64,000 nt of DNA from a virus. The DNA lies in the IMG/VR virus record IMGVR_UViG_3300010373_000047, positions 1-64,000 of that record; one strand, 5' to 3'. How positions within the stretch are numbered: position 1 is the stretch's first letter; the number at the start of each line of letters is the position of its first letter. The notes beneath the pieces were generated by a model, which ran no database searches, had not been told where the DNA came from, and was given only the letters and a program-made list of their open reading frames with translations. A program made the translations under genes and the position numbers. This document shows, piece by piece, positions 1 to 64,000 of the stretch.

Positions 1-862
1 TCCCAGCCGACTCTGCTGACATGGTGTACCGTGCCGTGTTAGAGATCGCGCCGATGCCTTCCGATCCGGCCACACCCCCGAACGAGGCGTAAGCGACCGC
101 GCCCGCGACCGGAGTCACGTTCGCCACAATCGCGTCGCCGTTCGTGGTGACGGTATAGGAGCGGGCGGTGGATTTCGCCGCCGATCCGCCGCCAAACGTA
201 TCAGTCGATCCGTCAGCGTTGGTACGCGTGATGGTCTGGGTGATGCCCTTTGCAACGGACGAGTTCAACCAGCCCTGGCCCGTCAGCGCAAAACAGATCA
301 CAGACTGTGCGGTGCCGGTAGTGAAGGGCGAGCTTGCCGCCGCGCCTTCGGTTAAGACAGGTCGCGGAGTCGTTCCAAGCCCGATACTCGAGTTGCCCAA
401 CAGGAGGATTTTTTCCTCGGCGATCATCAGCGAGCGCAAGGTCGCCTGGACGGCCGTGCCGATGGCGTCGGTGTTGAGCCCCTTGGCCCCGAGACGCGCT
501 TCATACGTCACGCTCGACTCAAAGCCCAGCGCCTTGTACGCCGCGATCTGGTCGTCGGTCTGGAGCGCGATGGTTCCGCCGCGATTCCCTTCCGACACGC
601 CCGCCTCGAGCTGGCTGATGTTGATGCCAGAGATTCGCTTCCAGTGAATTGCGTTGCCGCCATCACCAGCGACGCGAGGGAGCTTGCTGATAAGCGGAAT
701 CAGCTCCTTGAAAGGGTAGAGGGACTGAACGATAGGCGACAGGTCGTACCACAAAAGGTTGGTCGCCTGTGAAATCGTGTCAGCCTTTTCCAGAACGCGG
801 CCCGAAAGCTGGTCCACGAACTGGTCGTTTGCTAATAGCTGTGTAATTTGTTCTTCGGTCAT
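1..862 (-). CDS. Putative major capsid protein (partial, runs off the left edge)
   Basis: About 287 residues are visible and the frame is still open at position 1, so the C-terminus is outside the window. ATG at 862 is the only usable start; a strong AGGAGG lies unusually far upstream (about 27 nt). The N-terminal ~60 residues are helical and charged, followed by segments typical of HK97-fold subunits and a Ser/Thr/Gly-rich part. The assignment rests mainly on order: it follows portal, MuF protein, prohead protease and a scaffold-like gene on the same strand, which is where the capsid gene sits in HK97-like phages. The family is inferred, not recognised from a diagnostic motif. Confidence 0.7.
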   Translation of the reverse strand, partial: MTEEQITQLLANDQFVDQLSGRVLEKADTISQATNLLWYDLSPIVQSLYPFKELIPLISKLPRVAGDGGNAIHWKRISGINISQLEAGVSEGNRGGTIALQTDDQIAAYKALGFESSVTYEARLGAKGLNTDAIGTAVQATLRSLMIAEEKILLLGNSSIGLGTTPRPVLTEGAAASSPFTTGTAQSVICFALTGQGWLNSSVAKGITQTITRTNADGSTDTFGGGSAAKSTARSYTVTTNGDAIVANVTPVAGAVAYASFGGVAGSEGIGAISNTARYTMSAESAG

Positions 863-898
863 GGTCGTGGTCTCGGTTGTGCGCCGGTTCCTCCTTGG

Positions 899-1651
899 TT
901 ACTTTTTGGCAGCGCCGCCCTGAAAGGTCGGGTCCAGCGCAACAGGGCGTCCGATGCCCTGCTTGATTCCTGGGATCGTGAGCATCTTGGCGATAGCCTT
1001 GCCGACAGCGTTCGGATCGTCCTTGTCGACAGTCTTGGCAGCCTCTTCGGCGCTCCCCACCACGCCCTCGCCGTTACCGCCCATGCCGGTTAGGTCGGCG
1101 TCGCCCTTGCGCACGGCATAAGTCTGAACGCGAGGCGCACCTGCTGGTGTATTTGCCGCCTTCACCAGCATGGCTCCTTTGGCAATCGCCGCGTCGCGCG
1201 TCGCCATATACGCCTTCAGCAGTTTCGGGGTGGGCGCGAGCTTGGCGATAATCAACGTATCGTCTCCCTCGTCTGTCGCGACATCTTCAGCCTTGGGCGC
1301 TTCGGTAGGCTGGTCGCTTTTTGCGATTTTGTCGCCGTCGTCGTCGCCGTCAGCGTCCGGCTTTGCCATTTTGGCAAGATGCGCGTTCGCGACGTCCAAA
1401 TGGTCGCCGAGCGATTCGTGCGCGTCTTTCATGTCGCCTACCGCCTTACGCAGTTCGTCCATGTCGACGCCCTTACCGCCCTTGTCGGCTTTCTCTACTC
1501 CGGAGGCGCCACACAAAGTGTCTGCCTTCTCGATAGCCTTGCCGAGTTTCTGGTGGGCGTCGGCTGCCTTGGTGACGTGCGAGGCAACCTTGCTCATAGA
1601 AGCCTTTTCATCGCGGCTGAACCGCTTGGTGATTTTCTTGTCGTCGGGCAT
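899..1651 (-). CDS. Hydrophilic Lys/Asp/Ala-rich protein, possible scaffold
   Basis: A 250-residue protein rich in Lys, Ala and Asp, with a predicted helical N-terminal half and an acidic linker near residues 100-130. Its ATG overlaps the stop of the protease gene (TAATG), so translation is coupled. It lies between protease and capsid genes, the place usually taken by a scaffolding protein or delta domain, and the composition fits such a role. No family is recognised; it could equally be a minor head protein. Confidence 0.55.
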   Translation of the reverse strand: MPDDKKITKRFSRDEKASMSKVASHVTKAADAHQKLGKAIEKADTLCGASGVEKADKGGKGVDMDELRKAVGDMKDAHESLGDHLDVANAHLAKMAKPDADGDDDGDKIAKSDQPTEAPKAEDVATDEGDDTLIIAKLAPTPKLLKAYMATRDAAIAKGAMLVKAANTPAGAPRVQTYAVRKGDADLTGMGGNGEGVVGSAEEAAKTVDKDDPNAVGKAIAKMLTIPGIKQGIGRPVALDPTFQGGAAKK

Positions 1652-2748
1652 TATGCTGCCGCGAGGTCGTCCTCGTCGTCTCCCTCGCGCTCCTCTTCGA
1701 TTTCGTCAGTTAGGTAGGCGACCATTAGATCGCCCATGCTTTCGAGAATTTCTTGGACTTTGTCTGCGTATTTCAGGTCCTTGAGGTCGCCCTCGATACC
1801 AGCCTCGGATTTGATGTATTCGCGAATACAGCGGAGCATGTTGAACGCGGTGGCCATATCCTGGACCGTGTACATGCTCTTGGTCGTATCGGGCGTCGCT
1901 AACATCTCGATGTTGTCGCCGCCGCCAACGTCCGCCGCTTCTTTTTTCGCAGCGTCAAACTGAATGCCGTACTTTTTGCCAGCGCTTTCGATGTGAGATT
2001 TGATGTCCGCGATCTCTTTGGCGGAATATCCCTCTTGGTTCTTTGGCATGTTGATATACGCCCACGCGGCCCGAACATGCTCCTCGGAATCAATCGGATA
2101 TTTGCCGTGTTTTGGATCGGCGTATTTCACATCACCGTAAGGCTTAGGGGCGTCTTTCTTTTCGACGTCGCCGCCAAAAGCCCACTTAAAAATCCGCTCG
2201 CGCCACGAGCGCCGCTCGTCAGCGCTGATGATATCGCCGCCGTCGTTGTCGAGCGGCTCAAGGTCGTTAGGGTCGCCGACAGCCGCATGTTTCTCGAACG
2301 GCTCGGCCACCTTCACTACCTCGATTTTGCAATCAGGGTTTGCAGGACGGTCGACGAGGCTGATTTCAACCAGGCGAATATCGGTGATTTTGTTCGCCAC
2401 TTTGGCGACGAGTTCGGCCCCGATGCTAAACCCTTTGTAAACGCCTTCCTGAACTTTATTCCACGCTTCGTCGTCGACGATTTTCGCGCCAACGTATAGC
2501 CCCTCGCCCGAGCCATCCGGCATGTTGCGCACGTCGGCTTCTTTCGCGATACCAACAGCGCTAGGGCGGTGCATCTCGCGTATATTCGCCCACTCCATAT
2601 AATCGGGCAGCGCCTTTTTGATGGCGTCGCTCTTGATTATCTCGCCCTGCGAATCTTTGCGCTCGGTAGAAGCCCAGCCCCACACCATGCGCTGGTCTTT
2701 GTCGACCTTGGCGAGCGGAACGAATATGTCGAACTTAGTAACTTCCAT
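1651..2748 (-). CDS. Prohead serine protease (XkdF-like)
   Basis: 365 residues from ATG 2748; the longer open frame upstream overlaps the 64-aa gene and is not used. The N-terminal ~160 residues match the phage prohead protease / XkdF pattern: a short strand leading into a W-G-W-A segment, a central EMHRP segment with the probable catalytic His, and an 'EISLVDRPANP' segment containing the probable Ser. The C-terminal part (about 215-310) carries a K-Y-P-I-D-S-x-E-H-V-R-A-A-W repeat-like module often attached to such proteases. Role: cleaves scaffold and capsid precursors inside the prohead. It starts 5 nt after the preceding gene and overlaps the next. Confidence 0.82.
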   Translation of the reverse strand: MEVTKFDIFVPLAKVDKDQRMVWGWASTERKDSQGEIIKSDAIKKALPDYMEWANIREMHRPSAVGIAKEADVRNMPDGSGEGLYVGAKIVDDEAWNKVQEGVYKGFSIGAELVAKVANKITDIRLVEISLVDRPANPDCKIEVVKVAEPFEKHAAVGDPNDLEPLDNDGGDIISADERRSWRERIFKWAFGGDVEKKDAPKPYGDVKYADPKHGKYPIDSEEHVRAAWAYINMPKNQEGYSAKEIADIKSHIESAGKKYGIQFDAAKKEAADVGGGDNIEMLATPDTTKSMYTVQDMATAFNMLRCIREYIKSEAGIEGDLKDLKYADKVQEILESMGDLMVAYLTDEIEEEREGDDEDDLAAA

Positions 2749-2753
2749 CGCGC

Positions 2754-2948
2754 TTACGCGGTGAACGCCACGACCACCCAACCGTTCATCAACAGCGAGC
2801 AAAGCGTCGCGTTGCTGATGCTGGCGCAAACATACTGTCCGGAACCGTTCGGGGTAATCTGGACGTTATTGATCACGATCATGCCCGCCTCGAAATTCGC
2901 CGGAGGCGCGAGCGTGACTGAAGTGTAAACGTTTCCTGCTGCTGCCAT
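2754..2948 (-). CDS. 64-aa structural-region protein with a 'GWxVVA' end
   Basis: ATG at 2948 is chosen because AGAGGA lies 5 nt upstream; an in-frame GTG at 2972 has no ribosome site. The last ~25 residues (LLMNGWVVVAFTA) resemble residues 40-65 of the 183-aa protein encoded just upstream (LLIQGWSVVAVKQ), so the two share a small domain. Position among head genes suggests a capsid decoration or head accessory protein, but no family is recognised. Confidence 0.6.
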   Translation of the reverse strand: MAAAGNVYTSVTLAPPANFEAGMIVINNVQITPNGSGQYVCASISNATLCSLLMNGWVVVAFTA

Positions 2949-2986
2949 CGTGTCCTCTTGGGTGTTTGGCACCGTATATGCACGCT

Positions 2987-3027
2987 AGCAAAAGACGCGC
3001 CACGCGATAATAGGCACGTCTTTTGCT
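2987..3027 (-). other. Hairpin between two head genes
   Basis: Perfect 11-bp inverted repeat AGCAAAAGACG / CGTCTTTTGCT with a 19-nt loop, in the 87-nt gap between the 183-aa gene and the 64-aa gene. The 3' arm on the minus strand contains TTTT but no free T-run follows, so it is an unusual terminator, an attenuator or an mRNA processing site. The loop contains CCTATTATCG (minus strand), a decamer also found beside the next hairpin upstream. Confidence 0.55.
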
Positions 3028-3035
3028 CCGTATGC

Positions 3036-3587
3036 TTATCGGGTTGAGTTTTCTCCGTGTGCGTTAATCGCAACCGTCACGGCCGAACTGGCGATTGTGC
3101 TCTTGCTCGAAATCGCAAGCGAGCTGATCGACACGCCATCTTTGCACAAAGAGCGAAGCTGGGCGTTAGTTAGAGCGGTTGTGCCGGTAGCTGTAGCGGT
3201 AAACGTCTGCGATGCGTTGGTGCCGTCAGAAAAGTTTGACACGATCTGCACTGTCGCGGTTTCCGAGCCGAACGTGCCTCCGAACACGATGTCGAGAGAC
3301 AGCGGAATCAGCTCCGTCGCCCCAGGGTCGGGTGTAACGTTCTGAGCGGTGCCGTACGTGCCGAGCGTAGCTGACGGATTGACGCCAGTGAGCGCCGCCT
3401 TCCAAATTCCGCCACCCTGCTTGACAGCAACCACCGACCACCCCTGGATCAATAGTGCGGCAACGTCACCAGGGTCTGTTATGGTATAAACTCCGTTGTT
3501 CGCGCTGTAGAGAGTGCCGCCCTTGCCGTACACGGTGCCGAGACCGAAAGAGGCGGGCGGGACCATTGTCTGTGGGGTGAAAGGCAT
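3036..3587 (-). CDS. 183-aa structural-region protein
   Basis: ATG 3587 with AAGGAG about 10 nt upstream. Residues 1-60 include a copy of the 'LL-x2-GW-x-VVA' segment shared with the 64-aa neighbour; the rest is Thr/Ser/Gly-rich and probably beta-stranded, like head fibre or decoration proteins. No signal peptide or catalytic motif. It lies between the MuF gene and the protease gene. Function unknown; a virion surface role is inferred only from composition and place. Confidence 0.62.
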   Translation of the reverse strand: MPFTPQTMVPPASFGLGTVYGKGGTLYSANNGVYTITDPGDVAALLIQGWSVVAVKQGGGIWKAALTGVNPSATLGTYGTAQNVTPDPGATELIPLSLDIVFGGTFGSETATVQIVSNFSDGTNASQTFTATATGTTALTNAQLRSLCKDGVSISSLAISSKSTIASSAVTVAINAHGENSTR

Positions 3588-3606
3588 TTATCGCTGCTCC
3601 TTGAAA

Positions 3607-3652
3607 GGCACAAAGTTTGCTTGCTGCAGTCAAATGTAGCAAACGTCGTGCC
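3607..3652 (-). other. Hairpin upstream of the 183-aa gene
   Basis: Imperfect hairpin: outer arms GGCAC/GTGCC (3607-3611, 3648-3652) and inner arms GTTTGCT/AGCAAAC (3615-3621, 3638-3644). It sits between the MuF stop and the ATG at 3587, and CCTATTATCG (minus strand) lies just upstream. A second hairpin with the same neighbouring decamer occurs at 2987-3027, so the pair may be matching control or processing sites within the head operon. Confidence 0.45.
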
Positions 3653-3673
3653 TATCCGATAATAGGAGCTGCG

Positions 3674-4315
3674 TTATTCGTCGTCGGGCGGATAATACAC
3701 TAGGGAACAACGACAATTCGGGTGCGCGGGCGGTGCGTGGTCGCCTGAAGTGAAATCGTCGCCGATATCAATCGGCCCCTCGTCTGCGTTTTCAGGACAT
3801 TCGTCGCATTCGGCTTCGTCGCCAGCGTCAAACCACGATTTTGATTGCACGCCGGATGCTTTTGCGCCCTCGAGCTGTCCGCGATTGTGGGCGAGACTGA
3901 TCTCGGTGCGCGATATTACAAGCGCACGTTTAACGCCAAACACGTCGTCCATGATTGCCGTGCGCAATTCGTGAACGCTCGAGCCGGATTCGATAGCTTC
4001 GGCGAGCTTGCCTCGAACCATGTTGCGCGTTGTCTCGGTGATGGCAAATTCGGGGTTTGGGTTAGGTACGACAGTACCGTCCGACATTACGCGCATCCCG
4101 ACAAGCTCCGCTCCGCGCCGCTGGGCATAATCCTTGCCAAACACGTCGACGACGTCGAATGCGTCGTCGCTTGCGCCAAGCGCGGCCACCACCTGCTTGC
4201 CTGCCGCTGTGGCTGCCCCGCCAAGCACAAACGCGATATCGTCAAGCAGGTCGCTCCAATCGATATCGAGCGATCCTGCTATCCGATCCGCTTCGTGTTG
4301 CGGGTTAATTGGCAA
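3674..4315 (-). CDS. Head morphogenesis protein, MuF / SPP1 gp7 family
   Basis: Start taken as TTG 4315 because GAGG lies 6 nt upstream and the start overlaps the preceding stop; a TTG at 4372 opens a longer frame without a ribosome site. 213 residues. The MuF hallmarks are clear: DYAQRRGAELVG, an N-P-N-x-x-F-A-I-T-E segment, ISRTE, a C-x-x-C pair near the end and the terminal HPNCRC. Role: minor head protein acting near the portal during procapsid assembly or DNA ejection. The N-terminus looks abrupt, as if it were once joined to an upstream portal sequence (see findings). Confidence 0.82.
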   Translation of the reverse strand: MPINPQHEADRIAGSLDIDWSDLLDDIAFVLGGAATAAGKQVVAALGASDDAFDVVDVFGKDYAQRRGAELVGMRVMSDGTVVPNPNPEFAITETTRNMVRGKLAEAIESGSSVHELRTAIMDDVFGVKRALVISRTEISLAHNRGQLEGAKASGVQSKSWFDAGDEAECDECPENADEGPIDIGDDFTSGDHAPPAHPNCRCSLVYYPPDDE

Positions 4316-5360
4316 TCTGAACCTCGGAGCCTGTATGGGCGTGCCAGACGTTGTTGCAATCGTAAGAATCAACCGCTAACGACGCGACGCCATCGATTTG
4401 ATGTGCCGCCCCTGTCGTGTCGACCTGCCACGACGGATTGCTGCCGCCCTGGCAGGTGTTTTCGACACCGCCGTTGTACGTCGGCTGACCGTTCAGCGTC
4501 AGACACAGATAACAATAGCTCGCATCGTTTGGCGGCTGGGTTGTTACTGTGATCGTACCCGTTACCGTCGAGCCCATGATAGGCGACGTAACGGCAAACT
4601 GGGTCAATCGGGCGCTCGTCTCGTCAGATTGGACGGTCGCGATATACGCCACCGCGCCGCTATCATACCAGCCGCCTGAATACCAATCGCCCATACACCC
4701 CCAGAACATTTGGTCGGTGGTGCCATTAGGGTACGTCGGATACCCAGGCGAGGTCGCCCCTGCCATATATCCGATGTCGCCAGCCATGCAAGCCTTGAGA
4801 TAAGCCAGCCGGAAATCGACGTTAAATGCTGTCGAGGACCAATCCATCGGGCTGGTGTTGAAACTGGTGCGACGCACCTGCATTAAACCGTAACTGTTCC
4901 AACAAAACCCATACGTCGACACCCAGCCGTTCCAATCGCCCGCAGCGCATTGCCCTGCGGTGAACTCGATATCGCCTAGCTGGTGGGCGTTCTGTCCTGA
5001 TTCCGCGACGCCCTCAGCGCGAATGGCGTTGAGGTATGCGGTTAGACCCCATTTTGCTGTGGCCCATTGAATGATCGCATCCGTCGAGCCTCGATAATTG
5101 CCGGTAACGCCCGCGAAGTCTGCGGGAGGCGGTCCGCCAGCGAAATTCATCGGCGCTGCCAAGAACGACGCGAGCTGTGACGACGTCGGCACAGTATGGT
5201 TTGGAAGGTAATTTTCTGGGTGGCTTTCTGGCGAACCAGAAACCGGCACAACCGCGTTCGCCGCCTGGGCGTCTGTTAATACCGGACTTGATGTAGCGCC
5301 CGCCACACCGCACCACGTCGCTACCGATAGCGCGAGAAAAAGAATCACTAAACGTCGCAT
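4305..5360 (-). CDS. Secreted lysozyme/lytic-transglycosylase-like protein
   Basis: 351 residues. The first ~22 form a signal peptide (RR, long hydrophobic core, A-G-A cleavage pattern). Around residues 115-160 lie AEGVAESGQ and YGLMQVR, the Glu and G-L-M-Q arrangement of SLT/goose-lysozyme folds, so peptidoglycan cleavage is likely. The C-terminal ~100 residues are Cys-containing and beta-rich (Ig-like), possibly wall- or surface-binding. AAGGGG precedes ATG 5360. It is not the endolysin (that is at 47.9 kb). Sitting between portal and MuF genes with a Sec signal is odd; virion, periplasmic or extracellular roles are all possible. Confidence 0.65.
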   Translation of the reverse strand: MRRLVILFLALSVATWCGVAGATSSPVLTDAQAANAVVPVSGSPESHPENYLPNHTVPTSSQLASFLAAPMNFAGGPPPADFAGVTGNYRGSTDAIIQWATAKWGLTAYLNAIRAEGVAESGQNAHQLGDIEFTAGQCAAGDWNGWVSTYGFCWNSYGLMQVRRTSFNTSPMDWSSTAFNVDFRLAYLKACMAGDIGYMAGATSPGYPTYPNGTTDQMFWGCMGDWYSGGWYDSGAVAYIATVQSDETSARLTQFAVTSPIMGSTVTGTITVTTQPPNDASYCYLCLTLNGQPTYNGGVENTCQGGSNPSWQVDTTGAAHQIDGVASLAVDSYDCNNVWHAHTGSEVQIAN

Positions 5361-5377
5361 ACCCCTTGCTCCCCTTT

Positions 5378-5602
5378 TTAATCGGCGTGCATTTTTGCAA
5401 GCCGTTTTACGCTCTTTGAACGGTCCAGCACCACTACCTTATGGAGTGCCCGATGCTTGGCGCACGGATAGCGCACACCAGGCATCAACCAGCACGCCTG
5501 AGACGTTCCAGCGCCAAACAGTCGCGCCGGTAGTTGACGTGGCTGGCACGGCATCGACGTACCGCAATCAGGACAAGCGTGCACGTGCCCAGGCGCTGGC
5601 AT
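5378..5602 (-). CDS. 74-aa Cys-rich putative zinc protein
   Basis: ATG overlaps the preceding stop (TAATG). It contains C-P-D-C near residue 10, a further Cys at 19, and C-W...Y-P-C-A-K-H around 42-54, which could bind a metal ion. The C-terminus is basic. No signal peptide, unlike its neighbours. It ends 17 nt before the lysozyme-like gene. Accepted because of coupling and tight packing; function unknown. Confidence 0.5.
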   Translation of the reverse strand: MPAPGHVHACPDCGTSMPCQPRQLPARLFGAGTSQACWLMPGVRYPCAKHRALHKVVVLDRSKSVKRLAKMHAD

Positions 5603-6702
5603 TACATGATCGGATTGCCGGACGCCATTCGGAGATGAACCCCGACAAGCTCCGCGCTATCCGCTCCGTTGCTGCCGACGGCCGAACCTTTTTTGAAAAT
5701 GACTCCGTTTGTCGCAGGAGACGCTGTTATTGAAACCGCCACCCCTCCAGGACACGATGGCCCAGTTCCGATTCCGGTGCAGCACGCTGCTGCGCCATAC
5801 CACGATGTGCCCGATCCGGTACAGGTGTTGGCGGCAACGCACCACGTTTGCCAAGGCGCATACACGTCATTACTGCTGGTGGCTGTGTCGACAAGTCCTG
5901 GGCTTTGTATGACAACTGGGCTCGCCGGTATGGCCGCGCTATTCCAGCCGTGCCCGTCTGTGTGTGGGGTGCCGGTGGCGTTTTCGGTTAACGATATCAA
6001 TAGCGTTGACGGAACCGTTGTGTAGGTGAACGCGAGCGAGCCTTCGTCAATTTTTAGGAACGCGTTGCCAACGCCTGGGTCGTATGGATAACACCCCATT
6101 GAGCCGTTTGCCAACGTGCCGGTATTGCCAGCAGCAATCGTGACGTCGCCGCTAGGAATGAGGCGCATGTAGTTATCTAACGGGTCGAAGCTTTTGGCGA
6201 CTATTTTCCAGTCGCCCACGCCATCCGACCACACACATCGGGTCATTCCCTTGGGCGCAGCAACAGCCGATCCTCCCGCCGTTCCGCCACCCATCCAAAG
6301 TCCGTGCGTCGAGCCTTCTATAGTATCGGTGCCAGGGCTCGCGTTAACTACGACCTTGAACGGAGGTAAATTGGAATCGTATCGCTTAAAGCAAATAAGG
6401 TGGTGCGAATCGGTTGAATTGGTCGGTAGGACTGCGGTAAACAGAGCGCCCGAAGTATTGTTCACGATCAACAGCGAATCCGTGTTTAGTACCGTATAAC
6501 TCGATCCGCTCGTCCCGATAGTCGTGCCTGACCAATGCGCCCCGATAACGGTAGGCGCAGACGAACCCGCGACGCTCAATAGATCGCCGCTAAACGCTGG
6601 AATGTTGAACGGGTTGCCCTGCGAGCTGTCCATCAAACCGCCCGCATAAACGGGCGCAGCCAACAGCAACAGCGTCGCGATGATTGCGCGTATTATTTTC
6701 AT
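5602..6702 (-). CDS. Secreted fibre-like protein (366 aa)
   Basis: Starts with a signal peptide (MKIIRAI..., hydrophobic core, V-Y-A cleavage site near residue 20). Residues ~60-125 read like the beta-strand repeats of phage fibres and appendages (VLNTDSLLIVNNTSG, then VVVNASPGTDTIEG). A Cys-rich segment lies near 285-320. Coupled to both neighbours by TAATG overlaps. Fibre-like sequence with a Sec signal is unusual because tail parts normally fold in the cytoplasm. Receptor binding, periplasmic assembly or release from the cell are possible roles. Confidence 0.55.
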   Translation of the reverse strand: MKIIRAIIATLLLLAAPVYAGGLMDSSQGNPFNIPAFSGDLLSVAGSSAPTVIGAHWSGTTIGTSGSSYTVLNTDSLLIVNNTSGALFTAVLPTNSTDSHHLICFKRYDSNLPPFKVVVNASPGTDTIEGSTHGLWMGGGTAGGSAVAAPKGMTRCVWSDGVGDWKIVAKSFDPLDNYMRLIPSGDVTIAAGNTGTLANGSMGCYPYDPGVGNAFLKIDEGSLAFTYTTVPSTLLISLTENATGTPHTDGHGWNSAAIPASPVVIQSPGLVDTATSSNDVYAPWQTWCVAANTCTGSGTSWYGAAACCTGIGTGPSCPGGVAVSITASPATNGVIFKKGSAVGSNGADSAELVGVHLRMASGNPIM

Positions 6703-7094
6703 TAACGTGGATACTCCAGGCAGTTAGCCGTCGAGCCGCTCGCCGAATAACAGTAAACCGCACCCGTAGTTGGGAACGATGCAACCGATCCGGCATGGTT
6801 GCCGGTAGCGTCAGCCGCCAGCACCTGGCCTTGCGTTGCGCCGACGTTCGCGTCGCCGCACGCTATCGGGTTCGCTCCGGTATTCTGGACGCTGACTCCG
6901 TATCGATGGTTGGCGTTCGCAGGGCAAACCTGGATCGGGGTCGTGCTTACCGTAGTCCATGCGTGCGACAACGGAGACGCGCCCGACACCGCGATAGGGG
7001 TGCCATAATCATCAGCACGCACCGATCCGGTTTTGACTACTAATAGACACAACCCGAACGCTAGCGCGATGGAGCCGGTTTTAACGCCCAGCAT
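6702..7094 (-). CDS. Small secreted protein (130 aa)
   Basis: Start at ATG 7094, not the in-frame ATG 7136: AAGGA lies 8 nt before 7094 and the signal peptide begins right there (MLGVKTGS, hydrophobic core, S-V-R-A cleavage). The mature part has about four Cys and a segment RYGVSVQNTGANPI with the look of a small beta-sandwich. Its stop overlaps the 366-aa gene (TAATG). First gene of a block that separates portal from MuF. Function unknown. Confidence 0.55.
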   Translation of the reverse strand: MLGVKTGSIALAFGLCLLVVKTGSVRADDYGTPIAVSGASPLSHAWTTVSTTPIQVCPANANHRYGVSVQNTGANPIACGDANVGATQGQVLAADATGNHAGSVASFPTTGAVYCYSASGSTANCLEYPR

Positions 7095-7281
7095 CGGACG
7101 ATCCTTTTTTCGGCTGAAGCTTTTGTACGTGCTCATATTCTTTAATGACCTGTTCGCAGATTTTCTCGCCTTGAGCCTTAAGAAACCGTTTTAATATCTG
7201 AGCCAGTTTGCGCTCGGCTTGACGGCTGGCCTTAAGTTTTTCGGGTCCACCGAAATGAACGGCTCGCTTGACTTTTTTTTT
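7081..7281 (-). other. -1 frame extension of the portal gene after an A9 run
   Basis: On the minus strand the portal gene contains nine A residues followed by G (T9 at 7273-7281). Reading in frame 0 the protein ends 26 codons later (stop at 7191). Slipping -1 at A-AAA-AAG opens about 60 codons encoding a Lys-rich helical tail that includes LAQILKRFLKAQGEKICEQV and stops at 7083-7081, overlapping the next start. The extension is protein-like and resembles the C-termini of portal proteins, so it is either a programmed frameshift or a homopolymer sequencing error. Confidence 0.6.
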
Positions 7282-8852
7282 ACGTCAGGGCCGTCGAGCT
7301 TTTTGGTTTTCGTCGCCGGTTTGGGAATCGGAGTTTTCATTTCCCGATCATGGATCTCACTCGCGCGCTGGTTTTCGTCGTCGGACTGCGACATCTGCTG
7401 GTCGTGACTTTCTTGGGTCCGCTGCTCGTTGTTCGCAGCGAACTGTACCTGCTGCGAGGCCATCGCCACCGCGTCCTCAAGCTTGGTTGCGCCCGACGCC
7501 GTGATGATAACCAGCTCGTCAGCAACGCCACCCTTGGGCGGCTGTCCGATTTTCGACCGCCCCTCGTCTGGAGTCATTAGCCCTTTGGAAACATAGCCCG
7601 TTACGGTCTGCATTTCCTTGAGCTGGTCGAGCTGTTCTTCCTGGGTAAAGACAAACTCGATGTCCGTCCATCCGAAATGCTCCTGGATGATCGGGTCCAT
7701 GATTTCGTCTTTGAACCACGCCATGAGCGGCAGGAGGCCTTCTGCGAGCGCCGTTTCTTGCGCCGTTTCGGCCGTCCCACGGTTCATCATTTTGACGAAT
7801 GCGCTGGGCGGAATGCTGAACGCAAAACAGAGGATACGAGCGATCCATTCGTCGTAATCGTTCTTTAGGTTCGGCCCCTTGATCTCGAACGGCTTGGAAT
7901 CACCAGGGAGAAACCGCACTTTGCTTTTGAGCGCGGTATTGCCCTGCAGTAAAAAATCGAACGTCGCCTGAAACTCTGCCGTTTGCGACGGGGTCCATTC
8001 TTTCGGCACCGTAACGATCAGGTCCGGAATCGTGCCTTGCGTCCAATAATCGAGCTGGTATAGCTCCCGACGGATGCCCTGCATGATCTCGAGATACACC
8101 TGCTCGACGGGCGAGTATCCGTATGGGCGGTGATCGGGACGCAGGTTCATCGGAGCGTAAATGATTTCGTCTGCCGTCAAATCGACAATCTGCAACCCTT
8201 TAATGATCTGTTGGTATGCCGGAGACGGAGGCTCGGGTCGACGGCCGAAATCATCGATCTTGGGCGTGATGGTCGCACCATCGATTACGCTGATAGCGTA
8301 TGGAATGCCCGCCTGGGACGGCTGGATGTACAGCGTAGCAGCATCGCAAACAAACAAATCGTCGAACAGCAAACGACACCACGCGTGCCACCTGGTTTGG
8401 CGATCCGGCTTCTTGAAAAACTGCTTAAGGTAAACGATGCGCGGATCGACTGGGGTCGTGTCAAACTTGCCGCGAGGCTTGCCGAGAATCTGAATATCCC
8501 ACGGAATACGGGTGAGCTGATCTTTGCGGGTTTGAATCAGGGTGCGCAGCAACCCGAAACTGTTTGCCATACCGCGAAGCTGCGCAAACGATATCGGCTC
8601 GAACTGTCGCGGCCCATAGTTGATGTTGTAGCCGCTGATGTAATCATACCAGCGAGGCTGGGTGACATTCGGCGGTCCGTACGGCTGAATCGGCTGCTGG
8701 GGCGAGAAGAAGTTTTTCGGATCAAGCTCTTTTATGGCATTTTGCGCCTGGGTGCGGTTTATCGGATCGTCAACTCGAGGGTTGATACCCTTAACCGTTC
8801 CGCCCTGCTGTCGCGCCATCGCCGCTGGGTTCGGATTGTTCTTGCTGGCCAT
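7191..8852 (-). CDS. Portal protein (HK97-like)
   Basis: 553 residues in frame 0. The sequence follows the phage portal pattern: N-terminal region with IRTRKDQL, a central part with LYIQP, a YSPVEQV segment, W-T-Q-G-T-I-P-D and a KMMNRGTAETAQE helix, then a Gln/Lys-rich tail. Role: dodecameric ring at the capsid vertex through which DNA enters and leaves. ATG overlaps the previous stop. The 3' end contains the A9 slippery run described separately, which could add about 60 residues. Confidence 0.87.
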   Translation of the reverse strand: MASKNNPNPAAMARQQGGTVKGINPRVDDPINRTQAQNAIKELDPKNFFSPQQPIQPYGPPNVTQPRWYDYISGYNINYGPRQFEPISFAQLRGMANSFGLLRTLIQTRKDQLTRIPWDIQILGKPRGKFDTTPVDPRIVYLKQFFKKPDRQTRWHAWCRLLFDDLFVCDAATLYIQPSQAGIPYAISVIDGATITPKIDDFGRRPEPPSPAYQQIIKGLQIVDLTADEIIYAPMNLRPDHRPYGYSPVEQVYLEIMQGIRRELYQLDYWTQGTIPDLIVTVPKEWTPSQTAEFQATFDFLLQGNTALKSKVRFLPGDSKPFEIKGPNLKNDYDEWIARILCFAFSIPPSAFVKMMNRGTAETAQETALAEGLLPLMAWFKDEIMDPIIQEHFGWTDIEFVFTQEEQLDQLKEMQTVTGYVSKGLMTPDEGRSKIGQPPKGGVADELVIITASGATKLEDAVAMASQQVQFAANNEQRTQESHDQQMSQSDDENQRASEIHDREMKTPIPKPATKTKKLDGPDVKKKSSEPFISVDPKNLRPAVKPSANWLRY

Positions 8853-9130
8853 TAGTTGTCGGCAAACACAATCGCAACCGGTGTTTGCGGCACAAAATCA
8901 AGCACCGAGCGTTCGATATAGCGCCGCGACGCAGCAGCGCAAAACGCACCAAAGTCGCGCGCCCCGTCCTCGTCACATTCAAACGCTGCGTGTGTTAGCG
9001 ACGCGACGATCTCGCACACGACCGTACATCGGGCGCAAAACAGCGAACCGCGCATGTCGCGCAACCCGCCTGTGGCTTCACCGGTATCGTGACAGGGTTC
9101 GCAAACGCGCAAAATAACAGGGCTTGCCAT
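8852..9130 (-). CDS. 92-aa Cys-rich protein before portal
   Basis: Contains C-E-P-C near residue 10 and C-A-R-C near 32, spaced like a zinc finger, followed by further Cys. The stop overlaps the portal start (TAATG). A possible -10 box TATGAT lies 6 nt from the ATG, so the mRNA may be leaderless. No family recognised; perhaps a small nucleic-acid- or protein-binding factor. Confidence 0.55.
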   Translation of the reverse strand: MASPVILRVCEPCHDTGEATGGLRDMRGSLFCARCTVVCEIVASLTHAAFECDEDGARDFGAFCAAASRRYIERSVLDFVPQTPVAIVFADN

Positions 9131-9136
9131 GATGAA

Positions 9137-9165
9137 ATCATAACAAGCCCTGCGACGGCCGATAA
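9137..9165 (-). promoter_or_regulatory. Candidate promoter for the portal/head operon
   Basis: Minus strand TATGAT (9142-9137) is placed 6 nt before ATG 9130, the same distance as at other promoters here. The box 17 bp upstream (TTATCG) is a poor -35. The site lies in the only gap between the 136-aa gene and the head operon. Confidence 0.35.
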
Positions 9166-9181
9166 TATGCGGTTTGGACGC

Positions 9182-9592
9182 TTAGCCTACTAGCTCGAGG
9201 AAATCCCCTTCGTCGAATGCCTTGACAAACGTTTTCAAAACACCAGGAAGCTCGATACGCCTGCACCCCCTTGCTTTGACGAACGTTTTCAAACCACCAG
9301 GAAGATCGACATCCCTAAACCACGGTCGCCCAATGAGCGGTGATGTATTCCACGCTCGTACTAAAGCGTCTGCTTGTTCTGCGGTAATCTCGTTAGAGTC
9401 GAAGACGACCGCGAATTGAGTAACGTGCGCGTTGCCGAGCGCTCGCGATATCGGACACCCGCAAGACTGTTGCGGCTGCCCAAGCGGAATAGCCTCGAGC
9501 GGCTCTTTACCGAGCGCGCGTCGCGCGATGTTGATCGCCTCGAGCGCCCGCGCCTTGTATGCCTCACGCTGCGTTTCGCGCATCTTCATCAT
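9182..9592 (-). CDS. 136-aa protein with a C-terminal tandem duplication
   Basis: Start at ATG 9592, with AGGAGG 9 nt upstream; it overlaps the helicase 3' end by 29 nt. The protein has a CGCP motif near residue 45 and ends with two copies of L-P-G-x-L-K-T-F-V-K-A, encoded by ~33-bp direct repeats at 9222-9254 and 9276-9308 (54 bp apart, in frame). Function unknown. Confidence 0.55.
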   Translation of the reverse strand: MMKMRETQREAYKARALEAINIARRALGKEPLEAIPLGQPQQSCGCPISRALGNAHVTQFAVVFDSNEITAEQADALVRAWNTSPLIGRPWFRDVDLPGGLKTFVKARGCRRIELPGVLKTFVKAFDEGDFLELVG

Positions 9593-11654
9593 TTCCGTGT
9601 CCCTCCTGGTTGAAAATTTTACCATAGATACCGGTGGTGGCAAGCTGGCGACGGTACTTGCGCACAATCCGCTTGCCGAGCGCCGCTTGTTTGGCTGTCA
9701 ATCGCGCCGACTCGGCTAGGCTGTGGCCAATCTGGGCGTCGATCTTGTTAAAGCCTATACCGTCAAACGTACTCGCCCAGTTACATACGCCAGCAAGCAT
9801 CTTAAGCGCCGTGTGGATGGCCGCAATCTGATCGTTAGGAAGAGCCACGGCCTCGCGAACGATATCCTCGCGCTTGGCTTTTTTGGTTGACGCCTCGTAG
9901 TTCGAGGTCGGAGCGGGCGCTTGCGCCTCTTCTGGCGAATCCTCGACCGCCAAATCAAGCGCCTTGTCTGCGATCTCTTGTTTGGCGATGCAAACCTTGA
10001 TCATTTTGACAGCCACCGATCCGTTCAAAACCAAATGCTGGATTAGGCAAGATTCGCGCTGTCCGATGCGATGCACGCGATCCTCAGCCTGGGTAATGTT
10101 CCCAGGAACCCAGTCTTCCTCGACGAACACTACGTGGCTCGATGCCGTCAGGGTGATGCCGACGCCCGCCGCCGTGATCGAGCCAACGAATACTTGACAG
10201 CTTGGATCGGTTTGGAATCGCTGCACCGCCGCATCGCGATCCGCCAGCTTGGTTTCGCCGTTGACCCGCACCGCCGCATCGCCGAACGCATCCGCGATGC
10301 CGTTCAGGACGTCGTGGTGCCAGCCCATAACCACGATTTTGTGGGTCGGATCGTCCTCAGTTGCATCCTTGAGGAACTCGATAGCCTTCGGCAGCAGCGC
10401 TACCGCCTCTTCGTGCCGAACGCGAGCCAGCTCGCTAAACGCGATACCCTTTGCAGCCTTAAGCCGCGCCACCGCCTCGTGGTAAACGTTCTCGTCGTCG
10501 CCCGCCTTGGCTAGCTCGACGGCCGCTTCGAGGTCGTCAATTTCTGATGCCAGCCTGTCCATGCGTTCGCGCCCTGATGTTACGACGCCCGTTGCGCCGT
10601 TCGCGTCGAGCTCGACTACTTGACGGCGCTTTGCAGGCAATTCGGTTAACACCTCGGCCTTCAGCCGCCGTATCAGGATCGTGGTCCGGAGGATATCCTG
10701 TAGCTCGCCCAGATTGCTCGCGCCGGTAGGTGCACCGGTTCCTGGAGCCCAATTACAAAACCTCTTCGCGAAATCATAGAACCTGGGGCGAACCTCGCCC
10801 TGTTTGTTAACGTATGTCCAGGTTTTCGGATCGAGCCTGAGCAGAAACGGCCACAGCTCGACGGGGCGATTGACGATTGGCGTGCCCGTCATATAAACGC
10901 GCCGCTTTGCCGCGATCTTGTCGATAGCCTCGGAGCGCTTAGCCTTTGGGTTTTTCAGCCGATGGCATTCATCCACCACAAGCAAATCAAACTCCCGCAT
11001 CAGGCTAGCGTGCCGCAGCTTAGCAGTTGGCTTATGCTGTTTTTTGCTTACCGTCTTGTTGTACGCGATGGCGTCTTTGTCGGCTTCCCATACCGACTCG
11101 TAATTGATGATTACGATATCGGTCGCTGGGCATTCCTGGCTCGCCCCGATGCCGATGCTGAACGGGCGCACCAGCCATTTTTTCATCTCGCGCGCCCAGT
11201 TGCCCTTGAGCGTCGCTGGGCAAATCACGCAAACCGTCTGGATTGACGGATCGTAATTGATTAACCCGATGGCCTGGATCGTCTTACCGAGGCCCATTTC
11301 ATCGCCGAGCAGCGTGTTTGGGCGCTTGCTCATGAACGAGATACCGGCCTTCTGGTACGGCAAATAATCGCATCCGGCTGGCGCAGGAATTTGGATCGCT
11401 GCATCCGTAGCCTTGCTAGCCTCGAGCGCCGCGCGCCGCGCCTCGAGCGCTGTTTCGTTCAACGAGGATAGCTCGGCCTTGAGCGTCGCGTCGACGGCAA
11501 ACGAGGCTAGCTTTGCCGCCTTGGTTTTGTCGTCGGTCCACCATTCGCGCCTGTCGGGGTTCCACCGAAACTTTGCCGTCTTGGCAACTTCCTTCTCGTC
11601 GAAGGTGCAGCGGAAAACGTACCGGCTCGGGTTGTCGAGGTGTATTAGCTCCAT
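9564..11654 (-). CDS. SNF2-family DNA helicase/translocase
   Basis: 696 residues. An N-terminal ~90-residue part is followed by Walker A GDEMGLGKT (117-125), DECH (228-231), MTGTP, and the second RecA domain ending with GVGITLTAS and QAEDRVHRIGQ, the full SNF2/SMARCAL1-like set. Role: ATP-driven DNA translocase, probably in replication-fork handling or recombination. The last ~120 residues are basic and not part of the motor. The promoter at 11661-11689 leaves only 6 nt between the -10 box and ATG, so this mRNA is predicted to be leaderless. Confidence 0.87.
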   Translation of the reverse strand: MELIHLDNPSRYVFRCTFDEKEVAKTAKFRWNPDRREWWTDDKTKAAKLASFAVDATLKAELSSLNETALEARRAALEASKATDAAIQIPAPAGCDYLPYQKAGISFMSKRPNTLLGDEMGLGKTIQAIGLINYDPSIQTVCVICPATLKGNWAREMKKWLVRPFSIGIGASQECPATDIVIINYESVWEADKDAIAYNKTVSKKQHKPTAKLRHASLMREFDLLVVDECHRLKNPKAKRSEAIDKIAAKRRVYMTGTPIVNRPVELWPFLLRLDPKTWTYVNKQGEVRPRFYDFAKRFCNWAPGTGAPTGASNLGELQDILRTTILIRRLKAEVLTELPAKRRQVVELDANGATGVVTSGRERMDRLASEIDDLEAAVELAKAGDDENVYHEAVARLKAAKGIAFSELARVRHEEAVALLPKAIEFLKDATEDDPTHKIVVMGWHHDVLNGIADAFGDAAVRVNGETKLADRDAAVQRFQTDPSCQVFVGSITAAGVGITLTASSHVVFVEEDWVPGNITQAEDRVHRIGQRESCLIQHLVLNGSVAVKMIKVCIAKQEIADKALDLAVEDSPEEAQAPAPTSNYEASTKKAKREDIVREAVALPNDQIAAIHTALKMLAGVCNWASTFDGIGFNKIDAQIGHSLAESARLTAKQAALGKRIVRKYRRQLATTGIYGKIFNQEGHGNDEDARNAA

Positions 11655-11660
11655 ACCGTC

Positions 11661-11689
11661 ACCATAACCTAACGCTAGGTTTCGTGCAA
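11661..11689 (-). promoter_or_regulatory. Promoter-operator A (SNF2 helicase)
   Basis: -35 TTGCAC (11689-11684), 17-bp spacer containing the near-palindrome AACCTAGCGTTAGGT, -10 TATGGT (11666-11661), then 6 nt to ATG. One of eight sites with this operator-like spacer. Confidence 0.7.
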
Positions 11690-11693
11690 GCGA

Positions 11694-11861
11694 CTACCAA
11701 GAAATATCTTCGTCGTCTGGCGGTAATTCGCCAATCGTCACCGGCTTGTTTGGTATCGGCTGCTCAAACACCCAAGAGCCCCAGCGTCTATTGAGCTCGT
11801 CTTCGATCTGCTTGAACCATTCGCGATAGTGTGCCCGCAAAATTGGATCGTCTGCGTTCAT
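11694..11861 (-). CDS. Acidic 55-aa protein
   Basis: Start at ATG 11861, 8 nt after a TACAAT -10 box, so probably leaderless; an in-frame codon at 11879 lies inside the promoter. Trp- and acid-rich (RAHYREWFKQIEDELNRRWG; ends PPDDEDISW). No family recognised. Confidence 0.6.
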   Translation of the reverse strand: MNADDPILRAHYREWFKQIEDELNRRWGSWVFEQPIPNKPVTIGELPPDDEDISW

Positions 11862-11869
11862 GGTTGTCG

Positions 11870-11899
11870 ATTGTATCAAGCGGGGTGCGTGAAAGTCAA
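11870..11899 (-). promoter_or_regulatory. Promoter of the 55-aa gene
   Basis: TTGACT (11899-11894), 18-bp spacer, TACAAT (11875-11870), ATG 8 nt further on. The -35 box overlaps the T-run of the terminator just upstream, so the operon boundary is very compact. No palindromic operator in the spacer. Confidence 0.65.
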
Positions 11900-11931
11900 A
11901 AAAATGGGGTGCCGGATCGCTCCGACACCCC
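11898..11931 (-). terminator. Rho-independent terminator
   Basis: Minus-strand stem GGGGTG (with inner CGGA/TCCG) closing to CACCCC (arms 11931-11926 and 11911-11906), followed by A and seven T. Ends transcription of the 192-aa gene at 11951-12529. Confidence 0.8.
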
Positions 11932-11950
11932 GCGCCCGTTGTAAGGCGGA

Positions 11951-12529
11951 TTAGTGCGTTATGGCTCCGTTGCCGTTCAGCGGTTTGCTCGCCTCCTGTT
12001 CCATGATTTCGGCCGTCGCCTGAGAAGCCGGAATCACGTGGATGCCGACGCGGTCATCTTTACTCACACGCAGCACCTGCCGTCCCTTAACCTTGCCCGA
12101 TGCGTCTGTCGTCTGGATGACGACGGCCTCGAGGCGAGCAGGCGTCCCTGGGTTATGCTCGGCGATTGCGCGCTCTAGCAGCTCGACATAAAGGTTCGCG
12201 TCGTCTTTGACGTCGGGATACACCTTCATCAGAACCGCAACCAGTTCGCTCTTCGCGTCAGCGCGCACCGCATCGGACGAGATTTCTTTGTATGCCGCCA
12301 ACATATACGGGATATCAATCGAGCCCGCACGTCCTGTCTTAAGGTTCAGACAAAACGCCCGATTCTTGGCAATGCGCTCGATCCGCACGATTCGGTGCGG
12401 ATAATTTTTGTTGCGCATTTGATACACCTTGCCGACCATATCGGAATACGCCGATTTGCTCGCAGGTCGTGTTGCCGGTCCGGCCGTCCGCTTTGTCTGG
12501 CGTGTAGTTTTCTCGGTTTTGCCTTTCAT
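11951..12529 (-). CDS. 192-aa protein with 'VGKxYQ' domain
   Basis: Start at ATG 12529 (GGAGG 8 nt upstream). The N-terminus is basic and disordered; residues ~30-55 (VGKVYQMRNKNYPHRIVRI) closely match the start of the 114-aa protein at 29697-30041 (VGKLYQAQGKDHPERVVRV), so the two are paralogues or share a domain. A terminator follows. Possibly nucleic-acid-binding because of the basic N-terminus; otherwise unknown. Confidence 0.62.
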   Translation of the reverse strand: MKGKTEKTTRQTKRTAGPATRPASKSAYSDMVGKVYQMRNKNYPHRIVRIERIAKNRAFCLNLKTGRAGSIDIPYMLAAYKEISSDAVRADAKSELVAVLMKVYPDVKDDANLYVELLERAIAEHNPGTPARLEAVVIQTTDASGKVKGRQVLRVSKDDRVGIHVIPASQATAEIMEQEASKPLNGNGAITH

Positions 12530-12668
12530 TGCCCGTGCCTCCGTGCGCCCGAATTTTTTTGTTTTGTGGCGCACGGAGGAGCATTGCATTACCGATGCCA
12601 ATCGTCAATATGGATAATTTTGGCGTATCTTGGATGAGATTACATCAATTAGCGCCGCGTTGCGCTAC

Positions 12669-13019
12669 TTATTCGTCCGCCCAACCCTGCCCAGGGCGGT
12701 AAACCTTGCGCGGTTCTTTGCTCTGCTGCTCGATAACTTTTGCACTTTCGTCAGTTGTGTTAGCAGCAGGTACAAACAGCTCGACGTGTCCGTCTGGGTG
12801 GATAAAGCGCGTCGTGCTGTCAACGCGCACCCCAGGCGTTTTCATCTTCTCGAAAAACGCGCGACCGGTCGCGGGCGCGATGTTGTTGATTGTCCGGATC
12901 GTAATCGTTCCGTCAGGCGCTTCGCTGTATGCGGTCATCGAAAACATCTTGAACCGTCGGTTCAGCATTTGCCCCGCGAGTTCAATCGCGCCATCGTTTT
13001 TAAGCTGCTTGCTGCCCAC
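12669..13019 (-). CDS. 116-aa hypothetical protein
   Basis: GTG 13019 with GAGG just upstream; overlaps the previous gene by 20 nt. Mixed alpha/beta protein with TITIRTINNIAP and FIHPDGHVELFVP, ending in a polar tail. No motif recognised. Last gene of the coupled run that starts at the metallopeptidase (15379). Confidence 0.6.
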   Translation of the reverse strand: MGSKQLKNDGAIELAGQMLNRRFKMFSMTAYSEAPDGTITIRTINNIAPATGRAFFEKMKTPGVRVDSTTRFIHPDGHVELFVPAANTTDESAKVIEQQSKEPRKVYRPGQGWADE

Positions 13020-13395
13020 TTGCCACCTCGTATATTTTCGTGAGCCCGTTTAGGCGCGTCGTTAAACGACCATCGCGCTCAAGTTTCCGACATACCACTT
13101 TGACGTGTTGCGGATTTCGGTTGATGGCTTGCGCCACCCATCGGCTCGACGCGCCGCCTCGCCTAGATAGGAACTCGACGGCCATCCGTTCGACGGTTTG
13201 CAAATGTGGGGCGGATTCAAGCCGTCCAATCAAGCCATCAACCCTGCGTATCTCCTCGACGAGCGCGCGCCGATATGCGTAAACCTCGGCGTGCTCTAGG
13301 CGTTTGCGCGCCATCCACGCCCGTTTGTACTCGCGCTGGCATGGTGTGCAATGATAGCGGGCGAGTCCGTGTACGCACGGTTTGACGCGACCCAT
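13000..13395 (-). CDS. Zinc-finger plus winged-helix-like protein (131 aa)
   Basis: ATG 13395 overlaps the preceding stop (TAATG). The N-terminus has C-x2-H and H-C-x2-C spacing (CVHGLARYHCTPC), followed by a basic helix; the C-terminal ~60 residues (SSRWVAQAINRNPQHVKVVCRKLERDG) read as a helix-turn-helix with a wing. A DNA-binding regulator is likely. Confidence 0.6.
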   Translation of the reverse strand: MGRVKPCVHGLARYHCTPCQREYKRAWMARKRLEHAEVYAYRRALVEEIRRVDGLIGRLESAPHLQTVERMAVEFLSRRGGASSRWVAQAINRNPQHVKVVCRKLERDGRLTTRLNGLTKIYEVASGQQAA

Positions 13396-13727
13396 TAGAT
13401 ACGCCACCACCACACGTCAGGCTTGGGTCCGTTGTAAGTACAGTCTGGACACACCACACCGACAATAGCGCTACGCGCCCTTAGCGTCATGTGGTGCGTG
13501 TCAAGAATACCGTAGCTCGGCTCATGTTGACGAATCAGCGTCCACTCGAACGTTTCGCCGCCACCGCCATTCCACGGAGTTCTACGGGTGCATCGCGAGC
13601 AGTTTTGTATGGCGCTAACGGTACGCTCCTCTAAGGTAAAAAATCTTTGCGTCGCGCGACGCACGGATGCCGCGATATCGCCGCGAATGCCTTCGTCGAA
13701 GGCTTGATCTAGCGTATAACCCGCCAT
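13395..13727 (-). CDS. 110-aa Cys-containing protein
   Basis: ATG 13727 lies 4 nt after the preceding stop. Two C-x2-C pairs (CSRC and CPDC) about 50 residues apart suggest one zinc ribbon. Ends with a Trp-rich tail (DVWWWRI). Coupled to neighbours. Function unknown. Confidence 0.58.
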   Translation of the reverse strand: MAGYTLDQAFDEGIRGDIAASVRRATQRFFTLEERTVSAIQNCSRCTRRTPWNGGGGETFEWTLIRQHEPSYGILDTHHMTLRARSAIVGVVCPDCTYNGPKPDVWWWRI

Positions 13728-13731
13728 TGGA

Positions 13732-13998
13732 TCAGCCAACGTTCGCACATACCCCAAAGCGCTCTTTGTGTGAGCGCTTTCGCGTATGAGCAACGCGCGC
13801 CGATGCCGCAACCACCGCCCGCCGCCGCTGCGCCTTGTACCCCTTACGGGTCGACTTCGATCCGTGGTTGGTCGTCCAGTTAGACCGGTGCGGGTTGATG
13901 CGTCGGTGCCCCTGGACGGTAAACGGATTATTCCGCTCTGATAAAAACGCCCGCGCGATTATGCTTTCGATTGCCGGATCGATGTTGGTAAACGTCAC
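13732..13998 (-). CDS. Basic 88-aa protein
   Basis: GTG 13998 overlaps the RNA-ligase stop (GTGA). Strongly basic, with many Arg/Lys/His in the second half; perhaps binds nucleic acid. No family recognised. Confidence 0.55.
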   Translation of the reverse strand: MTFTNIDPAIESIIARAFLSERNNPFTVQGHRRINPHRSNWTTNHGSKSTRKGYKAQRRRAVVAASARVAHTRKRSHKERFGVCANVG

Positions 13999-14915
13999 TT
14001 GTCGCTCCCGTTAAACTGTTGCTCGAGTAGTCTCTCCTTGTACCATTCCGGCAGCCCGCGCGTCAAAAGTCGCTGGATTTGAGGCCAAGCCCACGCGAAC
14101 AGCTTGTCGCGGATTTCAGCCTCGCATTCCGCGCGCACGTCAACCGGCACAGATTTCATCAGTGCTCCGATATCGCGAGGCGAGTTGTCGAGCGTGCCGT
14201 CCTCGGCGAGGCGCTGAACGGCTTTCGCCCAGCGTGCGGGCGTGCGAAGCTGTTCGCCCAGCATCGTGACGATATCCTGCGCGCCAGGATTGCGGGTTTT
14301 CCACTCTCCGGCGTGCGTCTCCTTGAATAACTCTGAGACAAACTTTCCCATAAGCACGTGACCGTCGATGCCGAAGCGCCGATAGTTCTTCAGCACGACG
14401 CCTTCGATTTTCTGTCCGCCGAGTACTGATTCGCGCTCGAGGTATTCGCGCACGTCGGCAACGCCGAGACGATCCACCTTGTAGCACGGCACGCATTCGA
14501 TTCCGATGCGCCCCGCTTCGTCAAGTTTGGCCTCGGGCGATAAATAAGACTCGATGCCATCGTTGATGTCGAACAGCATCAAATAATTGAGCGGCACGCG
14601 CTTGTAACACAGCGTGTTGTGTTTGGGTTTGGCCAGATACTCGGCGCGATAAACCCACCCAGGCGTCAGACGTTCGGCGATGGCGCGAACCGTATCGCAC
14701 GCTTCGGCAAACATCTTCGGCGGTGCGTCAATCGGAAACGTAGCGTTGTGCGAACGCACCAGCAGCGGCCCGAGCGGATGGTCGGGAAATAACCCGAACG
14801 AAAACTGGGAGCCGTCGATTTTTTCTTCGACGACGACCGGATCGTCAAGCAAATGCTCGAGCGCCCGATGCCCGAGCGCGTATATCTTGCCGTAGCTATT
14901 CAGCGAGTCCATCAC
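13995..14915 (-). CDS. RNA ligase family nucleotidyltransferase
   Basis: 306 residues with the ordered motifs of ATP-dependent RNA ligases: motif I EEKIDGSQF with the nucleotide-accepting Lys near residue 33, motif III-like YRAEYL, motif IV EGVVLKNY and motif V MGKFV. The C-terminal ~90 residues are a separate helical part. Role: joins RNA ends through an adenylylated enzyme, classically to repair tRNA cut by host anticodon nucleases. No polynucleotide kinase-phosphatase gene is seen next to it. It could also act on nicked duplexes. Start GTG 14915 overlaps the previous gene. Confidence 0.82.
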   Translation of the reverse strand: MMDSLNSYGKIYALGHRALEHLLDDPVVVEEKIDGSQFSFGLFPDHPLGPLLVRSHNATFPIDAPPKMFAEACDTVRAIAERLTPGWVYRAEYLAKPKHNTLCYKRVPLNYLMLFDINDGIESYLSPEAKLDEAGRIGIECVPCYKVDRLGVADVREYLERESVLGGQKIEGVVLKNYRRFGIDGHVLMGKFVSELFKETHAGEWKTRNPGAQDIVTMLGEQLRTPARWAKAVQRLAEDGTLDNSPRDIGALMKSVPVDVRAECEAEIRDKLFAWAWPQIQRLLTRGLPEWYKERLLEQQFNGSDK

Positions 14916-15379
14916 CCACCCTCGTTCTTTGATTCCTCGAATGCGCGCTGGAACGCCCGCAGATCTGCTGCATACGCCCCGTAGCGCCTAATAATAGACT
15001 CGAACTCCTCGACGTCGTGTCGAACGAGGCGCAGTCTAACCAAGTCGGAATCTGGGTCGCGTTTTGGCTCTCCGGTTTCCTCGTTTACCACTACGCCAAC
15101 ATGCGCCAGCTCGTGATCGAGCACCGCAACCTGGAACGTTTTGTCGCCGCGCTTTTCCAGCTCGCCCCACAAATCCTTGGCCAGCGTAATGACGAAATCG
15201 AATCCGTGGAGGGTGCGATCCTGGTCGCCAACTTTGCGGCACGTACCGCATTTTCCAGGCATCTCGTCCTTAAACATATAGGCGATCCGCAGAGCGTTGT
15301 CGCGGATTACCGGATAGTGATCGTCGATCAGCCCTTGCGCCATATCGGCCAGCATTTGTGATTGCTCAAATAGTGCCAT
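14912..15379 (-). CDS. Putative phage metallopeptidase (HExxH)
   Basis: 155 residues with HELAH in the middle (zinc ligands and Glu), a C-G-T-C pair near residue 43 and a DVEEF segment near 125 that may give the third ligand; this matches the 'putative phage metallopeptidase' type. Its promoter is near consensus (TTGACA-17-GATAAT) and the ATG is 6 nt beyond the -10 box, so the mRNA is likely leaderless. First gene of a run to 12669. Substrate unknown. Confidence 0.7.
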   Translation of the reverse strand: MALFEQSQMLADMAQGLIDDHYPVIRDNALRIAYMFKDEMPGKCGTCRKVGDQDRTLHGFDFVITLAKDLWGELEKRGDKTFQVAVLDHELAHVGVVVNEETGEPKRDPDSDLVRLRLVRHDVEEFESIIRRYGAYAADLRAFQRAFEESKNEGG

Positions 15380-15385
15380 GTCGTG

Positions 15386-15414
15386 ATTATCCGGTTGTTA
15401 CGACAAATTGTCAA
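15386..15414 (-). promoter_or_regulatory. Near-consensus promoter (metallopeptidase / RNA ligase operon)
   Basis: TTGACA (15414-15409), 17-bp spacer, GATAAT (15391-15386), 6 nt, ATG. The -35 box lies inside the last codons of the upstream 67-aa gene. No operator palindrome in the spacer. Confidence 0.75.
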
Positions 15415-15601
15415 AAATTGGCCTGGTGTGAATTGCCGCGATTACAGCTTCGCGCCTCGTACGTCCGCGCGCCAGCTCTTTGTATTTGTGAGGCTCGAGG
15501 CTAGAACCGTCAAACACGATCCATTCGCGCCCATGCCGCTCGGCAAACCAACGACGTATTCGCAGCTCTGCTATGATGCCGCTTGGTGACGTGTCTATCA
15601 A
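15398..15601 (-). CDS. 67-aa hypothetical protein
   Basis: TTG 15601 overlaps the HNH stop (TTGA). Contains EWIVFDG and a basic middle (RGRTRREAV), like small domains of unknown function next to nucleases. The promoter of the next operon lies in its 3' end. Confidence 0.55.
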   Translation of the reverse strand: MIDTSPSGIIAELRIRRWFAERHGREWIVFDGSSLEPHKYKELARGRTRREAVIAAIHTRPIFDNLS

Positions 15602-16062
15602 AACGAACCCCGATGTTTGTTGCTTTTGCTGCGGTTACAGCGCCCGCACAGTAACTGCAGGTTATCGGCCGTCGTCTCGCCGCCCTTGCTATGGGGTACG
15701 ATGTGGTCGAGCTGAAGATCGTCGGTTCGCCCGCACCGTTTGCATCGGCACATATCGCGAGCGAACACCTCGACGCGAACGCTGTCCGGTATCGAACGCG
15801 ACGCACGCTTGTCGACACCAGGATCGCGTTCGTCAGCGACCTCCTCGATAAAACCCTCGGCCTGCAGCGTCGCGTTGATTTTATCGACGCGCAGTGGGTT
15901 GCCGGTTCGGCTGCCTTGTAGCATCAGCTCGACGAGCGCCCACTTTTCTTCATCCGGCAAACCCGCAAACCGACCGTCGCGCAACAAGCTATCCGGCAGC
16001 AGGATCGATCCGCGCCGCTTGCTATCGACAAACTGAGATAGATTCTTAATCTTGATCCGCAT
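15598..16062 (-). CDS. HNH endonuclease
   Basis: 154 residues. The C-terminal half carries a classic HNH nuclease: C-K-R-C, LDHIVPHSKGG, DNLQLLC and C-N-R-S-K, with two Cys pairs binding a structural zinc. The N-terminal ~75 residues are a separate helical domain. Gene order (coupled, no intron nearby) suggests a resident phage nuclease or a small homing enzyme. ATG 16062 overlaps the wHTH gene by 17 nt. Confidence 0.82.
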   Translation of the reverse strand: MRIKIKNLSQFVDSKRRGSILLPDSLLRDGRFAGLPDEEKWALVELMLQGSRTGNPLRVDKINATLQAEGFIEEVADERDPGVDKRASRSIPDSVRVEVFARDMCRCKRCGRTDDLQLDHIVPHSKGGETTADNLQLLCGRCNRSKSNKHRGSF

Positions 16063-16507
16063 ACACCCACACTTGCGCTGCGCGCCCGCTAATGCTTGGA
16101 CGCGTGCACCGGTCCTTCTTCTGAATTAGCCCCTCGCTAAACAGCTCGGTAATACGCGGACGCACGGCCAGCACAGACGCCCCGAGACGCGCCGCGACCT
16201 CGTCTGCCGTCAATCCGTCAGGCGAAGAACATATCGCCGCCAGCGCATCGCTGCGTAACGTATGCGCCCGCGATATGATGGCGACGGCAGCCTCTTTGGT
16301 GCCCTGTTCTGCGGATACCACCTGTGGCGTGTCGACCAGATTGTCGAAATCGAGTCCGTGTTTAATATCTTTCGCGAGCCGCGCCAGTTCGGTCTCGCGT
16401 TCGGCAATGCGCGCCTCGATGAGCGCGATGTCGTTATGGTCTTTGCGGTTTTCGCGCTTTAGTGCTTCGAAGCGCTGCACCTGATCGGCTAACGAGTGGG
16501 TCGACAT
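16046..16507 (-). CDS. Coiled-coil plus winged-helix regulator
   Basis: 153 residues: residues 1-55 form a charged coiled coil, 80-145 a winged helix (LRSDALAAIC, LTADEVAARLGAS, ITELFSEGLI). Its own promoter (16532-16560) carries a divergent copy of the operator palindrome found at seven other promoters, so this protein is a plausible candidate for the dispersed regulator, with self-control. That link is inference only. AGGAGG lies 10 nt before ATG. Confidence 0.65.
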   Translation of the reverse strand: MSTHSLADQVQRFEALKRENRKDHNDIALIEARIAERETELARLAKDIKHGLDFDNLVDTPQVVSAEQGTKEAAVAIISRAHTLRSDALAAICSSPDGLTADEVAARLGASVLAVRPRITELFSEGLIQKKDRCTRPSISGRAAQVWVYADQD

Positions 16508-16531
16508 TTGTAACTACCTCCTGTCCAACAG

Positions 16532-16560
16532 GATTAACCTAACGGTCGGTTAAATGTCAA
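16532..16560 (-). promoter_or_regulatory. Promoter-operator B (winged-helix gene)
   Basis: TTGACA (16560-16555), 17-bp spacer containing AACCGACCGTTAGG, TTAATC (16537-16532). A divergent member of the operator set; the -35 box overlaps the stop codon of the previous gene. Confidence 0.6.
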
Positions 16561-16772
16561 TTATTGCTTTGTGCGTATAGGGCGTGAGCAGTGCCGTGGT
16601 GCGTATCCCATATCACACAAGACGATCCGAAGTCGACGTGCCTATCGAGATCGGCAAAGTAGCTCGGTCCAAACATCGGGATCATGATCTGCGCAGCACG
16701 CGAGAATCGTGCCGCGCGAGCGATCTCGTTGCCGAATGTGCCTAACTCGATTTCACTTGATGGTTTGTCCAT
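16557..16772 (-). CDS. 71-aa hypothetical protein
   Basis: ATG 16772 overlaps the primase 3' end by 20 nt. Contains EIARAARFSRAAQIMIP and ends VIWDTHHGTAHALYAQ. No motif recognised; accepted from coupling and spacing. Confidence 0.55.
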   Translation of the reverse strand: MDKPSSEIELGTFGNEIARAARFSRAAQIMIPMFGPSYFADLDRHVDFGSSCVIWDTHHGTAHALYAQSNN

Positions 16773-17709
16773 ATAGCGCCACGATTATCATCGTCCGGAT
16801 CGTCTTGTCAAAATCACGCGGAGTCGATTGCAACCATAGCGCCCCTGGGTCTTTGGCGTCGGCGTTGAACCGCATCGGGTGAACGCGCCCCGCGATGCAC
16901 GAATTGCGCAGCGCGTTGATTAACGTCTCGCCGCCTCGGTCCGGCTCGGTGGCCACCACAATCGTAGAGTATTTTGCAAGCTCTTTGGCGTCGCGTTCCT
17001 CTACCCAGCTTGACGCACCAGGAACGCCGATAGCATGGAACCCGCGCCGCCATAGCACGTGACAATCCGACTCGCCTTCGACGAGGATTATGGGTTTGGT
17101 CGGCTTGACGGACCACAACCGCCACAAGCCGTAAAGAATCGTATCGTCGCCCATTTGGTGGCGAAAGCGGTCGCCGGTCAGTCCAATGCGGTATCGCTTG
17201 CAGACTGGTTCGCCAAAATCTCGATAGTACGGAATCTCGACGGCCGGTATCGGCTGCTCTACGCCCTTACCCTGCCATGTTGTATCACGCAAACCCCATT
17301 CCTTGAGCGCGGCGCGATCCAGGCGTTTAGACTCGGCATATTGCGCAAGCGTACAGCCCGACGGCGGGAGCTTGGGCTTGGCTGTCTGTTGTCGGGCTCT
17401 ACCAGCGGCAACCGCCCGCGCGACACGCGCCGCCTTGTCTATTTTGCGCTGTTCGCGCCGCGACGCAATCTCGTCAGGGCTGTCTTGCCATCGCGCGCCC
17501 ATAACGTCGCGCCAAGTTAGCCCGCTGGCTTGAACGATATCGGCAACCGCACCCTTGCCGCACGCAAAACAGTGCAGCGCAATAAAGCCGTCCGGCTCCT
17601 GCAGGACGTGGAGCGAGCCGTTCGGATCGTTATGGTTCGGACAGATTGCTAGATAGCCGGTTGCTGATTCCGGTCCGACAGGAGGCCAGATTTCTTTTGC
17701 GTTGATCAA
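16753..17709 (-). CDS. DNA primase (zinc + Toprim)
   Basis: 318 residues from TTG 17709. The N-terminal zinc ribbon shows CPNH...ALHCFACGKG (residues ~24-53), as in DnaG-type primases; a basic linker follows; the Toprim domain has LVEGESD (~209) and VVATEPDRGGE. The length is shorter than DnaG and no helicase domain is fused, so it probably works with the DnaB-like helicase at 39 kb. Role: RNA primer synthesis for phage replication. Confidence 0.8.
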   Translation of the reverse strand: MINAKEIWPPVGPESATGYLAICPNHNDPNGSLHVLQEPDGFIALHCFACGKGAVADIVQASGLTWRDVMGARWQDSPDEIASRREQRKIDKAARVARAVAAGRARQQTAKPKLPPSGCTLAQYAESKRLDRAALKEWGLRDTTWQGKGVEQPIPAVEIPYYRDFGEPVCKRYRIGLTGDRFRHQMGDDTILYGLWRLWSVKPTKPIILVEGESDCHVLWRRGFHAIGVPGASSWVEERDAKELAKYSTIVVATEPDRGGETLINALRNSCIAGRVHPMRFNADAKDPGALWLQSTPRDFDKTIRTMIIVALYGQTIK

Positions 17710-17845
17710 TTACCACCTTAAAACCGCATTTGCGGCACTCGAGAGTGAGGGATTCGGCGTGCTGTCCTGTGTGTCCCCTAACGCCTTGTGGGCAATATGG
17801 CAAATGGTAGCGTTTGAAAGCTTCGATGCAGTCCGTGCGACTCAT
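17630..17845 (-). CDS. 71-aa zinc-ribbon-like protein overlapping the primase start
   Basis: ATG 17845 lies 4 nt after the stop of the PLP-enzyme gene. The first ~47 residues look coding (C-P-Q-G and L-E-C-R-K-C-G-F); the last ~25 overlap the primase gene in another frame. The overlap is long (80 nt), so a shorter product cannot be excluded. Confidence 0.45.
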   Translation of the reverse strand: MSRTDCIEAFKRYHLPYCPQGVRGHTGQHAESLTLECRKCGFKVVIDQRKRNLASCRTGISNRLSSNLSEP

Positions 17846-17849
17846 ATAC

Positions 17850-18698
17850 TCAACACGTCACGCTTCTGCGCAATTTATCGAGCATGTTTAAAATTTCAGT
17901 TTGACATTTACGCGGTATAGCGCCCCACGCCCGTCGCGCAGGAATCCAAAAACAATCTCCCGACTTGACGAATCGCAACGCCCGCGCCGCATAGTATGGG
18001 TCGAGATATGTACCGTCGGGCAAGATAGCAGCTTCCCATGAGCCGTATCTACCGTCGGTGTAAACAACATCAATCGGTGGCAGCGGCTTATCTGTAAAGT
18101 TCGCAGCCTGGGAAACGATAGCGTCACGCTTAGCCATTGGAGAAGCAGCGACAACAAAAATAGGTGTTAACAAGCCGATTTCAGCCATGCCAGCGGCAAC
18201 CCCAGCGGCAACCTGGCCCGACCCGCTAGCAACCACGATGCGCGTCGCGCTTGACGGCAAATTAACGCATTGCTCGATTATGTCTCGAATAGCTACGTCG
18301 CCGCTCCATTTCACGACGGACGGCAATACGCCGATCACTTCTCTAGCCTTGGCGCGACAGTTCGTCAGATAGCCAGGGCGTACCTCGATAATTTGCACCC
18401 CTAATTGCCCAGCATAGCTTGTGGACGGCGAGCGCTCTTTGCGCGCAGGCACGACAATAATGCCTCTGCGTTGAAAACGGACCGCAGCCTCTGCGAGGTA
18501 AACCTGCATCGCGCTATCAGCCGAACAGCCAACAACAAGAGCCGCCTTGTCGCCCGCCGCACGCACCATTTTGGTATATTGCCTAACTTTGCTGCCGCTT
18601 GATTTCCAATACGACGATTGACAAGCCATGTCGTCGCGCTTAGCCCACCAGCCATCAAACTCGTAGATCGGAGTAATCTGCACGTTTAACACCACCAT
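17850..18698 (-). CDS. PLP-dependent fold-type II (PALP-family) enzyme
   Basis: About 282 residues from ATG 18698 (TTG 18719 also in frame). The arrangement is that of tryptophan-synthase-beta / ACC-deaminase-like enzymes: an N-terminal K-R-D-D segment, WKSSGSKVRQY with the likely PLP Lys near residue 41, and a Ser/Gly loop ASGSGQVAAG that would hold the phosphate. Shorter than most metabolic relatives (about 320-400). The reaction cannot be told from sequence; amino-acid metabolism or chemistry on modified nucleotides are both possible. It lies in the replication run between polymerase fragment and primase. Confidence 0.7.
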   Translation of the reverse strand: MVVLNVQITPIYEFDGWWAKRDDMACQSSYWKSSGSKVRQYTKMVRAAGDKAALVVGCSADSAMQVYLAEAAVRFQRRGIIVVPARKERSPSTSYAGQLGVQIIEVRPGYLTNCRAKAREVIGVLPSVVKWSGDVAIRDIIEQCVNLPSSATRIVVASGSGQVAAGVAAGMAEIGLLTPIFVVAASPMAKRDAIVSQAANFTDKPLPPIDVVYTDGRYGSWEAAILPDGTYLDPYYAARALRFVKSGDCFWIPARRAWGAIPRKCQTEILNMLDKLRRSVTC

Positions 18699-18705
18699 CC
18701 CGTCA

Positions 18706-18996
18706 TCAAAACGCCCCAACGTCAGAGATGCGATCTGTTTGTGGCGTAACCAAACGCGGAGCCACCTGAACTATGCGCTCATTGTCGCCGAGTCTCAAAT
18801 CAGGATAAATATCCAGTGGTCCTAGATATTCGAGGGTTGGATACGAACCAGCCCACGGGTAGGTGGCGTGCATCTCGGATATAATCGTCTGCCACGTCGT
18901 CAGATCGACCTCTAGTTTGGCGATCCCCTTGTTTATCCGGCACGCCTCGACTAACGCGCCCAAAGTCGGCTGACCCTTAAATTCCGCTTCCATCAT
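18706..18996 (-). CDS. 96-aa hypothetical protein
   Basis: ATG 18996 overlaps the previous stop (ATGA) with AGAGGGA upstream. Mixed alpha/beta (LEVDLTTWQTIISEM). No motif recognised. Sits between the Pol III fragment and the PLP enzyme. Confidence 0.58.
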   Translation of the reverse strand: MMEAEFKGQPTLGALVEACRINKGIAKLEVDLTTWQTIISEMHATYPWAGSYPTLEYLGPLDIYPDLRLGDNERIVQVAPRLVTPQTDRISDVGAF

Positions 18997-19577
18997 TCCC
19001 TCTTGGTGACAGTTTTTTCCACCCGTTCAACAAAGTCAATTATTACGACATAGCGCTCGTCGTTCTTGTCAAGCCGCCCGCTGACGAATATCGGCTCGCC
19101 GCACAGGATATCAGCCTCGTGCTTTTTCAGCACCTCCTGCCATGCGGTGCAGTCGCACGCGCCGGTTCGATCCTCGAGCGAGAACGTAACGTATTGCTTG
19201 CCTGATTTGCCGGTCTTGATCTCGACGCTGTTCGCGATGCCGCATAGTCGTACTTTTGCCTTGTCGTCGAGTTCCGATAGCTGATCGACGGTATGGGATA
19301 TCATCGCCGCGACGGCCGATTCTTCGAAGTAGTCGAGTGGGTGCGCCGTGATGTAAAAGCCGAGCGCCTCTTTCTCGTTTGCCAGGATTTCCTTGACCGT
19401 CCACGCTGTCGCCGGTTCGGCCTTGGGTTTGGCTGCGTCTAGAACCGCCCCGCCGAATAGATCGCCCTGGCCTTTGGCTTTGTCTTTCGATGCAGCCTTA
19501 GCCTCGCCGATCTTGTCTTCGACGAGGCTCGATAGGTGCGCCCGCAGCGCACCGATTTCAGCAAGGGTGGGCAATGT
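18993..19577 (-). CDS. Stand-alone C-terminal module of DNA polymerase III alpha
   Basis: About 194 residues from TTG 19577 (start uncertain; another TTG at 19640 lies inside the upstream gene). It matches the C-terminal part of DnaE only: GQGDLF, a clamp-binding pentapeptide like the internal one of DnaE; EKEALGFYITAHPLD; then an OB fold (VRLCGIANSVEIKTGKSGKQ, FSLEDRTGACD, ILCGEPIFVSGRLD). No PHP or catalytic palm is present, here or elsewhere in the window. Probable role: link between a sliding clamp and polymerase or single-stranded DNA. The phage also makes its own clamp at 35-36 kb. Confidence 0.75.
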   Translation of the reverse strand, partial: TLPTLAEIGALRAHLSSLVEDKIGEAKAASKDKAKGQGDLFGGAVLDAAKPKAEPATAWTVKEILANEKEALGFYITAHPLDYFEESAVAAMISHTVDQLSELDDKAKVRLCGIANSVEIKTGKSGKQYVTFSLEDRTGACDCTAWQEVLKKHEADILCGEPIFVSGRLDKNDERYVVIIDFVERVEKTVTKRE

Positions 19578-19749
19578 GACGCGCCAGAGCCAAGCATTCA
19601 GCACACAGGTGCATTGATTCAGGGTATTTGAACGCAACAAAACTCTCGATAGTGTCTAGCGACATTACGCCCGTTTCCCCACACAGCGTGCGCCAGCCGC
19701 CGCCTAGTTTATTATCCCATGCGTGCAAATCGGTAGTTGTATCAGCCAT
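19558..19749 (-). CDS. 63-aa Cys/His-rich protein
   Basis: ATG 19749 directly follows the 38-aa gene. W-R-T-L-C-G and H-L-C-A-E-C plus two C-terminal His give a possible zinc site. Similar in layout to the 67-aa protein at 32526-32729. Function unknown. Confidence 0.58.
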   Translation of the reverse strand: MADTTTDLHAWDNKLGGGWRTLCGETGVMSLDTIESFVAFKYPESMHLCAECLALARHIAHPC

Positions 19750-19866
19750 TTATTTTTTCCGTTGACGAAATAACCGGTTGTAGTCCTTGCGCGATAGATA
19801 AACGCCGTTGACATAAGCGCCAATCGCATCACGAGGCAGCTTAGGCAAGCGGAAAATCGGACACAA
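19750..19866 (-). CDS. 38-aa basic protein
   Basis: TTG 19866 follows the preceding stop after one base; the stop abuts the next ATG. The product ends in RKDYNRLFRQRKK and has an alpha/beta look. It fills an otherwise empty 118-nt gap in a coupled run, so I accept it with caution. Confidence 0.42.
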   Translation of the reverse strand: MCPIFRLPKLPRDAIGAYVNGVYLSRKDYNRLFRQRKK

Positions 19867-19867
19867 T

Positions 19868-20083
19868 TTAGCTGGTTTTGGCATACGCCTTTACGCGATA
19901 CGCAGCGCCGTATCCGTTGCGAAACTTGCTAGCCTGGCGAACCGTCGGATGTACGTTCGCGTCAGCGCAGCACGCATTGAACGCCTCGTCGGTGTTGGCG
20001 AAGTTGCGATTAGTGAAAGCCGGACGTTTGTCGATACGGCTTGCCTGCACGCGCACCCACTTGCCGTTCACTTTCTTGCTCAT
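19868..20083 (-). CDS. 71-aa basic protein
   Basis: Start at ATG 20083 (GAGGG upstream), overlapping the 44-aa gene's stop (ATGA); the longer frame upstream is not used. Basic, with NACCADANVHPTVRQASKFR. No family recognised. Confidence 0.58.
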   Translation of the reverse strand: MSKKVNGKWVRVQASRIDKRPAFTNRNFANTDEAFNACCADANVHPTVRQASKFRNGYGAAYRVKAYAKTS

Positions 20084-20214
20084 GTTAACCCTCGCTGCTG
20101 AACTAACCCGCACTTAACACAGCGTCGCGTGTTTTGCCAGTCGCGTACCCACCACATTGTCCAACGGTGCTGCCACCACCAGCAATGCTTGATCGGCTTG
20201 GTAACTTCCGGCAT
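20080..20214 (-). CDS. 44-aa Trp-rich zinc-knuckle-like protein
   Basis: ATG 20214 starts one base after the terminase stop, with AGGGG about 9 nt upstream; its own stop overlaps the next ATG. It has eight Trp and the pattern H-C-W-W-W...R-R-C-V-K-C-G, which looks like a tiny metal site. Too short for usual ORF cut-offs. Confidence 0.55.
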   Translation of the reverse strand: MPEVTKPIKHCWWWQHRWTMWWVRDWQNTRRCVKCGLVQQRGLT

Positions 20215-20215
20215 T

Positions 20216-21871
20216 TTACGCGACCCCTAGTTCGCGTGCGCACTTGATGTGATAAATTATCTCGCCCATTTCGATCCGTGAGCCTGTAATCGGTTGCTGG
20301 CAATGTTTGCACAACTTGGCTCCGATTGTCAATTTTTGCATTGTGCGTGTGTATGTGTTCTCGCTATGTGGGGTAACGGGCGGACGTTCAGCCGGTGCTT
20401 CGATGTCGGGCGAAAGCAAGCCTTCGGATTTAGCAACGCGCCGCGCTTCGTCGCGATAGAATTTCAGGATTGACGGCTCGGTGTTTCCAAGCGCTAAAAT
20501 GAGCGCCTCTGCGCGATCCGGAGACTTGACTCCGCGCTTCTTGGCTTCCTCTTTGCGCTCGATGGCAATGCGCCCACGGTCGTCCTCTTTGTACCGGATT
20601 GACGCTAGCTGTTGGATCGTCTCCTCGTCGTTCAACCCCGCAATCAATCCGTCGCGAAACAATCCGCGCACGTGCCAGAACAGCTCGGCTTTGTAAAGAT
20701 TGAACTCGGTGTCGTGTAGCGCCTTGTCGCCAAAGTTAACCGGCTGAACTGGAAACCCGTCCTCGGCAATGGTCGGCCAGAAATAGGTTCCGATGCCGGA
20801 TCGGTCGATAGCGACCGTTTCGAGCATATCTTTGTTCTTGCGCAACTCTGCAAGACAGGGCTGGCGCGAATCTCCGTGCCATGCACGAAAGCCGAGTATG
20901 TTGCCGCCTTGCGTCAGATACATCACGGTCTCGTCGTCGCCAGGACCGGCAACGTCAACGCCTGCGCGCATTCGTTCGGAATTAGGCACCAGGAGCCGTT
21001 TCTGGGCGTCACGCAGCCATGCCATCGGAAAGACGCTATCCTCTGCCTGGTCTGGAAACACGCCCCGCACACGCGATTGCCAATGAGGGCTGTTTTCGCC
21101 CCATGCGTGGTATTTCTGATACACCCACCAACGCGTCACCAAACCCAAGACAGGCTCGTGCCGGAATATCGGGTTTGACTGGTCGAGGTCTTTCGGTAGC
21201 GCCCGCAAATCGTCCACCGTAAAGCCCTCGAGGTTCGGAGTCTCGAAGGCGTCGATGGTGATGCGTTTGTATTGATTAGCAGCCTTGCCGTGAAACGCGT
21301 CGTAATAGTATCCGCCCAGGATTGTTGGGTTGCCGAGCATCAGCAAGTGCGCCTTGCCGCCCGCCAGGTTGCCCTCGATAGCCTCCCACGGAATATCCGG
21401 AGACGACGCCTCGTCGACGATTATCAGGATGTGCCCTGCGTGATGACCCTGCATCCGTACCGCGTTCTTGGGCGCGATACCGATAACAATCGGCCGTCCC
21501 TCTTCGTCGCGTGCTTCGGCTTGCGCGTTCAGGTCCGGCAGCTTGATCCTGGATGATTGCAACGCCGCTCGATACTCGACGCTGGCGATATTCTTAACCT
21601 GCTGCCATCCGGCAGCCGTTATCAGCACCTTGCCGTCGCTTGGATAGCGGCAATTCCACCAGGCGATAATGCGCCCGATCAAGAACGATTTGCCGGATGC
21701 GTTACACGCCTCAACGGCTACTCGGTCGTAGTCACGGATCGCTAACGCGATCTCCTCTTGTTTGCGCCACAGCTCGGTGCGCAGAACTACCGGAATGAAT
21801 ACGGTCGGATCGTCAACGAGGTCCGCCCAGCCTTGGGCGTCGTCGGGGTCGATTACAAGCTGTGCGCTCAC
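20216..21871 (-). CDS. terL: Terminase large subunit with C-terminal zinc finger
   Basis: 551 residues. ATPase: Walker A ACNASGKS (55-62), Walker B ILIIVDEAS (148-156), the coupling segment MLGNPT; nuclease: GVDVAGPGDDE (304-314) and a later Asp-bearing region (KSPDRAEA). Role: packaging motor and genome-end nuclease. Beyond the usual end there is an extra ~32-residue segment with CKHC...H...C (about 521-544), a treble-clef or LIM-like zinc site that I do not know from ordinary large terminases. The small subunit is about 5.3 kb upstream at 27.2 kb. Confidence 0.88.
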   Translation of the reverse strand: MSAQLVIDPDDAQGWADLVDDPTVFIPVVLRTELWRKQEEIALAIRDYDRVAVEACNASGKSFLIGRIIAWWNCRYPSDGKVLITAAGWQQVKNIASVEYRAALQSSRIKLPDLNAQAEARDEEGRPIVIGIAPKNAVRMQGHHAGHILIIVDEASSPDIPWEAIEGNLAGGKAHLLMLGNPTILGGYYYDAFHGKAANQYKRITIDAFETPNLEGFTVDDLRALPKDLDQSNPIFRHEPVLGLVTRWWVYQKYHAWGENSPHWQSRVRGVFPDQAEDSVFPMAWLRDAQKRLLVPNSERMRAGVDVAGPGDDETVMYLTQGGNILGFRAWHGDSRQPCLAELRKNKDMLETVAIDRSGIGTYFWPTIAEDGFPVQPVNFGDKALHDTEFNLYKAELFWHVRGLFRDGLIAGLNDEETIQQLASIRYKEDDRGRIAIERKEEAKKRGVKSPDRAEALILALGNTEPSILKFYRDEARRVAKSEGLLSPDIEAPAERPPVTPHSENTYTRTMQKLTIGAKLCKHCQQPITGSRIEMGEIIYHIKCARELGVA

Positions 21872-22170
21872 GCCTTGATGTGCTGTCCGTGTCCGGTGCC
21901 GTCACGCTTCCATTTGCGGGCGCGATTGATCTTCATTTTGGCGTCGATTTCGCGCCGCAGGTCGACACCAAGATAGCACGCCATACGCTCGAGGGTGATA
22001 ACCACATCGGCAATTTCTTTGGCGACCTCGGCTATCGGCTTGTCGAACGTTACAGCGTCCTCGAGTTCGTCGAACTCTTGACGTGCTCGCGTCAGCGCCG
22101 CCTGCAGGCTTGTGCATTCGCCAAACGTCTCGTCCGCCCACATACCGATGCTGTACTGCGTCTCGTGCAT
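21868..22170 (-). CDS. MazG-like nucleotide pyrophosphohydrolase
   Basis: About 100 residues from ATG 22170 (GAGG 8 nt upstream); a longer frame to 22338 overlaps a membrane peptide. The metal-binding set E-F-D-E ... E-I-A-D and a C-terminal K-M-x-x-N-R-A-R-K-W are the MazG-type pattern. Role: hydrolyses (d)NTPs to monophosphates, shaping the nucleotide pool or counteracting stringent signalling. Overlaps the terminase start. Confidence 0.68.
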   Translation of the reverse strand: MHETQYSIGMWADETFGECTSLQAALTRARQEFDELEDAVTFDKPIAEVAKEIADVVITLERMACYLGVDLRREIDAKMKINRARKWKRDGTGHGQHIKA

Positions 22171-22229
22171 CTCGCCATCCTCGACAATAGCATACGCACC
22201 CGAAGGCGATGCGATAACGGCAGGGACGC

Positions 22230-22316
22230 TCAGCCGAGAATAAGTTTGCAAGACAACAACACCAATCCGACGCACAGCGCAGCCACTGCCATACCGCAAA
22301 TAAACGGATACGTCAC
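22230..22316 (-). CDS. 28-aa membrane peptide
   Basis: GTG 22316 overlaps the preceding stop (GTGA), the same coupling used throughout this region. Almost the whole peptide is one hydrophobic helix (GMAVAALCVGLVLLSCKLIL). Plausible tiny membrane protein; not provable without expression data. Confidence 0.42.
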   Translation of the reverse strand: MTYPFICGMAVAALCVGLVLLSCKLILG

Positions 22317-22462
22317 GACGACCACCCATAATAAACACGCTTGCGCGGTGCGTTCTCGGGGTCGCGTCGAGCCTCGCGACGCATCATGCGAGCGGTGCCG
22401 CGCTTGAGATATCGCTTGTAATTAGCGCGCTCGCCCTTGCAAATTTTTTCGTTCAGCCGCAC
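22313..22462 (-). CDS. Basic 49-aa protein
   Basis: GTG 22462 with GAGGG 6 nt upstream. Very rich in Arg/Lys, with a tail RKRVYYGWSS. Possibly nucleic-acid-binding. Its stop overlaps the membrane peptide start. Confidence 0.5.
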   Translation of the reverse strand: MRLNEKICKGERANYKRYLKRGTARMMRREARRDPENAPRKRVYYGWSS

Positions 22463-22472
22463 ACAGCCCTCG

Positions 22473-22619
22473 TCACGCACGATCGCGTGGGTACTTGATC
22501 TCGAATCGAGCCGATTCGCATTTAGCTGCTGCGTACAGCAGCCCAAAGAAACCAAACACGCCCAAAGTGACGACCACCGTCACGGTAGCAAGAATTGTGG
22601 TTCCGATAATGTGTAACAT
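22473..22619 (-). CDS. 48-aa single-pass membrane protein
   Basis: ATG 22619 has a good ribosome site (TTGGAGG, 6 nt). Residues 3-32 are hydrophobic (ILATVTVVVTLGVFGFFGLL); the C-terminal 16 residues are polar. Function unknown. Confidence 0.55.
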   Translation of the reverse strand: MLHIIGTTILATVTVVVTLGVFGFFGLLYAAAKCESARFEIKYPRDRA

Positions 22620-22670
22620 GATTGCCTCCAACTATAATCGACGCCTTGCGCCCTGTCAAAAGGTGGCCCC

Positions 22671-22943
22671 TTACTGCGCCACCCCAATCACTTCGATCAT
22701 GCTTAACGCGCGCTCCATTTCGCGCACCATATCCACCGCCATGCGAACGCCGCGCCCTTTGGCCTCGTCGAGGGTGGCTGCGCGGTTCAATAGCGTGCGC
22801 CCCATGAACGCCACCTTGTAGCCGGTTTCACCAGGATCGACGGAGGTCGTCAGCGTCAATACTGCATATTTTGAACGCCCGATTTGCGCGCTGTAGTTGC
22901 CGTGATTTTCTACCCAGGTCAGCTTGTCTCCGTGTTGCGCCAT
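22671..22943 (-). CDS. 90-aa hypothetical protein
   Basis: ATG 22943 with GGAGG upstream and promoter-operator C 30 nt before it. Beta-strand N-terminal half (YSAQIGRSKYAVLTLTTSVD), helical C-terminal half. It is one of the genes with the palindromic operator, and its leader resembles that of the 93-aa gene at 34364. Confidence 0.62.
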   Translation of the reverse strand: MAQHGDKLTWVENHGNYSAQIGRSKYAVLTLTTSVDPGETGYKVAFMGRTLLNRAATLDEAKGRGVRMAVDMVREMERALSMIEVIGVAQ

Positions 22944-22972
22944 CGTTCCGTCCTCCGTCCTTGATGATTCGA

Positions 22973-23001
22973 AGAATAACCTAACGATAGGTTTACGTCA
23001 A
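22973..23001 (-). promoter_or_regulatory. Promoter-operator C
   Basis: TTGACG (23001-22996), 17-bp spacer with AACCTATCGTTAGGT, TATTCT (22978-22973). The -35 box contains the stop codon of the upstream 50-aa gene. Confidence 0.7.
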
Positions 23002-23150
23002 GCGTTTTCTTTGTCGATTCTGATTATCCGTGTCCACTTTTCGAGAAAACTCTCGCGTTTAACGATCTTTTCTTGGATGGCGCGTTTCCGGCTGCGCTGG
23101 ACCTTGATCGCGGGCGCAGCCGGTTTGCGGAATTTCGGATAATCCTTCAC
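22998..23150 (-). CDS. Basic 50-aa protein
   Basis: GTG 23150 overlaps the preceding stop (GTGA). Lys/Arg-rich helical peptide with IVKRESFLEKWTRIIRIDKE. Ends inside the -35 box of promoter C. Confidence 0.48.
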   Translation of the reverse strand: MKDYPKFRKPAAPAIKVQRSRKRAIQEKIVKRESFLEKWTRIIRIDKENA

Positions 23151-23338
23151 GTCAAAGATTCTAGTGTGTCGATTGCATTCTCAATGGTTTCGAGCTGCTC
23201 TTGTAGCGCCTCCCCTTTTGCGCCGTCTTGCTGCTTTGCGCTGAGGTCGTCGTACTCGTCTTGTACGAGGTCGCGCAACGCTGACACCGCATCGATAACT
23301 GTCCGCAGTACCTTTTTGCTATCGGCGTTCACTGCCAT
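23147..23338 (-). CDS. 63-aa acidic helical protein
   Basis: ATG 23338 overlaps the preceding gene by 20 nt. Heptad-like pattern through most of its length (VLRTVIDAVSALRDLVQDEY and EALQEQLETIENAIDTLESL) predicts a coiled coil. Function unknown. Confidence 0.55.
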   Translation of the reverse strand: MAVNADSKKVLRTVIDAVSALRDLVQDEYDDLSAKQQDGAKGEALQEQLETIENAIDTLESLT

Positions 23339-23585
23339 CCTCCTCTAATAGTAGCGTTTTCAACCCTTCTACGACGGACGCCAACCGGAACTCGCCCTGC
23401 AGCATACGTCGCGCTCGCCTATCCTGGCGCTCGATATACATGGTGGCCTCGAGCGTAAACTGAGCCAGGTATTTTGCCGCCTGCACGAATCGCCCAAGCT
23501 GTTGTGTGCTTGGTGTCTTTTCGCGCCCAAGCATCTCGACGCGCTGCGCCGCCCTGCGTGCCGCCCGAACCTGCGATCTTGTCAT
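23319..23585 (-). CDS. 88-aa basic helical protein
   Basis: ATG 23585 overlaps the previous stop (ATGA). Arg-rich N-terminus (RSQVRAARRAAQRVEML), helical throughout. No motif recognised. Confidence 0.55.
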   Translation of the reverse strand: MTRSQVRAARRAAQRVEMLGREKTPSTQQLGRFVQAAKYLAQFTLEATMYIERQDRRARRMLQGEFRLASVVEGLKTLLLEEDGSERR

Positions 23586-24160
23586 ACTGTCTCGCCCTCC
23601 TGCTCGACGCTTGTGGTATAATCGCTTGCTCGGCTTGCCGCAAACGCTAAGCGATTATATCGGCGGGCGTCAGCCGTCAGCGGATACTCGCAGTTATAGC
23701 AACAGCCCGCCCAGGATTCGTTCTGCGCCCCGTATTGATGCGCAGGGCAATGGCTGATCGTCTGCCATTTTTTGGGGCGTTCTTTGCATCCGCAGGCGTA
23801 ATCGATTCCGCCCTCGACAGCGATTGCCTCGACGAGACGCATTGCGCGACAAGCCAGCGTGACGTTATGCGTCGCGCTCGGCTCGCGCTCGAGCGCCAGC
23901 GGATACGGGGTGTGGCAGTTCGGACACTGCTCGACCTTAAGCCACGCCCTGTTCTTGCGCTCGCGCCGTGCTTTCGTCTTGGCGATGGCGATCAATCCGC
24001 ACCGCCCACATAAACGAGGGGCCACTTTGTCAAACTGGTTGTATGCGTCGACCAAGTAGCGCTCGTTGGGGCCGACGGCCTTGCGGCATTCCGTACACAG
24101 GAACGTTGTATAGGCTGCCGATCCATTGTTACACCAGCGCGGCTCGTAGATTTGTTGCAT
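23582..24160 (-). CDS. 192-aa multi-zinc-ribbon protein
   Basis: At least four C-x2-C pairs: CTEC, CGRC, CPNC, and CYNC, plus a CGC group near residue 120, so two or more zinc ribbons are likely. AAGGAGG lies upstream of ATG 24160. Could bind nucleic acid or host proteins; no named family recognised. Confidence 0.6.
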   Translation of the reverse strand: MQQIYEPRWCNNGSAAYTTFLCTECRKAVGPNERYLVDAYNQFDKVAPRLCGRCGLIAIAKTKARRERKNRAWLKVEQCPNCHTPYPLALEREPSATHNVTLACRAMRLVEAIAVEGGIDYACGCKERPKKWQTISHCPAHQYGAQNESWAGCCYNCEYPLTADARRYNRLAFAASRASDYTTSVEQEGETV

Positions 24161-24205
24161 GGTTTGAACGATACGCCTCCTTGTGTCGTGTAGTCAAAAA
24201 CCGGC

Positions 24206-24748
24206 TCAAACCGGCTTTAGTTCCGTGGGTTTCCAGTTCGCGATCCGCTCGCGCTGCCATACGATATACGCTGCAAACCGATTTGCCTGCGCCCGAACGT
24301 GCTCAATATACTGTTTTTTGTTTGATTCGCGGGTTGCAGTGCTGCGCGATATCCTGCCAAGCTTGGAGCGGTACACCAGATAAGCGCCGCCGTGCTCCTG
24401 GTTCATCCGGACCTCTTCGTCGGTCGCCAATCGCCAAAAATACCCACCGAGCGGATCGTTGCGGAACCGCGCTGATTGATAATCATGTATCCAGATGTGC
24501 GTCGGATCGTCGTTTGCCGCTTCGGCGTTCGCCAACGCCTCTAGGCGGTCGCGTTCGGCCGTCGCACGCTCGATTGCGCCCTCAATCAGGCTGATATCTT
24601 TTTCGAAGGGTAGCTTGCCCGCGCCCCAGCACACACCCTGAAACATATTCCATTGCACCGTGTAGCCGTGCTGCGAGAGCACGCCATTTGGCAGTTTCTG
24701 TTCGTTGCCGCAAACCTGGCAGTGGCCTTTGTGTGTCGCCTTCTTCAT
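24206..24748 (-). CDS. 180-aa protein with N-terminal zinc finger
   Basis: Starts MKKATHKGHCQVCGNEQ: a C-x2-C with nearby His forms a short zinc finger, followed by a coiled coil (about 55-75) and a basic C-terminal half. Promoter D places ATG 6 nt after the -10 box, so the message should be leaderless. Operator-controlled. Function unknown. Confidence 0.63.
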   Translation of the reverse strand: MKKATHKGHCQVCGNEQKLPNGVLSQHGYTVQWNMFQGVCWGAGKLPFEKDISLIEGAIERATAERDRLEALANAEAANDDPTHIWIHDYQSARFRNDPLGGYFWRLATDEEVRMNQEHGGAYLVYRSKLGRISRSTATRESNKKQYIEHVRAQANRFAAYIVWQRERIANWKPTELKPV

Positions 24749-24754
24749 GCTCCC

Positions 24755-24783
24755 ACCATAAACCTAGCGATAGGTTTAGTCAA
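24755..24783 (-). promoter_or_regulatory. Promoter-operator D
   Basis: TTGACT (24783-24778), 17-bp spacer with AACCTATCGCTAGGTT, TATGGT (24760-24755), 6 nt to ATG. About 45 bp around it is repeated almost exactly at promoter E. Confidence 0.75.
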
Positions 24784-24806
24784 GCGCAAAAAGCTCATCA
24801 GTTAGG

Positions 24807-25013
24807 CTAGATATCCTCTACTATTGTGGTTGCTTGGTAATACGGCGCTCGGGCTTTTCCTTCTGCGATTGCTCGGTCGCGAGCCTGTTCGAGTGTAGAC
24901 TTCAGATCGACGACCATCTCGCGCGGGTAGACGTTTGCATCTGAATGACTGACTGCGAAAAGTCCGTCAACGTCGCGATAAATCCGAATCTGACAGGTTT
25001 TGCTTTTGGTCAT
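24807..25013 (-). CDS. 68-aa hypothetical protein
   Basis: ATG 25013 with AGGA upstream. Alpha/beta protein (TCQIRIYRDVDGLFAVSHSD). Operator-controlled single gene between promoter E and promoter D. Confidence 0.6.
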   Translation of the reverse strand: MTKSKTCQIRIYRDVDGLFAVSHSDANVYPREMVVDLKSTLEQARDRAIAEGKARAPYYQATTIVEDI

Positions 25014-25036
25014 TATGCTTTCCTCTTCCTGCTCCC

Positions 25037-25065
25037 ACCATAAACCTAGCGATAGGTTTAGTCAA
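25037..25065 (-). promoter_or_regulatory. Promoter-operator E
   Basis: TTGACT (25065-25060), 17-bp spacer with AACCTATCGCTAGGTT, TATGGT (25042-25037). It follows a terminator by 4 nt, an arrangement repeated at 34.84-34.91 kb. Confidence 0.75.
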
Positions 25066-25069
25066 GCGC

Positions 25070-25105
25070 AAAAAAGCCGGATCGAAAAAAATTCTCGATC
25101 CGGCT
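25070..25105 (-). terminator. Rho-independent terminator of the secreted glycosidase-like gene
   Basis: Minus strand: AGCCGGATCGA (25105-25095), 9-nt loop, TCGATCCGGCT (25085-25075), then six T. The same 11-bp stem is used at 34875-34910. Confidence 0.87.
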
Positions 25106-25113
25106 GATGCGCG

Positions 25114-26115
25114 TTACGGATGTGCTGCGTGTAGCATCGCAAGCGCCGTCTGGTTGGTCGACGACAAGATGTCCGGCTCATACACCTCGGCCCATTGCAG
25201 TTCGGGTTCCTGTGCCGCCAGATTTGCCGCCTGTGGGAACGCCGAACCGAGGGTGCCTACCTCTTGCCATACCGTTACGGGGCGATTGTTGTCGTCCCAC
25301 GTCAAACCCCACTTTTGGTTCCAGCCGTTGTTCTGAATGTTGCAATGAATTACGAGACTCTCGCAATCGGCCGTGAGGTCGTCCTCGGTTGCGCCCCAGG
25401 TTTCGTTGACGACGGGCGAATCGTTAGGAAATCCGAACGGAACGATCATGAGGTCGGTCGCGATATTCGGAAAGTCGTACTGGTAGCGTCGCGCCAGCGT
25501 ATCGAACGCGCCGCGCACGAGCGGCTCTGTGTAGCCATCAGCAACCCAGTCTGCCGTGTCGTCCATCGAGAAACATTCTCCGTTGTTGATTGACGTTCCG
25601 GCGACAGATCGAGGCAACAGCGTTTCATCGGTCGATGCGCCGATGCCGTCGAGCTTGACAGCATACAGGCTCGGATCGCTACCGAATTGCGCCGCCATCG
25701 CGTCGATAAAATCGCGATACTTGCGCAGATACACGTGGTCCCACGGTACGGGCGCTTTGGCCGTCGAACAGATCGGCATACCCCACGTTTGGTTCCACAC
25801 CCACGTAAACGATTGTGCTCCATCCTGGTAAACCCATTGCGGAGCAGACCATGCCGCGCTCGAGTCCAGTTCGTATAGCTTGCCAGCCGCCTTCAGCTTG
25901 GCGATCTCGGCCTGCACGCCCGACCAATCGTATTGCCCCTCGAGGGTCTCTACGGTGCCCATACGCACCTTAATCAATCCGCCGTCGACGTTCGGGTTGG
26001 CGAGCGCCGTGGCTGATAATCCGTTCGGACTGGTTGGATAGTCCCAGATCATAATCGCGTGCGCGGGCGCTGCAGCTAACAAACAGGCGAGCAAAGCTAC
26101 CGTTAGTATCTTCAT
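25114..26115 (-). CDS. Secreted glycoside-hydrolase-like protein (333 aa)
   Basis: Signal peptide (MKILTVALLACLLAAAPAHA). The mature part follows a TIM-barrel hydrolase layout: RMGTVETLEGQYDW, VKLDGIGASTDETLLP with a Glu after the fourth-strand-like position, and VTVWQEVG near the end. It is a distant paralogue of the 386-aa protein at 48.5 kb. The enzymatic residues cannot be fixed by eye, so polysaccharide cleavage is inferred. Its Shine-Dalgarno sequence lies in a perfect 16-bp hairpin ending at the start codon, and a terminator follows it, so it is a single, separately controlled gene. Confidence 0.6.
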   Translation of the reverse strand: MKILTVALLACLLAAAPAHAIMIWDYPTSPNGLSATALANPNVDGGLIKVRMGTVETLEGQYDWSGVQAEIAKLKAAGKLYELDSSAAWSAPQWVYQDGAQSFTWVWNQTWGMPICSTAKAPVPWDHVYLRKYRDFIDAMAAQFGSDPSLYAVKLDGIGASTDETLLPRSVAGTSINNGECFSMDDTADWVADGYTEPLVRGAFDTLARRYQYDFPNIATDLMIVPFGFPNDSPVVNETWGATEDDLTADCESLVIHCNIQNNGWNQKWGLTWDDNNRPVTVWQEVGTLGSAFPQAANLAAQEPELQWAEVYEPDILSSTNQTALAMLHAAHP

Positions 26116-26156
26116 ATACAATCACCCCTCGTGGTTGCTTCGAGGGGTGATTGTAT
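26116..26156 (-). promoter_or_regulatory. 16-bp perfect hairpin covering the ribosome site
   Basis: Arms ATACAATCACCCCTCG (26116-26131) and CGAGGGGTGATTGTAT (26141-26156), 9-nt loop. In the minus-strand mRNA the 3' arm contains GAGGGG, 9 nt before ATG 26115, and the stem ends right at the start codon. The 5' arm overlaps the stop codon of the upstream gene. The fold should block initiation unless opened, for example by a terminating ribosome, cleavage or a factor. Confidence 0.8.
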
Positions 26157-26434
26157 CAATCGCGATGCCCGTTGATTAGGCTGGCGCTTGCGGGTGTCTC
26201 GCGCTGTGCGCGCTCGGTGTTATCGCCACAGGAGTCAGTAATACGTTTGTATATGACAAACTCGCTTGGGTCTAGTGGGTTATGGTAGTATCCGCGCTCT
26301 GTTTCGCGCTCGATGTAGTATACCCTCGGACGAAACTCGTTGCGCGTGTCGATGTGGATGATTTTCGCGCCATCCGGCAGATCGATGCCAATCGCGAGTT
26401 GGTCAGGATCAAGCACCCTGCTTTTAAGTCTCAT
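26156..26434 (-). CDS. 92-aa hypothetical protein
   Basis: Start at ATG 26434, overlapping the preceding stop (ATGA). Beta-rich: IGIDLPDGAKIIHIDTRNEF, RVYYIERETERGYY. Its stop lies in the hairpin that controls the next gene. Confidence 0.58.
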   Translation of the reverse strand: MRLKSRVLDPDQLAIGIDLPDGAKIIHIDTRNEFRPRVYYIERETERGYYHNPLDPSEFVIYKRITDSCGDNTERAQRETPASASLINGHRD

Positions 26435-26571
26435 TCTTGCTCCTGCTCGGCTTTGCGCATTTGTTCGCGCAACCATTGCTTTGCCTTTCGGTATCGATAG
26501 AACGCACCCCAAGGCAACGCGACCAGAAACCCCGCGACGCCAACCCCTAGCACAACGGCAACGTTAAGCAT
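26431..26571 (-). CDS. 46-aa membrane protein
   Basis: ATG 26571. Residues 1-22 form a transmembrane helix (MLNVAVVLGVGVAGFLVALP), followed by a basic amphipathic helix (RYRKAKQWLREQMRKAEQ). Coupled to both neighbours. Confidence 0.55.
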   Translation of the reverse strand: MLNVAVVLGVGVAGFLVALPWGAFYRYRKAKQWLREQMRKAEQEQE

Positions 26572-26806
26572 TGCACGCACCTCGCTGCTCTGCGGCCTTG
26601 TGGAGAAGTTCAATTTTAAGCTTGTCGCAATCGGCGAACTCATGCGTGAACACAGTACGCCCTAGAACTTTCTCGACCGATTTATGAAACACGTTGAAAG
26701 GCACACAGAGCGTGTCCTCAGACAACTGCAACAGAGCGATTTCGCGCGGGCTCAGCGCTTCCCAGAATCGCGAGCGGTAAAGGGTTAGAGCGTCTTTCCT
26801 GGTCAT
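26564..26806 (-). CDS. 80-aa hypothetical protein
   Basis: ATG 26806 overlaps the previous stop. Helical; LSPREIALLQLSEDTL and VFHKSVEKVLGR resemble small phage proteins of unknown function, perhaps DNA-binding. Confidence 0.57.
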   Translation of the reverse strand: MTRKDALTLYRSRFWEALSPREIALLQLSEDTLCVPFNVFHKSVEKVLGRTVFTHEFADCDKLKIELLHKAAEQRGACNA

Positions 26807-27027
26807 GTCGTCTCCTTGAGTTTGGTGAGCAGTGCGCGGGCTTTTGCTACTTCCTCGGGGTATTGTGCATCGTCGATGTAGAGCTGAAGAATCGGTTTCG
26901 CCTCCGCCAGCAGCCTGCGCGCGGCGCGGAGTTCTGTGATGAGCGACAACATGATTGTAGATTTGATTTGAATAGCAGACCCTTGCTTAGCGACGCGCTC
27001 CACCTCGTCTAAAACGGACTCAACCAT
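26803..27027 (-). CDS. 74-aa helical protein
   Basis: Start at ATG 27027 with AGAGGAAGG upstream; the longer frame would overlap the two tiny genes. Amphipathic helices (LDEVERVAKQG, ITELRAARRLLAEAKPIL). Function unknown. Confidence 0.55.
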   Translation of the reverse strand: MVESVLDEVERVAKQGSAIQIKSTIMLSLITELRAARRLLAEAKPILQLYIDDAQYPEEVAKARALLTKLKETT

Positions 27028-27118
27028 TACCTTCCTCTTTATGCGGATGCTCGGACGTATCGTGGTCGGGCGATCCACAATGCCAGCATTCATCACGCTG
27101 CCTCTCGGGGTTCCACAT
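27020..27118 (-). CDS. 32-aa CxxC mini-protein
   Basis: ATG 27118 with GAGGAAGG 5 nt upstream. Contains C-W-H-C-G-S followed by four His (DHDTSEHPH), a compact metal-site pattern. Stop overlaps the next start. Confidence 0.45.
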   Translation of the reverse strand: MWNPERQRDECWHCGSPDHDTSEHPHKEEGNG

Positions 27119-27215
27119 GATTGCCTTCCTCGTTTGGTAGCTTGGCGAGCAGAGCTACGTCGTCAGATTTGGGCTCCTCGATCCGCCCCTCGAGCCTGCT
27201 CGGTAGCTTACTCAT
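27093..27215 (-). CDS. 40-aa hypothetical protein
   Basis: ATG 27215 overlaps the end of the small-terminase gene (ATGAGTAA). Sequence includes LPSRLEGRIEEPKSDDVALL; no motif. Accepted from coupling. Confidence 0.45.
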   Translation of the reverse strand: MSKLPSRLEGRIEEPKSDDVALLAKLPNEEGNHVEPREAA

Positions 27216-27678
27216 GCGGCGATTGTCCGTCTTGTTGTGGTTGTGTACGCGCAGCCCGATGCTTATCAGCTTCTTTTAACAAATCCTTCAACACCGACGC
27301 AACGCTTTCTTTGTCGTCAGTGCCGTTGTCGCCTAGCCCGAATATCTCGCCGAGCTGACGCGACGCCTGCAGCACCAGGCGCGCGCTGGCGATGTTAGCC
27401 CTGCCGCGCTGGTCAGCATCTATCGCCCGAGGGTGGTGGAACTCGATTATGTCGTTCAGATATTGCGCGATACGCCCGCGCTGGATTTTGATGTCCTCGG
27501 TTCCTGCCGCCTTCCATTCTTCGATCAGCGATTTCACGTCGCGCGATACGGTAGCCTGGTTAACACCAACAAGCATCGCGATCTGTTCTTGCGATTTGCC
27601 CTCTTTGAGCAGCTTGGCGACGCGAGCGCGCCGTTCGGCTATCTCGAGCTGTTTTGCCGCGTTAGTCTTGCGCGCCAT
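27208..27678 (-). CDS. Terminase small subunit-like helix-turn-helix protein
   Basis: 156 residues. Residues 15-50 form a clear helix-turn-helix (KLLKEGKSQEQIAMLVGVNQ then ATVSRDVKSL), followed by helical oligomerisation-type segments and an acidic/polar tail. Size and place, upstream of the large terminase on the same strand, fit the small subunit that recognises phage DNA. A plain transcription factor is the alternative. Confidence 0.62.
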   Translation of the reverse strand: MARKTNAAKQLEIAERRARVAKLLKEGKSQEQIAMLVGVNQATVSRDVKSLIEEWKAAGTEDIKIQRGRIAQYLNDIIEFHHPRAIDADQRGRANIASARLVLQASRQLGEIFGLGDNGTDDKESVASVLKDLLKEADKHRAARTQPQQDGQSPHE

Positions 27679-28021
27679 ACGTTTCTCGTCGATGCGTACC
27701 GAAATGTCCGGTCACGGCTCCACATTCCGTGCATTTTTTTAGGTTTCGCTTGCCTCCTGTTCCATACTGGAACCCGTTGCAATCGACGGGCTTCGTGGTG
27801 CGCTTGACGAGCATCGTGAGCGCGTTAATGCGCGCTTTGCCCTCGGGCGTCAAATCAAACAACGCCCACGCTCGCGCCCGCCACAGACGCCACTCGTAGT
27901 TGGCCTCGTCGTTCAGCACTTCGACTGCGCGCACATGGGCGTGTAGCCGAGCAAGCAATGCGTTCGCTTCGTCGAGGGATACGGCACGCAAAGGAGGGTC
28001 GAAATCGAAAATCTCCATCAC
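27662..28021 (-). CDS. 119-aa helical protein with zinc-like C-terminus
   Basis: Start at ATG 28021, coupled to the previous stop (TGATG). Helical N-terminal 80 residues; then C-N-G-F...KKCTECG...H, similar to a zinc finger. Function unknown. Confidence 0.57.
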   Translation of the reverse strand: MMEIFDFDPPLRAVSLDEANALLARLHAHVRAVEVLNDEANYEWRLWRARAWALFDLTPEGKARINALTMLVKRTTKPVDCNGFQYGTGGKRNLKKCTECGAVTGHFGTHRRETYGAQD

Positions 28022-28302
28022 GCTCTCCAATACCAGATCGACGCGATTGTCGTCAAATATAGGGCGATTTCGAGCATGATACAGTAACGCGCCGCCCGTT
28101 CCTGTGGCATCGCGCGCCGATAGAAATGCACCATGAGGGTTAGCGCCAAGATAACAGCCCAATAGCCGCTGACGGCTTGTCCGCGCGCCGTGTGCGCCAT
28201 CCACATACGCACCGTCTGGCTGGCTGCGTTCCAGCAAAAGAACGGCGTGATTATGATCGGGATGGCGCTAACAAAGCGCGGGTGGTTGATCCATTTCAGC
28301 AT
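28018..28302 (-). CDS. 94-aa multi-pass membrane protein
   Basis: Three hydrophobic stretches (about residues 10-28, 45-60 and 73-92) separated by short basic loops, suggesting two or three membrane helices. Function unknown; it is far from the lysis genes. Confidence 0.58.
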   Translation of the reverse strand: MLKWINHPRFVSAIPIIITPFFCWNAASQTVRMWMAHTARGQAVSGYWAVILALTLMVHFYRRAMPQERAARYCIMLEIALYLTTIASIWYWRA

Positions 28303-28305
28303 ACG

Positions 28306-28485
28306 TTATTGCGCGTGCTCTTTGTCGTAGAGGGTTTTCCGTCTGCAGCCAACGCTCTTCGCATCCGATAGTTTTGCCCAAGGCGCAGTATCGTAGTAGC
28401 CGCACGAACAAAACACCCAGAAAGCATTACGCACTTTCTTAATTGTCGTGTTATGCAACATGCTTGCTTTGTCGTTCTCAGTCAT
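28306..28485 (-). CDS. 59-aa Cys-containing protein
   Basis: ATG 28485 overlaps the preceding gene's end. FWVFCSCGYYDTAPWAKLSD and a later C-R-R-K give three or four possible metal ligands. Accepted from coupling and composition. Confidence 0.5.
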   Translation of the reverse strand: MTENDKASMLHNTTIKKVRNAFWVFCSCGYYDTAPWAKLSDAKSVGCRRKTLYDKEHAQ

Positions 28486-28822
28486 TGGAACGCTCCAGAT
28501 AATCCAGCACGGCAGAGAAGATAGCTTCAGCGGGGTCGTGATCGAATCCTCGAAATTCCGTTGTGCCGGAGTAATTGTCGAGACCGATCACAAGGGGAAT
28601 CATTAAAAGCTTCCGCAGGCACGCCATCGCATCCGCGTCGGTGAGCGGCGGACAGGGGATGTCGTGCGAATGTGCGACAAAACCATTGCCGCCAAATACG
28701 CGCTTTCCGCAGGGTGCTGTGTGGACGTGGCGACCATCAGCCGGAACTGCGTATTCACACTTCTCGCCTGGCTTCCAGCGCCCCAGCCATTGCTGAATCT
28801 TTGCAGTCTGCTCGTCCGTCAT
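28478..28822 (-). CDS. 114-aa hypothetical protein
   Basis: ATG 28822. His-rich centre (RHVHTAPCGKRV ... FVAHSHDIPC) and a helical second half ending VLDYLERSND. A 7-bp hairpin GCTCCGA/TCGGAGC lies in the 83-nt gap before it (28857-28879). Function unknown. Confidence 0.58.
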   Translation of the reverse strand: MTDEQTAKIQQWLGRWKPGEKCEYAVPADGRHVHTAPCGKRVFGGNGFVAHSHDIPCPPLTDADAMACLRKLLMIPLVIGLDNYSGTTEFRGFDHDPAEAIFSAVLDYLERSND

Positions 28823-28905
28823 ATCAATTCACGTCGACCCCTTCGTAGTTCTAGCCGCTCCGATACAAAGCCTCGGAGCAAGGGCTCGTCGAATCCGCGT
28901 GCGCG

Positions 28906-29523
28906 CTAAACGATATCAGCAGCGAGCGTCTCTTCGTATTCCACAACGAGCTCGGCTGGGACCGGAATCATCACCGACTCGTAGTTCAGGCCCTCGAGCT
29001 GAATGATTGTGTCAACGCTGGCTGCGTCATCGTTCATGATCGCGACGACAGCCTGGGTGCGTCCGTCCTCGAGAACGAGAAACCCGCGCTTGACAAGCGG
29101 ACATTCGTAGCCTGTATCGAGCATATCGATCATGTGCGCCATATTGTCGAAGCCGACACCCACGGCTACTTCGTCCTGTTCGGCCGTCCATTCCTCGTCG
29201 TTGCCAAGATCGAGCTCGAGCTGTTCCGGCTGATAATCCATCTCGTCGTCAACGGGACGGATACGGGCTTGATGTACGCTGCTCATCACATCAACGACCT
29301 CGAAGATCGTGTTGCCGTCGTCGCTCCAAGTGTAGTTGCCGAACATGAACTTTGCCGTGTCGCCAACTCCTAGTCCGGAAAAGCTATCGTGCTTGAACGT
29401 TTTAGTGTCCTTATCCCAAACGTACACCGCAACATATGGGTGCTGATAATCAACCCACGTTTCCAAATCGAAACCCGTTTCACCAGGCGCTTTTTCCACG
29501 AACGATTGAACGATTGATTCCAC
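28906..29523 (-). CDS. Acidic 205-aa protein
   Basis: GTG 29523, with AAAAAGGAG about 12 nt upstream. Very acidic, with alternating strands and an Asp/Glu-rich middle (EQLELDLGNDEEWTAEQDE). The long leader upstream holds a predicted four-way-junction RNA fold. No family recognised; DNA mimicry is a possibility suggested only by charge. Confidence 0.6.
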   Translation of the reverse strand: MESIVQSFVEKAPGETGFDLETWVDYQHPYVAVYVWDKDTKTFKHDSFSGLGVGDTAKFMFGNYTWSDDGNTIFEVVDVMSSVHQARIRPVDDEMDYQPEQLELDLGNDEEWTAEQDEVAVGVGFDNMAHMIDMLDTGYECPLVKRGFLVLEDGRTQAVVAIMNDDAASVDTIIQLEGLNYESVMIPVPAELVVEYEETLAADIV

Positions 29524-29566
29524 GATCTTCGATGCTCCTTTTTGGCTTTGAGTACGTTTCGTTATT

Positions 29567-29659
29567 GGTGTGGCGGTGCTCTATGCGTAGCTTCGCGTCT
29601 CTGAGCTATGGTCGGGATATCCGACCCCGCGTGCGCGACGTGCGCCCCTCCGCCACACC
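29567..29659 (-). ncRNA. Predicted structured leader RNA (four-way junction)
   Basis: In the 173-nt gap 29524-29696 a perfect 10-bp stem (29567-29576 with 29650-29659; GGTGTGGCGG/CCGCCACACC) closes three hairpins: TAGCT/AGCTA (29588-29608), GGTCGG/CCGACC (29610-29626) and GCGC/GCGC (29633-29645). The fold was made by eye. It lies upstream of the acidic 205-aa gene and could be a leader regulator, a processing site or a small RNA. Strand is inferred from the flanking genes. Confidence 0.45.
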
Positions 29660-29696
29660 CTTTTCCCTCCGCTTGCCTCGGAGGTGGCAAGACTGT

Positions 29697-30041
29697 TTAG
29701 AACGGCATCATCTCTTTGACCGCCTGGGCTTCGTCTAGCACCACGGTTTCCGGTTCGGCCGTCGGAACGCCAGGAAATTTTGGTCCGTCCAGTTCTGCGG
29801 TTTGCGCTACCGCAAGCTCGCTTATCTTTGCTTCGGCTGCGCCCGCGAACGGAGCGTAATGCGCCTCGAAAAATTTGCGCGAAATCTTGCGGTGCCGCCC
29901 CGTGTAGCCGTGAGGCTCAACGATAATCATATCGCTGCGCGGGTTGCCGTCTAGCGTCGGCTGTACGCCGGTTACTCGCACTACGCGCTCGGGGTGATCT
30001 TTACCCTGGGCTTGATACAGTTTTCCTACTTCGTCGCTCAT
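29697..30041 (-). CDS. 114-aa protein, paralogue of the 12-kb 'VGKxYQ' protein
   Basis: Residues 4-25 (VGKLYQAQGKDHPERVVRVT) match the domain in the 192-aa protein at 11951-12529. The rest is basic, then acidic near the end. ATG 30041. It has a long 5' leader (about 140 nt) from promoter M. Function unknown. Confidence 0.6.
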   Translation of the reverse strand: MSDEVGKLYQAQGKDHPERVVRVTGVQPTLDGNPRSDMIIVEPHGYTGRHRKISRKFFEAHYAPFAGAAEAKISELAVAQTAELDGPKFPGVPTAEPETVVLDEAQAVKEMMPF

Positions 30042-30182
30042 TTGTTTTCTCGCATGGTTCCTTTCTCGGTTGTGTACTCAATCCAGGACGGTGACTAGCG
30101 AAGGAGTGCTTACGGTTCGATCCGTATTTACACCAGATTTATCGCCCTCGCTGTCTGCCGCCCCGAATCATTTGATAACCAC

Positions 30183-30212
30183 AAGCTAGCGCAACGTGCG
30201 TGCAAAAGTCAA
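30183..30212 (-). promoter_or_regulatory. Promoter M (long leader before the 114-aa gene)
   Basis: TTGACT (30212-30207), 18-bp spacer, TAGCTT (30188-30183). Shares GCGCTAGCTT with the promoter at 38.1 kb, so these two form a second promoter type. The region 30042-30182 contains no gene that I can support. Confidence 0.5.
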
Positions 30213-30215
30213 AAA

Positions 30216-30737
30216 TTACGATCCTTTGATTTGTTCGATGGCGAGACGTTTGTCGCTTGATGGCGCGTCGTACAGATTCGCAGGCGTAACGTCTTGCGAC
30301 GGAATACCCACCAGCGGTTCGCCGTTGGCCTCATATGAGGTTGCGGGAATATACGAGCAAATCGGCCAATGCTTCAGAACTTGCGCGCCCAGGATATCAG
30401 TAAACACCACAGAACGCGCGACGATATCCAGCGCCTGGAGCGCTAGGTCGAGCGATCCGTAGAGATCGTCACAGAATCGTAGCGCATACCCCACAATCGC
30501 CTCGCGTTGCTCATCGATCGCACCGTCGGCACGATGCAGCCAATATGCCGCGCTCGCATCCTTTAGGCATACGTCGAGCGGGCGTACAGTGACGCGAGGC
30601 GTGATGGCCTCGATTACGATGTGCGGGTTGACGCCCACGAGCATCGCCGCGTGGGATACGTGGGAATGGGTCATGCGGGCGATGGCATCAGATAATGCTC
30701 CGGTGCCGCGAACCAGGATAATGTCGGCTGGTTTCAT
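30216..30737 (-). CDS. Permuted NlpC/P60-like (YiiX-type) enzyme
   Basis: 173 residues from ATG 30737. The N-terminus ADIILVRG followed by HSHVSHAAMLVG gives the catalytic His segment, and PICSYIPATSYEA near residue 125 the Cys: the circularly permuted order of YiiX/LRAT-like papain-fold enzymes. Such proteins cleave or transfer on amides, peptides or lipids. No signal peptide. It is separate from the tail NlpC/P60 protein at 56 kb. Substrate unknown. Confidence 0.65.
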   Translation of the reverse strand: MKPADIILVRGTGALSDAIARMTHSHVSHAAMLVGVNPHIVIEAITPRVTVRPLDVCLKDASAAYWLHRADGAIDEQREAIVGYALRFCDDLYGSLDLALQALDIVARSVVFTDILGAQVLKHWPICSYIPATSYEANGEPLVGIPSQDVTPANLYDAPSSDKRLAIEQIKGS

Positions 30738-30961
30738 TCCGTCCAGTCCTCCTCGCTGTAGTGCTTGCCGAACACCGAACGATCCGCGATGCGCTGGTGC
30801 ACAACGAGGTCGTGCCAGATTGCCGTGATGTGCCGCTTCAGCCGTGCGAACGGATACCAACGTGAATGCCCTTCGGCGTTGTACCCGCAGGAGCATTTGA
30901 TTGTCGATACCCACCAGTTGCCGCGCGGTGCCCAGCCTGGTCGTGTGGTTGGCTTGCTCAT
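30734..30961 (-). CDS. 75-aa Trp/Cys-containing protein
   Basis: ATG 30961 overlaps the methyltransferase stop (ATGA). Contains CSCG and several His and Trp, ending YSEEDWTE. Possible small zinc protein. Confidence 0.56.
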   Translation of the reverse strand: MSKPTTRPGWAPRGNWWVSTIKCSCGYNAEGHSRWYPFARLKRHITAIWHDLVVHQRIADRSVFGKHYSEEDWTE

Positions 30962-32352
30962 GCGTTCTCCAGAATTGATGCCGCGAGCTTTGCGTCGCCT
31001 TTACAGAACGAATGCACGTTCTGGTGGGTTTTGACGCACTTGCGGGTTGCGGTGAACTGCTTGGGCGCTCGAATCGATGCGCTGCCGATTGCGGTATAAA
31101 GCACAATCTCGTTGTGCAGCCATAAACCAGCACGCTCGAAACAGTCCACAGTGTAATTGGGAAAGCGTCGATAGCGCCCCTTGGGTTCGCGCACGTCGCC
31201 GGTTACGAATGCCGCGAAGCGATTCGGCTTCAACAGCGCGCACGCTTGAGCGATGATTGAATTGTACGCCTCGCAGAATCCCTCCCAGCCGAGCGTCGAT
31301 AAATCGTTCGGATCGTCGCTGTAAACCTCGAGGTCGAAATAGGGCGGACAGCTAAAAATAAAATCGAACGGCGCTGCTGGCTTTGCAAGCTCGCCAAGGT
31401 TCCGGCTATCGCCAACGATCCATATCGGATCGGGAAACGGATAGTGCTGGCCCTTGACGTTCTTGATGCGCTCCCATTGCGCTCGGTTCGCCTCGACTTG
31501 CTCTGGCCGCAGCTCGATGCCGACATACCTGCGCCCAAGACGCGCCGCGACGATGCCGCGAACGCTGCCGCCCGCAAACGGATCGAGAATGAACCCACCT
31601 GGCGGACAGTACCAGTAATACATAACCTCGCATAGCACCGGATCGAATATGCTGGTGCCGGAATGGTTCTGGGCGCATCCGCTATCGATGTTCTCTTGGC
31701 ACCACCCTTGGGTTTTGATTGCCACCGTATCGCCGTATCGCGCGCCTTTGTCGCGATAGACGCTATTCTCGCCCGCGCCACCTGGTATGGCGTCTTTGTT
31801 ACGGTGGCGCATGAAATCCAAATCGGGTCCGGTGTGCCACGTTAACGGCTTGCCGCGCTCGTTGTTGGCCAGCCGATCCGCCATGCCGCCGCCGCCCGAT
31901 GGAATGACTGCGCCAGACTTGGAATAGTCTGCTCCGTCCGAATGCTCGCCGCGCATCAAATCCTGGCCAAACGTGCGAGCGAAGCTGCGCCCCTTGCCGT
32001 CACCTCGTACCGTCTTGCCGTCTGTTCCGAGCGTAGCCGCTGGCATTAGCGAACGCCCTGGGCTTGCCATGCGCGCCCGATACTCGTCTTTGTCGTACCT
32101 CGCCGCTTCGTTCGCTTCGCCCGACAGCCCAAGAGCGTTCTCGCCGCGCCCGAGTTCAGACTGGATGCCTAGACTGATCCAATCGCGCTTACGCGACTGC
32201 CATCGATCCGATCCGGCGTTCAGAACCGAGAACGGAGGCTCTAGCCATTTGTCGGTCAGCTTAACGCCCGCCTTGTCTGCGGCTGATGGCTCTGGTGCGA
32301 GGTTGATCTCGTCGACGAACGATAGCTGCGCCCCGTGCGATTCCTTTGCCAT
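30958..32352 (-). CDS. Site-specific DNA methyltransferase (N4/N6 amino type)
   Basis: 464 residues from ATG 32352. C-terminal half holds the SAM pocket ILDPFAGGSVRGIVAARLG and RYVGIELRPEQVEANR, and the catalytic segment FIFSCPPYFDLE, the S-P-P-Y type used by N4-cytosine or N6-adenine enzymes. The N-terminal ~200 residues may recognise DNA. No partner restriction enzyme is present, so it probably protects phage DNA against host nucleases or marks it for packaging. The -10 box is 10 nt before ATG. Confidence 0.8.
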   Translation of the reverse strand: MAKESHGAQLSFVDEINLAPEPSAADKAGVKLTDKWLEPPFSVLNAGSDRWQSRKRDWISLGIQSELGRGENALGLSGEANEAARYDKDEYRARMASPGRSLMPAATLGTDGKTVRGDGKGRSFARTFGQDLMRGEHSDGADYSKSGAVIPSGGGGMADRLANNERGKPLTWHTGPDLDFMRHRNKDAIPGGAGENSVYRDKGARYGDTVAIKTQGWCQENIDSGCAQNHSGTSIFDPVLCEVMYYWYCPPGGFILDPFAGGSVRGIVAARLGRRYVGIELRPEQVEANRAQWERIKNVKGQHYPFPDPIWIVGDSRNLGELAKPAAPFDFIFSCPPYFDLEVYSDDPNDLSTLGWEGFCEAYNSIIAQACALLKPNRFAAFVTGDVREPKGRYRRFPNYTVDCFERAGLWLHNEIVLYTAIGSASIRAPKQFTATRKCVKTHQNVHSFCKGDAKLAASILENA

Positions 32353-32362
32353 ATCGACAAAG

Positions 32363-32390
32363 ATTATCAGTGAAAAACACAAAAAGTCAA
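32363..32390 (-). promoter_or_regulatory. Promoter of the methyltransferase
   Basis: TTGACT (32390-32385), 16-bp spacer, GATAAT (32368-32363), ATG 10 nt beyond. Very short or absent leader. Confidence 0.6.
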
Positions 32391-32427
32391 AAATAGTATG
32401 CACGGCGATGTGTATGCGCACTAACTA

Positions 32428-32447
32428 TTGGCCTACTAATAGGCCAA
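32428..32447 (-). terminator. Hairpin in the gap 32353-32525, possible terminator
   Basis: Perfect 8-bp stem TTGGCCTA/TAGGCCAA with a 4-nt loop, downstream of the 34041-32526 operon. No T-run follows, so termination is uncertain. Nothing else in the 173-nt gap can be supported except the methyltransferase promoter. Confidence 0.4.
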
Positions 32448-32525
32448 ATCGCGATGTGGTGGCGTCGTGGTGGCGATTTCAGGCGCGTGCATAGCATCAC
32501 GCCGGAATACGCATTAAATAGGGGT

Positions 32526-32729
32526 TTAAGCGGGTTCGTGTGGCGTTTTATGCGCCACAAATGGGGTAGCAAAGGTTAGACACTCGATACAAACCGGCCA
32601 GAATCGCGCCTTGGTAACGCGGGCGTTGGTGCGGACCCATTGCCTGCAGACGCTGAGCGCGTGGTTGAACCGATGCCATTTGCCGTCAGGCATTATCGCC
32701 CAGCCTTGTATTACTTCTGGGTCGTTCAT
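32526..32729 (-). CDS. 67-aa Cys/Trp protein
   Basis: ATG 32729 overlaps the previous stop. W-H-R-F-N-H, then CRQWV and PVCIECLTF give a C...C-x2-C pattern like the 63-aa protein at 19.6 kb. Last gene of its operon. Confidence 0.56.
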   Translation of the reverse strand: MNDPEVIQGWAIMPDGKWHRFNHALSVCRQWVRTNARVTKARFWPVCIECLTFATPFVAHKTPHEPA

Positions 32730-32902
32730 CGGCCGTCGCCGCCCGATGTCGCACCGTTGCGAGCGTGCGCCTTGAGCGCCGCGTTCTCGATCTCGAGTCG
32801 CGTCACCCTATCGTAAAGCCGGATAACGCGAACCCCAAGAAAGACAGCAGCAAGGGTGGACGTCCACGCCCACGCTACAGCTATAATAACCGCGATAGTC
32901 AT
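32726..32902 (-). CDS. 58-aa membrane-anchored coiled-coil protein
   Basis: ATG 32902 overlaps the previous stop (ATGA), its own stop overlaps the next ATG. N-terminal transmembrane helix (IAVIIAVAWAWTSTLAAVFL), then a helical segment (DRVTRLEIENAALKAHA). Reminiscent of small membrane accessory proteins; function unknown. Confidence 0.55.
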   Translation of the reverse strand: MTIAVIIAVAWAWTSTLAAVFLGVRVIRLYDRVTRLEIENAALKAHARNGATSGGDGR

Positions 32903-33126
32903 TCGTGCGCCTCAGCGTTTTTGCATCGTGGACAGAAATGAAGTTCGAGGTGGCGGGCGAAACTTGCGGTTGCTTCGGCATCGGGCTTGTTCTCGTGCGC
33001 CTCGACGAACTTGCGCATCTGCTCGTGAACCGTGCCGGATGCGAGAATTTCAACCGCATCCGCGATCCGTTCCATAGCCTCGGCTTGACGCTCGAGACGA
33101 TCACAGATTGCCGTTTCGGTGCTCAT
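32899..33126 (-). CDS. 75-aa coiled-coil protein with terminal CxxC
   Basis: ATG 33126. Helical first half (ICDRLERQAEAMERIADAVE) and a C-terminal H-F-C-P-R-C motif. Coupled to neighbours. Function unknown. Confidence 0.58.
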   Translation of the reverse strand: MSTETAICDRLERQAEAMERIADAVEILASGTVHEQMRKFVEAHENKPDAEATASFARHLELHFCPRCKNAEAHE

Positions 33127-33257
33127 GGTTTTGGAATATCCTTTCTCGGCCGTCCGCCCTTTTTGCCGTTCGCTGCTGATGCCTTGGCTTTCTTGGGCGT
33201 TCGGATCGAGCCTAGCGCCCGCGCAGCCTCGCTTATGGGGTGATGATCTTGTTTTTT
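33123..33257 (-). CDS. Basic 44-aa protein
   Basis: TTG 33257 is preferred (GGGG upstream; a TTG at 33317 overlaps the previous gene). Contains SIRTPKKAKASAANGKKGG and RPRKD, a Lys-rich tail seen in small DNA-binding phage proteins. Confidence 0.5.
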   Translation of the reverse strand, partial: KKQDHHPISEAARALGSIRTPKKAKASAANGKKGGRPRKDIPKP

Positions 33258-33282
33258 CAAATGACTGCCCCGAATCCAGCGA

Positions 33283-34041
33283 TTAAAAAACGTCCCCTCG
33301 TATCCGCCCGCACCCAAACCGTTCTTTCAGCGCTGTAATGATTTGCTCAGCCTGGGTTTCTGTAGCGTAGCTTACCTCGATATCGACGAGACCATCGCCG
33401 CTAGCCGTTTCGCGAGCAAGAAGCCGCACACAGAGCGCTTTGCCGTCAACCATAATCTTTGACTCGATCTCGTCAAGCCGGTGCTGGAGCGCCTTCTTCG
33501 CCTGATACGATGCTTGCTGACGCTGAAGAAGCTTTTCTTTTTCAGCTTTCGCCTGGGCGATGCGATTAACCGCGTCGATAATCTTGTCCCATGCGCGCGA
33601 TCCGTCTTTGCGCAACGGATAGCGACCGCCACGCGCGTTGTGGTCGTAGCCGTCAACAACCACAACCGTTTTGTCGTAGTTTGTCGATCTGTGCCACGTT
33701 CCGCCGATTGACTCAAACTCGACGTACACGGTAACGCCGCTCACCCGTAGACGCGACGAGCCCCACGACCACGACCTATCGCTACGCTTCGCCTGTAATC
33801 CGGCATCGTAAAAACGACGCTCAAGCTCGCCAACGACAGCCTCAAGCTTTGCCGCCTGTTGCCAAGCCAAGCCGCGTTTCCCTGCCTCGATCTTCTCTGC
33901 TGCCGTCCACGGCTCTTTAATGCCGCATAGATCGCACTGTTTGCCGCGCGCCACTGGCGTTAACGGGCTCCAGGAATGGTCGTGCGGTATCAGACCGATG
34001 GCGAGCGCGCTCTGGTATTCTGTGCTGTTTGTGTCGATCAT
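33283..34041 (-). CDS. 252-aa protein with zinc finger and coiled coil
   Basis: Start at ATG 34041, directly after promoter Q; the open frame continues upstream but is not used. QCDLCG with a preceding His near residue 20 may bind zinc; residues 160-205 form a charged coiled coil (AQAKAEKEKLLQRQQAS). Function unknown. First gene of the operon ending at 32526. Confidence 0.6.
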   Translation of the reverse strand: MIDTNSTEYQSALAIGLIPHDHSWSPLTPVARGKQCDLCGIKEPWTAAEKIEAGKRGLAWQQAAKLEAVVGELERRFYDAGLQAKRSDRSWSWGSSRLRVSGVTVYVEFESIGGTWHRSTNYDKTVVVVDGYDHNARGGRYPLRKDGSRAWDKIIDAVNRIAQAKAEKEKLLQRQQASYQAKKALQHRLDEIESKIMVDGKALCVRLLARETASGDGLVDIEVSYATETQAEQIITALKERFGCGRIRGDVF

Positions 34042-34048
34042 TTCCTTT

Positions 34049-34077
34049 ATCCTATCGGTCGGGTGAGAAGTTGTCAA
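34049..34077 (-). promoter_or_regulatory. Promoter Q
   Basis: TTGACA (34077-34072), 17-bp spacer, TAGGAT (34054-34049), then AAAGGAA directly before ATG. No operator palindrome. Confidence 0.68.
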
Positions 34078-34082
34078 AAAAA

Positions 34083-34364
34083 TTAGATTTCGACCTCGCG
34101 CTGCCCGCACAGACAGAGCCCGTTCTCGTAGCAATGGCGATGCTGAACGCCCTCGACGAGCAGTTCGGTATATGCCGCCGAGCCGGTAAGAGATCGCTCG
34201 CCATTTGACGTGCGCCCCGCCCTGAGCGCCCCGTTCTTGCCGACCCAGTACATGCTTCCGTTGAGCGTCCAGCATTCGTACTTGCTCGTATCTTTCGAGC
34301 TGTTGTGACGACCGCCGCGCATCAGTAATCCGATTACCAGGTTTGTCTTTGTCGAGCTTGCCAT
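34083..34364 (-). CDS. 93-aa protein, operator-controlled
   Basis: ATG 34364 with GGAGG upstream and promoter-operator F. Contains CWTLNGSMYWVGKNGALRAG and ends LCLCGQREVEI. Leader resembles that of the 90-aa gene at 22.9 kb. Function unknown. Confidence 0.62.
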   Translation of the reverse strand: MASSTKTNLVIGLLMRGGRHNSSKDTSKYECWTLNGSMYWVGKNGALRAGRTSNGERSLTGSAAYTELLVEGVQHRHCYENGLCLCGQREVEI

Positions 34365-34392
34365 CGTTGCCGCCTCCGTCTTTGATGATTCG

Positions 34393-34421
34393 AGATTAAC
34401 CTATCGATAGGTTTCTGTCAA
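34393..34421 (-). promoter_or_regulatory. Promoter-operator F
   Basis: TTGACA (34421-34416), 17-bp spacer with the perfect palindrome AACCTATCGATAGGT(T), TAATCT (34398-34393). The -35 box overlaps the stop of the upstream gene. Confidence 0.78.
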
Positions 34422-34600
34422 TAGCCGTGATAAAGAATTTTAGGAGCCGGAACTAATCCGGCCCCTCTGTAGCGCCGTTTTTCGTTCGTGATATTTGTCG
34501 AGCCGCAGTGCCCGCACTTGGTCGCCGGACCTTCCTGCTCGTACCACATGTGGCAATAGCCGCACACCACCTTATACACCGCTGTCTTGATACGTGCCAT
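34418..34600 (-). CDS. 60-aa zinc-ribbon protein
   Basis: CGYC and CGHC pairs 16 residues apart form a textbook zinc ribbon, followed by a basic tail. ATG 34600 with AAGGAGG upstream. Confidence 0.65.
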   Translation of the reverse strand: MARIKTAVYKVVCGYCHMWYEQEGPATKCGHCGSTNITNEKRRYRGAGLVPAPKILYHGY

Positions 34601-34613
34601 TGTAGCCTCCTTG

Positions 34614-34811
34614 TTATTCCCAGTAAGTTCCGCCGAGAGCTCCGCGAACCTTGGTTAGCCCGAGGCTGCGCATAATCGCCTCGCGCTCTTTGCGCGCCGT
34701 CCGTTTGCGAGCCTTTTTCATCTCGGCAAGGTTCGCCCCTTCGCAAGTCTCGCAATAATTGTCGCCGTCGCGCCCACCGATTTCTACTCCGCAATTCTGG
34801 CAAACCTTCAT
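34614..34811 (-). CDS. 65-aa zinc-ribbon protein
   Basis: N-terminal CQNC and CETC pairs, then a Lys/Arg-rich helix (MKKARKRTARKEREAIMRSL). ATG 34811; driven by promoter-operator G. May bind nucleic acid. Confidence 0.64.
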   Translation of the reverse strand: MKVCQNCGVEIGGRDGDNYCETCEGANLAEMKKARKRTARKEREAIMRSLGLTKVRGALGGTYWE

Positions 34812-34840
34812 CTTCTAGCCCTCCGTTCTTTGATGATTCG

Positions 34841-34869
34841 ACCATAAACCTATCGATAGGTTTTGTCAA
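34841..34869 (-). promoter_or_regulatory. Promoter-operator G
   Basis: TTGACA (34869-34864), 17-bp spacer with the perfect palindrome AACCTATCGATAGGTT, TATGGT (34846-34841). Best example of the set. Confidence 0.8.
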
Positions 34870-34874
34870 GCATG

Positions 34875-34910
34875 AAAAAGCCGGATCGAAAAATAAATAT
34901 CGATCCGGCT
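34875..34910 (-). terminator. Rho-independent terminator of the clamp operon
   Basis: AGCCGGATCGA (34910-34900) and TCGATCCGGCT (34889-34879) with a 10-nt loop, followed by five T; same stem as at 25.1 kb and likewise followed at once by an operator promoter. Confidence 0.87.
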
Positions 34911-34934
34911 CGCGCCGCTTCGTTGGGTGGGCGC

Positions 34935-36056
34935 TTATTCCGGCTTGGCTGCCGGAAACGGCATCGTGATTAGTGTAAAACCTGGGTGTGCTGGCGTCGT
35001 AATGCGCGCAGGCGTAGTCGGTCCGGTTAGCTCGATATCGGCAATCGTTTCGGGCTCGAACAGCGCGAGCGCGCCCCGAATATGATCGAGGTTATATTGC
35101 GCCCATTCATCAGCCGAGGAATTGATTGTGATGGCATCTTCGGGCGAAGCATGAACCGTCTCGTCGTAATCCGGCTCGTTAACCTGGCCCACTAATAGAC
35201 GCAACGAGCCCTGGGCGACCTTGATCCACACTTGCGGCTCGTTCGGACGTGCGAGAGACGCACGCATAAAATAGCGCCCTAATTTGCCCGCAGGACCGCT
35301 GATGATAGATGTCGGTTGTTGGAACGCGGGGTGGTTGACGATTGGGTGGTATTGCGGATATTCGCCCTCGAGTACAGGACATTGAACCTTGACGCCCGTT
35401 GTGTGTAGCCGGAACATTCGCGCCGTTGACGCGACAGAGACGGATGCGCCTTCCTCTCGCTTGGCGATAATCTTCGTCAGCGCGAGTGCCGCTTTAACCG
35501 GCATCACGACAGGGGTTGGCATTTTCGCCGGAATCATTTGCTCGAGTAGCCGCTTGCCGTCTGTGCCGACTACGTGGAGCGTTTCGTTGTCTCCACCTGG
35601 CAACAACCCGACGCCCGCAATGATGCGCGCCCCGTTCTTTTCGCACGCAGGAGCGGCCCACGTCAGCGCTTGTGAGAACACGTCGGGCGACAACAGCTCG
35701 ACCATATCATCCGTGCCGATCTCTAGCCGAGGAAAAGCGTTAGGGTCGATAGTGGGAAAACGGTATTTCGATTTTCCGATACGGACCTCGAGCATGAAAT
35801 CGTTGATCGAGTTGATCTCGATGCTTGGCGCATCGCTCGCCTGCGCTACCGCACGCAGCCGCTTCATGTCGATCACAGCTTCGCCTGGTTCGTCGACCTT
35901 ACAAATCGTCGACGCTGATATCGCGACGTTGTCGTCTCGGCACTGAAGGTCGGCACCGCCATCTGTTACGGCGCTCAACAATCCCTCGTCTTTGTCGGCG
36001 ATCTTGATTAGTTCAATCGCCTCGGCAAGCAGCCCACGATCAAAGGTGATCTTCAT
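34935..36056 (-). CDS. dnaN: DNA polymerase III beta-type sliding clamp
   Basis: 373 residues from ATG 36056, the usual clamp length. Three repeated alpha/beta domains: KITFDRGLLAEAIELI, central VFSQALTWAAPACEKNGAR with LHVVGTDGKRLLEQ (the D-G-x-R-L of clamps) and a final domain ending TLITMPF. Role: ring tethering the replicative polymerase to DNA. A phage-encoded clamp with no phage polymerase suggests reprogramming of host Pol III; the DnaE-tail protein at 19 kb has a clamp-binding motif and may be its partner. Confidence 0.8.
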   Translation of the reverse strand: MKITFDRGLLAEAIELIKIADKDEGLLSAVTDGGADLQCRDDNVAISASTICKVDEPGEAVIDMKRLRAVAQASDAPSIEINSINDFMLEVRIGKSKYRFPTIDPNAFPRLEIGTDDMVELLSPDVFSQALTWAAPACEKNGARIIAGVGLLPGGDNETLHVVGTDGKRLLEQMIPAKMPTPVVMPVKAALALTKIIAKREEGASVSVASTARMFRLHTTGVKVQCPVLEGEYPQYHPIVNHPAFQQPTSIISGPAGKLGRYFMRASLARPNEPQVWIKVAQGSLRLLVGQVNEPDYDETVHASPEDAITINSSADEWAQYNLDHIRGALALFEPETIADIELTGPTTPARITTPAHPGFTLITMPFPAAKPE

Positions 36057-36415
36057 TGCGGTTTTGTGGTTCCCTCGTCGAGATAGTAGTCGGCTACACG
36101 CGTAACCGGATTGATAGAGACGTGGATTTTTTGGATATCGTCGTCGACACCAAGCTCCCAAGGCTGACACGCGATGTGGTTGCCGGATGCGCGCAGAAGC
36201 TTAACCGCCAGAACCTTGTAAACAGCCGCCCTCGCCGTGATTCCCGCGACGTATTCTTTGATCTTTTCGTTGGCCTCTGTTTGTGCTCGTACCTCGATGT
36301 CGCGCTGCGTAATACTTGCGATCATATAGCGTCGCGCGTTGTAATAGAGAAAGCCGTATCGCACCGCCAAACCGGCCGTCGTCCCTAACGAGAACGCCGT
36401 AACAATTGCGTTCAT
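36053..36415 (-). CDS. 120-aa protein with possible N-terminal membrane helix
   Basis: ATG 36415 overlaps the previous stop. Residues 1-25 are moderately hydrophobic (FSLGTTAGLAVRYGFLYY); the rest has a helix and a strand-rich C-terminus. Directly coupled to the clamp gene. Confidence 0.58.
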   Translation of the reverse strand: MNAIVTAFSLGTTAGLAVRYGFLYYNARRYMIASITQRDIEVRAQTEANEKIKEYVAGITARAAVYKVLAVKLLRASGNHIACQPWELGVDDDIQKIHVSINPVTRVADYYLDEGTTKPQ

Positions 36416-36786
36416 CGCCGTAACCCGTGCTCAACAATCATCGCGTACAACGGACCGATTCGGTACGACGCACGCAGCAGCGCTACCGTCAACTGCTTAG
36501 CGTGCGATATCGTCTCGCCCACCTTAACCAATTCGCAATCCACCCATTCCGCAACGTAGTCGCGGAGCTCGGATTCGCCCTTGATGGCCTTGGGCGTTCG
36601 CACCTTGATCTGGTGATCAGAATAAGACTGCGCCCCGTCGACAAATTCCTGTGCTTTCTCGACGTTGGGCGCTAGGTTAAGCACCATATCACGAACTCGC
36701 ACAAAGTCTGGGGTGTCGGCGATTGTGGCGATATCGATAACAATCACCGCGTTGACGAAATCCTGTAAAACGCTTGCTGGTTCCAT
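36412..36786 (-). CDS. 124-aa hypothetical protein
   Basis: ATG 36786, 7 nt after a TAACTT -10 box, so probably leaderless. Helical; SVLQDFVNAVIVIDIATIAD and an acidic middle. First gene of the clamp operon. Function unknown. Confidence 0.6.
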   Translation of the reverse strand: MEPASVLQDFVNAVIVIDIATIADTPDFVRVRDMVLNLAPNVEKAQEFVDGAQSYSDHQIKVRTPKAIKGESELRDYVAEWVDCELVKVGETISHAKQLTVALLRASYRIGPLYAMIVEHGLRR

Positions 36787-36793
36787 GATGGAC

Positions 36794-36823
36794 AAGTTAC
36801 GCGCCTAGATGGCAAAAAGTCAA
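36794..36823 (-). promoter_or_regulatory. Promoter O (clamp operon)
   Basis: TTGACT (36823-36818), 18-bp spacer, TAACTT (36799-36794), 7 nt to ATG. Lies just after the stop of the DUF1064 gene. Confidence 0.6.
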
Positions 36824-36825
36824 AA

Positions 36826-37149
36826 TCACGTCTCGAGGATGTCGATGTGATGGATCGCGCGCATCAGCTTTTTTTTGATGCGATACACCGCCGTCTTGAC
36901 ACCTTTGCAGTCCTCGACTATCTGTTCGCCAAGCGAACGATAACGAAAGTCTGCAATATATGTCGCCACCTTCTCTCCGGCGACGTCGAGCCGGTATTTC
37001 GGTTGCGTCTCGTAATCCTGGATCAGCCCGAAATGGGCGAGCGCCGATAACGTTGCGCAGCGCCTCGCCTCTTTTTTGCTATCGTGTTTTTTGACGCATC
37101 CAGCCCAGCACACCGTGCGCTTTGCTTTATATTTCGAGAATTTCAGCAT
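36826..37149 (-). CDS. DUF1064-type nuclease-like protein
   Basis: 107 residues: KKHDSKKEARRC, YETQPKYRL, TYIADFRY, IVEDCKGVKT and YRIKKKLM in order, the pattern of the DUF1064 phage family, which has a PD-(D/E)xK-like fold. Possible Holliday-junction or structure-specific endonuclease. Confidence 0.72.
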   Translation of the reverse strand: MLKFSKYKAKRTVCWAGCVKKHDSKKEARRCATLSALAHFGLIQDYETQPKYRLDVAGEKVATYIADFRYRSLGEQIVEDCKGVKTAVYRIKKKLMRAIHHIDILET

Positions 37150-37672
37150 GTTTGGGGTGTTTTCTGCGTCGTCCGCGCCTATTGTGGTGGTATAGCCCGA
37201 TCCTTACCGGCAGCCCGATATCGTTCATAGCGATCCACTGTTTGATGGCGGTGCGTATCGATTTTTTATCGAGGTTCAGCATCGCGCACACACTATCGAA
37301 CGAGAACGGATAATAGATCGGTTCGTTTGTTCGCCAAACCCACGTTTCGCGCGTGGTTGTCGGGCGCAGCTTATTGCGCTCGTCAGGCAACCATAACGTA
37401 TGTCTGAGCTGGGTTGGTTCGTGAAGCACCCAAGACGATAAACCGTCGTCGTGCATGAACCACGCGACGGTTTTCGGCAGGATGCGTCCGAGGTGCTTTT
37501 GTTTGTCGGTTGGGTTCGGATCGTTGATCGCTTCGTAACCACCCTCAAGGTCTGCGAGCGCTTGGTACAGCACCGCGACGAAAATGCGCCGCTCGTTGGG
37601 CGACACAAGCTCTGTTGCCGTTTGGGACGGCAACAGAGAGTTTTCATCGTTGGTTAAGCCTGGGTCGTGCAT
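37127..37672 (-). CDS. 181-aa hypothetical protein, possible winged helix
   Basis: ATG 37672. SFDSVCAMLNLDKKSIRTAI near residue 130 reads like a helix-turn-helix, with a basic tail (HHNRRGRRRKHPKH). Probably DNA-binding; family not recognised. Confidence 0.6.
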   Translation of the reverse strand: MHDPGLTNDENSLLPSQTATELVSPNERRIFVAVLYQALADLEGGYEAINDPNPTDKQKHLGRILPKTVAWFMHDDGLSSWVLHEPTQLRHTLWLPDERNKLRPTTTRETWVWRTNEPIYYPFSFDSVCAMLNLDKKSIRTAIKQWIAMNDIGLPVRIGLYHHNRRGRRRKHPKHAEILEI

Positions 37673-38067
37673 CGGCCCGCGATCAGATCGAGGGCTTGCT
37701 GGCGATAGATTTCAGCCTTGCGACCCAAGATATCGAGACAGTGGGAAAACGACCAATCGCCGCGCGATCCGTTCGTAAACCAGTCGCGAGCGTCGTCGCG
37801 GTATGATGCGCGCACCTCCGGCGTAAGCTGCGGATCGGACTCGAACTCGCCTTTCAGGTCGTCGAGCGCTCGCTGTACCGTGTGGTACGCCAGAACGATC
37901 ATTGATCGTTGCTCGATTTCAGCTTGACGACACGCCTCGACAAAGCGCTCTGCCGTTTCGCAGCGGCGCTGTTTGCGCTTAGCGCCCGTCAACAACCGGA
38001 CCATGCTCGCGGAAAACTCGAGCGGCTGTGGAGCAGCCGCCGCCAGATCGGTGAAATCAACAACCAT
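37654..38067 (-). CDS. 137-aa helical protein
   Basis: ATG 38067 (GTG 38082 also in frame). Mostly helical and charged, with RDWFTNGSRGDWSFSHCLDI near the end. Driven by promoter N. Function unknown. Confidence 0.58.
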   Translation of the reverse strand: MVVDFTDLAAAAPQPLEFSASMVRLLTGAKRKQRRCETAERFVEACRQAEIEQRSMIVLAYHTVQRALDDLKGEFESDPQLTPEVRASYRDDARDWFTNGSRGDWSFSHCLDILGRKAEIYRQQALDLIAGRCTTQA

Positions 38068-38089
38068 TTTCGTGTAACCCACCCCCGAT

Positions 38090-39391
38090 TTACGTTGACA
38101 AGAAGCTAGCGCACGGCCCGTAGAATGTCAAATTTACCACTCCTGTTTCGCCGTCGCGCTGTTTGGCAATAATTACCTCGGCTGTGTCTTTGGCTTTCGG
38201 GTTATAGAATTTCGGTCGATATAACAACAGAACCAGGTCGCCGTCCTGCTCGATTTGACCAGAGTCGCGTAAATCCGACAACGTCGGACGAGGTTCGTTG
38301 CGCTCCTCGCATTTGCGGCTGAGCTGCGCAAGCGCAAACATGGCGACGCGCATGTCTTTCGCGATATTTGTTAACGCGATGCTGACTCCGGCCACCTCCT
38401 GTTCGCGATTTTCGTTTCGCTTGCCGGTAACGCCTCGCATTTTTTGCAGATAATCCACGATGATTAAATCCAATCCGCCAGCCTCGCGCGCTATACGCAT
38501 CGCCGAAGCCTTGAGCGTAACCGGATTGACTGTTTCGTCGTGGATATAGATCGGTAAATCGGCAAACGCTTGTGATGCCTCTTTAATGCGTTCGATCTCC
38601 TCCGTGGTGTATGGAGGTGCGTCAGTACCGCGCCGCGACCGAACCTTGGCGCGCGAGCATATCGCGCGAACCGTCAACGCCTGAGCCGTCATTTCGAGGC
38701 TGAATATCGCAACCTTGGCCCCTTTGTCTGCGGCGTTGTTCGCGATATTGAGCGCAAGCGCTGTCTTTCCCATTCCTGGGCGAGCGCCGAGAATCGTCGT
38801 CGTTTGCGGATGCAAGCCTCCCGTGATGGCATCGAGCCGCGCGAACCCTGTAGGCACCCCGACGGTTCCGTCACCGCTCAGCATCCTATCGGCCGTCGCG
38901 CCCGCGATATCGCCTACTTTGACGTGCGCCCGACGGACGTCGCGATGGAATATCTCAGCCAGCTCGCGTTCCGCCTCGGAGCAGATTTCGGCCGTCGCTG
39001 GGATCGGTAGCGCAAGCGCTCTTGTGCGGTATTTCTCCATCGCAGCCGCCATCGCGCGGAGCACAGCCTTGTCGCGGATTTCCGTAACGTACATATCGAG
39101 GTGCTCGATTTGCGCACCCATCATGCACGCCGTCAAATACGAGCGCAGCGCATTCTCGCTGTTGATAAATTTTCCTTTCGCAAGCAGGCGGTCCGCGAGG
39201 ATACCTTCGTCGATTGCCTCGGATTTCATGTCGGGAGCGAGCGCTAACAATTCGGCATACACGGCTCGGGATGCCGGTTGGTAAAAATCGCTAGGCTCGA
39301 GCGCCGCCTGGATCGGATAAATCAAATCAGCTCTTTTGAGCACGCATCCGATCAATCGATCCTCTTGGTGGGTTGCTGCCGGTTCTTTCAT
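38090..39391 (-). CDS. dnaB: Replicative DNA helicase (DnaB family)
   Basis: 433 residues. N-terminal helical domain (1-100), linker, RecA core with Walker A GARPGMGKT (202-210), FSLEMTAQALTVR, LIIVDYLQKM, ALAQLSR and DLRDSGQIEQDGD: all DnaB signatures. Role: hexameric 5'-3' helicase at the fork. It directly follows the O-like gene, as initiator and helicase (O-P or O-DnaB) pairs do in lambdoid phages. Confidence 0.9.
   Translation of the reverse strand: MKEPAATHQEDRLIGCVLKRADLIYPIQAALEPSDFYQPASRAVYAELLALAPDMKSEAIDEGILADRLLAKGKFINSENALRSYLTACMMGAQIEHLDMYVTEIRDKAVLRAMAAAMEKYRTRALALPIPATAEICSEAERELAEIFHRDVRRAHVKVGDIAGATADRMLSGDGTVGVPTGFARLDAITGGLHPQTTTILGARPGMGKTALALNIANNAADKGAKVAIFSLEMTAQALTVRAICSRAKVRSRRGTDAPPYTTEEIERIKEASQAFADLPIYIHDETVNPVTLKASAMRIAREAGGLDLIIVDYLQKMRGVTGKRNENREQEVAGVSIALTNIAKDMRVAMFALAQLSRKCEERNEPRPTLSDLRDSGQIEQDGDLVLLLYRPKFYNPKAKDTAEVIIAKQRDGETGVVNLTFYGPCASFLST
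38103..38131 (-). promoter_or_regulatory. Promoter N inside the 3' end of the helicase gene
   Basis: TTGACA (38131-38126), 17-bp spacer, TAGCTT (38108-38103); shares GCGCTAGCTT with promoter M. Confidence 0.5.
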
Positions 39392-40155
39392 CGGACGTTA
39401 GTTTTCATCACTTTCTCAACGGCCTCGGCAAGCACCGGATCGAGCTCGCCAGAATCGTAATCGTTAAGGTCGCGATAGACGGGCGCAGGCTGTTTGACGC
39501 GAGCGGCGGGCTTGTTCCATTGCGCATACTTGCGCACCCACGTATGCCAAGCCAAACCCCAATCTTTCATCAGCGATCCTCGCCCCTCGTGGTGTTCTCG
39601 GAACCCATCGAACTGGTCGTCGATTGCAGACTCTGGCATTCCACGGTCGAGCGCGAACTGTCGCAGCTTGTCGTCGAGTTTGAACGAATCCGGCAGCGAG
39701 TGTCGTTGGCGTGGGCGCGTTGCGCGCACCACAGGTTCTATTGACGGATCACATAACGGATCACATAACGGATCTCCGGCACCGTGTGCCGGAGGGAGCG
39801 GCACCGTGTGCCGGAGGTCCTGGCACGTCGTGCCGGAGGGAGCGGCACCGTGTGCCGGAGGGAGCGGCACCGTGTGCCGGAGGGTTAGCATATACACGAG
39901 CTGATACACATCGCTAGAGCGTGCACCGCTTGCGGTAAAGCGGTCTTGTCGTCGAATCAACCCAAGCTCCTCGAGGACGGCGAGCTGCTTCCGCACACCG
40001 CGCTCGGACTGCGACGATATATCGCTGATCGTTTTTTGGCTTGGCCACGCATACCCCTGGTCGTTTGCGTAGTTCGCCAAAGCGATCAAAGTCAGTTTGG
40101 TTTGGGCGCTCAGGCCAGTAAGCTTGAACGCCCCTGAAATCGCTTCGATGCTCAA
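39388..40155 (-). CDS. O-like replication initiator with embedded iterons
   Basis: 255 residues from TTG 40155, overlapping the ParB-MTase stop (TTGA). N-terminal ~85 residues form a winged helix (TLIALANYANDQGYAWPSQK, ISSQSERGVRKQLAVLEELG); a Pro/His-rich linker (LRHTVPLPPAHGA twice) is encoded by five 22-bp DNA repeats; the C-terminal half is helical with Trp-rich WGLAWHTWVRKYAQW. Winged-helix N-terminus, iterons in the middle of the gene and a DnaB gene next door are the lambda O arrangement. Role: binds the origin and loads the helicase. Confidence 0.75.
   Translation of the reverse strand: MSIEAISGAFKLTGLSAQTKLTLIALANYANDQGYAWPSQKTISDISSQSERGVRKQLAVLEELGLIRRQDRFTASGARSSDVYQLVYMLTLRHTVPLPPAHGAAPSGTTCQDLRHTVPLPPAHGAGDPLCDPLCDPSIEPVVRATRPRQRHSLPDSFKLDDKLRQFALDRGMPESAIDDQFDGFREHHEGRGSLMKDWGLAWHTWVRKYAQWNKPAARVKQPAPVYRDLNDYDSGELDPVLAEAVEKVMKTNVR
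39744..39774. repeat. 12-bp tandem repeats beside the iterons
   Basis: ACGGATCACATA repeated 2.6 times directly next to the iterons, inside the O-like gene (encodes D-P-L-C repeats). Less GC-rich than its surroundings; could be the unwinding side of the origin. Confidence 0.6.
39778..39887. repeat. Five 22-bp iterons, probable replication origin
   Basis: GGCACCGTGTGCC begins at 39778, 39800, 39844 and 39866, and a variant GGCACGTCGTGCC at 39822: exactly 22 bp apart, each followed by GGAGG. Each core is an imperfect palindrome. Because 22 is not a multiple of 3, the reading frame rotates through the repeats, so selection is on DNA, not on protein. Place inside the initiator gene is as in lambda. 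Confidence 0.82.
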
Positions 40156-41351
40156 AACGGAATCTCCTCGGTCGGTTCGGTTTTCGGTGCTTCTAAACCC
40201 CACGCAACCCACCCCGCCCGCGCCCGTCGAGCAAATAGCTCGATCTTCGGCACGTCCGGATACATACGCTCGAGAATGTCGTATATCTCGTCGGGCTTGC
40301 GCGAATGCTCGCGTCGTGGCGCATTCACCACGGATGATACCCGATTCTCGGGCAGTGGGGTAATAGGAGCGCCTCGCGAACCCACAAGTAAAACCTCGTG
40401 CTGTGCGCGAAAATAGTATCCTGGCCCGATGCTGGGCTTGACCCAAATCGCTTGCGAGCGGTACGAAAATCCCCAACGGTTCAGGATGCCAATCGCCTCC
40501 TCGACCTTCGCGGGCGGGCACCACAGGAACAGCATCGCGTCCTCGGTTAGAACGTTCTTGACTGGCAGCGCCCCGATGGCGTCGAGGGTCATCGTCGGAT
40601 ACTGATTTTCGACGTCTCGCGAATCCGATACAGGATGTTCGTATTGCCACGGCGGATCGGCGAGCACAAGCGCGAATTTCGCGCCCTGAAACTCCATCGT
40701 CGGGGTGCCTTCGTCAATCAGCTTGCCGATGCGCTTACGGAACCGCGCTGCATCAGCCGCCCGACGAATTTCCTTGGTGTTGCCTGCCGCCACCGTCGCC
40801 TGTTCGGGTTGCGGCAAATCAAGCAGGTGGTAGGCTTGCCCGACCTTGCACTTACCAGATTCGATTGCCGCCACCAGCGCCGGATCGCCATCGCGGAGAA
40901 CAGCCGCCGCCTGGTCGACTGTTGCGCGACCGACGGCGAAATCGTCGGCTGCTTGTTTACTGAGTCGCCCAACGACTTTTTTCGGTAACGCCTCGCCGTT
41001 CGGCCCCGCGATCTCCTGGGCATAAAACGGCTTGGCTCGCGCCGCCGCGAGCGCTCGTTGCGATTCGTTCAGGTGGCGTCGGTAGAAGTTGACGCTCAGC
41101 ACGAAATCTACAAGCGATCCGTTGCCGTCCCAAAACCGAACCGGCACGGGTTCGATGCCGAGCTCTTGCGCCGCGCGATAGCGGTGTCGGCCGTCGATGA
41201 TTTGGTCGTTGTATAGCCAAATCGGCTCGCGGATTCCATGATCTTTGATGTCGCGCTTAAGCTCTTGGAAGTCCGCCTCCGGCATCACAGGAAGGATGCC
41301 GGTAACTGGGTGGCACTCGAAAGGCACCTGTCGTGGTTCGATTGTGATCAT
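40152..41351 (-). CDS. ParB-like domain fused to MT-A70 adenine methyltransferase
   Basis: 399 residues. N-terminal ParB/Srx-type part (LKRDIKDHGIREPIWLYNDQ, IDGRHRYRAAQELG, LNESQRALAAA; about 25-160). The C-terminal half is an MT-A70 (Ime4/M.MunI-like) methyltransferase with catalytic DPPW in ALVLADPPWQYEH (~233) and FARRARAGWVAWG near the end. Role: N6-adenine methylation of phage DNA; the ParB part may guide binding. First gene of the leftward replication operon; its start codon abuts a palindrome over the promoter. Confidence 0.82.
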   Translation of the reverse strand: MITIEPRQVPFECHPVTGILPVMPEADFQELKRDIKDHGIREPIWLYNDQIIDGRHRYRAAQELGIEPVPVRFWDGNGSLVDFVLSVNFYRRHLNESQRALAAARAKPFYAQEIAGPNGEALPKKVVGRLSKQAADDFAVGRATVDQAAAVLRDGDPALVAAIESGKCKVGQAYHLLDLPQPEQATVAAGNTKEIRRAADAARFRKRIGKLIDEGTPTMEFQGAKFALVLADPPWQYEHPVSDSRDVENQYPTMTLDAIGALPVKNVLTEDAMLFLWCPPAKVEEAIGILNRWGFSYRSQAIWVKPSIGPGYYFRAQHEVLLVGSRGAPITPLPENRVSSVVNAPRREHSRKPDEIYDILERMYPDVPKIELFARRARAGWVAWGLEAPKTEPTEEIPF

Positions 41352-41397
41352 AGGTGTCTATTATTAGACACCTCCTCGAAAACGTCAAAATTTGACT
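41352..41397. promoter_or_regulatory. Divergent control region with 9-bp palindrome
   Basis: Back-to-back -35 boxes: TTGACG on minus (41388-41383) and TTGACT on plus (41392-41397). The minus -10 is AATAAT/TAATAG within 41365-41358, inside the perfect palindrome AGGTGTCTA/TAGACACCT (41352-41373). The palindrome covers the -10 box, predicted start site and lies against ATG 41351. The plus -10 (AATCCT, near 41416) is weak. This is the main switch between leftward replication and rightward recombination genes. Confidence 0.65.
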
Positions 41398-41436
41398 TTG
41401 TGGATCGGACTACGCAATCCTATTCGAGGTGACGCG

Positions 41437-41685
41437 ATGGCAAAAAATACGACGAACCACAAAGAGTGCATTGTCGATGGTTGCCATCGTTCGCGCCGCG
41501 CGTTGGTTCCGAGCCGTGGTTACGTTATCAGCAAACACCACGATTTGTGCCGCCAGCATTTCCAAAGCGCCCTGTTATCAATTCGGGCGAATTTGATGCG
41601 TGGACAAGCTACCGAAAGACGCTCTGTCGATCTGGGACCAGCTATGCGCCCGTGGGTATTGGGTAGTCACGGGCGATATTTTTGA
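41437..41685 (+). CDS. 82-aa Cys/His-rich protein
   Basis: ATG 41437 with GAGGT upstream. Conserved-looking first half: CIVDGCHRSRRALVP, then HHDLCRQHF, a likely zinc site. The C-terminal ~30 residues overlap the region upstream of ERF in another frame and look less convincing, so the true end may be affected by a sequence error. Confidence 0.52.
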   Translation: MAKNTTNHKECIVDGCHRSRRALVPSRGYVISKHHDLCRQHFQSALLSIRANLMRGQATERRSVDLGPAMRPWVLGSHGRYF

Positions 41686-41719
41686 CAATTCACGAGACGA
41701 GGCGCATTTTAGGTCAATC

Positions 41720-42442
41720 ATGGCAGACAAACAGCCTTTCGAGACAGCGCGGACGGTGCCGTTCGGTGTACGGCTGGCGATGGTGCGCCAGCAGCTCAGT
41801 TACATCGAAAAAGACGGCTTTAACGAGTTTCACAAATACAAGTACGTCAAAGCCGAGGACGTCCAGGCACAAGTGGGCAAGGCGCTCGCCGAAAACTTTA
41901 TTTTGGTTCGCACGCGCAACGCTTTGCACGAGTTTAAAGCCATCTCGGACAAAGAGATGGAATGCACGCTCAGAATCGAATACGGGCTCGCGGACGCGTT
42001 CGAGCCAGAAAACGACGCGAAGGTGTTGTGGTTTCCCGTCTGCGGCATCGGGCGCGACAAGGGCGACAAGAGCGCATACAAGGCGAGCACCGGAGCGCGC
42101 AAGTATTTCTTGATCGACGCGTTATTGCTGCCGATTGGCGACGACCCCGAGGATTCCGCGAAAGACGACGAGGAACGTGCCAAGGGTAGCGTCGCGACGA
42201 AACCTCAATCTGGTGCGCCCGCCTCGCCTGATACAGCTCAGCCGTCCGGCACAAAATTAACGGGTGACCAGGTGGCTGAATTGATGCAGCTTGTCGAGGC
42301 CACCAACAGCGATCTCGGGCGCGTTCTTAATCATTTCAAAGTGACGATAATCGCCGACGTGCCGTATAAAGAGGCCAAGTCTCTGCTTGAGAGAAAACGC
42401 GACCAGATGCGCGCCGCCGAAACCGGAACGCCACAGCCGTGA
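41720..42442 (+). CDS. erf: ERF-family single-strand annealing protein
   Basis: 240 residues from ATG 41720; an in-frame GTG at 41600 would add 40 residues. YIEKDGFNEFHKYKYVKAED and DKSAYKASTGARKYFLIDAL are the ERF hallmarks (annealing core about 1-150); the tail has an acidic linker and a small helical domain. Role: anneals complementary DNA in phage recombination, with the exonuclease two genes downstream. Confidence 0.82.
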   Translation: MADKQPFETARTVPFGVRLAMVRQQLSYIEKDGFNEFHKYKYVKAEDVQAQVGKALAENFILVRTRNALHEFKAISDKEMECTLRIEYGLADAFEPENDAKVLWFPVCGIGRDKGDKSAYKASTGARKYFLIDALLLPIGDDPEDSAKDDEERAKGSVATKPQSGAPASPDTAQPSGTKLTGDQVAELMQLVEATNSDLGRVLNHFKVTIIADVPYKEAKSLLERKRDQMRAAETGTPQP

Positions 42443-42717
42443 AATATCGCATCGCAAAAATAGTCTGGGTCGATTCGTTCGACCCTCATGGCGGATCGTG
42501 GGGAGATTTATCGCGACTACAGCCGCAAGACTATGATGCTCGGTGTATTAGCGTGGGGTACGTGATGGATAGCCCCGACCCTGCATTGCTGGTGATCGCC
42601 CCGCATATTTCCATCGAAGCCGATCAGCGAATCGGTCAGACGAATGGCGTGTTGTGTATCCCGCGATCCGCGATCGTCGCAGACGAGACGATTTTTGAAA
42701 CAGACAACTTGATATGA
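42439..42717 (+). CDS. 92-aa hypothetical protein
   Basis: GTG 42439 overlaps the ERF stop (GTGA). Alpha/beta, with IVWVDSFDPHGGSWGDLS and ISVGYVMDSPDPALLVIAP; resembles small phage proteins found next to recombination genes. Function unknown. Confidence 0.6.
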   Translation: MKYRIAKIVWVDSFDPHGGSWGDLSRLQPQDYDARCISVGYVMDSPDPALLVIAPHISIEADQRIGQTNGVLCIPRSAIVADETIFETDNLI

Positions 42718-43676
42718 ACGATCCAGTAATCATCAACGATTCGGCAAAAGAAATCCTCCTCGAGCAGAACTCTCCCGACTGGGACGCATGGCGCAAGAAA
42801 GGAATCGGAGCGTCAGAGGTGCCGACTATCATGGGCGAGAACCCCTACGGAAATGCCTTGACGCTGTTTCGCGTCAAGCTCGGGCTCGAGCCACCTTTCC
42901 AGGGTAACGCCGCTACGCGAAGAGGACACGCGCTTGAGCCGCTCGCGCGCCGCGCCTATTTCGAGCAAACGGGCGAATCGGTTGTGCCTCATATCTACCA
43001 ATCGCTCAGGGTGGCGCACCTGCGGGCGTCGGTTGACGGCATCAATTTCGATTGCGATCTCGTAGTCGAAATCAAATGCCCATCCGTTCCTAAGATTTTC
43101 AATATGGCGCGCGAGGGGATTGTGCCGTCGTATTATTACGGGCAGGTGCAAGCACAACTATTCGTCACTGGTGCTAGGCGTGCCCATTTTTGGGTGTGGT
43201 ACGACGGCGTTGGGGCGTTAGTCGAGGTTGCGCCCGACGCTGAATACATATCACGCATGATTGATGCTGCGGATCGCTTTTGGAATGCGGTTAGCGCGGG
43301 AGCATGGCCCTGGGTTGGTCATAACGTTCCGGCTGTTGCCGCGCCAATCGCCGACGGCGGTGCGCAAGCCGACGCGACCACCAAAACAAAATCCTATGAC
43401 GGTGACGATTTGTGGAAGGTCGCTGCTGCTGGTTATCGTTTCTGGAAAGGCCAGGTGGACGCGGCGCAGAAGGAGCTCGAGGAAAACGAAGCGGTTTTGC
43501 GCAAGATGGCGGACGGCTTCGACCACGCTACGGGCGCAGGCGTCAGCGTGACAAAGACCAACAGAAAGGGTCAAATTGACTTCAAGTCAATTCCCGCCGT
43601 AATCTGTATGTCCGAGGCCGACCTCGAAAAGTATCGCAAGAAGCCCAGCACGGTTACGACGATTACGGTGGAGTAA
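42714..43676 (+). CDS. YqaJ / lambda-exonuclease-type nuclease
   Basis: 320 residues. IGASEVPTIMGENPYGN, RRGHALEPLARR, RASVDGIN, VVEIKCPS and YYGQVQAQLFVTG give the E, D, E-x-K and Q of the YqaJ fold in order. The C-terminal ~90 residues are helical. Role: processive 5'-3' exonuclease making single strands for the ERF protein. Confidence 0.87.
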   Translation: MNDPVIINDSAKEILLEQNSPDWDAWRKKGIGASEVPTIMGENPYGNALTLFRVKLGLEPPFQGNAATRRGHALEPLARRAYFEQTGESVVPHIYQSLRVAHLRASVDGINFDCDLVVEIKCPSVPKIFNMAREGIVPSYYYGQVQAQLFVTGARRAHFWVWYDGVGALVEVAPDAEYISRMIDAADRFWNAVSAGAWPWVGHNVPAVAAPIADGGAQADATTKTKSYDGDDLWKVAAAGYRFWKGQVDAAQKELEENEAVLRKMADGFDHATGAGVSVTKTNRKGQIDFKSIPAVICMSEADLEKYRKKPSTVTTITVE

Positions 43677-43678
43677 AA

Positions 43679-43969
43679 ATGGAACTGACGCCACAAGACA
43701 CAACGCGGCTGTATCGCGAGATTTGGGTGGCGCTTTTGCCGCACGACAAACCGGTGCCGGAATCGTTCTCTGTCGAGTTTCTCAAGGCGTCGATTGATAT
43801 CGTCAAAGATCGCGCACACGCCAGCGTCGCGTTGTTTGGCGCGAACGGAACGTGGGCGTGCGAGATACGTTCAGATCGGGTTACAAGCGAACGCCTGCTC
43901 GGTGCTGATTTTGATGAGGTGAGGTTGCGGGCGCTCGCTGCATTTATTCGACTAGGAGGACTACGTTAA
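43679..43969 (+). CDS. 96-aa hypothetical protein
   Basis: ATG 43679 with GGAG upstream. Helical ends around a central strand pair (ASVALFGANGTWACEIRSD). Stands between exonuclease and SSB. Function unknown. Confidence 0.58.
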   Translation: MELTPQDTTRLYREIWVALLPHDKPVPESFSVEFLKASIDIVKDRAHASVALFGANGTWACEIRSDRVTSERLLGADFDEVRLRALAAFIRLGGLR

Positions 43970-44358
43970 TGCCGTCATACCAGAAAATGATCGTTGTCGG
44001 CCACCTGGGGCGCGACCCCGAGGTGCGCTATATTCAATCCGGCACCGCCGTTTGCAATTTCTCGGTTGCTGTCACCGACAAGTACAAAGACAAAGAAACC
44101 ACCACGTGGTTCGCTGTTACGGTCTGGGGTAAACTTGCCGAAAGCTGCGGAGAGTATCTCAAAAAGGGTCGGCTTGTTCTAATCGAAGGCAAGGTCGATC
44201 TCGAAACCTACGACGCCAAAGACGGCACCAAACGCTCCCAGTTACGCCTAACAGCTAGCAACGTGCGTTTCATGGGTGGCGGATCGTCGTCTGGTGATGG
44301 CGGACGCGAGAACGCCCGCCACGAGCGTGCCGTCGCCGACGAAGAGATCCCGTTCTAG
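43969..44358 (+). CDS. ssb: Single-stranded DNA-binding protein
   Basis: 129 residues: QKMIVVGHLGRDPEVRYIQ, VCNFSVAVTDKYKDKETTTW, VTVWGKLAESCGEYLKKGR, LVLIEGKVD form the OB fold; the acidic tip DEEIPF at the end matches the partner-binding tail of bacterial SSBs. ATG overlaps the previous stop (TAATG). Confidence 0.92.
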   Translation: MPSYQKMIVVGHLGRDPEVRYIQSGTAVCNFSVAVTDKYKDKETTTWFAVTVWGKLAESCGEYLKKGRLVLIEGKVDLETYDAKDGTKRSQLRLTASNVRFMGGGSSSGDGGRENARHERAVADEEIPF

Positions 44359-44395
44359 CAATGCGTATTATCGACTAGCCGATAGCAGCGATACG

Positions 44396-44590
44396 ATGGC
44401 CAGAGCCAAACGATGCCAAATCTGTGTTGCGCCCGAGCGCGACGTAATCGACCGCAAGATACTGAGCGGTGATTACAGCCCGACCGGCACCGTGCTTTGG
44501 CTACACGAAAAGCGAGGTTATCCAATAACGATCTATGAAGCGCTCCGCAGCCACAGACAACATTTCCACCACCTCCGCACTAGAAGCTGA
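44396..44590 (+). CDS. 64-aa basic protein
   Basis: Start at ATG 44396; longer frame overlaps ssb. CQICVAPERDVIDRKILSGD and a basic C-terminus suggest a small DNA-binding helix-turn-helix. Overlaps the phosphoesterase gene by 56 nt. Confidence 0.52.
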   Translation: MARAKRCQICVAPERDVIDRKILSGDYSPTGTVLWLHEKRGYPITIYEALRSHRQHFHHLRTRS

Positions 44591-45737
44591 CCTCGACCAG
44601 TTTCTCGGCGAACGCAAAGCCGCAGAGCATCCCGACGAGGAAAAACGCGAGCTGCGGCAGGCGAACTATCGCCTTGCGCGTCAGCTCCAGCGTTTGCGCG
44701 AAGATCGCGACGAGGTGGTGCGAGCGGTCATCGAATCGGTAAAGACCGCCGCGATGGCGCTCGAGATTCCGTCCGTGCCGAGCCCCGCAATCGCGAAAAG
44801 TCGAGGAAACCATCGCGAGGAACAGGCAATCATCTGTGTAGGCGATCTCCAGCTCGCCAAGGTCACCCCGACCTACAACACGTCAGTGTGCGAGCGACGG
44901 ATGCAGACTTACGCCGAGGCGATTCGGTCGATTATATCGATCCAGAGAGCCGACCATCCGGTTAAGGTCGCTCGCGTTTACATGCTGGGCGATATCATCG
45001 AAGGCGAGCTGATTTTTCCGCACCAGCCATACCAAATCGACGCGTCGCTGTTCACCCAGCTTATGGTTGACGGTCCGCGCATTTTGATCAATTTCCTGCG
45101 CACGCTGTTGACGTTCGTCGACCGCGTTCATTGCGTTTGCATTCCTGGGAATCACGGCAACATCGGCGGACGCGGCTGGAAGGCGTACTCGCCAGCGACG
45201 AATGCCGACCGGATTTTGTACGCCCACATCCAGGCTGCGCTCGCGAACGAGCCGCGCATTTCGTGGGCGATTCCGTACCAAGAGCACGAAGCCGCTTGGT
45301 ATGCGGTTGACTATCCGTGGGCACCGGATACTCGTGGAGGCAACCTGCTTTTTCACGGCCACCAGATTCCAAACGCCTCGAGCGCCTCGGTAGCTACCGT
45401 CGCGCGCCGCATCTGGGGGTGGTCGTCAGGCGGGGTGCCGGAACCGTTCGACAACGTGTTTTACGGACATTGGCACACGCCAAAATACAGCCAAGCAAAT
45501 CGTATCAAGATTATTTGTAACGGCTCGACAGAATCCACCAACACATACGCCCAAGAGCGGCTGAGCGCCATCGGCCAGCCGGTCCAGTTCCTTGGGTTTA
45601 CTCACCCGCGTCGAGGCATCACTGCGCATTATTGGTGCGAGCTGGAGCGCGAGCCGGTAGTCTCGCCACAAGCGTACAACCTGCCCGCACCGCAACCGCT
45701 GCCGCCCGTTCGCAAAGCTAGGACAAAGCGTGGTTGA
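44535..45737 (+). CDS. Calcineurin-like metallophosphoesterase
   Basis: 400 residues. After a coiled-coil N-terminus (~20-75), the phosphoesterase motifs appear in order: CVGDLQLAK, MLGDIIEGE, CIPGNHGN, LLFHGHQI and VFYGHWHTP. Similar in scale to phage SbcD/Mre11-like relatives, but no SbcC partner is present. Role: metal-dependent nuclease or phosphatase in DNA metabolism; exact substrate unknown. Confidence 0.78.
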   Translation: MKRSAATDNISTTSALEADLDQFLGERKAAEHPDEEKRELRQANYRLARQLQRLREDRDEVVRAVIESVKTAAMALEIPSVPSPAIAKSRGNHREEQAIICVGDLQLAKVTPTYNTSVCERRMQTYAEAIRSIISIQRADHPVKVARVYMLGDIIEGELIFPHQPYQIDASLFTQLMVDGPRILINFLRTLLTFVDRVHCVCIPGNHGNIGGRGWKAYSPATNADRILYAHIQAALANEPRISWAIPYQEHEAAWYAVDYPWAPDTRGGNLLFHGHQIPNASSASVATVARRIWGWSSGGVPEPFDNVFYGHWHTPKYSQANRIKIICNGSTESTNTYAQERLSAIGQPVQFLGFTHPRRGITAHYWCELEREPVVSPQAYNLPAPQPLPPVRKARTKRG

Positions 45738-45861
45738 TGAAAAGCAAATCATAACGGTCGCCGGACGTCGCTGTTGTAAATACTGCGGGCGCGAGGTGTC
45801 GCCAGCGGCCATTCTACACAACTGCGAACCAGGCACCATCAAAGAGGACAAGTCAGAATGA
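45730..45861 (+). CDS. 43-aa zinc mini-protein
   Basis: GTG 45730 overlaps the end of the phosphoesterase gene, and its stop overlaps the next ATG (ATGA). GRRCCKYCGREV and LHNC form a C-x2-C...H-x-C site. Missed by size filters, but the coupling is strong. Confidence 0.55.
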   Translation: MVDEKQIITVAGRRCCKYCGREVSPAAILHNCEPGTIKEDKSE

Positions 45862-46604
45862 ATAGTATGTATATAGGCGGTCCGAACAGTGTATATATAG
45901 CTGGTCCGATGACAGGCTACCCCGAGTTTAATTTTCCGGCGTTCGACCGCGCCGCAGCACTTGGACGTTCTATAGGCTGGGAAGTGGTCTCGCCAGCCGA
46001 ACAAGACCGTGTTGAAAACGGTTTCGACCCCACAGGGCTATCTGGTGATCCGAAAGAGCTCGACGGCAAATGGGACATAATGAAAGCCGCCGCTTGGGAT
46101 ATCAAGATGGTCATGGAATGCGCCGCTATCGCCATGCTGCCTGGGTGGGAGAAGAGCAAGGGCGCGACGGCCGAACATGGGGTGGCGAAGTGGCTCGGCA
46201 AAAAAATCCTCGACGCCACCACATTCCTGCCGCTAGACGAAGCGCCGACCGCCCTGGGCGAAGCGTCGGCTATGCGTAATTTCGGAACCGGTGCGACGCG
46301 CAACAACGACGCGACGCTACCCGATTACGAGGGGTTCGTATCGCCGCTCGCTCTGCGTGCGTTTGGCGAATATATGCACAAGCACCGCTTCCAGGCTGAT
46401 GGAACCGTGCGCGCCAGCGACAACTGGCAGAAAGGCATCCCGCTCGAATCTTACATCAAGTCGGGCTTTCGACATTTCATGGACTGGTGGCTGTTTCATC
46501 GAGGCCAGACCGGTCGCGAAACCTTGGTCGATGCTCTATGTGCGTTGATGTTTAACGTGCAGGGGTACCTACACGAAATCCTTAAAAAGGAGCAAGAATC
46601 GTGA
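45858..46604 (+). CDS. DUF4406 - DUF5664 fusion (nucleotide metabolism)
   Basis: 248 residues. N-terminal part: SVYIAGPMTGYPEFNFPAFD and MLPGWEKSKGATAEHGVAK, the deoxyribosyltransferase-like DUF4406 fold (about 10-120). C-terminal part (about 150-245): FRHFMDWWLFHRGQ and ETLVDALCALMFNVQGYLHE, as in the dATP/dGTP diphosphohydrolase-type DUF5664. Probably trims the nucleotide pool; together with the MazG-like enzyme at 22 kb it points to active dNTP control. Confidence 0.68.
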   Translation: MNSMYIGGPNSVYIAGPMTGYPEFNFPAFDRAAALGRSIGWEVVSPAEQDRVENGFDPTGLSGDPKELDGKWDIMKAAAWDIKMVMECAAIAMLPGWEKSKGATAEHGVAKWLGKKILDATTFLPLDEAPTALGEASAMRNFGTGATRNNDATLPDYEGFVSPLALRAFGEYMHKHRFQADGTVRASDNWQKGIPLESYIKSGFRHFMDWWLFHRGQTGRETLVDALCALMFNVQGYLHEILKKEQES

Positions 46605-46990
46605 TCGTTGAGTTGGTTCAGCTCGTCGCCAATTACTGGTACATTCCGGTGATTGCGTTCTTGGCGCTCGCGCTGCGTATTTCTCGCCTGCAGGTCGCCG
46701 CAAACGCAGGCAAGGTGGCGACGGCGAACGCAGAAATCCGCCAGCAAAATGCTAATTTTGCGTCGCTACAGGACAAAGCCGACGAGCAATCCAAACAGGT
46801 AGAGGCTTTGAACGTCGAGCTCCAACAGCGATCTAAGATGCTCGCCGATGCGAGCGAAAAGCTGCGCGCCGCTCGGTCGCGAGACCACGGCACAGCCGTC
46901 GCGATGGTTCGCGGAGCGGATCGTAACAAATCATGCACCCAGGCGATGGAGGATGCGGTGTCTTATTACCGCACGCATAACCACCAATGA
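46601..46990 (+). CDS. Inner-membrane spanin (Rz-like)
   Basis: 129 residues: N-terminal membrane helix (YWYIPVIAFLALAL), then a long coiled coil (about 40-95), then a short C-terminus. Immediately followed by a lipoprotein gene. Together they would bridge the periplasm and disrupt the outer membrane at lysis. Confidence 0.7.
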   Translation: MIVELVQLVANYWYIPVIAFLALALRISRLQVAANAGKVATANAEIRQQNANFASLQDKADEQSKQVEALNVELQQRSKMLADASEKLRAARSRDHGTAVAMVRGADRNKSCTQAMEDAVSYYRTHNHQ

Positions 46991-47340
46991 GCTATTTCCC
47001 ACACGATCCAAAACGCGAATTTCGCCTCACGGTGTTGGGTACGATGTTGTTGCTCGCGAGCATGTTCGCGATTGCCGCGCTAGGCGGGTGCGTAGCTCGT
47101 GTCGAGCCCGACACTACATGCCAAAGCGTTGTGGTTAAAGTTCCGGTCGCTACGTGTCCTGTGCCGCCCGTTCTGACGCCTCCACACGAATTTGTTTATG
47201 ATCTTGACGGCAGCGCGTCGCCGGATGAAATCGAAAAAGCACAAGAGGCGACGATTCTCGAGTTAGAATCGTCGCTAGGTGAATGCTCGGGGTACCTCGA
47301 CGCCTATCGCTCTATTCCGTCGCCGGTGCCAACTCCGTAA
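46987..47340 (+). CDS. Outer-membrane lipoprotein spanin (Rz1-like)
   Basis: 117 residues. Signal with lipobox I-A-A-L-G-G-C (Cys near residue 36) and a Pro-rich stretch CPVPPVLTPP typical of Rz1-type proteins. ATG overlaps the Rz-like stop (ATGA). Its 3' end overlaps the convergent endolysin gene by 29 bp. Confidence 0.7.
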   Translation: MSYFPHDPKREFRLTVLGTMLLLASMFAIAALGGCVARVEPDTTCQSVVVKVPVATCPVPPVLTPPHEFVYDLDGSASPDEIEKAQEATILELESSLGECSGYLDAYRSIPSPVPTP

Positions 47341-47908
47341 CGTCTGCCAGCTTCTTGCTATACGCTCGTAGCCGTTCGGCCCGCGCCAGCCACCCTTCAA
47401 GAAATCGCCCCTGGTCGGGGTGTTCGACCGCCACGCGCTGGTGGTGTCCGATTCGGAGATCGATATAGTTATCGATTGTCGGCCCACATCCGGCCCTGTG
47501 TAGCGCCGCAAACAAAGCAGGCGATACTTGATGCGAGACCGGCAAATTGACAGCTAGACGCGCCCACGCGATGGCGTATCCTGGCCCGCACAGTATCGCC
47601 GTGTCGCCGATTGCAACCGCATACCACGGGTCCATGACGCCGCACGAACAGGCATCAAAGTATTGCGTCTTGTAGATATCGCGAACCTCGTCAAGCGTAA
47701 TGAGCCGGACGGCTTGGCTTGGGAGGTTGTGTCGGTATCTGTACGCCGTATATACGACTTGCGTGACGCCGCCCGATGTTGCGCCTCCGCGATCATGCGG
47801 ATCGTTGACGTAACCACCCTCTTCTCTGAAGGTGAAGTCGAAAAACAAGTCGAAATTACTTTTTGACGAGGGTTTCGCGGAGGTCGTTAATGTCGGATCG
47901 GATATCAT
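47312..47908 (-). CDS. Endolysin, GH108-type N-acetylmuramidase
   Basis: 198 residues from ATG 47908 (AGGAG 7 nt upstream). EEGGYVNDPHDRGGATSGGV is the GH108 signature with the catalytic Glu near residue 24; RIGHHQRV and FLEGWLARAERL belong to the C-terminal binding half. No signal peptide, so a holin is needed. Lies at the end of the lysis group. Confidence 0.87.
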   Translation of the reverse strand: MISDPTLTTSAKPSSKSNFDLFFDFTFREEGGYVNDPHDRGGATSGGVTQVVYTAYRYRHNLPSQAVRLITLDEVRDIYKTQYFDACSCGVMDPWYAVAIGDTAILCGPGYAIAWARLAVNLPVSHQVSPALFAALHRAGCGPTIDNYIDLRIGHHQRVAVEHPDQGRFLEGWLARAERLRAYSKKLADVTELAPATE

Positions 47909-48182
47909 GTACCGCTCCTGCAAACTCGGAGCGGATCGCGGTATGGAACCGCTCGTCGGATTCGCGATGCTGTTGTAAATCGCTGCGCAGCAAGCCGATC
48001 AGCTCTTTGTGGTGGGTATCCATGCCGGTAATTTCCGATGAGGTTTTTGCCTCGAGCGCCTGTAACGCCGATTTGTCCGCCTTGCTGCGAACGACCGCAA
48101 CAATCGCTCCGACTAACGCCGACGCCAAAATGCTGACGGTTGCGATTAGCGCCGCGTCGAGCCCTGTCGTACCGGCAAACAT
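47856..48182 (-). CDS. 108-aa membrane-anchored coiled-coil protein (lysis group)
   Basis: ATG 48182 lies one base after the holin stop. One membrane helix (ALIATVSILASALVGAIVAV) followed by about 75 residues of charged coiled coil. Might be a second holin, an antiholin or an accessory; place between holin and endolysin supports a lysis role. Confidence 0.6.
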   Translation of the reverse strand: MFAGTTGLDAALIATVSILASALVGAIVAVVRSKADKSALQALEAKTSSEITGMDTHHKELIGLLRSDLQQHRESDERFHTAIRSEFAGAVHDIRSDINDLRETLVKK

Positions 48183-48183
48183 T

Positions 48184-48474
48184 TTAACGGGGCTCGGACT
48201 CGCGTTTTGCGTTGATACCCCAACAAGCAACCCCGAGAAACGCCCCGAACGATCCAATGAGCGTAGCTAGGTGGGTGGCTAGTGACGCGGTGCCGCTTAA
48301 TAGCTCGGTGTAGGATGCCGGTTTAACGATAAACGCCCCGACAGCGGCGACAGACACGTCGGCAAGGGTCACTATCAGTAACGCCCCAAGAACAACTGCA
48401 ACTGACACGCGAGCGATATCGCCGCTTTTGTTGTCTGCTCCAGTCAGCGTGCTACGCCAAAAATCGCTCATAAC
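48184..48474 (-). CDS. Holin-like membrane protein
   Basis: 96 residues from ATG 48474 (ACGAGG upstream). Two hydrophobic helices (VSVAVVLGALLIVTLADV; THLATLIGSFGAFLGVACWG) and a charged tail (NAKRESEPR). Size, topology and neighbours fit a holin. Confidence 0.68.
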   Translation of the reverse strand, partial: VMSDFWRSTLTGADNKSGDIARVSVAVVLGALLIVTLADVSVAAVGAFIVKPASYTELLSGTASLATHLATLIGSFGAFLGVACWGINAKRESEPR

Positions 48475-48520
48475 GCCTCGTATCATAGCACCAAGGTTGA
48501 CGCCCGATAATCCGGTCCGG

Positions 48521-49681
48521 TTATGGTGCGGTCCGTCCCTTGGTGTTGTTGGCGATCCAGTGGTATGCACACACCGCGCCCTGGTTTGCTGGGTTGCCGA
48601 GACCGGTGCTGTTCGAGCCATACGAATCGTACTGATACACGCCCCACGCCAAATTTGACACCGCCTGCTGCGCAAGCGTGTCCTCGCTTGTCGCTGCTTG
48701 GCCCCCAACCGGCATAAGCGACGCGTCTTGTTTGATAAACGGAGGCGCGAACGTCGGCCCCATGCCGTCGTTATACATCTGGACCACTTGCCCGTACCCG
48801 TTCTTGACCATGTCGCGCTGAATATCGGTGATCATCACTGTATCTTGGGCGTTGGGACCGCTCGATACGATGTTTCCGCTATCGTCAATGGGAGGAAAGT
48901 TCGACGGCGATAGATCGAGCTGTAGCTTTGGTCCGTTCAGTCCGAACGAGGCCACATACTGCGCCGCTATGCTAAGTAGCGCATTGCGCACCTTGAGCCG
49001 AGTATAGCCAACCGCCTTCCATGCCGCAGTATCGTTTTGGGAACAGCATTGATATTGCGCCGCCGAGCCGTTGCAAGACACCGTGCCGGTTCCGATTCCA
49101 TTGATGGCGTTTTGGTACGGTAACGCCATTATCGTCGCCTGGTTAGCGAACCCGCCAACCATGATCGCCTTGACTACTGGCTGCCACGTGCCTGGAAATG
49201 TGGCATCTAGGTGCGCCTTGAGCGCTGCGATCATAGCGTTCCATTTTGTTAGAAAGGTGGCGTTGTACGGTACGTTGACCGTGTATGCAGAACAGGTCGT
49301 GGTGTCTGCGTTGTTAGCGTTAGCAATCGACGAGAACGCGGCCGTCGGGTCCTCGGTATAAAGCCACGCAGGGGTTGCTGACCCAGGCTTGATCGCAATC
49401 GTAATTGTCTTGCCGTCGGCTATGGCGCGATTGATGAATAAATCGACTGTGGCCGACCAAGCATACGTACCGTCAGCAGTCTCGAGGGTTCTCCACCGAA
49501 AGCCCGCCCAGTAACTATCCACACACGAATTATGCTGGATGTTTGACGGAACCGACAGCGTCGTCCAGTTCGAGTCGATGTTGGCGACGTAACCCCACCC
49601 CACAGCGGGCGCTTGCGCCGCGAGCCCAATAGTAGGCGCGAACGCAAAACAGGCCATTACAATGAAAACGAGTTTTCGCAC
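48521..49681 (-). CDS. Secreted glycoside-hydrolase-like protein (386 aa)
   Basis: Start at GTG 49681 because AAGGAG lies 7 nt upstream and a signal peptide starts there (MRKLVFIVMACFAFAPTIGLA). Shared with the 333-aa protein at 25 kb: FRWRTLETADGTYAW, long-helix segments, a D-T-A-x-W-x-x-x-G-Y motif. TIM-barrel hydrolase layout; active residues not certain. It follows the fibre-like gene in the late region, so it may act on capsule or outer polysaccharide. Confidence 0.58.
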   Translation of the reverse strand: MRKLVFIVMACFAFAPTIGLAAQAPAVGWGYVANIDSNWTTLSVPSNIQHNSCVDSYWAGFRWRTLETADGTYAWSATVDLFINRAIADGKTITIAIKPGSATPAWLYTEDPTAAFSSIANANNADTTTCSAYTVNVPYNATFLTKWNAMIAALKAHLDATFPGTWQPVVKAIMVGGFANQATIMALPYQNAINGIGTGTVSCNGSAAQYQCCSQNDTAAWKAVGYTRLKVRNALLSIAAQYVASFGLNGPKLQLDLSPSNFPPIDDSGNIVSSGPNAQDTVMITDIQRDMVKNGYGQVVQMYNDGMGPTFAPPFIKQDASLMPVGGQAATSEDTLAQQAVSNLAWGVYQYDSYGSNSTGLGNPANQGAVCAYHWIANNTKGRTAP

Positions 49682-49692
49682 TCGGATGCTCC

Positions 49693-51417
49693 TTACCGAT
49701 ACGATTGCCACTCGACCAGAGCGGCGGTGCCGACTGGCACGCTATCGATATTATTAGCAGGCGCCTCGACTGTGAATGTGTTGCCCGCCGCACGCGCCTG
49801 TAGTGAAACTGTACACGATCCGGTAGCCGCGAACGGGTTAGCACCACCGCCATAACTCAACATCATGTCCGGAAAGTGCTCTTGACGGAAACGGTCGCCA
49901 ACGGTCGGCCCAAGTGCTGAATAATAAGCCGGATCGAGACCGTGGGGGTCGGTGTTGCTGCTTGGACATGTAGCCAACAACTGAAAATCAATAGCCGTTG
50001 GATACGCGCCGGTCTGGAACAACATGTCGAGTGTGCCGCCCTTGAGCTTAAAGGCGCTATTCGATCCGCCAGGATTTGCGCCCAACGGTCCGATAGTACA
50101 TGAGGCAATTGTGGTCCATGCGCCACCTGTTCCGGTAGCAGCTACCACAACATTGCCCGACGGAATTGCTTTGCACGCGCCCCAATTCGCGCCGCTTGAG
50201 CGCGGGGTGCGCATATCGACAGTGGCGTTACCAGCAGCGGCAATCGTTTGTGTTACGCACCCCAGAATCGGCTGCGAAGTAACGGTTGCGAGCGCAATGA
50301 GCGCCGCGCCATTAGTACACGAAATGCCGGTATCGTGCGCGCTGCCGTCAACGGTTGTTGAATTGATGAAAGCGTGTCCGCTTGTAGTCGCGCCATCAAA
50401 CGCCAACGTACACGAACCAGTATAAACCAAGTCTGCGACGAGCTGGCTCGATCCATTGGTGCCGACGCCCGATACGCATCCGCTTGCGCCAATATCGGTG
50501 TGTAGGTTTTTCGTCACGGTGGCGCTCATCGGTCCAAACCCAAAGACAAGTTTCCCCAGGTTGTTCACCACGGGCGCTGTCGCATTTTGCAACAAAATAT
50601 CCTGGGAGGGGTTGCCCGCTGTGGCGCTTGCCGAGCTCGATGCGCCAGCCGCAGGATACCAACCCGTGCCGCTATACCATACACCACACGGCGTCGATCC
50701 GCCGCCTGCCGTTATCTGTGTTCCTGCCGTACATGATGGCGCATCTGTTATCGAGCACAGCGTTCCCGCACTTGGCGACGCTGGGAGCGCAGCAAACGTA
50801 CTCGCCGCGCCGCACGCCGTGCCGCCCGAAGAAACCGGTAGCGGGTTCGTAAGCGCGAGATTAGAAAAACCGACGGACGTACCCTGAATGGCATAATTCA
50901 ACGGCACCGACGGCTTGTACGCGAAATTAAAAATCGACGCTTGGCTCGCGACGCGCTCCCATTGATAGACGTCGCACGCCCCGCCACCAATAGGCCCCGA
51001 TCCGGTTGATAGCCCAGGGAGCGAGCTGGTTGCCTGTGCGATTGGATTGTCTCCGTCGTCGTCAGCCCAGGCCACAGTGTACGCATTAGCGCCGGTTTGA
51101 CACGCGACGATAAACGGCTGTTCTCCGTCACCCATGTTGTGCAGATGTAGCGTGGTGTTGGCCTGTACGCTCACGAAGAAATTAGGCGTCGAGCCGTTGC
51201 CGCCGTTCAGTGTGGTCGAGGCGGTGGTAGCGTTGACAACCGTAAATGGTCCGCCGCCGGAGCCGCCACTAGATATAGCGTTGATGCACGCTTGGACTTG
51301 AGCGAGGCTTGCCGCTCCGGTCAGCTTGGCGTCTAGCGTGCACGACGCCTCGGCTCGCGCCGCAACACACACCGCCAATAGCGTCGCCGCAATGATCGTT
51401 TTGCGCATCCAATCCAT
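49693..51417 (-). CDS. Secreted fibre/adhesin-like protein (574 aa)
   Basis: Start at ATG 51417, overlapping the DUF2460 stop (TAATG); a signal peptide follows (MDWMRKTIIAATLLAVCVAA, cleavage A-R-A or A-E-A). The rest is Gly/Ser/Thr-rich with beta-strand repeats and several Cys, like phage appendages. Position after tail-tip genes fits receptor binding, but a Sec signal on such a protein is unexpected. Confidence 0.58.
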   Translation of the reverse strand: MDWMRKTIIAATLLAVCVAARAEASCTLDAKLTGAASLAQVQACINAISSGGSGGGPFTVVNATTASTTLNGGNGSTPNFFVSVQANTTLHLHNMGDGEQPFIVACQTGANAYTVAWADDDGDNPIAQATSSLPGLSTGSGPIGGGACDVYQWERVASQASIFNFAYKPSVPLNYAIQGTSVGFSNLALTNPLPVSSGGTACGAASTFAALPASPSAGTLCSITDAPSCTAGTQITAGGGSTPCGVWYSGTGWYPAAGASSSASATAGNPSQDILLQNATAPVVNNLGKLVFGFGPMSATVTKNLHTDIGASGCVSGVGTNGSSQLVADLVYTGSCTLAFDGATTSGHAFINSTTVDGSAHDTGISCTNGAALIALATVTSQPILGCVTQTIAAAGNATVDMRTPRSSGANWGACKAIPSGNVVVAATGTGGAWTTIASCTIGPLGANPGGSNSAFKLKGGTLDMLFQTGAYPTAIDFQLLATCPSSNTDPHGLDPAYYSALGPTVGDRFRQEHFPDMMLSYGGGANPFAATGSCTVSLQARAAGNTFTVEAPANNIDSVPVGTAALVEWQSYR

Positions 51418-52586
51418 TATAACTTGATACCTCTTAACTGGACTTGCTTGAGCTTGAAAAATCGGTTCATAAATTCCTCGAACTCGAGGTTGTCTTGCTT
51501 GAACCGCACCCGATAATAAAAACCGCTCGATAGGATCACCGACACCCCAACCGACACCGTTTGCGCCAGCGTAACCAGCCCTGTCGAGTTTACCGACCAT
51601 GCCGCCGATCCGTTCGCCTCCGTAAACTGCGGCACCATCGAGAATCCGGTTGGCCCGATTGGCGCGATGCCGAAATTATACCACGTGATTGCAGTGCTAC
51701 CCGAGCCGTCACTGACCGTTGCGCCGAATGTTTGTGGCCATGTTGGTGTCACGCCGCCAGAAACGCCGCCACCTGGCGTAACGAAGCAATAGCCACCCGC
51801 GTTACCCGACCCAGGAACAACGCACGCGTTCGCGCCGTATGTATGCGTTGATGCCCACCCGCTTAATCCGCTAGGAGCGTCAAGCCATAACTGCGACACC
51901 GGCCCTTGGTTGACCCACGACGTTGTGCCGTCTTGTACCACGTCGTTAAAATTTGATGCCTTGCGCCAATCTGGTTCGGTCGTGCCGGTCGTGCCGGTCG
52001 TTCCTGGTGTGTAGTAACACGGCCACCCAGCCGTCTGCCAATGTCCGTATAGCCGTTGTGTGCCTAGCAACATGCCGACCGCCGTTGGTACGAGCGATCC
52101 AACGCCAGCCGTAACCGGCAAACCAGCGCTCCAAGTGCCACACCCGAGCGGAGTGCCGTTCAAATTCTGAACTACTTCGGAAAATTCACCGCGTTGTCGA
52201 ATCGCTTGAAAATTGACGTTTCCGGTGGTGTCACCTATGCCAAGCACCGCCTGCGCGATTGCATTATCGGTCGGATCGTCAAACAGAAAATCATCGAACG
52301 CCCCACCGCGCGCAAGAAAGAATCCTGATAGTGCGTCGAAGTCGTTTGCCTGCATGGTGGCGGGCGATATCAACGTGCCCGAGTTGGGAATTTGCCCCAC
52401 GTAGGCATAAGGCTGGCGCGACTGCAGATAATTGAACGTGAGCTCGATGTTCCAGATTGGATTGGTCCAAAGCGACAACCGCGATTCGACACCCGACGTC
52501 GCCTCGGATATCAGCGTGCGCATCTGGGGCGTCTTGATAACGCTAAACGCCTGACCAGGAAATTTCGGAAAGATGACGTTACTCAC
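51417..52586 (-). CDS. DUF2460 tail protein with inserted domain
   Basis: 389 residues from GTG 52586, which overlaps the preceding stop. N-terminal ~130 residues match the GTA gp12 / DUF2460 pattern: IFPKFPGQAFSV, TSGVESRLSLWTNPIWNIEL, FFLARGGAFDDFLFDDPTDN. A long Gly/Thr/Pro-rich insertion (about 140-320) interrupts it, and the end is YYRVRFKQDNLEFEEFMNRF. In gene transfer agents this gene precedes DUF2163; here it comes after the tip protein. Confidence 0.75.
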   Translation of the reverse strand: MSNVIFPKFPGQAFSVIKTPQMRTLISEATSGVESRLSLWTNPIWNIELTFNYLQSRQPYAYVGQIPNSGTLISPATMQANDFDALSGFFLARGGAFDDFLFDDPTDNAIAQAVLGIGDTTGNVNFQAIRQRGEFSEVVQNLNGTPLGCGTWSAGLPVTAGVGSLVPTAVGMLLGTQRLYGHWQTAGWPCYYTPGTTGTTGTTEPDWRKASNFNDVVQDGTTSWVNQGPVSQLWLDAPSGLSGWASTHTYGANACVVPGSGNAGGYCFVTPGGGVSGGVTPTWPQTFGATVSDGSGSTAITWYNFGIAPIGPTGFSMVPQFTEANGSAAWSVNSTGLVTLAQTVSVGVSVILSSGFYYRVRFKQDNLEFEEFMNRFFKLKQVQLRGIKL

Positions 52587-52968
52587 GGACAACAATGACC
52601 AAAGGATCGGATCGATAGCGAGCATCGCGCACAACAATGCGATGCTCGCCAGCCGTTCTTGGGCGAAATAGATAAGGGCTCGTCTGCGTCGCCACAACTG
52701 GCATTCTGTTGATCCACAGTTTCACCGGATCGATAGCCTCCCATGATACCAGCGCGATATCGCCCGCGTTAATAAGCCGATCCCGCGCAGCCAGCTTGAT
52801 GTTGCGCTTGCGTACAATGCGGGTTCGGCCGTCGCACGTCATAAAGTGCGGCTCGCGCACAAATGCCGTTGTTGCAAACCAGTCAAACGGATCGCCCATT
52901 TGGGTGAATAACGATAGCGGCACCTCGTATGCGCGACCATCAAGCTCGACGGTGTGTGTTAGTATCAT
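52579..52968 (-). CDS. 129-aa tail-tip-region protein
   Basis: ATG 52968 overlaps the end of the tip gene (ATGA). Beta-rich: ILTHTVELDGRAYEVPLSLF, HRIVVRDARYRSDPLVIVV. Placed between tip protein and DUF2460, so a tail-tip part; family not recognised. Confidence 0.6.
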   Translation of the reverse strand: MILTHTVELDGRAYEVPLSLFTQMGDPFDWFATTAFVREPHFMTCDGRTRIVRKRNIKLAARDRLINAGDIALVSWEAIDPVKLWINRMPVVATQTSPYLFRPRTAGEHRIVVRDARYRSDPLVIVVRE

Positions 52969-55900
52969 TGCCCAGACACCGCACGCGAAACCGCAGGCGA
53001 CGCAGTCAGGTTCGCGACATCTACCGCAAAGGTGAATTGGCCTGAACCGCTTCCGTTTGTCACTTTAATTTGAGCGGTCAATGTCAAAAGCCCCGAATAC
53101 CCTGAAATTGTGCGCGAGAACATGGTGCCGAATTGCTCCATCGAGTTCTCGGTACCGACCTGGAGCGTTACGCGCCCGCTGGCGATTACCGTCGAGCCGT
53201 CTAAGATTTGCCAATGCACCCGGTCGCCTGGACTGAAATTCGAGAACGCCCACGATCCATCAACCGCGACCACGGTTTTGGTTTTTTTCGATGCGATGTT
53301 AACCGCGCACGTTGCGAGAGTCACCCATGTATTATATGGGTTCATCGCCCCGAGGCCTTCCCACTGCAGCGAGATATCTTGTGTGATGCCGCCAAGCGCA
53401 GTGCTCCATGCCGGAGCGGACGCGCCGGTTACTCCGCTAATCGTGAGCTGTGCGGTGCTGCCCCACGCAAACAACGTCAGAATCTGCCACCCTGCTACGC
53501 CGCTGATAGTCAGTCCAGGCGCTTGTGGCGCAGCAGTGGTGCCGGTAGTTTGGGCGCTTTGACTGACACCGCTAACGCCCGAATAACCGACCATCGCCCC
53601 GTTATTATTGCAGCTAGCACCCAGGGTCCAGGCGTAGGTCGCGGGCTCGCTCGCTGGGTTCGATACCACGTGGTAATACAAATACGACTGGATCGCTGAA
53701 CCGTTAGCGACGCCCTCGATCAAGGTCCATCCGGCTGCCGAACTGACTGTTGTTCCGGCGTGCGCAACAACCTGGGCGATCAAGATATCGCCAACGTTCA
53801 TTACGGGCGGAGTGGGGATCGTCACAGATACCCCGAGCGAATCCGTACCTTGGCCGATGCCGGTTACGGCTATCGTTTTCCCAGCAGCTTGCTGGAGCAC
53901 CACGGTTTGCCCGACCCACGCATTAGACGCAGACAGGCTTTGCGTTACGCCTAAAAAAGTGCCTGCGGATGGCCACGCAAAATCATACAGCGCTAAGCCT
54001 GGGTGGGACGATTTATTCGAGTTATAGTTCCATTCAATGCCGCCGATGCTGACGAGTTGTTGGCCTTTGCCGTTCGAGTCGATCACAATTGCCCCGAGCT
54101 CCTCGGCTGTGCTTGCGGTCCAATCTGGTGCTATGCCGATCCCTAGCGCGCTCGGTAACGTTCCGTTGCCGTTTGGATCGTTATACGCGGTGCCGGATAC
54201 GGTGTACTCGAACGCCTGAACCGACGAGATATCTTGTTCTTCGTCTCCGTACTGGTTGAAAGAGGTGAATTTCAGCCAGATACTTTGCCCGATGAGGCGT
54301 GTGGGATATTCCCATTGCAAAATCGCTTGATCGATATTCTGGAGCACGTTCAAAAAACAGAACTGCGCGCCATCGTTATGAGCACCAGCAGTCGATCCGA
54401 ACAGCCCGCGATTTAGACGCGATAGCGTGTAGTGGTTTGGCGTCGTTAGTGTTGTCGCCGTGGTGAACGACATAAACTCGCCATCAACCCAACAGAGGTT
54501 GTTGTACGCATCCGCCAAAGCGTTAGACGTGCTTTGCAACGCGACGTATGCGGCCGTCGGCGATTCGCTCAAATCAACCTGCAGGGCGTGGGTGGTGTCG
54601 GGGTTGGTGCCGGTATAGGCTAGAATGTTCGCCAGGAGAGAGCCTTGCGTTGCCGCCTGTTTGATGGTGCCGAGCTGGGAGTACGTCGATCCGTCTTGTG
54701 ACCACCATACGTGACAGCCGCCCCAATCCGAGCCATCAAACTGCCCTGTCTGTTGTCCAGACACCCCTATCCAAATTTGCGGAACGCCGCCCACCATATC
54801 GGACGTTGGCTCAAAGATAGCGGGCGTGTTCACAAACGGTGGCTGTGCGCCGCCGTCATTCAGGATAGTGCCTGTCGGAGGCTGTGTAGAAAACCCTGGG
54901 TTGGAATTAGTGCCGATATCCTCGGCCTCGATTTCGAGCTCTCCGGTTTTCTCGTCTTCTTGGATCGATACGATTCGCACCGGATACTCAGCCAGCCCTA
55001 GTTCCGGTCGCGTAATGCTGACGATATCAATATGCGGATCGAGCAAGATAAACCGCTGCGGGAGCCTAAACTTGTAGCTATTGCGTACAGTCAAACCCTG
55101 TACGAGCTTGAGATATGCCGTGTTGTAGGCGAGCGCAGGCGATGTAATCGGATGGAATTGTTTTGTCTGTGCGGGCTTGAGCGTATATGCGTCGATATCG
55201 CCCTGGGAAAACGCTGTTACGACCTCGATCTTGTAATCGTTCGAGCGATTGACGTACTCGACACGCCACAGATTGTAACGGTCTTGCGGGTTCTTGCGCG
55301 TGACTACTATCGGAGGCTCTTTGTCGGATGAGCAAATATCGTTATCGGTGAGGTTGTACACGGGAGCGAGCTGCGGAGTATAAGTTATCCCGTTTCCGGT
55401 AATGGTCTGGTCGTAATATGGCGCGAGTTTTAATTCGCCCTCCGACCAACATCCGTCAGCGTGTACGGTGTCTAGTATTAGGCGTATCCATTCGCCTACC
55501 GTTTTTTGTTGGTCGATCAGCGGCGAAATAAACGTCCCTGATGCGATGCAGTACGAGCGTAGCTGTGCGGCTGAAACCGGAAAATTCATCCCTATTCCGT
55601 GGGTGGGGTCAGTTAAAATATCCGAGATGATTGCCGTCGGCTCGGCGTCCACGATGCCGCTGCCGTACTGAAGCAGACCAGCCACCTCCCACTGAAATTG
55701 CGGTAGGTTGGGCGATCCGCCCATTGGAATGTCTGTGTTGCAAACGTATGCCGTCAGGCTATAACTGAGCGCCGCCCCTGGGTGGACGCTCGCTAGATGC
55801 GACCAGACAGTTTGCCCTTGAAAGCCCTCGAACAGCTCCCAGCCGTTCGAGGCAAGGAATGACCACGGGTGGCTTTTATGTACCGCGCCGTCAGTCCAGC

Positions 55901-56165
55901 GACGCAATACGCCAGCAATCGGTCCACGGCACAGCGCGAATATCGCCGAGCAGGTATAGGTGTCGGTGTTTTGCGACTGGCCACCGCCCTTGCCGCCGCT
56001 GGTTTGGTTTTGGATTGTCGCAAGATCGCCCGCCCAGACCACATTGCTAGGCATCCGCACCTGTCCGTAGACGATAGGCACCGCGATGTTGTATTGCGCG
56101 CCCTGAACCTGGAGCTGGTAGTAGCGCCGATTTTGCGAGCCTGATCCTTGTCCGCCGCCTCCCAT
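52965..56165 (-). CDS. Large tail tip / host-interaction protein (1066 aa)
   Basis: Starts with a Gly/Gln-rich tail, then IAVPIVYGQVRMPSNVVWAG and YTCSAIFALCRGPIAGV, segments of the GTA gp15 / 'putative phage tail protein' family. The middle holds hub-like domains (around 230-430); the last ~400 residues are Gly/Ser/Thr-rich, Ig- or fibronectin-like and probably carry receptor-binding parts. Role: central tail-tip hub. Confidence 0.78.
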   Translation of the reverse strand: MGGGGQGSGSQNRRYYQLQVQGAQYNIAVPIVYGQVRMPSNVVWAGDLATIQNQTSGGKGGGQSQNTDTYTCSAIFALCRGPIAGVLRRWTDGAVHKSHPWSFLASNGWELFEGFQGQTVWSHLASVHPGAALSYSLTAYVCNTDIPMGGSPNLPQFQWEVAGLLQYGSGIVDAEPTAIISDILTDPTHGIGMNFPVSAAQLRSYCIASGTFISPLIDQQKTVGEWIRLILDTVHADGCWSEGELKLAPYYDQTITGNGITYTPQLAPVYNLTDNDICSSDKEPPIVVTRKNPQDRYNLWRVEYVNRSNDYKIEVVTAFSQGDIDAYTLKPAQTKQFHPITSPALAYNTAYLKLVQGLTVRNSYKFRLPQRFILLDPHIDIVSITRPELGLAEYPVRIVSIQEDEKTGELEIEAEDIGTNSNPGFSTQPPTGTILNDGGAQPPFVNTPAIFEPTSDMVGGVPQIWIGVSGQQTGQFDGSDWGGCHVWWSQDGSTYSQLGTIKQAATQGSLLANILAYTGTNPDTTHALQVDLSESPTAAYVALQSTSNALADAYNNLCWVDGEFMSFTTATTLTTPNHYTLSRLNRGLFGSTAGAHNDGAQFCFLNVLQNIDQAILQWEYPTRLIGQSIWLKFTSFNQYGDEEQDISSVQAFEYTVSGTAYNDPNGNGTLPSALGIGIAPDWTASTAEELGAIVIDSNGKGQQLVSIGGIEWNYNSNKSSHPGLALYDFAWPSAGTFLGVTQSLSASNAWVGQTVVLQQAAGKTIAVTGIGQGTDSLGVSVTIPTPPVMNVGDILIAQVVAHAGTTVSSAAGWTLIEGVANGSAIQSYLYYHVVSNPASEPATYAWTLGASCNNNGAMVGYSGVSGVSQSAQTTGTTAAPQAPGLTISGVAGWQILTLFAWGSTAQLTISGVTGASAPAWSTALGGITQDISLQWEGLGAMNPYNTWVTLATCAVNIASKKTKTVVAVDGSWAFSNFSPGDRVHWQILDGSTVIASGRVTLQVGTENSMEQFGTMFSRTISGYSGLLTLTAQIKVTNGSGSGQFTFAVDVANLTASPAVSRAVSGQ

Positions 56166-56597
56166 TTATTCCCAATAGCTCCAGATTCCTGCAAACCGTT
56201 TCGCGAGCGCGCCCTTGGTGGCGTTGCCATACACGACGGCCTTTGCCGGTTTATATGCGTGGATGATTCGAGGCCACTCGACTACGAGCGCCCCGTGGCT
56301 GATACATAAACCCCACGTAAACATTGCCATGTCCCCTGGCTTGGGTTCGCGCCCAACCTTACGCATCCCAAACGCCTCCATCTCGCGCACGTAGCGCGGA
56401 TCGGCGTTGTGCATAGCCCAGTCTTCGGGGTAATAATCGATTACCCGATGTGGGGTAATTCCAGCCTGCTCGAACGCCTCGAGCGGCAAATGCACACAAT
56501 CCATTCCGCCCGTTGAGCGACCCATGTGGCGATACGGCGTGCCGAGATACCGGACCGCAACCTCTACTACTTTGCTGCGCTGCTCTTGCTCGTCCAT
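56166..56597 (-). CDS. NlpC/P60-type tail peptidoglycan hydrolase (GTA gp14-like)
   Basis: 143 residues: YLGTPYRHMGRSTGGMDCVH places the catalytic Cys near residue 32, and CISHGALV gives the His near residue 102. Tail-associated Cys peptidase that would open the cell wall at entry. Follows DUF2163 as in gene transfer agents. Confidence 0.82.
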   Translation of the reverse strand: MDEQEQRSKVVEVAVRYLGTPYRHMGRSTGGMDCVHLPLEAFEQAGITPHRVIDYYPEDWAMHNADPRYVREMEAFGMRKVGREPKPGDMAMFTWGLCISHGALVVEWPRIIHAYKPAKAVVYGNATKGALAKRFAGIWSYWE

Positions 56598-56599
56598 AG

Positions 56600-58297
56600 T
56601 TAAAACGCTGTCTCGTTGCTCGGTACAAAAGGAAAGCCGCCAAAATTAGCAGCGTTGTTAAATTTCCGTTGGCATGTCGTCATCATGTGGTCGTCGCCCG
56701 CCGTCAGCGACATCAAGTCGCCCGAAGCGGGCGCAAACGGGAGCGCTGAAAACAAGGTGATCAACCCCTGGGTGGACGTGCTCGGATTGTTGGTGCCGAT
56801 ACGATAGTGGGTCGCGACTTGGTCTTGGCTAAGCGCGTAATTGTAGATCGCTACCTGCGCAAGATAACCGTCGAACCAAACGTTAAAATTAGTGTTGCTG
56901 TATCCGCCCGAACCAGCCGTCGCTCTGCCGATAGTGGCCCCTTGCCAGATAAACGTATCGCCACCCGCAGCCGATCCGCCCGCGCTATACAAGCCGTTGA
57001 CGTACACGTCGACATAGCGCCCGCCACGCCAAATCGCGACGACGTGAGACCACTGATTTGGCGTGCATGCGAACCCGACACCAGGCTTGTTAGGGGTCCA
57101 TTGCATCGCGCTAAACGACAATCCGCTGCCTGCTGGTATGGTATTGCGCAACGCCGACCCAGGAGCGCCGTTCGAGCTCAAACCAGAGGGATTCGAGTCA
57201 AATATGCCCTGGAACGTCGCCACCAACGGTTTACACCAGAACTCGACGGTGAGCGCCGCGCCGTAGTTTGCCGTTTTTTGCGGATTCGGCACGACCGAAA
57301 TCGACAAGTATCCTGTCCCTCCGTCAAAGAGCGCGGCTGTGGTCGTATCGCCAACCAGCGGCCCGACCTGTCCGAACGTCACGCCCCCATTAACAGCGGC
57401 CCCATAGAAATTGCCGCTCGAGTCAGCAGCAGTACTCGCCCCGACAGCATCGCCGAGTGTCCAATACGCAAGCGGAGAATCGTTGATAATTGCCTGTTTG
57501 TAGAAACGTTGGTTGCCCGCCCCGATGCTCGTTACGATAGATCGCACCAAACCCTGGTTCTTGCCGCTAGTAAAAACTACCTTGCCCTGGTCGAGCCATC
57601 CGTCTGGCATTGGCGTGCCGCCCTTTGGGATTCCTGCGGGAAGGTTGAATTTCGGAATCACGATTGCGGATTGTGTCGACCCACGACCTGCCGCGATGTC
57701 GGTGACGGTAAAATTCGACTCGGTTAAGCCGCACGACGCGCTGTAGGTGAAAAACGGACACGCGGCTTGAAAAACGTCGCGCGGATACGGCTGCGCTAAA
57801 AAGTCAAGCGCGGGCGAACATGTGATCTCTGCTTTGACGCTATCCACGTCAGCGTCAGCAACATACCCGACAAAAACCACCACCGATCCGTATGGGGTGG
57901 CGTCGACGCTGTACGCCGTGCCGCTATTGATGCGCACCGGATTGAATATCCTGTCGATGCGAATCGTCGCGCCGTCAAACAACCCCGCAACAATCGCCTG
58001 TTTAAGCGTTAAACCGAGAGCCACAAGGTTTGCGGAAGTTGATTGGATCGTGATCGTAACCGCATCGACTTTGACTCCGCCGATATCCTGGGCTAGTCGT
58101 TTTTGTTTGATTGCGGTGCGCTCGATAATCGGATCGGTATGTAGATACGTGACGCCATTAAACACCACGTCTGCGTCGAGGCTCGTGATATAAAACACCT
58201 GTCCGGTTACGAGCGTAATCGTGTACAAATCGGCTGTGACGAGATGCGCCGATGGCGTCGCAAGTAGCGTTTGCAATGCGGCCGTCGCGGTTTTCAT
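56600..58297 (-). CDS. DUF2163 (GTA gp13-like) tail protein with inserted LamG domain
   Basis: 565 residues. N-terminal DUF2163 (LDADVVFNGVTYLHTDPIIE; CSPALDFLAQPYPRDVFQ; CPFFTYSASCGL). After about residue 270 a Laminin-G/concanavalin-like domain of ~210 residues is inserted (PLAYWTLGDAVG; LTVEFWCKP; WSHVVAIWRGGRYVDVYVNG). The family's C-terminal part resumes at LPFAPASGD, TCQRKF, FGGFPFVP. The inserted lectin-type fold could bind sugars on the cell. Confidence 0.8.
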   Translation of the reverse strand: MKTATAALQTLLATPSAHLVTADLYTITLVTGQVFYITSLDADVVFNGVTYLHTDPIIERTAIKQKRLAQDIGGVKVDAVTITIQSTSANLVALGLTLKQAIVAGLFDGATIRIDRIFNPVRINSGTAYSVDATPYGSVVVFVGYVADADVDSVKAEITCSPALDFLAQPYPRDVFQAACPFFTYSASCGLTESNFTVTDIAAGRGSTQSAIVIPKFNLPAGIPKGGTPMPDGWLDQGKVVFTSGKNQGLVRSIVTSIGAGNQRFYKQAIINDSPLAYWTLGDAVGASTAADSSGNFYGAAVNGGVTFGQVGPLVGDTTTAALFDGGTGYLSISVVPNPQKTANYGAALTVEFWCKPLVATFQGIFDSNPSGLSSNGAPGSALRNTIPAGSGLSFSAMQWTPNKPGVGFACTPNQWSHVVAIWRGGRYVDVYVNGLYSAGGSAAGGDTFIWQGATIGRATAGSGGYSNTNFNVWFDGYLAQVAIYNYALSQDQVATHYRIGTNNPSTSTQGLITLFSALPFAPASGDLMSLTAGDDHMMTTCQRKFNNAANFGGFPFVPSNETAF

Positions 58298-58299
58298 TT

Positions 58300-61071
58300 T
58301 TACTGTGGTGTCGAAATGCCGCGCGCACCGCGCTGGATTGTGCTGATGATCGTATCAGCGTGATCTTTAAAGAATCGCCGCACGTCGCGCGAATCCATCG
58401 CAGAGACGTTAAAATGCACGTGGGTTTGGCTTGACGGATCGTCACCCTTGTCGAGCATGTTCTGAAAACCCTCGGATAAATAAGCAGGCAACACCATCTC
58501 TTTCGGATGCAGAATTGACGGAATGCCGTTGCCGTTTGATTTTCCCACGACCATGCCGCCCGCTGCGCTTGGTACGATACCACCACCGGCGAACGTCGTG
58601 CCAAAAATTGACGGCTTGGCAAAATTGGCAATATCGATTGATAAAATTTCGTCGAGCGTCAGGCTGATTGCCGTCAGGAGCGCCGCTTGTGTCGCTGCCG
58701 CACCCATTGTCGAAGATGCAAATATGCCGCTCAGCGTAGTTGTCTGAACGATCTTGGCCGCGAGTTCTTTTGCAGCGGTTGCGGTCATGGTTGCCGCCAA
58801 TCCGCCCGCCGCGCCACCAGCCTGCTGGCCAGCGCTGTTGCCGCCGCCGCCCTGCCCGCCGCCAAATGTTTTCGATAAGAACCCACCGACCGATCCAAAC
58901 AACATGCCGACGAGACCGCTACCGCTATTGCCCGTAATTGCCCCAGAAATGCGTTGTGCGACGCTCGGACCAAGCAGCATCCCAATGATGCCACCCGCAC
59001 CGCCCGCACCCGTCAGCGCCCCAAACGCGCCGCCGCCGAGGCCTTTCTGGCCGAATGCCGCCCCACCGAGCGTACCCTGTGCGCCGCCGAACAGCGCTGC
59101 GAACCCTGCGTCTTTGCCGAGCCCAAGCAGCCATTTTTTCATCAGCACAGAAACGCGATCCTGGCCTTTGCCGGTAGCCGACAGGATCGAGTCAAACATG
59201 TGTTGAATGTTATCGGTGATTTTGTTCGATGTTTGCTTCCACGCGTCGACCGCTTTCGCCGCCGCCTCGTCGTTGATTTTCTGTATTGCGAGCGAACCCT
59301 TGGTGGCGATACCGGCGAGCTGGTTTTCGTAGTCCTGTTGTGCGACAAGGATTTCGCTCTGCGTTTTTTTGATCGCCTCTGAGTTGAGCGTGCCGTGCTC
59401 TTGTAACACGGCTAGCTGCTGGTTTAGCGAGCTGACTTTATTGGTGTATTGTACTTGCGCCTCGGCTTTTAGCGCATCGGTTTCGGTTTGTGCCGCCTTG
59501 AGCGACGCCGCCAACGTATCCGCAGCCGAACTGTCGTGCATCCTCATCGACTGTCGGATGCTTTCCTCTTGTGCCGCAGCTTGCGCGCGAATCTGCTCCA
59601 CCTGTCCCGCTACGGCTTTTTCTGATAAGGCTTGCGATTGTTGTAGATCGCCGAGACGTAGGCGCTGCGTCTCAGCGATCTGTTCGTTCACAGCGCGTTG
59701 CACCTCGACTGCTTGTTTTCGCGCCTCGGTCGAAGTCGCGCCGAACAGTTTGACCGCCTCGTTGTAGATTTTGCGCTCTGCCGTAATCTTAAAAGCGACG
59801 TCTTTGTCTTTCTCGGCTTCCTCGAGGTGCTGCTCGTCAGAAAACGCTTCGAACCTATCCTTGAGCGCCTTGGCTGCGTCGGAATTGTATCCGGCTCCGA
59901 TACCGCCCTCGCCTTGATTCTCTCCGCCAAACAGCGCAGAGACGCTACCGATATCGTGCGCCGCTTTGATCTTGTTTTGAAACTCGGTGAAACGTTTTTC
60001 AATATCGTCGAGAGCCGCGCCACCGCCTCCGGTGCGCACCGCATCGCCGAACGCCGAACTAATCGCGTTGCCCGCCTCTTTGATTGCGGCCGTGAACGGA
60101 TGCAGGATACGCTCAACCGCGCCGATGGCTGGTTGTAGTTTGGTGTACAGCCAAGACGCCAAATCTCCCACGAGCTCGCCCAGCGTTTCGACCGCAAAAA
60201 TGTTCACGGTCATAGATTCTCCCCACCCCTGGATGGCTGGGGATATCACCGAGACTATCGACCGACCGAGCGATTCAGCAGCCACCTTTACGGTCGAGAG
60301 CGCTACGTGGTCAGCGTCAAACGTATGCGCCTGCTGGTCGGTAGTCGTGCCGAGCAGACGAAAATCGGCCACCAGGCGCCTGATGGTGCCGGACCCTTGA
60401 TCCATTGCAGGGATGAGCTGGGTGCCAACGCGAGCGCCTAACAGATTCGCGACTGCGCCAGCCTTTTCGGTGCCGTCTTTCATCGCACCTACGGCATCCG
60501 CCATCGCATAAAATTGTTCTTCTGGGTTCAGCGCCTTGAGCTTGGCAAGACTTAAGTGCAGTTCGGAAAACGCCCCAACGGCTGTCTTGGAGCCGTTTTC
60601 AGCTTGCGTCAGCTTGAGCGCCATCTGGCGCATTGCGCGCTCGAAGCCCTCCATGCTGACGCCCGCCAGTGCGGTAACTTGCTGCAGACCAGCAAGCTCG
60701 TCGACCGCGACCCCGGTGCGTTGGCTCATTTGCTCGAGTTCGACGCCGCCGTGAATAGCGGCCTCGGCCATCTCGCGCAGTTTGTTGACCGCCTCGAAAA
60801 TAAAGCCGATGATTGCAATCTCGCCGAACGACTTTAGTGTGGCCTCGAGCCCCTCCGCTGCTTCGTTTGCGGCATGAAACACGCGAGGCAACCCAGATAC
60901 CGACTCTTCGACCTTTTTAGGCTCGCGAGTGCCGGAGCGCCCGAACTTTTCGAGCGCCTCGGTCATTTTGGCGCACGCCGCCGCAACCGCTTCCGACGCC
61001 ACCTCCATGCCGCTTTTCAGCTCGGACGTGCGCGCCGTTAGCTGTACGGCTAATGTTGTGTCACTGGCCAC
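58300..61071 (-). CDS. Tail tape measure protein
   Basis: 923 residues. Long alternating helical and coiled-coil regions, hydrophobic stretches near 85-110 and 640-740 (Gly/Ala-rich, membrane-like), and a C-terminal part. Length, place after the chaperone pair and before the DUF2163 gene, and composition all fit the tape measure, which sets tail length and reaches into the cell at ejection. Confidence 0.85.
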   Translation of the reverse strand: MASDTTLAVQLTARTSELKSGMEVASEAVAAACAKMTEALEKFGRSGTREPKKVEESVSGLPRVFHAANEAAEGLEATLKSFGEIAIIGFIFEAVNKLREMAEAAIHGGVELEQMSQRTGVAVDELAGLQQVTALAGVSMEGFERAMRQMALKLTQAENGSKTAVGAFSELHLSLAKLKALNPEEQFYAMADAVGAMKDGTEKAGAVANLLGARVGTQLIPAMDQGSGTIRRLVADFRLLGTTTDQQAHTFDADHVALSTVKVAAESLGRSIVSVISPAIQGWGESMTVNIFAVETLGELVGDLASWLYTKLQPAIGAVERILHPFTAAIKEAGNAISSAFGDAVRTGGGGAALDDIEKRFTEFQNKIKAAHDIGSVSALFGGENQGEGGIGAGYNSDAAKALKDRFEAFSDEQHLEEAEKDKDVAFKITAERKIYNEAVKLFGATSTEARKQAVEVQRAVNEQIAETQRLRLGDLQQSQALSEKAVAGQVEQIRAQAAAQEESIRQSMRMHDSSAADTLAASLKAAQTETDALKAEAQVQYTNKVSSLNQQLAVLQEHGTLNSEAIKKTQSEILVAQQDYENQLAGIATKGSLAIQKINDEAAAKAVDAWKQTSNKITDNIQHMFDSILSATGKGQDRVSVLMKKWLLGLGKDAGFAALFGGAQGTLGGAAFGQKGLGGGAFGALTGAGGAGGIIGMLLGPSVAQRISGAITGNSGSGLVGMLFGSVGGFLSKTFGGGQGGGGNSAGQQAGGAAGGLAATMTATAAKELAAKIVQTTTLSGIFASSTMGAAATQAALLTAISLTLDEILSIDIANFAKPSIFGTTFAGGGIVPSAAGGMVVGKSNGNGIPSILHPKEMVLPAYLSEGFQNMLDKGDDPSSQTHVHFNVSAMDSRDVRRFFKDHADTIISTIQRGARGISTPQ

Positions 61072-61294
61072 TTGTCGCCTCGTTCCATCGCGAGAACAGG
61101 CTCTCGATGCTTTCTGTCTCCCATGTCAATTCCGGCGTGCGTTCTTTAATCACACCCAAATACGATCCGACCAGGATGTGCGTTGGAGGATACTGCGCCC
61201 AATAGTCGACTAGCATGTTGTAGTCAGCCATCGTGACGTGCTGGCGTATGTAGTCGAGCGTCCATCCGGTAACGGTTACGAGAGTGCCGTACAC
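61061..61294 (-). CDS. Tail assembly chaperone, second frame (T-type)
   Basis: 77 residues from the in-frame GTG 61294, but the open frame runs back through the end of the first chaperone gene. LNWGEVYGTLVTVTGWTLDY matches the second half of tail chaperone fusions. It is probably made as an extension of the 116-aa protein by a -1 shift at GGGAAAA. Overlaps the tape measure start by 11 nt. Confidence 0.72.
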   Translation of the reverse strand: MYGTLVTVTGWTLDYIRQHVTMADYNMLVDYWAQYPPTHILVGSYLGVIKERTPELTWETESIESLFSRWNEATSGQ

Positions 61295-61305
61295 CTCGCC
61301 CCAGT

Positions 61306-61656
61306 TTAACTTGCCGCGCCGCTGGGCTCCGTCACGGCTGCCGTTTTTCCCTCTTCGACCCCGACCGCAGCCTGAACCGCATTGATCAAATCCACGGGCG
61401 TAAAGTTGTCGCGAATATCGTCGATGGTGACGTTCGGATAGTTTCGCCCTACAGCCTCGACGACGACGCGCAGCATAATATCACGCCGCTCCTGCGCGTT
61501 TGGCCCGCCCTCGGCCTCAGTTGTGCCGAGCTTGGCGATATCGTCTTGAAGCTCCTCGAACGAGCCGAGCGCCAACATCGGCACCACCACGTCGCATTCT
61601 GGCGTTTGGACGGTGAGCCCCTTGATTGGTCTTTTGTGAGTTGTATCGAATCCCAT
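61306..61656 (-). CDS. Tail assembly chaperone (G-type)
   Basis: 116 residues from ATG 61656; the longer frame is not used. VRGLTV-like start and acidic helical body, size and position (between major tail protein and tape measure) are those of lambda G-type chaperones. Contains the slippery site 12 codons before its stop. Confidence 0.75.
   Translation of the reverse strand: MGFDTTHKRPIKGLTVQTPECDVVVPMLALGSFEELQDDIAKLGTTEAEGGPNAQERRDIMLRVVVEAVGRNYPNVTIDDIRDNFTPVDLINAVQAAVGVEEGKTAAVTEPSGAAS
61345..61351 (-). other. Slippery heptamer GGGAAAA for -1 frameshift
   Basis: In frame 0 the codons are GAG-GGA-AAA-ACG, i.e. G-GGA-AAA, of the X-XXY-YYZ type; the lambda G-T site is GGGAAAG. After a -1 shift the frame is open without stop into the 77-aa sequence (NGSRDGAQRRGKLNWGEV). 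The product would be a fused chaperone of about 190 residues. Confidence 0.8.
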
Positions 61657-61700
61657 AGAAGGAAAGTATCGCAAAAAACCACTAGCCGTCAAATATACGC

Positions 61701-61729
61701 TTGACAAAACCTATCGATAGGATAAAAAT
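61701..61729 (+). promoter_or_regulatory. Promoter-operator H (plus strand)
   Basis: TTGACA (61701-61706), spacer with AACCTATCGATAGG, -10 TAAAAA or AAAAAT (61723-61729), then a very short leader to ATG 61738. The only plus-strand member of the operator set. Confidence 0.7.
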
Positions 61730-61737
61730 TCCCCACC

Positions 61738-62121
61738 ATGACAAACCCAGAACTGGAAAAGCGTTTCATGACCCCAGCCCAGGTGAGCGAAGCTGCTGCC
61801 ATTCTTGCAGCCGAGTTTGGCATACCAGAACCATCGATCCAGTATGGCCCTCGCACGAGAAACGGGCGATATAGCCCATCCTCCACAACGATCAAGGTTG
61901 GCGCGATTGCATGGCGAGGGGTCGAGGTTTCGTTTCTTCACGAGTTCGCCCACCACCTAAATACGTGTAGAGGAGGCGGAAACCACGACAAAGGGTTTTG
62001 GAATGCGCTTCTTGAGATTACGCGAGCGTGGTATGGCGACCCCGTCCGCTATCCGTGGGGAACAGAATATAAGGCTGGGCAAAACTTTGCCGAACGTCGC
62101 GGCATTCGCCGCCATCGATAA
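61738..62121 (+). CDS. HExxH metallopeptidase-like moron
   Basis: 127 residues. HEFAHHLN followed by GNHDKGFW gives H-E-x-x-H and a third His-Asp region, similar to SprT-type zincins. It is on the plus strand inside the minus-strand tail operon, with its own operator promoter and a terminator hairpin straight after its stop, so it is an independently controlled insert. Substrate unknown. Confidence 0.7.
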   Translation: MTNPELEKRFMTPAQVSEAAAILAAEFGIPEPSIQYGPRTRNGRYSPSSTTIKVGAIAWRGVEVSFLHEFAHHLNTCRGGGNHDKGFWNALLEITRAWYGDPVRYPWGTEYKAGQNFAERRGIRRHR

Positions 62122-62157
62122 AAACAGCCGGTCGGAGTGCTAAATTCCGACCGGCTG
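62120..62157 (-). terminator. Terminator after the major tail protein gene
   Basis: Perfect 12-bp stem CAGCCGGTCGGA/TCCGACCGGCTG (62125-62136, 62146-62157) with five T on the minus strand. It also lies directly after the plus-strand moron, so it may serve both directions. Confidence 0.82.
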
Positions 62158-62237
62158 AACTCGAGGGATAACCGACGGCCGAGGCGTCCCGTTCGACCGT
62201 CGCCTTGTCTATTGCTAGACGCCCTTCACCTCGAGGG

Positions 62238-63341
62238 TTACTCTGCGAGGTACAGATAGCCGACGTTTCCGCTCGGACCAGCAAATGCCTCGAAGTCGAT
62301 TTCCGACATCACGAAATCTTGCTGTTTGGTCGGAATCGAGAATTTGTTGCTCACGCAATTCGGCAGCCACAACCCAATGCGCCGGTTGGCGTAGCGACCC
62401 TGGTAGCGTAGCCCGAAAATCCCGACCGCGCCCTGTACCGTCTGGTTGATCGTCACGGTGTAGCCGCTTGTCGCGGTATAGGCGTAGCCAATCAAAACGT
62501 TCACACCCGCGTCGGCTGCGTTGAACGTGTACACGCCTGCGGCGACAGAATACTGGCCGACAGACGGGCTCGATGCGACAGGCTGCAAAAATATACCGCT
62601 CGAGGCATACGCAACCCCAAGATCGCCCAAGAACGTCGAGGCGTTCACCACCGTGGACGTGTTGACCGTGATGGTCGGCAACGCGGTGCCCGCGATCAAC
62701 CCAGACGCTGGCTCAACCCATGCTGACGTTAGCGCAATAGGCGTGGTGTTTTGCTTGGTTTCCGCGCCAGCACCGCCGCCGCTCGTGTTGCTCACGTACA
62801 CATTCCAGCCGGTTGCCCAGGCTGGCGGACTCGCAGGTGCCGCGACGTTCAGAACAAGATTCGCCAAACACGCCAGGTTGGTTTCGACAGCCGCTGGGCT
62901 TTCGTCGCCCGTGGTGCTATTCACCCAAGTGCTGCGAACGTAGTATGTCGTTGCAGTGAGCGATCCGGCTGCCGTCGAAGTTAACGTGCCGTTAGTTGGC
63001 GCAGCCGTAACCGGATAGTGGGATTCGGGCGGATCGGCGACCAGCGTGCGGCCCGAAGTAATGCCGCCGTTCGATCCAAACACGGTATCGTTGATCATGC
63101 CGGAGTTGAAACGCCCGTTCTTGATCTTGCCCGTCACTTTACCTTCGCCGATACCAATCGCCTCGGGAAAGATGTTTTGTCCGGTAAGCCGCTTGATCGT
63201 TAGATCGAAATCGACCGACAGCTCCTGCAGCACGTCAATCTTGCGCGGTTGCGGTATTGTAGGTGCGGTGCCGTCCGTATAGGTCCCCAGCGTCGCGTAC
63301 ACGACCCCAGGACCGAAAACAAACTGCCGAGAATCAGCCAT
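62238..63341 (-). CDS. Major tail protein with inserted Ig/fibronectin-like domain
   Basis: 367 residues. N-terminal tail-tube part (KIDVLQELSVDFDLTIKRLT, VTGKIKNGRFNSG), a Thr/Ser/Ala-rich inserted domain (about 105-235; TYYVRSTWVNSTTGDESP) with the look of a fibronectin fold, then the tube part resumes (YSVAAGVYTFNAADAGVNVL; FVMSEIDFEAFAG). Role: forms the tail tube; the inserted domain should face outwards. Followed by a terminator. Confidence 0.8.
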   Translation of the reverse strand: MADSRQFVFGPGVVYATLGTYTDGTAPTIPQPRKIDVLQELSVDFDLTIKRLTGQNIFPEAIGIGEGKVTGKIKNGRFNSGMINDTVFGSNGGITSGRTLVADPPESHYPVTAAPTNGTLTSTAAGSLTATTYYVRSTWVNSTTGDESPAAVETNLACLANLVLNVAAPASPPAWATGWNVYVSNTSGGGAGAETKQNTTPIALTSAWVEPASGLIAGTALPTITVNTSTVVNASTFLGDLGVAYASSGIFLQPVASSPSVGQYSVAAGVYTFNAADAGVNVLIGYAYTATSGYTVTINQTVQGAVGIFGLRYQGRYANRRIGLWLPNCVSNKFSIPTKQQDFVMSEIDFEAFAGPSGNVGYLYLAE

Positions 63342-63356
63342 TGTCGTAAGCTCCTT

Positions 63357-63812
63357 TTAATGATCCACCAGCATCGCAAGCTCAAGGACCGTGATGCTCA
63401 AGCGCCCCGCTTGCGTTGCGATATAGTCGGACATTCGCCCTTCAAGCCAGCAATGCTGAACCAAATCGCCGAGCGTCTGCACTCCGAGAGCCGGTATAGG
63501 CGCGATTGCATCCTCGACGTTGTCGCACAGATTATTGATCGTCGCCGCTGGGACGTCTGACTCGAGGTCGCACATCGCGTACATATACGCCTGTGCCATC
63601 AGCGTGACTTTTGCCGGACCGCCGAGCATTGATTGCTCGTAGCGTTCACCCAGCTCATGCAAAAATATCGCAGGACAATCCGATTCGGTTAACTGCGACG
63701 CCGCTGTCATTCTGCGCGACACGGTATTGAACGCACCGCCATTTGCCGCCGACAAAGATAGCGACAGTTGATTAAACAACGCCGTATAAATCGTTTCACG
63801 CCCGATTGCCAT
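63357..63812 (-). CDS. Tail terminator-like protein
   Basis: 151 residues: GRETIYTALFNQL at the start, CPAIFLHELGERYEQ, LMAQAYMYA, and an end with RLSITVLELAML. Size and strand pattern fit lambda gpU-type tail completion proteins; directly upstream of the tail tube gene. Confidence 0.68.
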   Translation of the reverse strand: MAIGRETIYTALFNQLSLSLSAANGGAFNTVSRRMTAASQLTESDCPAIFLHELGERYEQSMLGGPAKVTLMAQAYMYAMCDLESDVPAATINNLCDNVEDAIAPIPALGVQTLGDLVQHCWLEGRMSDYIATQAGRLSITVLELAMLVDH

Positions 63813-64000
63813 TACAACCCCGCATCTTCGCGCGCACGTTCGATTGCGCGCCGCAGCGACGCCTCGTAATCGGGTTTTATCGCTGTCAGGCTGGGTGCCA
63901 TGAATGGCTTAGGTCCGAGCGTCACGCTCGACCGGAGCGCGAATAGCGGCACGATTGATCCGCCTTGCTCGCGCGCATACAGAATCCCGCGATTAAAAAA
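63812..64000 (-). CDS. HK97 gp10-like neck/minor tail protein (partial, runs off the right edge)
   Basis: The last 62 residues are visible and the frame is open at 64000. GGSIVPLFALRSSVTLGPKP and FMAPSL..., then a basic helix, are typical of head-tail joining proteins of the gp10 type. The stop overlaps the next start (TAATG). Together with the truncated capsid gene at position 1 it marks the opening point of the genome. Confidence 0.62.
   Translation of the reverse strand, partial: FFNRGILYAREQGGSIVPLFALRSSVTLGPKPFMAPSLTAIKPDYEASLRRAIERAREDAGL

Follow-up and report, generated by a model that had tools for sequence, protein, structure and literature searches.

The DNA analysed here (the window, 64,000 bases) comes from a virus record of 64,272 bases. 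Its reverse strand encodes at 39388-40155 an O-like replication initiator of 255 amino acids plus stop, with a TTG start, in which an N-terminal HTH_36 domain is followed by a linker and a C-terminal domain (Pfam, PHROG). Residues 13-67 match Pfam HTH_36 (9.7e-14), and the best PHROG families, 1032 (3.8e-22) and 391 (O-like, 4e-17), are annotated as replication initiation protein or O-like, in agreement with the initial annotation, which had proposed an O-like initiator with an N-terminal winged helix. The TTG start is supported by the invariance of the M-S start among relatives. A single-sequence AlphaFold prediction reached a pLDDT of 41, too poor to use. The end of the initiator gene is overlapped by the start of a gene for a DnaB-type replicative helicase (38090-39391, reverse strand; Pfam DnaB_C 7.5e-81, DnaB N-domain 2e-9). 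Its upstream neighbour in the same operon, outside the origin, encodes a fusion of a ParB_N-like domain and an MT-A70 adenine methyltransferase (40152-41351, reverse strand; Pfam MT-A70 3.3e-31; ParB_N 2.4e-5, slightly below the Pfam cutoff). A DUF1064/resolvase-like protein is also encoded further down the operon, and an Erf annealing protein, a YqaJ exonuclease and an SSB are encoded divergently (Pfam/PHROG), so that the gene set around the initiator is a phage replication-recombination module. In addition, a beta-clamp-like DNA polymerase III protein is encoded in the replication operon at 34935-36053 (Pfam DNA_pol3_beta_2 1e-7, PHROG 947 2e-29). Between the replication operon, which runs leftward, and the Erf/YqaJ/SSB operon, which runs rightward, lies a divergent control region (41351-41600). 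A sigma-70-like promoter candidate for the leftward operon lies at 41360-41388 (reverse strand), matching the consensus at only 10 of 12 positions, and chance alone would give about one site of this quality in the region; if real, it would transcribe the origin.

Within the linker-coding part of the initiator gene, at 0.35-0.50 of its length, five iteron cores (no strand assigned) start exactly at 39778, 39800, 39822, 39844 and 39866, with a spacing of 22 bp throughout, and all of these starts, as well as the single variant copy, proved to be as first described. The cores occupy 39778-39790 (iteron 1, GGCACCGTGTGCC), 39800-39812 (iteron 2), 39822-39834 (iteron 3, the variant GGCACGTCGTGCC), 39844-39856 (iteron 4) and 39866-39878 (iteron 5). 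The pattern GGCACNNNGTGCC has five matches in the 64-kb window, every one inside the array, compared with a mean of 0.08 and a maximum of 1 in dinucleotide shuffles. TRF places the array at 39777-39884 (22 bp x 4.9, score 172) and the adjacent 12-bp repeats at 39744-39774 (12 bp x 2.6, score 62, 100% identical), and these two have the highest tandem-array scores within the window. The 22-bp unit reads GGCAC-nnn-GTGCC-GGAGG-nnnn. Palindromic cores had been claimed as well, and the arms measure 6 bp in all five copies and reach 9 bp in the iteron nearest the 12-mers, where 39774-39794 forms a 21-bp palindrome with a 3-bp centre. In variant copy 3, the GGCAC/GTGCC arms are intact, and only one spacer and the centre, where GTC replaces CGT, are changed. 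A CRISPR array was considered for this tandem structure and rejected, with the repeats lying inside a coding gene, the 9-bp spacers being of constant type, and no cas gene occurring in the annotated part.

The protein holds only one 12-residue repeat (RHTVPLPPAHGA, present twice, 22 codons apart), against five copies in the DNA. Synonymous shuffling, in which codons were exchanged among positions of the same amino acid so that protein and codon usage were kept, gave best self-match scores of at most 19 in 400 trials, whereas the actual gene scores 44 at lag 22. The protein therefore does not explain the array, and the earlier argument that a 22-bp period, being out of frame, points to selection on the DNA holds, since such shuffling cannot recreate the array.

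Abutting iteron 1 on the downstream (dnaB) side is a probable DNA unwinding element (39727-39774, reverse strand), which in gene sense comprises GATCCGTTATGT, GATCCGTTATGT, GATCCGTCAATA and GAACCTGTG, with GAWCC steps exactly 12 bp apart; this assignment draws on tandem repetition, low stability and a motif of the initiator family. Stability around the array is lowest at 39733-39769, and 98.7% of the window is more stable than this stretch. The A+T content of the element is only about 57% over 40 bp, weaker than the A+T-rich tract of lambda.

Homologues of the initiator are numerous and distant: tblastn retrieves 90 phages with an E cutoff of 1e-5 and 311 when it is relaxed to 0.01, none of them reaching 60% identity. 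Protein searches with the initiator, DnaB, methyltransferase and beta clamp recovered no close relatives, and a sequence search with the exact iteron DNA found no match elsewhere. Of 23 O-like genes from phages or prophages, lambda O among them, 19 have their strongest internal repeat in the linker, at about 0.3-0.5 of the gene length, with P<=0.05 in the comparison with synonymous shuffles. Among the exceptions, a Salmonella Lederbergvirus and KS9 are without strong repeats in the linker, the downstream 12-bp motif gives the best repeat in SfV (P 0.0075), and ZF40 has P 0.10. The idea that relatives might keep the peptide and lose the DNA spacing is contradicted at the level of the family only, where the repeats keep their position, frequently show dyad symmetry and often have a spacing of 21-24 or 43-46 bp, while iteron sequence and peptide both change. 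Genes with more similar N-terminal domains also have more similar iterons (r 0.49, partial 0.48, permutation P 0.002), and no such relation holds for the C-terminal part (partial r 0.035). This correlation would fit recognition of the iterons by the N-terminal domain, a reading weakened by linkage and by poor alignment of the C-terminal part. As a separate observation, a CACCCC/GGGGTG half-site is over-represented in several O-like linkers (43 versus 12.5 expected under synonymous shuffling; loci L004, L006-L009, L013, L020, L026, L029 and others), hinting at a common ancestral iteron half-site; it is absent from the window and was thus set aside as evidence.

Downstream of the compared arrays, the DNA shows a common short repeat, GAACC(A/G)TCA, which takes the form GATCCGTTATGT in the window, AACCACCAAAG in JBD68 (in three frames), GAACCACCAG in a faecal phage (in two frames), GAACCGTCCTT in an Arthrobacter phage, AACCATCA in Microcystis and Bifidobacterium phages, and GAACCAGTCAAT in enteric phages. 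A protein-blind scan of 2.9 million viral contigs for GAACCATCA-N2..4-GAACCATCA returned at least 120 stretches, motif-match totals being lower bounds both here and in the genome scan. Among the 80 matches listed, 67 sit in O-like ORFs, as judged by an HMM built from O-like N-termini, and all are on the sense strand, while a control scan with a permuted motif yielded 32 stretches, none of which (0/32) lies within an O-like gene. Removal of redundancy left 51 motif genes, or 52 when one fetched by the window-type pattern is added. In the 51 genes, successive motif copies are 11 bp (52 cases), 12 bp (36), 10 bp (10) or 13 bp (5) apart, and they occupy at least two reading frames in 41, indicating that the DNA is conserved rather than an EPS peptide. 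Linker repeats are found upstream at P<0.05 in 49 of the 52 motif-fetched genes, with lag 22 the commonest. In the set collected by homology only, the motif is significant (P<0.05, in the expected place) in 7 of 28 genes, the window included, in a test in which the longer GAACCAGTCA form of the enteric phages scores poorly; the motif is thus widespread, not universal. The window itself counts as a divergent member of the motif group, with three GATCCGTYA sites and GAACC at 12-bp steps, and its 12-mers fit the family motif at P=0.005 against synonymous shuffles, which is the floor of the test. The window-type pattern GATCCGTYATNTGATCCGTYAT occurs in two IMG/VR contigs. One is O-like by HMM, and the protein encoded downstream in the other is very similar, but its ORF is without an HMM match; the two look related and were therefore counted as one independent case. 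The 12-mers are more than incidental neighbours of the iterons, since they look like an unwinding element and belong to a motif carried by many members of the family.

Collectively, the O-like HTH initiator, selection at the DNA level, the palindromic cores, an easily melted neighbour and similarly placed repeats in most of the distant relatives support the initial proposal of a replication origin, and we consider it very likely (probability of roughly 0.86) that 39727-39884 is the origin of a dsDNA tailed phage, located in the linker of its own initiator gene, where the initiator would bind the palindromes, the 12-mers would open and the phage DnaB would be loaded. Taking lambda as the model, we infer that binding, melting, helicase loading and the start of replication all occur here. 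The N-terminal winged-helix domain may bind each GGCACNNNGTGCC palindrome, probably as a dimer, and five sites spaced by 22 bp (about two helical turns) would share one face of the helix, allowing an O-some-like complex to form. Strain from this complex could then open the GATCCGTTATGT repeats, which adjoin the array towards dnaB with a 12-bp phase, and the initiator's C-terminal part might recruit the phage's own DnaB, encoded immediately downstream. Cumulative GC skew, proposed earlier as a check, was uninformative: the curve has no clear minimum or maximum at the array and tracks gene orientation.

Tandem palindromes are a typical feature of operators and parS, and the upstream gene has a ParB-like N domain, so the array could belong to another protein, such as the ParB_N/MT-A70 protein or a repressor, and lie in the initiator gene by coincidence. 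We regard this as very unlikely: no promoter-like site was found at the array, ParB_N domains in methyltransferase fusions are not known to bind parS, repeats occur at the same position in phages with different annotated neighbours, and the type of repeat tracks the initiator's own N-terminal domain. Even less likely is an origin of the repeats as a functionless by-product of a proline-rich linker. The linker is of low complexity, slippage generates tandem repeats, and one 12-residue peptide is indeed repeated, but slippage would have to account for a period out of frame that synonymous shuffles never approach in score, for arms that are perfect while centre and spacer vary, and for the different, often palindromic repeats that most of the distant phages carry at the same place.

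We give still less weight to an origin of the iteron-plasmid type (Rep_3/RepC-like and DnaA-dependent), which would make the element a phage-plasmid replicon rather than a lytic origin. Direct tandem iterons with a spacing of about two turns, a weak, sub-threshold RP-C match of the initiator and the repeats upstream of homologues on Azospirillum megaplasmids would suit such a replicon. However, no DnaA box (TTWTNCACA) occurs anywhere in the window, and the initiator is an HTH_36 protein whose best families are phage O-like, with RP-C below the cutoff and a phage dnaB next to it. Finally, mRNA hairpins acting in translation, stability or attenuation can be practically dismissed: the predicted fold is stronger than in shuffles (z -4.1), but palindromic repeats yield such a fold automatically, hairpins need neither exact 22-bp phasing nor a phased neighbouring motif, the equivalent iterons of lambda act as DNA, and no Rfam family matched within the window.

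Iterons inside initiator genes are already known from lambda O, P22 18 and phage L 18 (PMC8022706), and the window locus, read as an origin, is thus a further case of a known type. In lambda, O dimers bind to iterons built as inverted repeats, and an adjacent A+T-rich segment melts (PMC5043065, PMC7466680). The lambda origin in gene O resembles the window locus in its mid-gene inverted-repeat iterons about 20-24 bp apart, its initiator with an N-terminal DNA-binding domain and its easily melted segment downstream of the iterons. In lambda O, for which the iterons are annotated, the linker repeat has P=0.01 and the least stable DNA lies downstream of the iterons, as in the window. The iteron sequence differs, however, and the melted segment of lambda is plainly A+T-rich, without the GAACCRTCA motif. 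The lambda O-P plan initially assigned to the locus needs correction: lambda P is a helicase loader, whereas a DnaB helicase and not a P-like loader comes next here, which makes P22 18-12 the right comparison. In P22 (18/12) and phage L (18), an initiator gene with internal iterons is likewise followed by a DnaB-type helicase gene, and each of these phages has its own iteron sequence (PMC8022706). The annotated rep_origin of P22 lies within gene 18. P22 differs from the window in its iterons and melted segment, its origin, like that of lambda, is without the GAACCRTCA array, and the comparison drawn here is one of layout. The unwinding elements of P1 oriR, E. coli oriC and RK2 are short tandem repeats, some with GATC, beside initiator sites, but these systems have other initiators, and the window is without DnaA boxes. 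As a side observation, GATC is commoner in the window than expected (352 versus 241), each 12-mer contains GATC, and an MT-A70 adenine methyltransferase gene lies nearby.

The O-like genes of Pseudomonas phage JBD68 and Arthrobacter phage PhluffyCoco share with the window 22-bp linker repeats followed by phased GAACC(A/G) repeats, but have other iteron sequences and only about 30-38% protein identity over the matched part; we know of no experimental origin studies of either gene. The shared GAACCRTCA element seems to be new and recurs at the same place in dozens of very different phages. No description of it was found in the open-access literature searched, where the string matches listed are unrelated papers, and its novelty is provisional because the search covered open-access papers only. 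On balance, we lean slightly towards the view that HTH_36 phage initiators from several bacterial phyla share a sequence-specific origin-opening array, in which GAACC(A/G)TCA, phased at 11-12 bp and fixed in orientation, would immediately follow iterons that are otherwise unrelated and offer initiator or helicase a strand-specific landing site, making it a phage counterpart of the bacterial DnaA-trio and not a generic A+T-rich stretch. The origin would be placed to about 160 bp in a phage without close relatives among the collections searched, and the location of origins inside initiator genes is indicated to be common among HTH_36 phage initiators. The iteron sequence co-varies with the DNA-binding domain, and the putative opening element is nearly constant in many such initiators. 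With the GAACCRTCA signature, phage origins can be found from a DNA pattern only, and the question of what HTH_36 initiators recognise when the DNA opens becomes testable.

In viral contigs, the GAACCATCA tandem marks O-like initiator genes (IMG/VR loci L030-L109). In the scan of genome contigs, 10 of the 80 matches listed are O-like, and several others are EPS-repeat proteins; the low O-like share is as expected, since most of this DNA is not prophage, and the EPS-repeat matches indicate that the motif, taken by itself, has specificity in viral DNA only. The genome loci that combine the tandem GAACCATCA with an O-like gene (L188, L202, L204, L207, L211, L216, L231, L234, L248 and L256) come from Actinobacteria (Mycetocola), Betaproteobacteria, Pseudomonas, Campylobacteraceae and others. 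On Azospirillum megaplasmids, the gene for an HTH_36 O-like homologue contains no repeats itself, but the intergenic region upstream of it is filled with about 5-10 copies of a 19-21-bp repeat (CGCGGGCTATCGCTCCAT, also in inverse form), often at a spacing of 21 bp. These repeats face a divergent gene for a 'plasmid replication protein' (L012:1500-2360, L014:1500-2350, L015:1650-2410, L016:1550-2500), and a phage-type initiator may here have been domesticated as a megaplasmid replicon.
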